The translations under genes and the position numbers were made by a program. Under the pieces are notes generated by a model. It saw nothing but the letters and a program-made list of their open reading frames with translations, was not told the DNA's origin and searched no databases. Positions 1-17,824 of a DNA stretch of 17,824 bases are shown here, one piece after another. Each line of letters starts with the position of its first letter. The stretch's first letter is position 1. Source of the DNA: Acidobacteriota bacterium (GTDB lineage Bacteria > Acidobacteriota > Vicinamibacteria > Vicinamibacterales > UBA2999); the NCBI GenBank assembly GCA_013813075.1, contig JACCSI010000322.1:1-17824 (forward strand), written 5' to 3'.

Positions 1-1947
1 CAACAGGACCTCCCAGGAATCCTGAGGGGCGAAGCCCGGGACTGCAGCGGGCCCGGGACGAACAGCCGCGACCAACTGCTCGACGGTGAGAATGTGGTGC
101 GACCGGTCCTCGGGCACGCGAACACCAAAGCGCTGCTCCAGTGCGGTCAGCAGCCCCACCCGTTCCATCGAGTCGAGTCCGAGATCGAGTTCGAGATTCG
201 AGTCCGGCAGTACGACAGCGCCCTTCGCACGCGCGGCAATGATTGCCACGGCCGCGATTGCGTCAGGGTCCTCGCGCCACTGGAACGAGATGGTTGCAGG
301 GTGGATAGCGGCACGCGTCGCGTCGCGCGATTTCTGCTGCAGCCGTTGCACGATCTCGTGACGCTTCAGCCTTCCCATCGTGGTGCGCGGCAATGGCTCG
401 AACGACAGCTCGTAGCGAAATACCCGCTTGTGTAAAGGGAGACCAATCGCCAAACTTTCCATTTCAAAACGAATCAGGTCCCCGACGTTCACAATCCGCC
501 GTGCACGCATCACGTCCATGTCGGGCACGACCACTGCCAGCAAACGCTCGGTCGATGCGCCCGCACTCCTCAGGACGCACATCTCTTTGACGAACTGCGA
601 CTTGCAGTAATGGGCCTCGATTTCTTCCGGGTAGACGTTCTGCCCGGATGCCAGGACGACGACTTCTGTTTTACGGCCGGCGATCGTCAGGCGTCCGTGC
701 GCATCGAGTCGGCCGAGATCGCCAGTAAGGAACCAGTCGCCGAGCATGACGTTCGTGGTGGCGTCCGCGCGATTGAAGTATCCCTGCATCACGATCGGGC
801 CGGCGATGGCGATCTCACCGTTGAGTTCACCATCGGTCCCCGGCATGACCTTGAGCTCGTGTCCTGGAAGCGCCCGCCCGACGGAATCAAGGGGCGCGTC
901 AGCCGGGCTCGTGATCGTGGCGGCGCCAGCTGTCTCAGCCAGTCCGTACGCCTGCAGGATCGTAAAACCCAGCGCGTACAGGTCGCGGCCGATCCCAGGA
1001 TCGAATTTCGAGCCGCCGACAATGAACCATCGCACCTGCGGGCCGACGGCGTTGTGACTTTTGCGGAACAGCGTCGGGCCGACATTTACACCGACTCGGC
1101 GCAGGCGAAAGCTTAGGGCCAATGCCGCCGCGACCATCGAGCGCTTCAAGAGGCCGGGCCCCGCAACCTCACTCATTGCGCGCTGGTGAATGAGGTCGAC
1201 GACCCGTGGGCCGCAGGCGAAGATGGTGATGCGATGGCCTGACAACGCGCGCACCAGATCGGTGGAGACCACGGCGTCGAGAAACACGACTCGCGCGCCC
1301 ACCAGGAGCGGCAACAGCACGTTGGCTAGCTGCCCCCAGGCATGAAACAACGGCATCACGCCGAGCACACGGTCGCTCTCGCTGACATCGGCAACCGCCA
1401 ACACCCCGTCCCGTTCGGCAATCAGGTTCCCGTGGCTTAGAAGGACGCCTTTCGGGTCGCCGGTCGTACCCGACGTGTAAAGGATGACCGCGGCGGAACT
1501 TAGAGTGCTGGGAGTGCTCGGGGGGATGAAGATAGACAGGGGGACGAGCGCACTCAGATTGCACAGCACGACGTCAGTGCGCCCTTCAAGGACCTCACGT
1601 GCGACGGCTTCAAGGCGGTCGTTGACAAAGAGCACTCGAGGGGAGGCGTCGTCGACAATCGCTGCCAGTTGCGCCGGCGACAGGTCCGTGTCGATTGGCA
1701 CGGCGACGCCGCCCGCGCCCAGCACACCGAAATATGCGGCGCACCACTCCGGAGCGTTGTCTGCAAGAATGGCGCACCGCTCACCGGCACCGACGCAAAT
1801 AGCCACGAGCCATGCGGCGCGCGCGATCGCTGCAGCGTGTAGCTCGCGGTAGGTCCATCGTTCGACGCGGTCCGCATGCTGCATCTCCACCGCCGCGCGA
1901 TCGGGACAACGCGCGGCCGTCGACTCGAACAGCTGCCAGAGGTTCAC
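1..1947 (-). CDS. Acyl-CoA/acyl-AMP ligase with C-terminal acyl carrier protein domain (partial, 3' end outside window)
   Basis: The first 649 codons of an AMP-forming ligase are read; the frame is still open at base 1. The enzyme activates a carboxylic acid, probably a fatty acid, as acyl-AMP and passes it to a thiol. Visible motifs: the P-loop YTSGTTGDPKG from residue 157, a GLAET core motif, the TGDLGRLD and NVYPEEIE motifs, and MGRLKR with the catalytic lysine near 528. An acyl carrier domain follows, with the phosphopantetheine serine near 593 in LGLDSMERVG. The chain continues past that domain, so a further module (a PlsC acyltransferase is one possibility) may lie outside the window. 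The start is GTG at 1947: an in-frame TAG lies 33 bases upstream and the family N-terminus (NLWQLFESTAARCPDRAAV) begins immediately. No Shine-Dalgarno is visible. Acyl substrate unknown. It diverges from the FHA gene. Confidence 0.93.
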   Translation of the reverse strand, partial: MNLWQLFESTAARCPDRAAVEMQHADRVERWTYRELHAAAIARAAWLVAICVGAGERCAILADNAPEWCAAYFGVLGAGGVAVPIDTDLSPAQLAAIVDDASPRVLFVNDRLEAVAREVLEGRTDVVLCNLSALVPLSIFIPPSTPSTLSSAAVILYTSGTTGDPKGVLLSHGNLIAERDGVLAVADVSESDRVLGVMPLFHAWGQLANVLLPLLVGARVVFLDAVVSTDLVRALSGHRITIFACGPRVVDLIHQRAMSEVAGPGLLKRSMVAAALALSFRLRRVGVNVGPTLFRKSHNAVGPQVRWFIVGGSKFDPGIGRDLYALGFTILQAYGLAETAGAATITSPADAPLDSVGRALPGHELKVMPGTDGELNGEIAIAGPIVMQGYFNRADATTNVMLGDWFLTGDLGRLDAHGRLTIAGRKTEVVVLASGQNVYPEEIEAHYCKSQFVKEMCVLRSAGASTERLLAVVVPDMDVMRARRIVNVGDLIRFEMESLAIGLPLHKRVFRYELSFEPLPRTTMGRLKRHEIVQRLQQKSRDATRAAIHPATISFQWREDPDAIAAVAIIAARAKGAVVLPDSNLELDLGLDSMERVGLLTALEQRFGVRVPEDRSHHILTVEQLVAAVRPGPAAVPGFAPQDSWEVLL

Positions 1948-1990
1948 TGCGGGGAATCTTATGTCGCCGCGGTTACACTAACGACTGGCG
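1948..1990. promoter_or_regulatory. Divergent promoter region, ligase / FHA gene
   Basis: The 43 bases between two divergent start codons. On the plus strand TACACT (1974-1979) lies 11 bases before the FHA ATG. On the minus strand CATAAG (1963-1958), overlapping TAAGAT, lies 8-10 bases before the ligase GTG. No convincing -35 box or Shine-Dalgarno is seen for either gene. The positions fit leaderless or very short-leader transcripts. Assigned by -10 resemblance and position only. Confidence 0.4.
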
Positions 1991-2293
1991 ATGTGGATCC
2001 TGGAATCTGCCGGCCCCGAATACTCGTGGCTCTTTCGCATCTTGCCCGGCACGTTGAAGACCATGGGACGGGCCGCGCGCGCAGATTTCGTCGTCGACGC
2101 TCCGCTCGTGTCGAGGCTGCACTGCCGGCTCACGCTCGACGACGACGGTCGCCTCGATATCGAAGATCTCGGCAGCACGAACGGCACGTGGGTCAACGGT
2201 CGAAAGGTTGAGAAGGCGCCACTGAGCCCGGACGACAAGGTGAGAGTCGGGCGGGTCGAGTTCGACGTGCGACACGAACCGGCAAACGATTAG
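1991..2293 (+). CDS. Small stand-alone FHA-domain protein
   Basis: A 100-aa protein that is essentially one forkhead-associated domain, the fold that binds phosphothreonine peptides. Seen: the GR loop (MGRAARADFVV, about 25-35), the core SRLHC motif (about 41-45), DLGSTNGTWVNG (about 59-70) and the terminal strand KVRVGRVEFDV. The Ser, Arg, His, Asn and Gly positions that define FHA domains are kept, so phosphopeptide binding is plausible. No enzyme domain or membrane segment is attached; it would act in the cytoplasm as an adaptor. A degenerate kinase lies 2-3 kb away, but there is no direct link. Its TAG stop overlaps the end of the convergent MBL gene by 4 bases. Confidence 0.88.
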   Translation: MWILESAGPEYSWLFRILPGTLKTMGRAARADFVVDAPLVSRLHCRLTLDDDGRLDIEDLGSTNGTWVNGRKVEKAPLSPDDKVRVGRVEFDVRHEPAND

Positions 2294-2946
2294 CGGCGTC
2301 GTTGCCAATCCAATACAAACGGATTGGTCTGACGCTCCTGGCCGATCGTGGTCGCTGGACCGTGGCCCGAGTAGACGCGAGCGTCGTCGCTGAAGCTGAA
2401 AAGCACTTGCGTGATGGAGTGCAGCAAGATCTCATGATCTCCGCCCGGCAAGTCGGTGCGGCCGATCGATCCGGCGAACAGCGTGTCGCCGACAAACAGG
2501 TCGTTGGCCGCTTCGCCACGTCGACCGACCTGCAGGCAGACCCCGCCCGGACAGTGGCCCGGTGTGTGGTGTATGAGTACGTCGTACTCGCCAAACGCGA
2601 CCGGCCCCTGGCCATCGTAGTACACGTCAACTGGCGGCGGCTGCTCGACGTCCAATCCGAACAGACGCCCGTGGGCGGCTGCCTGGTCATACAGAAAGAG
2701 ATCGTCGCGATGAAGGTGAATCGGCGCCGCCAGCGCGCGCTTGGCACGACCGACGCCGCTGACGTGGTCGACGTGCGCGTGCGTCAACAGGATGGCCTGC
2801 ACCTTGAGCTGTTCGGCCGCGATAAACGCCAGCAACTCGTCCACTTCGTCGCCCGGATCGATGAAGACGGCTTCGCGAGTGACCTCGCAGCCCACCACGA
2901 AACCATTCTTGAAGAAAGGGGCGACCGCCGCCGAATCCAGGATCAT
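2290..2946 (-). CDS. Metallo-beta-lactamase-fold hydrolase (glyoxalase II-like)
   Basis: A 218-aa soluble zinc hydrolase of the glyoxalase II-like branch. Metal ligands are all visible: THAHVDH at 55-61, His131 in PGHCPGG, Asp154 in FVGDTLFAGSIGRTDLPGG, and His195 in YSGHG. The GSIGRTDLPGG segment is typical of the bacterial hydroxyacylglutathione hydrolase-like group. The length is that of a single catalytic domain, lacking the long C-terminal glutathione-binding region of classical GloB, so the substrate may be another thioester; it cannot be assigned here. There is no rhodanese domain, which argues against a persulfide dioxygenase fusion. The start at ATG 2946 leaves only 17 bases to the divergent receiver gene. 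Tail-to-tail overlap of 4 bases with the FHA gene. Confidence 0.92.
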   Translation of the reverse strand: MILDSAAVAPFFKNGFVVGCEVTREAVFIDPGDEVDELLAFIAAEQLKVQAILLTHAHVDHVSGVGRAKRALAAPIHLHRDDLFLYDQAAAHGRLFGLDVEQPPPVDVYYDGQGPVAFGEYDVLIHHTPGHCPGGVCLQVGRRGEAANDLFVGDTLFAGSIGRTDLPGGDHEILLHSITQVLFSFSDDARVYSGHGPATTIGQERQTNPFVLDWQRRR

Positions 2947-2963
2947 GGTCTTAGAATACCGTC
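2947..2963. promoter_or_regulatory. 17-bp divergent promoter with overlapping -10 elements
   Basis: The whole gap between divergent starts is 17 bases. Plus strand: TAGAAT (2952-2957) ends 6 bases before ATG 2964. Minus strand: TATTCT (2958-2953) ends 6 bases before ATG 2946. The two elements overlap almost completely. A start site 6-7 bases after each element would put +1 at or next to the start codon, with no room for a Shine-Dalgarno. The -35 boxes, if any, lie inside the opposite gene; none is clear. Confidence 0.5.
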
Positions 2964-3332
2964 ATGATTCTCGTCATCGCCGACGACCTCCTGTTCCGGT
3001 CGAAGATTTCTACCGCCGCCAAGGCGCTGGGAGTGGTCGTGGGCGCCGCCACGACGCCGGATGCGGCCGTTCAACGCGCCCGGGACGACAAACCGACGCT
3101 GGTGCTGCTCGACTTGGATGGTCAGCGACCTGCCCCGTTTGAAGTACTGCGACGGTTTGCGGCGGACGACGAGCTGCGCGGGTTAGAAACGCTGGGGTTT
3201 GTGTCGCACGTCCATGCGGACCTGGTGCGGCAAGCGCGCGAGCTCGGGATCGGGACGGTGTTGGCCCGCAGCGCCTTCGTCGCACAGCTGCCAAGCATCC
3301 TGACGCCCCACGCGACGGCGCCACCACCTTGA
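2964..3332 (+). CDS. Stand-alone CheY-like receiver domain protein, possibly degenerate
   Basis: A 122-aa protein with the alternating beta-alpha pattern of a response-regulator receiver and no output domain. The acidic pair is Asp7-Asp8 (VIADD) and the probable phosphoacceptor is Asp50 in LVLLDLD. Ser81 (GFVSH) stands at the Ser/Thr switch position. The invariant Lys appears replaced by Arg102 (TVLARSAF), so normal phospho-switching is uncertain. The C-terminus is a short Pro/Ala tail. It is followed directly by the dehydratase gene: its TGA shares a base with that ATG (TGATG), which suggests translational coupling. No kinase gene is adjacent. Role unknown; the receiver call rests on pattern rather than on a strong signature. 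Confidence 0.75.
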   Translation: MILVIADDLLFRSKISTAAKALGVVVGAATTPDAAVQRARDDKPTLVLLDLDGQRPAPFEVLRRFAADDELRGLETLGFVSHVHADLVRQARELGIGTVLARSAFVAQLPSILTPHATAPPP

Positions 3333-4306
3333 TGAGCGCCCACAAGAACCAGCCAACGCTGCAGGACATTTACGCCGCACGGCGACGTCTGCAACCCTAC
3401 CTGCGTGAGACGCCCCTGCTGCATTCGCCATGGCTGTCGTCGGTGGCCGATGCGATGGTGGAGTTGAAGGTCGAATCGCTGCAGCTGACGTCTTCATTCA
3501 AGATTCGTGGAGCGCTCAACGCCACATTGCGTCTCGTCGCAGCAACGGCATCACCGCCGACCATTGTGACGGCGTCGGCCGGGAACCATGGCCGGGCGAT
3601 CGCGCTGGCGGCTGAGCGACTCGGCGTTCGCGCCATCGTCTTCACGCCGGCGACCGCGCCCGACACAAAGAAAGCCGCGATCCGGCGCCATGGCGCCGAG
3701 CTGCGCGACGACTCGCCCAATTACGACGCGGCGGAACTGGCCGCACGCGAGTACGCACAGCTCGAAGGCGCCGTCTACATTTCGCCGTACAACCACCCCG
3801 ATGTCATCGCTGGCGCAGGCACCATCGGGCTCGAGATTCTCGAGGCGGCGCCGACGCTGGACGTCGTGATCGTGCCCGTCGGTGGAGGTGGCCTCATCAG
3901 CGGGCTGGCGCTGGCCATCAAGACCGCCGCGCCGGGCGTGCGCGTGGTCGGCGTCGAAGTGGACGCGTCACGGCCATTTGCAATCGGCATCGAGCGGGGG
4001 GCAATTACCGAAATCGACGTGGGCGCGTCGCTCGCCGACGGTTTGACCGGGAACCTCGAACCCGCGGCGATGACGTTCGAGTTGGTGCGTCGACACGTGG
4101 ACGACCTGGTCAGCGTCAGCGAGGATGATCTGGAGCGCGCGATTCGCGGCCTCGTCAGCGAGGACCACCTGGTCGCGGAGGGCGCCGGCGCGGCCGCCGC
4201 CGCCGCCGTGATCGCACACAAGGCGGTGCGGCGCGGTCAACGCGCAGTTGTGATGTTGACCGGAGCGAATATCGACCTTGCCAAACTCGCGGCGATCGTC
4301 GCGTGA
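3332..4306 (+). CDS. PLP-dependent threonine/serine dehydratase (IlvA/TdcB-like, no ACT domain)
   Basis: A 324-aa fold-type II PLP enzyme that deaminates L-threonine (to 2-oxobutanoate) and/or L-serine. Motifs: SSFKIRGA with PLP Lys57, TASAGNHGRAIA (about 80-91), NHPDVIAGAGTIGLEI (about 154-169), the phosphate-binding VGGGGLISG at 183-191, and LTGANIDL near the C-terminus. The length and absence of a C-terminal ACT regulatory domain match the short catabolic TdcB type and not the feedback-inhibited IlvA. The related eutB/serine racemase families cannot be excluded. The ATG at 3332 overlaps the receiver stop; a TTG at 3329 in the same frame is an alternative. Cotranscribed with the receiver gene. 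It ends 74 bases from the convergent pseudokinase gene. Confidence 0.92.
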   Translation: MSAHKNQPTLQDIYAARRRLQPYLRETPLLHSPWLSSVADAMVELKVESLQLTSSFKIRGALNATLRLVAATASPPTIVTASAGNHGRAIALAAERLGVRAIVFTPATAPDTKKAAIRRHGAELRDDSPNYDAAELAAREYAQLEGAVYISPYNHPDVIAGAGTIGLEILEAAPTLDVVIVPVGGGGLISGLALAIKTAAPGVRVVGVEVDASRPFAIGIERGAITEIDVGASLADGLTGNLEPAAMTFELVRRHVDDLVSVSEDDLERAIRGLVSEDHLVAEGAGAAAAAAVIAHKAVRRGQRAVVMLTGANIDLAKLAAIVA

Positions 4307-4380
4307 CCCCGCCGTCCGTTGGGTGACTCGATGCTCTGGATTCCGGAACATCGCAACACGCGTGCGTTCGTGTGCCGCGG

Positions 4381-5019
4381 CTACTCACCGACCCGCCGCA
4401 GCATGGCGGCGAATGTGGCCACGGACTCGAGCTTGCCGCTTCGAACGCGAGCAACCAGAGCTTGAATTGCCTGCATGCCCGTCAGGCCGGCGCCGCTCGG
4501 CTTTCCCGCCAGTTCGACGAGTAGGTCAGTCAGGGCGACGAAGTCGGCTTCGATTCGCGGTTCGACAAGGGTGTGCAGCGACGGATCGCCGAGGCGATCG
4601 AGCTTGGCCTTGCCCTTCAGCGTGATCAGCACTGTGTTCTGCGAAATGGAGCCGTGCACAATTCCGCGGGCGTGGAGTTCGGCCACTGCATCCGCGATCT
4701 CGGTGACGATCTCGGCCGCGCGTCTGGCGTTGAACGGCTGCCCACCGCTGACGAGCGCAACCGACTGTGCCGGCACGAATTCGTACGCCAGCAGCACCCG
4801 GTGATCGGCGAGCGGCACGACGTCGAACAGCGTCACGAGCGACGGGTGAAAAATTCTCTTGGCGGCGTCGGCCCGTGCCAGAGCCACATCACCCCCATCA
4901 TTCGGCAGAGGCAGGTCGCGTAACACCACCGTCTGCGCGGTCTGAAGATCCCGCGCCCGCTGCGGCACGCCGGCGCGCGCAGTATCGAGTGGTTGATAGC
5001 GCCCGGCGATAAGGCTCAC
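4381..5019 (-). CDS. Degenerate Ser/Thr protein kinase-like protein (pseudokinase)
   Basis: A 212-aa protein with the layout of a bacterial Hanks-type kinase but without its catalytic residues. GRYQPLD opens the N-lobe. The VAIK lysine position reads VVLR (Arg34). LVTLFDVVPLADHRVLLAYEFV (split here only for description: about 61-82) matches the hinge region. The HRDLKPEN catalytic loop reads HGSISQN (122-128), losing the Asp, and the DFG position reads DRLG or RLG (141-144). Only a reduced C-lobe follows. No transmembrane segment is seen. It probably binds a partner or nucleotide without phosphorylating. Start: GTG at 5019 overlaps the SDR stop (GTGA), a typical coupling overlap. A longer frame reading upstream to 5418 is antisense-type noise over the SDR gene. 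Confidence 0.75.
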   Translation of the reverse strand: MSLIAGRYQPLDTARAGVPQRARDLQTAQTVVLRDLPLPNDGGDVALARADAAKRIFHPSLVTLFDVVPLADHRVLLAYEFVPAQSVALVSGGQPFNARRAAEIVTEIADAVAELHARGIVHGSISQNTVLITLKGKAKLDRLGDPSLHTLVEPRIEADFVALTDLLVELAGKPSGAGLTGMQAIQALVARVRSGKLESVATFAAMLRRVGE

Positions 5020-5732
5020 GATTTCTGCGGGCGCGACGGCCGGATCTCTACCCGGCTCGGCAAACTTCGCGCCGGATGGGCCAGCAAATCCACAATCACC
5101 TCGGCGATGTCCTCGGGCAGAAGCCTCCACTCGCCACCGGCGTCGGTTGCGCGGCCGGAGAACTCGGTGGCCACCGACCCCGGCAGCACGTAACTGACGC
5201 GAATGTTGTCGTGCCGCAGCTCCTGCATCAGCGCCTCGCTGAACGCGTTGAGCGCGGCTTTCGACGCACAATACGCGGCGCCACCCGCAAACGGATTGTT
5301 GCCGGCCAGGCTGCTGACGCTGATAATCCACCCGCACCCGCGCGTGCGGAGGTGGGGGATCACCGCTTTGCAGCAGTGATAGACGCCGGTGATGTTGGTG
5401 TCGATGATGCGCCGCCACTCGTCATGCGACAAATCGACGATTGGCGCTCCGGTGCCGACGCCGGCATTGTTGATAAGGACGTCGATGCCGCCGAACCGTG
5501 CGACCGTCGCGGACATCGCCACGTCCACCGAGCCGGCGTCGCGTACGTCGCAGGTGAGCGGAAGTACCCGATCCGCAGCACCGCATCGCACCGCCAGTTC
5601 GCGCGCCGCATCTCGGACCCGCTCTGAAGACGTGGCGGCGATGGCGACCGCGTCGCCCCTGCGAAGCAATGCGTCGGCCACCGCAAAGCCGATGCCGCGG
5701 GAGCCACCGGTCACAAAAGAAACTCGCGTCAT
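5016..5732 (-). CDS. Short-chain dehydrogenase/reductase (SDR)
   Basis: A 238-aa classical SDR: NAD(P)-dependent oxidoreductase with a single Rossmann domain. Seen: cofactor motif TGGSRGIG (8-15), CDVRD (about 61-65), NNAG (88-91), the catalytic Ser near 141 in ISVSSLAG, and Tyr154-x-x-x-Lys158 in YCASK. PGSVATEF follows. The C-terminus is slightly short and the substrate cannot be deduced; the family includes 3-oxoacyl-ACP reductase-like and sugar/sterol enzymes. The ATG start at 5732 is 20 bases from the divergent MDH-like start. Its TGA is inside the GTGA overlap with the pseudokinase, so the two should share an mRNA. Confidence 0.93.
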   Translation of the reverse strand: MTRVSFVTGGSRGIGFAVADALLRRGDAVAIAATSSERVRDAARELAVRCGAADRVLPLTCDVRDAGSVDVAMSATVARFGGIDVLINNAGVGTGAPIVDLSHDEWRRIIDTNITGVYHCCKAVIPHLRTRGCGWIISVSSLAGNNPFAGGAAYCASKAALNAFSEALMQELRHDNIRVSYVLPGSVATEFSGRATDAGGEWRLLPEDIAEVIVDLLAHPARSLPSRVEIRPSRPQKS

Positions 5733-5752
5733 GCAACCTATACAATATCTCC
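5733..5752. promoter_or_regulatory. 20-bp divergent promoter with shared AT-rich -10 core
   Basis: The gap contains the core CCTATACAATATC in otherwise GC-rich DNA. Plus strand: TACAAT (5741-5746) ends 6 bases before GTG 5753. Minus strand: TATTGT (5747-5742) ends 9 bases before ATG 5732, with TATAGG as an alternative. There is no Shine-Dalgarno for either gene, so both mRNAs would be leaderless or nearly so. No good -35 hexamer is seen. Confidence 0.5.
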
Positions 5753-6595
5753 GTGCGGTCGATCGTCATCCTCGGCGCTGGCGAACTCGGCGGAGCGCTC
5801 GCTCGTCAGGTCGCCGCGGCGGACATCGTGTCGCGGGTCGTGCTCGTTGACGACGGGGGCACCGTGGCTGCAGGGAAAGCGCTTGACATCCGCCAAGCCG
5901 CCCCAATCGACGGATACTCGACCGACGTCGTCGGCAGCACGGACGAGACTGCCGTGGTCGGGGCTGATGCCATCGTGATTGCCGACCGCACCGCCGGCGC
6001 CGAGTGGCAGGACGACGCGGGTGCGGCGCTGGTGCGGCGCATCGCGCATCTCAACCACTCGGCGATGATCCTCTGCGCGGGCGCGCGTCAGCTGGAGGTC
6101 GTGGAACGCGGCGTTCGTGAAGGTGGCATTGCGCGCCGGCGCCTGCTCGGTTCCGCCCCCGAGGCGTTTCGATCCGCGGTGCTGTCCATGACCGCGCTCG
6201 AAGCGGGGTGTTCGCCGGGCGAGATCTCGCTGACCGTCCTCGGCCGTCCGGTGAATCACCTCATCGTGCCGTGGGACGACGCGTCAATCGGCGGCCGCCG
6301 CGCCACCGACGTACTCCCCCCTCCCGCGATCACGCGGCTGGACACGCGCCTCGCGCGCTTATGGCCACCAGGTCCGCTGACCCTTGCCTCGGCGGCGACG
6401 CGTTTCCTGGCCGCAGCAGCCACGCGCGGCCGGGCCACGCTCTGTGCCTTTGTCGCGGTCCCTCGAGACGAAGGCCCTGCCGGTCGCGTGGCGATGCTGC
6501 CAGTGACGATGAATCGGGCGGGGATTGCCACCGTCTTGGCGCCGGCACTGAACGCACGGGATCGCGCCAGGCTCGACACCGCCCTCCACGGCTGA
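5753..6595 (+). CDS. Malate/lactate dehydrogenase-like protein lacking catalytic residues
   Basis: A 280-aa protein with the N-terminal Rossmann pattern of the MDH/LDH family: IVILGAGELGGALARQ (4-19), an acidic end of strand 2 (VDD, 32-34), GKALDIRQAAPIDGY (41-55), and the later segments RRRLLGSAPEAFRSA and TVLGRPVNHLIVPW. The catalytic positions do not match: the substrate-arginine loop (normally ..RKPGMSR) reads RTAGAEWQDD, the NPxD loop reads CAGARQLEV, and the GGHGD histidine-aspartate motif reads GRPVNHL. It may still bind NAD or a related ligand but is unlikely to be a working malate dehydrogenase. The start GTG 5753 fits where homology begins (VRSIVILGAG) and sits just after a -10 element; a longer reading from 5669 would cross the SDR start. 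Function unknown. Confidence 0.75.
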   Translation: MRSIVILGAGELGGALARQVAAADIVSRVVLVDDGGTVAAGKALDIRQAAPIDGYSTDVVGSTDETAVVGADAIVIADRTAGAEWQDDAGAALVRRIAHLNHSAMILCAGARQLEVVERGVREGGIARRRLLGSAPEAFRSAVLSMTALEAGCSPGEISLTVLGRPVNHLIVPWDDASIGGRRATDVLPPPAITRLDTRLARLWPPGPLTLASAATRFLAAAATRGRATLCAFVAVPRDEGPAGRVAMLPVTMNRAGIATVLAPALNARDRARLDTALHG

Positions 6596-6790
6596 TCGCC
6601 GGGCGCCGCCTCCTCACCGCCGCTACTTAACCGCCGCACCGCAAGACAAATCGTGCGAGGTCATAGGGCCCGCCGATACCGATGACAAGGTCGGGCGGAT
6701 GGCTGCCAGATACAGGGCGATGCCCAAGGCAATTCCAAGAGACAGGGTGATAGCGATCTACGTATTGGGTCGGCGACGTCCAGCGTGGCG
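6596..6790. other. Intergenic region between MDH-like gene and lipB (convergent)
   Basis: 195 bases between two convergent genes. No terminator hairpin with a T-run is obvious. The minus strand holds an open frame, 6757-6623, of 44 codons with a hydrophobic start (ITLSLGIALGIALYLAAIRP) directly after a TAG and with no ATG, GTG or early TTG. It resembles a one-helix membrane peptide: either a remnant or a small gene with an unusual start. Confidence 0.4.
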
Positions 6791-7498
6791 TCACGGCGCC
6801 ACCGCGGCCGCGACCGGTTCCCGGTGGCGCGCTCCCTCCGCCACCTCGCGCTCGAACACGGCGGCGAATTGCTCGATGACGCGATCTTCCACACGCGCCA
6901 TGGCCACCGCGTGACCGGTGCGGGCCTGTAGCGACGTCACTCCACGGTCGCTGATGCCGCACGGAACGATCAGGCCGAAGAAGCTCAGATCGGTGTTGAC
7001 GTTCAACGCAAAGCCATGGCTCGTCATCCACCGCGAGATTCGGACGCCGATCGCGGCAACCTTCTCGAGCCCGCGCGACCCTCCTTCCACCCATACCCCG
7101 GTGAGTCCGGGCAGCCGCTCGGCCGCGAGACCAAAGTCATTACAGGTACGGATCAGCACGTCTTCGAGGTCACGGATGTAGCGATGGACGTCCTGTCGGT
7201 CCGGACGAAGGTCGAGGATCGGGTAGCCGACCAGCTGACCGGGTCCGTGATACGTCATGTCGCCACCGCGGCCTGCTTCGTGAACGGCCACGCCGCGGCG
7301 GGTGAGCTCTTCGTCCGTGGCGAGAATATTGGCGCGGCTGCCGCGGCGAACGCCAACCGTCAAGACGTGCGGATGTTCGAGCAGCAGCAGCGTATCGGCG
7401 ATGCGGCCGGCCCGACGCTCTTCGACCAGGTGACGTTGCAGCTGCAACGCTTCGTCGTATGCAACCCGACCGGGACGAAGGACGTGGAGTGGCCGCAG
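6791..7498 (-). CDS. lipB: Octanoyltransferase LipB (lipoyl(octanoyl) transferase)
   Basis: Transfers octanoyl from octanoyl-ACP to the lipoyl-domain lysine of E2 and GcvH proteins, in the cytoplasm. Family motifs are clear: LLLLEHPHVLTVG, then RGGDMTYHGPGQLVGYPILDL (the RGG and HGPGQ signature), EKVAAIGVRISRWMTSHGFALNV with the catalytic Lys, and IVPCGISDRGVTS with the catalytic Cys. The usual LipB N-terminus (HVLRPGRVAYDEALQLQ) is encoded upstream of the TTG at 7447 (218 aa from there), so the true start is probably CTG 7498 (235 aa), 2 bases after the sucB TAA and 7 bases after a weak AGGT. No ATG or GTG is available in that stretch. The gene directly follows sucB, whose lipoyl domain is a natural substrate, and would be translated from the same mRNA. 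Confidence 0.93.
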   Translation of the reverse strand: MRPLHVLRPGRVAYDEALQLQRHLVEERRAGRIADTLLLLEHPHVLTVGVRRGSRANILATDEELTRRGVAVHEAGRGGDMTYHGPGQLVGYPILDLRPDRQDVHRYIRDLEDVLIRTCNDFGLAAERLPGLTGVWVEGGSRGLEKVAAIGVRISRWMTSHGFALNVNTDLSFFGLIVPCGISDRGVTSLQARTGHAVAMARVEDRVIEQFAAVFEREVAEGARHREPVAAAVAP

Positions 7499-7500
7499 GG

Positions 7501-8841
7501 TTAGACCTGCGACGGATCGAAAGTCTCGATCCCTTTCTTGACGTCAGCCATGAACTGGTCGGCGACGGCTCCATCCACGAGGCGGTGGTCGTAGCCGAGC
7601 GTCAGGTAGCCCATCAGCCGAATGCCGATCATGTCATCGATGACGACTGGGCGTTTTTCGATGGTGCCGACGCCGAGAATCGCCACCTGCGGTTGATTGA
7701 TGATCGGCAGGCCGAAGTGCGCGCCGAAATTTCCAGGGTTGGTGATGGTGAAGGTGCCGCCCTGCACTTCCTCCGGGTTGAGCTTTTTCGCGCGCGCCCG
7801 CTCGGCGACGTCCGCAATAGCGCGCGACAGGCCCAGAATGTTCAACTCGTCGGCGTGCTTGACCACCGGCACGATCAGGCCGGCTTCAAGTGCGACCGCG
7901 ATGCCGAGATTAATCTCACGCTTGTAGGTGACGTGCTCGGCGTCCATCGACGCATTGATCACTTTGTGGCGCCGCAGACAGTCCACCGCCACCTTGGCAA
8001 TGAATGACGTGAAGGTCAGCTTGACGCCGCGCTGCTCGTAATCGGCTTTGCGCGCCTTTCGGATCTGGTCGACCTTGCTGTAGTTGACCTCGAACACCGA
8101 ATATACGTGAGCCGACGTCCGCTGGCTGACGATCATGTGTTCGGCGATCTTCTTGCGCATCACCGACACCGGCACGACCTCCGCATTCCCCGCGGGTGCC
8201 CGGCTGTCGTCGCGGCTTTCCGGGCGCTTGGGTGGAATCTCGCCCTGCCTCGGCGGTGTGTCCGTCTCGGCGGGCATGGGCTGCTCGAGGTATCCGAGGA
8301 TGTCCTGCTTTGTGACCCGGCCGGCGATGCCGGTGCCGGTCAGTTGCTTCAGATCGACTCCGTGCTCTTTGGCGATGCGTCGGACCAGCGGTGAAGACTT
8401 CTGCCGCCGCAGGTCGTCGACGGTTTCTTCCGGTGCCGGCAAAGCCGTCATTTCCTGGACGGCACCACCGGCCGGAGCGGCTGGGGCCGGACTCGACGGG
8501 GACTTCGCGGAAGACCCGTCGCCCTGGGATGCCGGAGGAGCGGCCGTCCCAGTTGGTGGGTCCACCGCGGGTGCGGCGGAGCCGGCGGGCGCCATCCGTT
8601 CCCCTGCTGCGCCGATCGTCGCGACCACGCTGTTGACGGGGACCGTTTCGCCTTCCTTCACCGAGATATCCAATAACGTGCCCGCGGCAGGTGACGGGAT
8701 CTCGGCATCGACCTTGTCGGTGGAGATCTCGAACAACGGTTCGTCGCGGTCGACGCTGTCGCCAACCTTCTTAATCCAGCGGACGATCGTACCTTCCGCG
8801 ATCGATTCGCCCATCTGGGGCATTACTACGGGTGTAGACAT
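7501..8841 (-). CDS. sucB: 2-oxo acid dehydrogenase E2, dihydrolipoyllysine acyltransferase (SucB-like)
   Basis: A 446-aa E2 core subunit. One N-terminal lipoyl domain carries the lipoyl Lys43 in FEISTDKVDAEIPSP. An Ala/Pro-rich linker (about 80-140) follows, then the E1/E3-binding domain (SSPLVRRIAKEHGVDL, about 149-182), a second linker, and the catalytic domain. This has the active-site DHRLVDG with His419 and Asp423, preceded by GGTFTITNPGNFGAHFG. It transfers an acyl group from lipoyllysine to CoA. The single lipoyl domain and general sequence favour 2-oxoglutarate (succinyl) specificity, but branched-chain or pyruvate complexes cannot be excluded because no E1 gene is in the window. Start ATG 8841; no strong Shine-Dalgarno. 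It lies between lpdA and lipB on the same strand. Confidence 0.9.
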   Translation of the reverse strand: MSTPVVMPQMGESIAEGTIVRWIKKVGDSVDRDEPLFEISTDKVDAEIPSPAAGTLLDISVKEGETVPVNSVVATIGAAGERMAPAGSAAPAVDPPTGTAAPPASQGDGSSAKSPSSPAPAAPAGGAVQEMTALPAPEETVDDLRRQKSSPLVRRIAKEHGVDLKQLTGTGIAGRVTKQDILGYLEQPMPAETDTPPRQGEIPPKRPESRDDSRAPAGNAEVVPVSVMRKKIAEHMIVSQRTSAHVYSVFEVNYSKVDQIRKARKADYEQRGVKLTFTSFIAKVAVDCLRRHKVINASMDAEHVTYKREINLGIAVALEAGLIVPVVKHADELNILGLSRAIADVAERARAKKLNPEEVQGGTFTITNPGNFGAHFGLPIINQPQVAILGVGTIEKRPVVIDDMIGIRLMGYLTLGYDHRLVDGAVADQFMADVKKGIETFDPSQV

Positions 8842-8866
8842 ATCGGCTTTCGGCTTCCGCCTTTTT

Positions 8867-8882
8867 CAGCACTCAGCACTCG
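8867..8882. repeat. Short tandem repeat (CAGCACT x2) in lpdA-sucB spacer
   Basis: The 65-base spacer between lpdA and sucB contains CAGCACTCAGCACTCG: a 7-base unit CAGCACT followed immediately by a second copy. It is followed by a second spaced direct repeat, GGCGCT, around 8888-8905. It could be a dispersed intergenic repeat type; only this copy was noticed here. Confidence 0.5.
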
Positions 8883-8906
8883 TTACCGGCGCTCCACTCG
8901 GCGCTT

Positions 8907-10328
8907 CTAGATGTGGATGGCCGCCCCGTGCGCGGCGTGCGACGCCTCACCCACCGCCTCCGACATTGTCGGATGTGCATGGATGGTCTTCACAAGTTCT
9001 TCGACAGTACATTCGAGGCGGAGCGCGAGTACCGCTTCCGCGACAAGTTCGGTTGCCCGCGGACCGATGATGTGCACTCCAAGCACTTCGTCGTATTTCC
9101 TGTCGGCCACGATCTTCACAAAGCCATCGGTTTCACCGGCCATTCGGGCCCGCGCCAGCGCTTTGAACGGGAACGAGCCCACACGGACGTCGTAGCCCTT
9201 CTGTTTGGCCTGCGCCTCGGTCAAGCCGACACTGCCAATCTCCGGTTCGCAGTAGGTACAGCGTGGCACGTGGTCGTAATTGATCGGGCGGGCCGTCTGG
9301 CCGGCAATGCGTTCCGCCAGCAGGATGCCCTCCATTGACGACACATGCGCCAGTTGGTAATGAGGCCCACCCATGGTGATGACATCGCCGATGGCGGAGA
9401 TACCCGGCACGTTGGTGCGGAACAGGTCGTCAACGACGATGTAACCACGATCCAGCTTGAGGCCGACCTTATCGACGTCGAGCCCTTCGGTAACAGGACC
9501 ACGACCGGTGGCGACCAACAGGATGTCGACGCTCAGCTTTTGCGGCCTACCGCCCTGATCCATTTCGAGATCGACGCTTTTGCCGTTGACCTTGGCCGAC
9601 GTCACCTTGGTACCGGTCAGCGATCTGATGCCGCGACGCTTGAAGGTCTTTTCAAGTTCGGTTGACACTGTCTCGTCTTCGCCAGGCACCAGGCGCGGCA
9701 AGAGCTCAATGATCGTGACGTCGCTGCCATAACTCTTGAAGATCGACCCGAACTCCACGCCCACGGCGCCACTGCCCATGATGGCGATGCTCTTGGGCAC
9801 TTCGTTGAGGTGTATGGCCTCGTCGCTGAAGATGATCTTCTTGCCATCTGGCTCGATGCCAGGGACGCTGCGCGGCGAAGAACCGGTCGCCAGGATCAGC
9901 TCCTTCTTGGCGGACAATGTCTGCTTGGTGCCGTCGTGCAGCGTCACTTCCACGGATTTGCCAGCGGTGAGCCGAGCGGTCCCTTTGACCCATTCGATCT
10001 TGTTCTTTTTGAACAACATCTCGATGCCACCGGTGAGCCCGGTGATCATCTTGTCCTTGCGCGCGTGCACCGCCGGCATGTCAATGCGCACTGCGGCGGG
10101 ATCGAAACCGATCAGCCCCCACTCCTTCCCTGCCTGCGCCACTTTGAGCGCGTGCGCGTGCTCGAGCAGCGCTTTGGTCGGGATGCATCCCCAGATCAGG
10201 CAGGTGCCGCCGAGCGTCTGCTGTTTCTCGACGACCGCCACCTTGAGCCCGAGTTGCGCGGCGCGAATCGCACCGACGTACCCCCCGGTCCCAGCGCCGA
10301 TCACGACGACGTCGTACTCGTTAGACAA
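8907..10328 (-). CDS. lpdA: Dihydrolipoyl dehydrogenase (E3)
   Basis: A 473-aa flavoprotein that reoxidises dihydrolipoyl groups of E2 (and GcvH) with NAD+. Seen: FAD-binding VVIGAGTGGYVGAIRAA (8-24), the redox disulfide Cys43-Cys48 in GGTCLIWGCIPTKALL, the NAD-binding GSGAVGVEFGSIF, the second FAD contact AIGDV, and the catalytic His452-Glu457 pair in HAHPTMSEA. The Trp in CLIWGC replaces the more common Val/Tyr and occurs in some bacterial branches. The start is TTG at 10328, with a strong Shine-Dalgarno GGAGG 4 bases upstream; no ATG is near. First enzyme gene of the lpdA-sucB-lipB run. Confidence 0.96.
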   Translation of the reverse strand: MSNEYDVVVIGAGTGGYVGAIRAAQLGLKVAVVEKQQTLGGTCLIWGCIPTKALLEHAHALKVAQAGKEWGLIGFDPAAVRIDMPAVHARKDKMITGLTGGIEMLFKKNKIEWVKGTARLTAGKSVEVTLHDGTKQTLSAKKELILATGSSPRSVPGIEPDGKKIIFSDEAIHLNEVPKSIAIMGSGAVGVEFGSIFKSYGSDVTIIELLPRLVPGEDETVSTELEKTFKRRGIRSLTGTKVTSAKVNGKSVDLEMDQGGRPQKLSVDILLVATGRGPVTEGLDVDKVGLKLDRGYIVVDDLFRTNVPGISAIGDVITMGGPHYQLAHVSSMEGILLAERIAGQTARPINYDHVPRCTYCEPEIGSVGLTEAQAKQKGYDVRVGSFPFKALARARMAGETDGFVKIVADRKYDEVLGVHIIGPRATELVAEAVLALRLECTVEELVKTIHAHPTMSEAVGEASHAAHGAAIHI

Positions 10329-10332
10329 AAAT

Positions 10333-10337
10333 CCTCC
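10333..10337 (-). promoter_or_regulatory. Shine-Dalgarno that fixes the lpdA TTG start
   Basis: GGAGG on the minus strand, 4 bases before TTG 10328. It is one of the few clear ribosome-binding sites in the window and supports the non-ATG start of lpdA. Confidence 0.8.
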
Positions 10338-10391
10338 AGAAAGAGCCGAGAACGAAGAATCTCCAACTGTCGCTTGGAACCCGCGATTGCG

Positions 10392-10637
10392 TCAAGACGA
10401 ACGCTTGATGCTTGTCAGCGGCACAAACGTCTGCTGGACGTGAGGTTGCCTGGCAGTGGTCTCTTCCGCGGTCGGCGCGAGTGCTTTGACGCGCGTCTTG
10501 AGCTCGCCGTGTTCGAACTTCAGTTCCCAATACTGTTCTGCTAAGAGGCCCAGGCGGCGCGCGACCCCACGAGCCGTCGCCAGCGCCGCCAGCGCGACCA
10601 GCCAGCCGCTGCCGGCCACGAGCCACAGCCATTCCAT
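10392..10637 (-). CDS. Small single-pass membrane protein of unknown function
   Basis: An 81-aa protein starting MEWLWLVAGSGWLVALAAL: one N-terminal membrane helix (about 3-22), then a charged, probably helical segment (about 23-52, with LLAEQYWELKFEHGELKTRV) and a polar tail. No known family is recognised. ATG 10637 is chosen because the hydrophobic segment begins there and a divergent promoter lies just upstream; the same frame is open further upstream to 10724 but that would run into the divergent regulator gene. It precedes lpdA by 63 bases on the same strand and may be the first gene of that operon. The helix-plus-coil layout resembles small DivIC- or LapA-like membrane proteins, but this is not a claim of homology. 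Confidence 0.65.
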   Translation of the reverse strand: MEWLWLVAGSGWLVALAALATARGVARRLGLLAEQYWELKFEHGELKTRVKALAPTAEETTARQPHVQQTFVPLTSIKRSS

Positions 10638-10664
10638 ATGCCAACGACTATACTCCCCGACGGG
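10638..10664. promoter_or_regulatory. 27-bp divergent promoter built on ACTATACT
   Basis: Plus strand TATACT (10649-10654) ends 10 bases before ATG 10665. Minus strand TATAGT (10652-10647) ends 9 bases before ATG 10637. The two -10 elements share the central TATA. Neither start has a Shine-Dalgarno. This favours ATG 10665 over the in-frame ATG at 10638, which lies upstream of the -10 element. Confidence 0.5.
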
Positions 10665-12068
10665 ATGAGCGTTCGGCGCAAGACAATCCTCGTGGTCGAC
10701 TCGGGAGAAAGTACACGGCAGCAACTCGCGACACCCCTGAAGCGGGACTATCGTGTCGTCCGCGCTCCCTCCGGAGAAGCGGCCCTCAGCGTCATGGATC
10801 GCGAGGAAGTCGACCTCGTTCTCGCCGATGCCAGCCTGCCTGGCATCAACGGTTTCGAGCTGCTGCGCATCGTCCGCTCCAACTACCCACTTGCCGAGAG
10901 CATCCTCGTCACTACCGGCTCCGACCTCGACGGCGCCGTTCAGGCGATCAAGCTCGGCGCATATGACTACCTGAGCAAGGACGTCGACCCGGACGCACTG
11001 CGCGCCGCGGTGGGGCGCGCCTCAGAGCGGCAGGATCTCAACCGGCGAGTCATTACGCTGCGCGAAGAGATTCAGGAGCTCGGGAACCGCGACTTCGTTG
11101 CCGGACAGAGTCGGTCGATGGGGGAAGTACTCGCCGTCGTGCAGAAAGTCGCGCGGTTGCCGGCGACGATGTTGATCCTCGGCGAGAGCGGCACCGGCAA
11201 AGAGCTGCTCGCGCGCCTCATTCACCGCGAGGCCTCGCTGGACTCGTCAGGCCAGCCGACCGAGCGGCCCTTTATTGCGGTGAACCTGGCTGCGATTCCG
11301 CGAGAACTTGTCGAAAGTACGTTGTTCGGCCACGAGCGTGGCGCCTTTACCGGCGCAGTGCAGCAGCGCATCGGTAAGTTCGAGCTGGCGAGCGGCGGGA
11401 CGCTGTTCCTTGATGAGATCGGCGATCTCCGGCTCGAACTGCAGGCCAAGTTGCTCCGTGCCATTCAGGAAGGAGAGATCGAGCGCGTCGGCGCGTCGAA
11501 GCCCATTAAGACAACCTTTCGGTTGATTGCCGCCACCAACGTGGACCTCGAACGAGCCGTCAAGGACGGCACCTTTCGCGGTGATTTGTTCTATCGCCTC
11601 AACGTCATTCCAGTGCGACTGCCCCCGCTGCGCGAACGGCTGGACGACCTGCCGGCGCTCGCGCAATTCTTCCTGCACCGCTACAACACACGTTTCAACA
11701 AGCAGATCACCGGGATTGCAGAGTCGACGCTGCGGATGCTGAGTCACGCCTGGTGGCCTGGCAACATCCGCGAACTGGAAAATCTGATCGAGCGGATGGT
11801 GGCGACGTGTGACGGCGACTGGATCACCGACGACGATTTGCCTTTGGACTTTCACGTCGCGGAACTCGAGCATCACACTGGCGAGGGGAGCCTGCTCGAT
11901 CGCGCCCTCGCCACCTTCGAGCGCAACTACATCATCCGTGCACTGGAGCGTAACGGCTGGAACGTGACCCAGACCGCACGTTATCTTGGCGTGCCGTTGT
12001 CGACAATGAAGTTCAAGATCGATCGGCTGGACATTCGCGACATCGCGCGTCGCGTCAAGGGTGGGTAG
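10665..12068 (+). CDS. NtrC-family sigma-54-dependent response regulator
   Basis: A 467-aa activator with receiver, AAA+ and DNA-binding domains in order. Receiver (about 7-120): phosphoacceptor Asp55 in LVLADASLPG, Lys105 in YLSKD; the usual acidic pair reads VDS, with one Asp lost. AAA+ domain: Walker A GESGTGKE (173-180), the sigma-54 contact loop GAFTGA (226-231), Walker B FLDEIGDL (248-255), then FRLIAATNVDLE and WPGNIRELENLIERM. C-terminus: a Fis-type helix-turn-helix (WNVTQTARYLGVPLSTMKFKI). It would drive sigma-54 promoters after phosphorylation by a histidine kinase, but no kinase gene is in the window, so the signal and targets are unknown. ATG 10665 is preferred over 10638 because the -10 element lies between them. 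Confidence 0.95.
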   Translation: MSVRRKTILVVDSGESTRQQLATPLKRDYRVVRAPSGEAALSVMDREEVDLVLADASLPGINGFELLRIVRSNYPLAESILVTTGSDLDGAVQAIKLGAYDYLSKDVDPDALRAAVGRASERQDLNRRVITLREEIQELGNRDFVAGQSRSMGEVLAVVQKVARLPATMLILGESGTGKELLARLIHREASLDSSGQPTERPFIAVNLAAIPRELVESTLFGHERGAFTGAVQQRIGKFELASGGTLFLDEIGDLRLELQAKLLRAIQEGEIERVGASKPIKTTFRLIAATNVDLERAVKDGTFRGDLFYRLNVIPVRLPPLRERLDDLPALAQFFLHRYNTRFNKQITGIAESTLRMLSHAWWPGNIRELENLIERMVATCDGDWITDDDLPLDFHVAELEHHTGEGSLLDRALATFERNYIIRALERNGWNVTQTARYLGVPLSTMKFKIDRLDIRDIARRVKGG

Positions 12069-12079
12069 ACGGTCTCACC

Positions 12080-12120
12080 CGAGAAAGAAGAGACGCCGAG
12101 GGAGGGCGCCTCTTTTCTCG
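12080..12120. terminator. Bidirectional intrinsic terminator hairpin
   Basis: An imperfect inverted repeat: CGAGAAAGAAGAGACGCC on the left, a short GA-rich loop, and GGGCGCCTCTTTTCTCG on the right. The GC-rich inner stem is flanked by an A-rich left arm and a T-rich right arm, so it could stop transcription from both the regulator (ends 12068) and the convergent HU gene (ends 12138). It contains one bulge and one mismatch. Confidence 0.75.
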
Positions 12121-12137
12121 AACCAGGGCCGTGAGGG

Positions 12138-12437
12138 CTACTTGCGCGGGAGCACCGCGTCCTTCAACTGTTTGACGATGCGCGCCTTCACGACGGTCTT
12201 CGCCGGTATCTTGATCGGCTCACCGGTCGCGGGGTTGCGGCCCATACGCGCCTTCCGTTTCTGCACGACGAGCTTGACCATGCCTGGGAGCACGAATTCG
12301 CCCGAGCGCTTCAGTTCCTTTTCGCACAAGGCCGCCAGCTCGTCGAAGAACTCGCGCGACTGCGTGCGCTTCACCTCGAACCGCTCTGCGAAGTGTGAAA
12401 ACAATTCCGACTTGCCCATCCTGCGGGCTTCAACCAT
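12138..12437 (-). CDS. HU/IHF-family DNA-binding protein
   Basis: A 99-aa nucleoid-type protein of the HU/IHF family, which bends DNA as a dimer. The N-terminal helices (KSELFSHFAERFEVKRTQSREFFDELAAL) and the beta-arm and tail signature RMGRNPATGEPIKIPAKTVVKAR match the family; the helical part is somewhat diverged and FVLPGMVKLVVQKRKA replaces the commoner GFGTF-type turn. HU versus IHF subunit cannot be told from this alone. The start ATG 12437 has a good Shine-Dalgarno (GGGGGA, 4 bases upstream); an internal ATG at codon 7 is less likely. A consensus-like promoter about 100 bases upstream gives a long leader with repeats and a hairpin. Ends at the shared terminator. Confidence 0.92.
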   Translation of the reverse strand: MVEARRMGKSELFSHFAERFEVKRTQSREFFDELAALCEKELKRSGEFVLPGMVKLVVQKRKARMGRNPATGEPIKIPAKTVVKARIVKQLKDAVLPRK

Positions 12438-12487
12438 CGTGTCCCCCTGGTCAGTGCCGCGCGCTAGTTACGGAGTCGCCGCGACAA

Positions 12488-12510
12488 CGGCTGCGCGCAC
12501 GGTGCAGCCG
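12488..12510. repeat. Hairpin in the HU-gene leader
   Basis: A perfect 7-bp inverted repeat, CGGCTGC and GCAGCCG, with a 9-base loop, inside the predicted 5' leader of the HU gene. There is no T-run after it in the minus direction, so it is more likely a leader RNA structure or a protein-binding palindrome than a terminator. Confidence 0.5.
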
Positions 12511-12513
12511 ATC

Positions 12514-12531
12514 GCGGAAAATGGCGGAAAA
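12514..12531. promoter_or_regulatory. Two direct GCGGAAAA repeats, 10-bp period, near HU-gene transcription start
   Basis: GCGGAAAA at 12514-12521 and again at 12524-12531: identical 8-mers one helical turn apart. They lie just downstream of the predicted HU-gene transcription start (about 12534 on the minus strand). This is the arrangement expected of an operator bound by a dimer or by two adjacent proteins. Inferred from spacing only. Confidence 0.4.
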
Positions 12532-12540
12532 ACGTGCGGC

Positions 12541-12569
12541 ATGTTAACGCGCGCATCATGGACTGTCAA
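12541..12569 (-). promoter_or_regulatory. Sigma-70-type promoter for the HU gene
   Basis: Minus strand: perfect -35 TTGACA (12569-12564), 17-base spacer, -10 TAACAT (12546-12541; 4 of 6 matches). The transcript would begin near 12534, giving a leader of about 97 bases. This is the only promoter in the window with both hexamers clear. Confidence 0.65.
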
Positions 12570-12593
12570 TCGAACCTGACGCACCTGGGCTGA

Positions 12594-12599
12594 TAGTAT
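12594..12599 (+). promoter_or_regulatory. -10 element for leaderless queF
   Basis: TAGTAT ends 6 bases before the queF ATG at 12606 (4 of 6 matches to TATAAT, AT-rich against a GC-rich background). No Shine-Dalgarno precedes the ATG, and no good -35 is seen. A leaderless mRNA is likely. Confidence 0.4.
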
Positions 12600-12605
12600 T
12601 TTCGT

Positions 12606-12956
12606 ATGTCCAGCGACGCGGTCGAAACTTTTCCCAATCCTCGTCCCGAGCGCGACTTCGAAATCGCCATCGACTGCCCGGAGTTCACCTCGATGTGTCC
12701 CAAGACCGGGCTGCCGGACTTCGGCACAATACGGATTCGCTACGTGCCCGATGCGCAGTGCCTCGAATTGAAAGCGCTCAAGTATTACCTGCTGACCTAT
12801 CGGAACCAGGGGATGTTTTACGAGGCGGTCACGAACAAGATTCTGGACGATCTCGTCGCCGCATGCCGCCCGCGGCGGATGACGGTGGTGGGCGATTTCA
12901 CGGCGCGCGGCGGCATTACGACCAGGGTGACGGCAGACTTCGTCGATGGACGATGA
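12606..12956 (+). CDS. queF: NADPH-dependent 7-cyano-7-deazaguanine reductase (preQ0 reductase)
   Basis: Reduces preQ0 to preQ1 in queuosine tRNA-modification synthesis, using NADPH. A 116-aa single-domain (type I, B. subtilis-like) enzyme of the T-fold. The catalytic motif [16 protein letters not shown] holds the nucleophile Cys31 and Asp38; the QueF/substrate motif follows in [20 protein letters not shown], and DFTARGGIT near 97-105 matches the family C-terminus. It is shorter than the B. subtilis enzyme, with trimmed ends but an intact core. No other queuosine genes (queC, queD, queE, tgt) are in the window. The ATG appears leaderless. Its end overlaps the Smr gene by 11 bases. Confidence 0.95.
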
Positions 12957-13236
12957 CGTGTTTCGCGTGGCGCTCGAGGACACGTTCGACCTCCACGCCT
13001 TTGCCGCGGCTGAAGTCGTGGCCGTCGCTGAAGAGTACCTCCACGCCGCACACGACGCCGGGTTGACCGTCGTGCGGCTCATCCACGGTCGCGGCAAAGG
13101 CGTTCAGCGGGCCGCCGTCCACCGCATGTTGCGCGACCACCCGGCAGTAGAGGGCTATGTCGACGCGCCTGAGTCGCACCTCGGCGCGACGGTCGTTCGG
13201 GTCAAGAGGCGACCGCCGCGAGATTCGACCCAATGA
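12946..13236 (+). CDS. Small Smr-domain protein (possible nuclease)
   Basis: A 96-aa protein consisting of one Smr domain, as found at the C-terminus of MutS2. Seen: DLHAF (15-19, the LDLHG motif), a helix ending [12 protein letters not shown], the signature IHGRGKG (46-52) followed by [10 protein letters not shown], and a final strand HLGATVVRV. Smr domains nick or cleave nucleic acids; in ribosome-rescue proteins they cut mRNA. Here no MutS-type or other domain is attached. ATG 12946 lies inside the last codons of queF (11-base overlap), so the two are likely translationally coupled. Its 3' end overlaps the convergent TadZ/CpaE-like gene by 35 bases. Confidence 0.88.
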
Positions 13237-13942
13237 GCACCCGCGCCATCGAGTCGATCTGCATGTGCAACTCGGTCGCGCGCAGACACGACACCGGCAC
13301 CCCCGTATTGACCGCGGCCGCGACCGTGCGATAGTCGCTCGGCACCTGGAAGTCGATGGTCCGGCTCAGGACCTTTTCGATTTGCGAGACTGGCAGCACG
13401 CCATTGTCGGAGGTGCGATTCAGCACGATGCGCACACGCTCGGGGGGCACGCCCACGAGCCGCATCGCGTCGCTCAGGCGCTGCAGGTTGCGCAGGCAGG
13501 GAACGTCCGGGTTAGCCACCAGCATGACCACGTCGGACATCGTCAGGGCAGCGACGGTGGACGAGGTGAGCGTGCTGCCGGCATCGACGATGAGGAAGTC
13601 GTACATCGACGACATGCATTGCAACGTCTGCTCGACGCCTTCGTCGTCACGTGAGTTAGGACGGCCAAATCCCTCCGCGGCGGCCAGCACATGAAGGCCA
13701 CAGTCGTGCTCGGCGACAAATCGCATCGCGAGCGCGCGGTCGCTCCAACCGAGCTGGTCGATGAGCTCCACGATGCTGTAGCGCGGACGAAGCCCGAGAA
13801 ACACGGAGACGTCGCCGGGCCCTTGCTTGACGTCGGCAATCAGCGTGGGTCGCTCGGAAATCCGCCTGACGTCAGCCGCGCAGTTCACCGCCATCGTCGT
13901 GGTGCCCGTGCCGCCCTTGGTACCGAGAAAACTCACGATCAT
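13202..13942 (-). CDS. TadZ/CpaE-like MinD-superfamily ATPase, stand-alone
   Basis: A 246-aa P-loop protein of the ParA/MinD superfamily. The deviant Walker A reads FLGTKGGTGTTTMAVNCA (signature Lys9 present; the second, nucleotide-binding Lys is Thr14, as in many CpaE/TadZ proteins). ADVKQGPGDVSVFLGL is the switch I region and YDFLIVDAG the Walker B (Asp120). LVANPDVPCLRNLQRL and RIVLNRTSDNG follow. CpaE/TadZ proteins position Flp/tad pilus machinery at the pole; the N-terminal receiver of full CpaE is absent and no other tad genes are in the window. ATG 13942 is chosen because the fold starts there; upstream residues from 14095 look like noise. No Shine-Dalgarno is visible. Overlaps the Smr gene tail-to-tail. 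Confidence 0.85.
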   Translation of the reverse strand: MIVSFLGTKGGTGTTTMAVNCAADVRRISERPTLIADVKQGPGDVSVFLGLRPRYSIVELIDQLGWSDRALAMRFVAEHDCGLHVLAAAEGFGRPNSRDDEGVEQTLQCMSSMYDFLIVDAGSTLTSSTVAALTMSDVVMLVANPDVPCLRNLQRLSDAMRLVGVPPERVRIVLNRTSDNGVLPVSQIEKVLSRTIDFQVPSDYRTVAAAVNTGVPVSCLRATELHMQIDSMARVLIGSNLAAVAS

Positions 13943-13998
13943 TTGTGATTGGCATCGCAACCCGTGTGCCGCCTTGTGCAGCAGATTTGTCTGCGTGT

Positions 13999-14048
13999 TT
14001 ACGAAAGAATTGGACAGTCCGGGTTCGGAACCACTTGCATTTTCGTAA
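13999..14048. promoter_or_regulatory. Widely spaced inverted repeat upstream of the TadZ/CpaE-like gene
   Basis: A perfect 8-base inverted repeat: TTACGAAA (13999-14006) and TTTCGTAA (14041-14048), 34 bases apart. It lies 57-106 bases upstream of ATG 13942, in the 263-base divergent gap that also precedes the 66-aa gene. The pair is AT-rich against the background and could be a two-site operator. No promoter was resolved for either flanking gene. Confidence 0.4.
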
Positions 14049-14121
14049 CGGCACGCCCTCAATTGTCGCTGAAAGTCAGCGAGGTCGATTGCCACATCCC
14101 GACGTACCGCCGCTAAATCAC

Positions 14122-14135
14122 GTGACGACGGTCAC
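14122..14135. promoter_or_regulatory. Palindrome GTGAC-N4-GTCAC upstream of the 66-aa gene
   Basis: GTGACGACGGTCAC is a 5-4-5 inverted repeat, 70 bases before ATG 14206. It is a plausible dimeric regulator site, but palindromes this short occur by chance. Confidence 0.3.
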
Positions 14136-14205
14136 TTCGAGCCGTTGCGGGCGTCGGGCAGTGACGGGCACGGACGTTGCTGTAGAGCCGAGCGTTGGAG
14201 CGACC

Positions 14206-14406
14206 ATGACGTCCCACGAAAAGAGAATCGATTTTGTCCGCCCCCCTGTCGACGAGTGGGGCATCTATGATCCCGAGCAGGCGGGTTTGGCTGCGGTCCT
14301 CGAACGGCTCGAGGTGCGCCGCCGCGCGGTCGGGGTGTCGCTGGCCGACGCGCTCGGAATGGCCGGGTCGATGCGGGATACCCGTCGCCTCGCGCACCAG
14401 GACTAG
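14206..14406 (+). CDS. Hypothetical 66-aa soluble protein
   Basis: A small acidic-to-neutral protein beginning MTSHEKRIDFVRPPVDEWGI. The first half has a patterned, aromatic- and proline-containing stretch (FVRPPVDEWGIYDPEQAG), and the second half is a likely helix (LAAVLERLEVRRRA) followed by a shorter one. No family is recognised. Support: ATG 14206 has a Shine-Dalgarno GGAG with 5-base spacing, and residues before this ATG in the same frame (open back to 13945) lack protein character. It lies between the divergent TadZ/CpaE-like gene and the helicase, 148 bases upstream of the latter. Neighbourhood gives no firm role. Confidence 0.6.
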   Translation: MTSHEKRIDFVRPPVDEWGIYDPEQAGLAAVLERLEVRRRAVGVSLADALGMAGSMRDTRRLAHQD

Positions 14407-14554
14407 GCCGACTCGGCCCCGCCACCGCTTCGCCCGCGATTGCCGCGTTGCGCTGACAAGCGCAGTGACGGCATGTCGCTTGCCTTCATCACGTCCGCGA
14501 GCGTGTTGAGGGACTGAGAATCGCAGTTCCTGCGCCGCCCGTTCGGGAGGCAGC
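14407..14554. other. Intergenic region before the helicase; likely left boundary of the defence-type block
   Basis: 148 bases. A short hairpin, GGCCG-ACT-CGGCC, starts at the stop codon of the 66-aa gene (14406-14418), without a T-run. A second perfect hairpin, TGCGCT-GACA-AGCGCA, is at 14449-14464. No tRNA end, attachment-site repeat or transposase remnant is seen, and no clear promoter. Confidence 0.4.
14545..14550 (+). promoter_or_regulatory. Shine-Dalgarno that fixes the helicase GTG start
   Basis: GGGAGG ending 4 bases before GTG 14555. It is strong and supports the non-ATG start. Confidence 0.75.
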
Positions 14555-16828
14555 GTGCAGGAAATAGGATCCCCCTTTCGCGCCGGACAACACGTCGTCA
14601 TTCGTGACGAGCCGTGGCGCGTCGTCGAAACCGAAGTCTTCGAATTCGTCACGGTGTTGACGATCCGTGGCATCGGCAACGACAACCGCGGGGACACGAT
14701 GCGGGTCCTGACGCCGTTCGACACCGCCACCACGCTGGCGCCCGCCACCCGCATCATCCAACGATCACGCCGAGCCGTGCTCGCAGCCGCAGCGTTCGCC
14801 ATTGCCGACGCGCCACCCTGGGACCAGTGCTGGACCGCCGCGTCCGCGACCATCGATATCCTCGGCTGGCAGCTCGAGCCCGCGATCGCCGCAGTGCGCG
14901 GTGACACCCGCATTCTGCTGGCCGACGAAGTGGGGCTTGGCAAGACGATTCAGGCGTCCCTCATCGTCTCAGAGCTGATGGCGCGCGGGCTCGCACAACG
15001 CGTGCTCGTGCTGACACCCGCCGCCCTGCGCGAGCAGTGGGCTGCGGAGATGGCGATGCGGTTTCGGCTGACTCCTGTGGTGCTTGATCAGGCCGCGCTT
15101 GCGGCGCTGAGCACGACGCTTCCCCCGGACATCAACCCGTGGCAAACAGCGCCGCTCATCGTGTCCTCGATTGACCTCGCCAAGCGACCCGAGGTGCGGG
15201 CCGCGCTGGCGTCGGTCCCGATTGATGTTCTCGTCGTGGACGAGGCACACCACCTGACCACGGCCAGCGACCGTGCCGCCGTTGTCGCGGATCTCGCGTC
15301 TCGCTCGACGTGGGTGGTGCTCGCGACGGCGACGCCGCACTCGGGTGATGAGCGCGCCTACCGATTCCTGCTCGGTCTCGGTGACGTTGGCGTCGACACA
15401 CTCGCGACATTCCGGCGCTCGGCGGCCCACGTACGCACGGCACAATCGCGGCGATCGAAGCTCATTGCCGTCCAGCCGACCGCCGCCGAGTCTGCGCTCC
15501 TTGTCGCGACGATGGATTACGCGCGGGCGTTGTGGCGCAGCCGAGACAGCAGCGCGGGAGCTGGACTCGTCGCCGCCATCATCGCGCGACGCGCGGCGTC
15601 GTTGGCGTCGGCCGCCAGAAAGACTTTGCAGCGACGGTTGCAGTTGCTTCGTGAACGTACGGCTCCGGAGGTCCCGATGCCCCTGCCATGGGAAGACGAC
15701 GACGCGGCTGATGCCGATGTGGCTGACGCCGTCCTGCGCGTCCGTGGACTGGCCGACCTCAAAGGTGAGATCGCGAAGCTCACGCACCTGGTCGCGTTGG
15801 CTGCCTCCGCGGAGTCCAGATCGTCAAAGGTGGCAGCCATCCGACGGCTGCTGCAACGGTCTCGCGAACAGCTCATCGTGTTCAGCGAGTACCGCGATGT
15901 CGTCGAGGTCGTGGCGACGGGGCTGCGCGACATCGCCCCGGTCGTCGTTCTTCATGGCGGACTCCCCCCATGCGAACGACGAGAAGCGATCCAGGCATTC
16001 ACCGCGGGCCTGGTGCGCACATTGGTGACGACCGATGCCGCAGGCGAAGGTTTGAACCTCCACCAGCGCTGCCGGTGGGTTGTGAACCTGGAGCTGCCAT
16101 GGAATCCACGACGCCTTGAGCAACGAATCGGTCGGGTCGACCGACTGGGACAAACGCGCCGCGTGCACGCCGTGCATCTCGTGCATCGCGGATCCTTTGA
16201 AGCCCGGGTCATCGCCCGACTGACTCAGCGCGCCGCAACGGCGCAACTGCCGTTCGCAGCCCCCCTTCAGGAAGACAAGCCATTGGCTGCCCGGAATCGA
16301 CGGCTTAGGGCGTTCGCCGCAAGTCTCAACAGTTCCGCATCGCCAGCCGTCTATAGCGCGCGGCGACGTGTCACTCAGCGCCACCTTCACCTGGTCTTCA
16401 GCGCTTCGCTGGTAGACGGGTCGGGGCGCCTGGTCCGACGACACCTGAGTGCCCTCCGGGCGCACTCGTCGCTGCCAGTGATCACACGTGCTGCCCTCCG
16501 GGCGGTAACCACCAGGGCGGATGTGCGTGCGCTGCTCGCTGAGGACGTGCAACGCGCCGTGGCAGCGGCGCATTCGTCTTGCGCGCAGACTGCCGCCGCC
16601 ATCGAGCGACGCTGTCACGCCATCGCTGTGGCACTGGCGGCGCGCCGTCAGCGAGCCAGATTCCAAGCCTCGTTGTTCGATCGACGGGCGGAACAACAGG
16701 CCGACGCAGACCACGCCGCGCTCGCGCAGTTACAGTCGCACGCGCAGAAGCGGGCGATTGAGGCGCAAGCGCTGCGTTGCGTCACGGCGGGGATGCCGCA
16801 CCTGATTGCCGCCTGGCTAGGCGACTAG
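14555..16828 (+). CDS. SNF2/RapA-like superfamily 2 helicase (DrmD-like, defence-associated)
   Basis: A 757-aa SF2 ATPase. An N-terminal small domain (GQHVVIRDEPWRVVETE, about 11-60) precedes the helicase core, as in RapA- and DrmD-type proteins. Motif I LLADEVGLGKTIQ (121-133), the Ia strand VLVLTPAALREQW, motif II VVDEAHHL (228-235), motif III LATATPHSG (257-264). The second RecA domain begins near IVFSEYRD (about 442); motif V is TTDAAGEGLNLHQ (about 491-503) and motif VI QRIGRVDRLGQ (about 523-533). The Ala/Arg-rich C-terminal 200 residues are helical and unassigned. It would move along double-stranded DNA using ATP. The gene following in the same frame is a large methylase-type protein; that pairing occurs in class 1 DISARM (drmD-drmMI) and some BREX loci. 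GTG 14555 has a strong Shine-Dalgarno. Confidence 0.92.
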   Translation: MQEIGSPFRAGQHVVIRDEPWRVVETEVFEFVTVLTIRGIGNDNRGDTMRVLTPFDTATTLAPATRIIQRSRRAVLAAAAFAIADAPPWDQCWTAASATIDILGWQLEPAIAAVRGDTRILLADEVGLGKTIQASLIVSELMARGLAQRVLVLTPAALREQWAAEMAMRFRLTPVVLDQAALAALSTTLPPDINPWQTAPLIVSSIDLAKRPEVRAALASVPIDVLVVDEAHHLTTASDRAAVVADLASRSTWVVLATATPHSGDERAYRFLLGLGDVGVDTLATFRRSAAHVRTAQSRRSKLIAVQPTAAESALLVATMDYARALWRSRDSSAGAGLVAAIIARRAASLASAARKTLQRRLQLLRERTAPEVPMPLPWEDDDAADADVADAVLRVRGLADLKGEIAKLTHLVALAASAESRSSKVAAIRRLLQRSREQLIVFSEYRDVVEVVATGLRDIAPVVVLHGGLPPCERREAIQAFTAGLVRTLVTTDAAGEGLNLHQRCRWVVNLELPWNPRRLEQRIGRVDRLGQTRRVHAVHLVHRGSFEARVIARLTQRAATAQLPFAAPLQEDKPLAARNRRLRAFAASLNSSASPAVYSARRRVTQRHLHLVFSASLVDGSGRLVRRHLSALRAHSSLPVITRAALRAVTTRADVRALLAEDVQRAVAAAHSSCAQTAAAIERRCHAIAVALAARRQRARFQASLFDRRAEQQADADHAALAQLQSHAQKRAIEAQALRCVTAGMPHLIAAWLGD

Positions 16829-16831
16829 CAG

Positions 16832-17824
16832 ATGCTTTCCGGGATTTCCGGCTCACTCATCGCGTCGGCGTTTCTCGAGGACGTCGTGCTGCCCGAGCTC
16901 GCGGCGTCCGCGGGCGACGGATGCGCGCACCGAGTGCGCGAGCTGCAGCGCTGGTGGCGACGCACCGAACGCATGCTCGGCCCGGCCTCGAGCGCGCGTG
17001 CGGTCGTGGACGTCGGCGCCGTGCCGTTGCTGGAAGTTCTGGGTTGCCAGGTGCAACAACTCGAGCCACACGGCGGCGGGTTCATCGGTGCGCTGCAAAC
17101 ACCCGGCGGTGCAGCGGTGGTCCTGCGCACGACGCCTTGGGGGGCCGACGCAGGCGCGGCGTGGCGGGACGCAGTGCGGGCCGGCCGCATGGCGCAGACC
17201 CGGTGGGGGCTCGTCTACACGGGCCCCGCGCTTCGTGTCGTGGATGCGTCGCGCACGTGGTCTCGTCGGGCGCTGGAGTTCGATCTGCGACAGTGCATTG
17301 CCGATGAACGCAGCGGGCCGGCGTTGCTCGCGTTGATTGGACGGATGTCCACTTCCGCCGCTGACGGCTTCTCGGCGCTGGTCGATCGGTCGGATGCGCA
17401 TGGCGTGACCGTTTGCAGGCTGCTTGGCGACGGGGTGCTGGAAGCTCTGGCGGCGCTTCTCGCATCACTCGACGCAAGCGGGCGCCGAGATCCGCCCGAA
17501 CCCGACGGCACGCGCGTGGTCTTTGACCAGGCGGTGACGTTGGTCTACCGATTGTTGTTCCTCCTCTTCGCCGAGGCGCGTTCGCTGGTCCCGATGTGGC
17601 ATCACGTCTACCGAGACGCGTACACCATAGACGCCCTCTGCAAGCGGGCGACGGAGCGGCCGCACTCCCGCGGCTTGTGGCGGGCGTTCCAGGCCGTCTC
17701 TCGGCTGGCCCATGCCGGTTGCCGCGCCGGCGACCTGGTGGTGACACCGTTCAACGGCCGGCTGTTTTCGCCGCGTCACACACCGCTCGCCGAAGTCGCA
17801 CGGGTCCCTGATGCGGTCGTCGCT
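16832..17824 (+). CDS. N-terminal part of a large Eco57I/PglX/DrmMI-type DNA methylase (partial)
   Basis: 331 codons are visible and the frame is open at the window end. The region before the methylase domain is seen, not the catalytic motifs (GxG, NPPY) that would prove the call. Recognition rests on VTLVYRLLFLLFAEARSLVP (about 235-254), a hallmark segment of type IIG, PglX and related proteins, followed by YRDAYTIDALC, LWRAFQAVSRLAHAGC and TPFNGRLFSP, which match the same architecture. The N-terminus (FLEDVVLPEL) and a nuclease-like beta-rich part (about 50-130) are also typical. The product would be an N6-adenine methyltransferase, perhaps with nuclease activity. The start ATG 16832 is one codon after the helicase TAG, in the same frame. 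A weak AGG lies about 10 bases upstream. Confidence 0.8.
   Translation, partial: MLSGISGSLIASAFLEDVVLPELAASAGDGCAHRVRELQRWWRRTERMLGPASSARAVVDVGAVPLLEVLGCQVQQLEPHGGGFIGALQTPGGAAVVLRTTPWGADAGAAWRDAVRAGRMAQTRWGLVYTGPALRVVDASRTWSRRALEFDLRQCIADERSGPALLALIGRMSTSAADGFSALVDRSDAHGVTVCRLLGDGVLEALAALLASLDASGRRDPPEPDGTRVVFDQAVTLVYRLLFLLFAEARSLVPMWHHVYRDAYTIDALCKRATERPHSRGLWRAFQAVSRLAHAGCRAGDLVVTPFNGRLFSPRHTPLAEVARVPDAVVA

What the first reader, a model, noticed from the sequence alone, without database searches (positions are those of the whole stretch)
14555..17824. Left end of a helicase-methylase defence island
A SNF2/RapA-like helicase is followed at once by a large protein with the YRLLFLLFAEAR hallmark of Eco57I/PglX/DrmMI-type methylases. 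The motifs are seen; that helicase-methylase pairs of this sort open class 1 DISARM loci (drmD-drmMI, then drmA, drmB, drmC) is established knowledge; that this is DISARM rather than a BREX variant or an undescribed two-gene system is inference. Upstream genes are ordinary housekeeping types, so the island appears to start near 14.5 kb.
Basis: partly seen in the sequence, partly recalled or inferred. Interest (0 to 1): 0.75.

Follow-up and report, generated by a model that had tools for sequence, protein, structure and literature searches.

The report
Ancient chromosomal helicase-methylase gene pair
The two genes are a DNA-translocating helicase and a DNA adenine methylase that sit side by side, usually at one fixed spot, in the chromosomes of most sampled relatives, and they look like the core of a phage-defence system without the usual partner genes and outside any defence island.

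Summary
Window 14555-16828 encodes a 757-aa SNF2/RapA-like helicase, followed after 3 bases by the first 331 aa of a large Eco57I-type methylase, cut by the contig end. The rest of the methylase, with the SAM and NPPW motifs, lies on contig C688 of the same genome; ketopantoate reductase and an amidohydrolase follow it, not drmABC. The interpretation mostly fails. Both proteins occur in the same 39 of 59 genomes of the order (Vicinamibacterales by protein names), usually near queF. Two genomes without the pair keep methylase 3' remnants at that site. DrmA, DrmB, DrmC or YprA homologues occur in 0 of 57 loci with at least 3 kb downstream. The helicase scores 252 bits against NCBI's DrmD cut-off of 610; a relative's genuine DISARM has a full-length DrmD elsewhere. 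So this is neither DISARM nor an island: it is a largely vertically inherited two-gene locus whose methylase has a dead nuclease domain, sometimes with a GxxExxY nuclease gene as third member. Methylation-guarded defence is my best guess; an epigenetic or housekeeping role is the main rival.

The parts
14555..16828 (+). SNF2/RapA-like helicase (translocase), 757 aa
   Evidence: PADLOC DrmD 229 and BrxHI/II 215 bits; NCBIfam DrmD 252 bits against cut-off 610; model mean pLDDT 85.5, best PDB match RapA
16832..17824 (+). N-terminal 331 aa of an Eco57I-type adenine methylase; degenerate PD-(D/E)XK-like domain plus helical domain; continues on contig C688 (4502-2157, minus strand, 781 aa)
   Evidence: the rest with DPAMGSG and NPPW motifs on C688
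17546..17581 (+).
   Evidence: sequence; conserved columns; helix 224-249
12606..12956 (+). queF (preQ0 reductase), anchor of the conserved site; context, not a component
   Evidence: PF14489 107.7 bits; on the same contig within 15 kb in 32 of 39 pair-bearing genomes
12946..13236 (+). Smr-domain protein, context
   Evidence: PF01713 61 bits
12138..12419 (-). HU-like DNA-binding protein, context (named by my own reading of the translation; used as a marker)

Best explanation
A two-gene operon, inherited mostly with the chromosome in the order Vicinamibacterales, that works as a minimal modification-plus-translocase system. SHOWN by sequence: SNF2 motor motifs intact, N6-adenine methylase core motifs intact, a nuclease-like domain in the methylase without an ExK-like motif, strict co-occurrence of the two genes, a preferred site, and no DrmA/B/C, YprA or PglZ near it in the loci searched. 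INFERRED: the methylase marks host DNA at a specific site; the helicase, which may act with the methylase, engages DNA lacking the mark and translocates on it, blocking its replication or transcription or passing it to a nuclease (the adjacent GxxExxY nuclease where that gene survives, host nucleases elsewhere). In short, phage or plasmid exclusion in the manner of BREX/ARMADA but with a much smaller gene set. Confidence that it is a separate two-gene lineage with mainly vertical inheritance: about 0.9. Confidence in the defence mechanism: about 0.5. The figure given is for both together.
Against: No experiment, and no methylome. The site is a housekeeping neighbourhood and inheritance looks vertical, which is unusual for defence genes. 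In ARMADA all four genes were needed for protection (PMC12458937), so a two-gene version may not restrict. In the closest pair compared, the methylase's presumed target-recognition region does not diverge more than the rest, unlike what is usual in restriction systems (recalled). Seven of 39 genomes do not show queF on the pair's contig: four have it on another contig (G022, G040, G043, G047) and three have no strong queF match, so some relocation may have happened.
Confidence: 0.48

Rival explanations
1. Domesticated epigenetic or housekeeping pair: the methylase sets an m6A mark and the RapA-like translocase remodels protein-DNA or transcription complexes; no restriction of phages.
For: Preferred site beside HU, queF, smr and central-metabolism genes; vertical pattern; ExK-like nuclease motif in 0 of 58; best structural match of the helicase is RapA; a 3' nuclease gene intact in only 6 of 39.
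Against: Dispensable: absent from 20 of 59 genomes, with deletion remnants in two. dN/dS about two to four times that of neighbouring lpd, though QueF exceeds both genes in one pair. Sequence kinship is to defence helicases and methylases.
Confidence: 0.28
2. Remnant of a larger restriction system: an ancestral helicase-methylase-GxxExxY nuclease operon has lost its nuclease in most lineages, and the pair survives as self-protection or is decaying.
For: GxxExxY gene intact 3' of the methylase in 6 genomes (G002, G009, G011, G023, G024, G039), broken in G027 and in the own genome; complete losses of the pair.
Against: Helicase and methylase are full-length with invariant motifs, also in pair-bearing genomes without any PF13366 match (for example G012, G015, G037, G049, G050, G052), and show purifying selection in the pairs tested.
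Confidence: 0.15
3. Left end of a class 1 DISARM locus (drmD-drmMI, then drmA, drmB, drmC).
For: Best PADLOC matches are DrmD and DrmMI; gene order helicase-methylase is the same as in a relative's DISARM.
Against: Helicase 252 bits against NCBI's DrmD cut-off 610, while two true DrmD proteins of relatives score 1055 and 1068 bits over full length in PADLOC; methylase 261 bits (C688 part) and 355 bits (full-length relative) against 1353 for a true DrmMI. DrmA/B/C in 0 of 57 loci. After the methylase on C688 come panE and an amidohydrolase.
Confidence: 0.03
4. A fragment of ARMADA, BREX or an Hma-type system.
For: [quoted passage not shown]
Against: No YprA homologue in 57 loci; PglZ in 4 of 59 genomes and not near the pair; helicase group apart from one DpdE/ARMADA-like and seven HmaA-like helicases of the same order.
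Confidence: 0.04

Closest known systems
ARMADA (ArmA BrxHII-like helicase + ArmB PglX-like methylase + ArmC YprA-like helicase; PMC12458937, passages seen)
   Same: A RapA-type helicase gene directly followed by a PglX-like adenine methylase gene
   Different: No YprA-like helicase near the pair; GajB-like helicase not searched for; helicase about 670-890 aa here by my gene calls; usual chromosomal site instead of mobile elements
DISARM class 1 (drmD-drmMI-drmA-drmB-drmC; DISARM described in PMC9142583, passages seen)
   Same: First two genes of the same broad families in the same order
   Different: No drmA, drmB or drmC; helicase is shorter, matches only part of the DrmD models and fails the DrmD cut-off; methylase scores about a quarter of a true DrmMI
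BREX type 3 (BrxHII + BrxXI) and DUF499-centred BR systems (PMC12839542, passages seen)
   Same: RapA-like helicase plus N6-adenine methylase
   Different: No PglZ near the pair; BrxC and DUF499 ATPases were not searched for
Type IIG/IIL restriction-modification fusions (DrdV, BpuSI, MmeI)
   Same: Methylase with N-terminal nuclease-like domain, helical part and methylase domain
   Different: ExK-like nuclease motif absent in 58 of 58; partnered with a helicase

Membership tests
DISARM class 1 | DrmD helicase (NCBIfam NF038317 over its cut-off of 610 bits) | tested here: not met
   251.7 bits, residues 9-563; two true DrmD proteins of relatives score 1055 and 1068 bits full length in PADLOC
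DISARM class 1 | DrmA, DrmB and DrmC next to the pair | tested here: not met
   0 of 57 loci with at least 3 kb downstream; own C688 flank of 2.1 kb has none; MZB matches in 53 of 59 genomes share a contig with the pair only in the one-contig genomes G037 and G049, about 0.75 and 0.82 Mb away
DISARM class 1 | DrmMI methylase | tested here: inconclusive
   PADLOC DrmMI 261 bits (C688 part) and 355 bits (relative, full length) against 1353 for a true DrmMI; PADLOC gives no cut-off here
ARMADA | YprA-like helicase in the operon | tested here: not met
   0 of 57 loci by tblastn with one ARMADA-like YprA protein; no MZB match near the pair
ARMADA | BrxHII-like helicase plus PglX-like methylase pair | tested here: inconclusive
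   BrxHI/II 215 bits, no cut-off; the pair helicases form their own group; no ArmA/ArmB sequences were at hand
BREX | PglZ | tested here: not met
   none in the own genome (84% complete); matches in 4 of 59 genomes (3 over the cut-off), on other contigs except in one-contig G049, where it is about 5.3 Mb from the pair
BREX | BrxC or DUF499 ATPase | not tested
   no profile search was run
Type IIG restriction-modification | active PD-(D/E)XK residues in the N-terminal domain | tested here: not met
   0 of 58 with an ExK-like motif ([DEQN]xK) in the segment of residues 90-106
Antiphage defence in general | protection against phage or plasmid | not testable with these tools
   needs experiment

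The most novel reading that the evidence does not exclude
This is an order-wide, chromosome-anchored immune or epigenetic system made only of a RapA-type translocase and a nuclease-dead methylase: the bare helicase-methylase module shared by DISARM class 1, ARMADA and type 3 BREX, working without their YprA, PglZ or ATPase partners and inherited vertically since early in the history of the order.
Probability: 0.4. Interest if true: 0.75.

Novelty: new variant of a known kind. Interest (0 to 1): 0.55.

Why it matters
DISARM class 1, ARMADA and type 3 BREX share a RapA-type helicase and a PglX-like methylase whose joint role is hard to isolate, because each comes with several other genes. A lineage in which just these two genes are kept together, mostly at one site, in 12 of 15 sampled families offers a simple system for asking what the module does by itself. 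It also shows that genes labelled 'defence' by profile can be near-core chromosomal genes, a caution for defence-island annotation.

Tried and rejected
DISARM, ARMADA and BREX were each tested by searching for missing partner genes and rejected. A defence island was rejected from the gene content on both sides. Frequent horizontal spread was considered and set back by the distance correlations and by remnants at the empty sites. The small ORF 14206-14406 was considered as a third component; related sequence is also found in three loci of the genus that lacks the pair (L070-L072), near the divergent AAA gene, so I leave it out. The TauE, DUF1634, M14-peptidase, panE and 2-oxoglutarate dehydrogenase genes that flank some loci vary or also occur without the pair.

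Rows dropped: the helicase tree has 37 of the 39 genomes (G038's helicase was miscalled by my gene caller; G056 has only a fragment); of its 19 reference helicases 9 were scored with PADLOC and the others were labelled by me from similarity and place. The methylase conservation table used 33 rows over 900 aa. The Mantel test used 24 loci that hold all four genes. The helicase threshold was set by me at a gap: the pair set ends at E 9e-42, the best match in the other 20 genomes is 3e-24, and at E 0.001 SNF2 proteins in general match 58 of 59. At E 1e-20 the methylase is matched in 41 of 59: the two extra are the remnant in G010 and another system in G036. The 80 GTDB loci overlap with the 59 genomes and are not independent of them. 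One of 64 loci (L166) did not show adjacent genes by my 1.5-kb rule and was not followed up. dN/dS values are rough because synonymous sites are near saturation; one of six pairs (L199-L187) gave 0.58 for both genes (0.46 for panE).
Full report
What is in the window. Two ORFs at the right end match the finding: 14555-16828 (757 aa) and 16832-17824, which runs off the end (331 aa). The window is the whole 17,824-base contig C526 of a genome of 3.36 Mb in 759 contigs, 84% complete. The first protein holds SNF2-related and Helicase_C domains over Pfam's cut-offs. Among PADLOC models its best scores are DrmD 229 bits, BrxHI/BrxHII 215 and HmaA 168. The second protein has no Pfam hit in the part seen and DrmMI 83 bits.

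Where the rest is. A DrmMI profile finds two places in the genome: the window's end and contig C688 (4,502 bases), where the minus strand from its right end encodes 781 aa. In relatives the parts equivalent to the two pieces lie in one gene, mostly some 60 bases (20 aa) apart, and the far side of C688 (ketopantoate reductase, amidohydrolase; names from my own reading of the translations) is the right flank of the same gene in relatives G001, G022, G024 and G033. So C526 and C688 are very probably neighbours with about 60 bases missing; this is inference from synteny. The C688 part carries DPAMGSG and NPPW and Eco57I 86.6 bits.

Distribution. The helicase has a strong match (E 9e-42 or better) in 39 of 59 genomes of the family and order, own included, and the methylase (E 1e-60 or better) in the same 39. 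In 33 of the 39 both alignments lie on one contig, all on the same strand; in the other six the genes are cut by contig ends, and in four of these (G000, G007, G034, G046) the start of the methylase is still seen on the helicase's contig. Twelve of 15 sampled families have the pair. In an even sample of the phylum the methylase is found in 29 of 42 genomes of the order, 0 of 4 elsewhere in the class, and 1 of 350 elsewhere (G112, E 6e-61, barely over the threshold). A scan of GTDB genomes gave 267 loci, of which the best 80 were kept; nearly all of these titles say Acidobacteria, Acidobacteriota or Vicinamibacterales.

Site and inheritance. Upstream of the pair lie an HU-like protein, QueF and an Smr protein. 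QueF is on the pair's contig in 32 of 39 genomes, within 6 kb in 27, on the same strand in 31. QueF itself has a strong match in 54 of 59 genomes (55 at E 0.001), so the anchor exists without the pair. I looked at the QueF site in 18 of the 20 genomes without the pair; the other two had no QueF match. In G010 the last part of the methylase (residues 911-1097 of 1110, 46% identity) sits directly after QueF; in G029 residues 1025-1102 (42%) remain between Smr and panE. I read those as deletion scars of the pair. The other 16 showed no remnant by tblastn at E 1e-6, but some of these sites are cut by contig ends soon after Smr (G017, G020, G036). Pairwise distances of helicase, methylase and QueF+HU agree (r 0.93, 0.87, 0.85; 0 of 9999 permutations; 24 loci). 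I conclude mainly vertical inheritance with repeated loss. That the site is ancestral to the whole order is inference, and G040, among others, has the pair on another contig than queF.

What is not there. DrmA, DrmB, DrmC (taken from a relative's DISARM) and one ARMADA-like YprA protein match in 0 of 57 loci with at least 3 kb downstream. MZB/DUF1998 proteins occur in 53 of 59 genomes; they share a contig with the pair only in the one-contig genomes G037 and G049, about 0.75 and 0.82 Mb away. PglZ matches in 4 of 59 genomes, not in the own genome; only in one-contig G049 is it on the pair's contig, about 5.3 Mb away. Genome G006 is a useful control: it has the pair on C130 and, on C2, a full class 1 DISARM with DrmD (1068 bits), DrmMI (1353 bits), DrmA, DrmB and DrmC.

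Not DrmD. NCBIfam's DrmD model needs 610 bits; the window's helicase gives 252. In a quick tree of 56 helicases the 37 pair helicases are one group with support 100, apart from 4 DrmD, 7 HmaA-like, 4 BrxH-like, one DpdE/ARMADA-like and 3 other rows. The tree warns of long branches among the reference rows, so the order of those groups is unsure.

Third gene. A GxxExxY protein (PF13366, NCBIfam TIGR04256) lies 27 to 126 bases past the methylase alignment, same strand, in 8 of 39 pair-bearing genomes: intact in six, broken in G027 and in the window's own genome. In the own genome that broken piece is the only PF13366 match. Of the 56 PF13366 matches listed, nine belong to these eight genes. In the GTDB set it was seen in 10 of 57 loci. 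Its function is unknown to me; Pfam names the family a PD-(D/E)XK nuclease superfamily.

Selection. In six pairs of relatives dN/dS is 0.24-0.58 for the helicase and 0.20-0.58 for the methylase. In the five pairs that hold them, lpd gives 0.06-0.15, HU 0.03-0.11 and QueF 0.12-0.28; panE gives 0.08-0.46 in six. The genes are kept but change faster than lpd and HU; in one pair (L137-L141) QueF exceeds both. In that pair the windows over the presumed recognition region are 0.68-0.76 identical against 0.63-0.87 elsewhere (last window 0.46), so there is no sign of specificity switching there; in the other five pairs those windows range from 0.35 to 0.75.

Mechanism and standing. The best-supported reading is a minimal modification-plus-translocase system; whether it restricts phages or sets an epigenetic state cannot be told from sequence. 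The ARMADA paper tested a four-gene system in which ArmA and ArmB are of these kinds and all four genes were needed (PMC12458937, passages seen); its census is centred on YprA, so pairs without YprA would not be expected there. I found no paper describing this pair in the searches. I rate it a new variant of a known kind.

Noticed in passing
L065 4466-6943 (G006:C2): Between drmMI and drmA of a class 1 DISARM in relative G006 lies, among other ORFs, an 825-aa ORF whose C-terminal part matches PADLOC's PRTase_III-A models (112 bits).
   Followed up: no
L087 (G036:C114): A helicase best matching DpdE (584 bits), an 1820-aa methylase ORF and a 1709-aa YprA-like ORF on one strand: an ARMADA-like or Dpd-like locus in the same order.
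   Followed up: partly
L062, L063 (and helicases of L099, L100): An 820-845-aa BrxH-like helicase is followed by a 364-374-aa protein in L062 and L063 that matches no PADLOC model.
   Followed up: no
L095 7097-10678 (G055:C40): A full-length HmaA-type helicase (1717 bits, PADLOC) in a relative.
   Followed up: no
window 14206-14406 +: A 66-aa ORF between the AAA gene and the helicase; its central part is conserved in relatives near the AAA gene, also in loci without the pair.
   Followed up: partly
L140, L190 record titles: MAG records titled Cyanobacteria and Acidimicrobiia have the contig lengths of genomes of the window's own family, so the titles are probably wrong.
   Followed up: partly
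G000:C87:1807-2046: The own genome has one MZB/DUF1998 match in a 730-aa open frame on another contig, perhaps a MrfA-like repair helicase.
   Followed up: no
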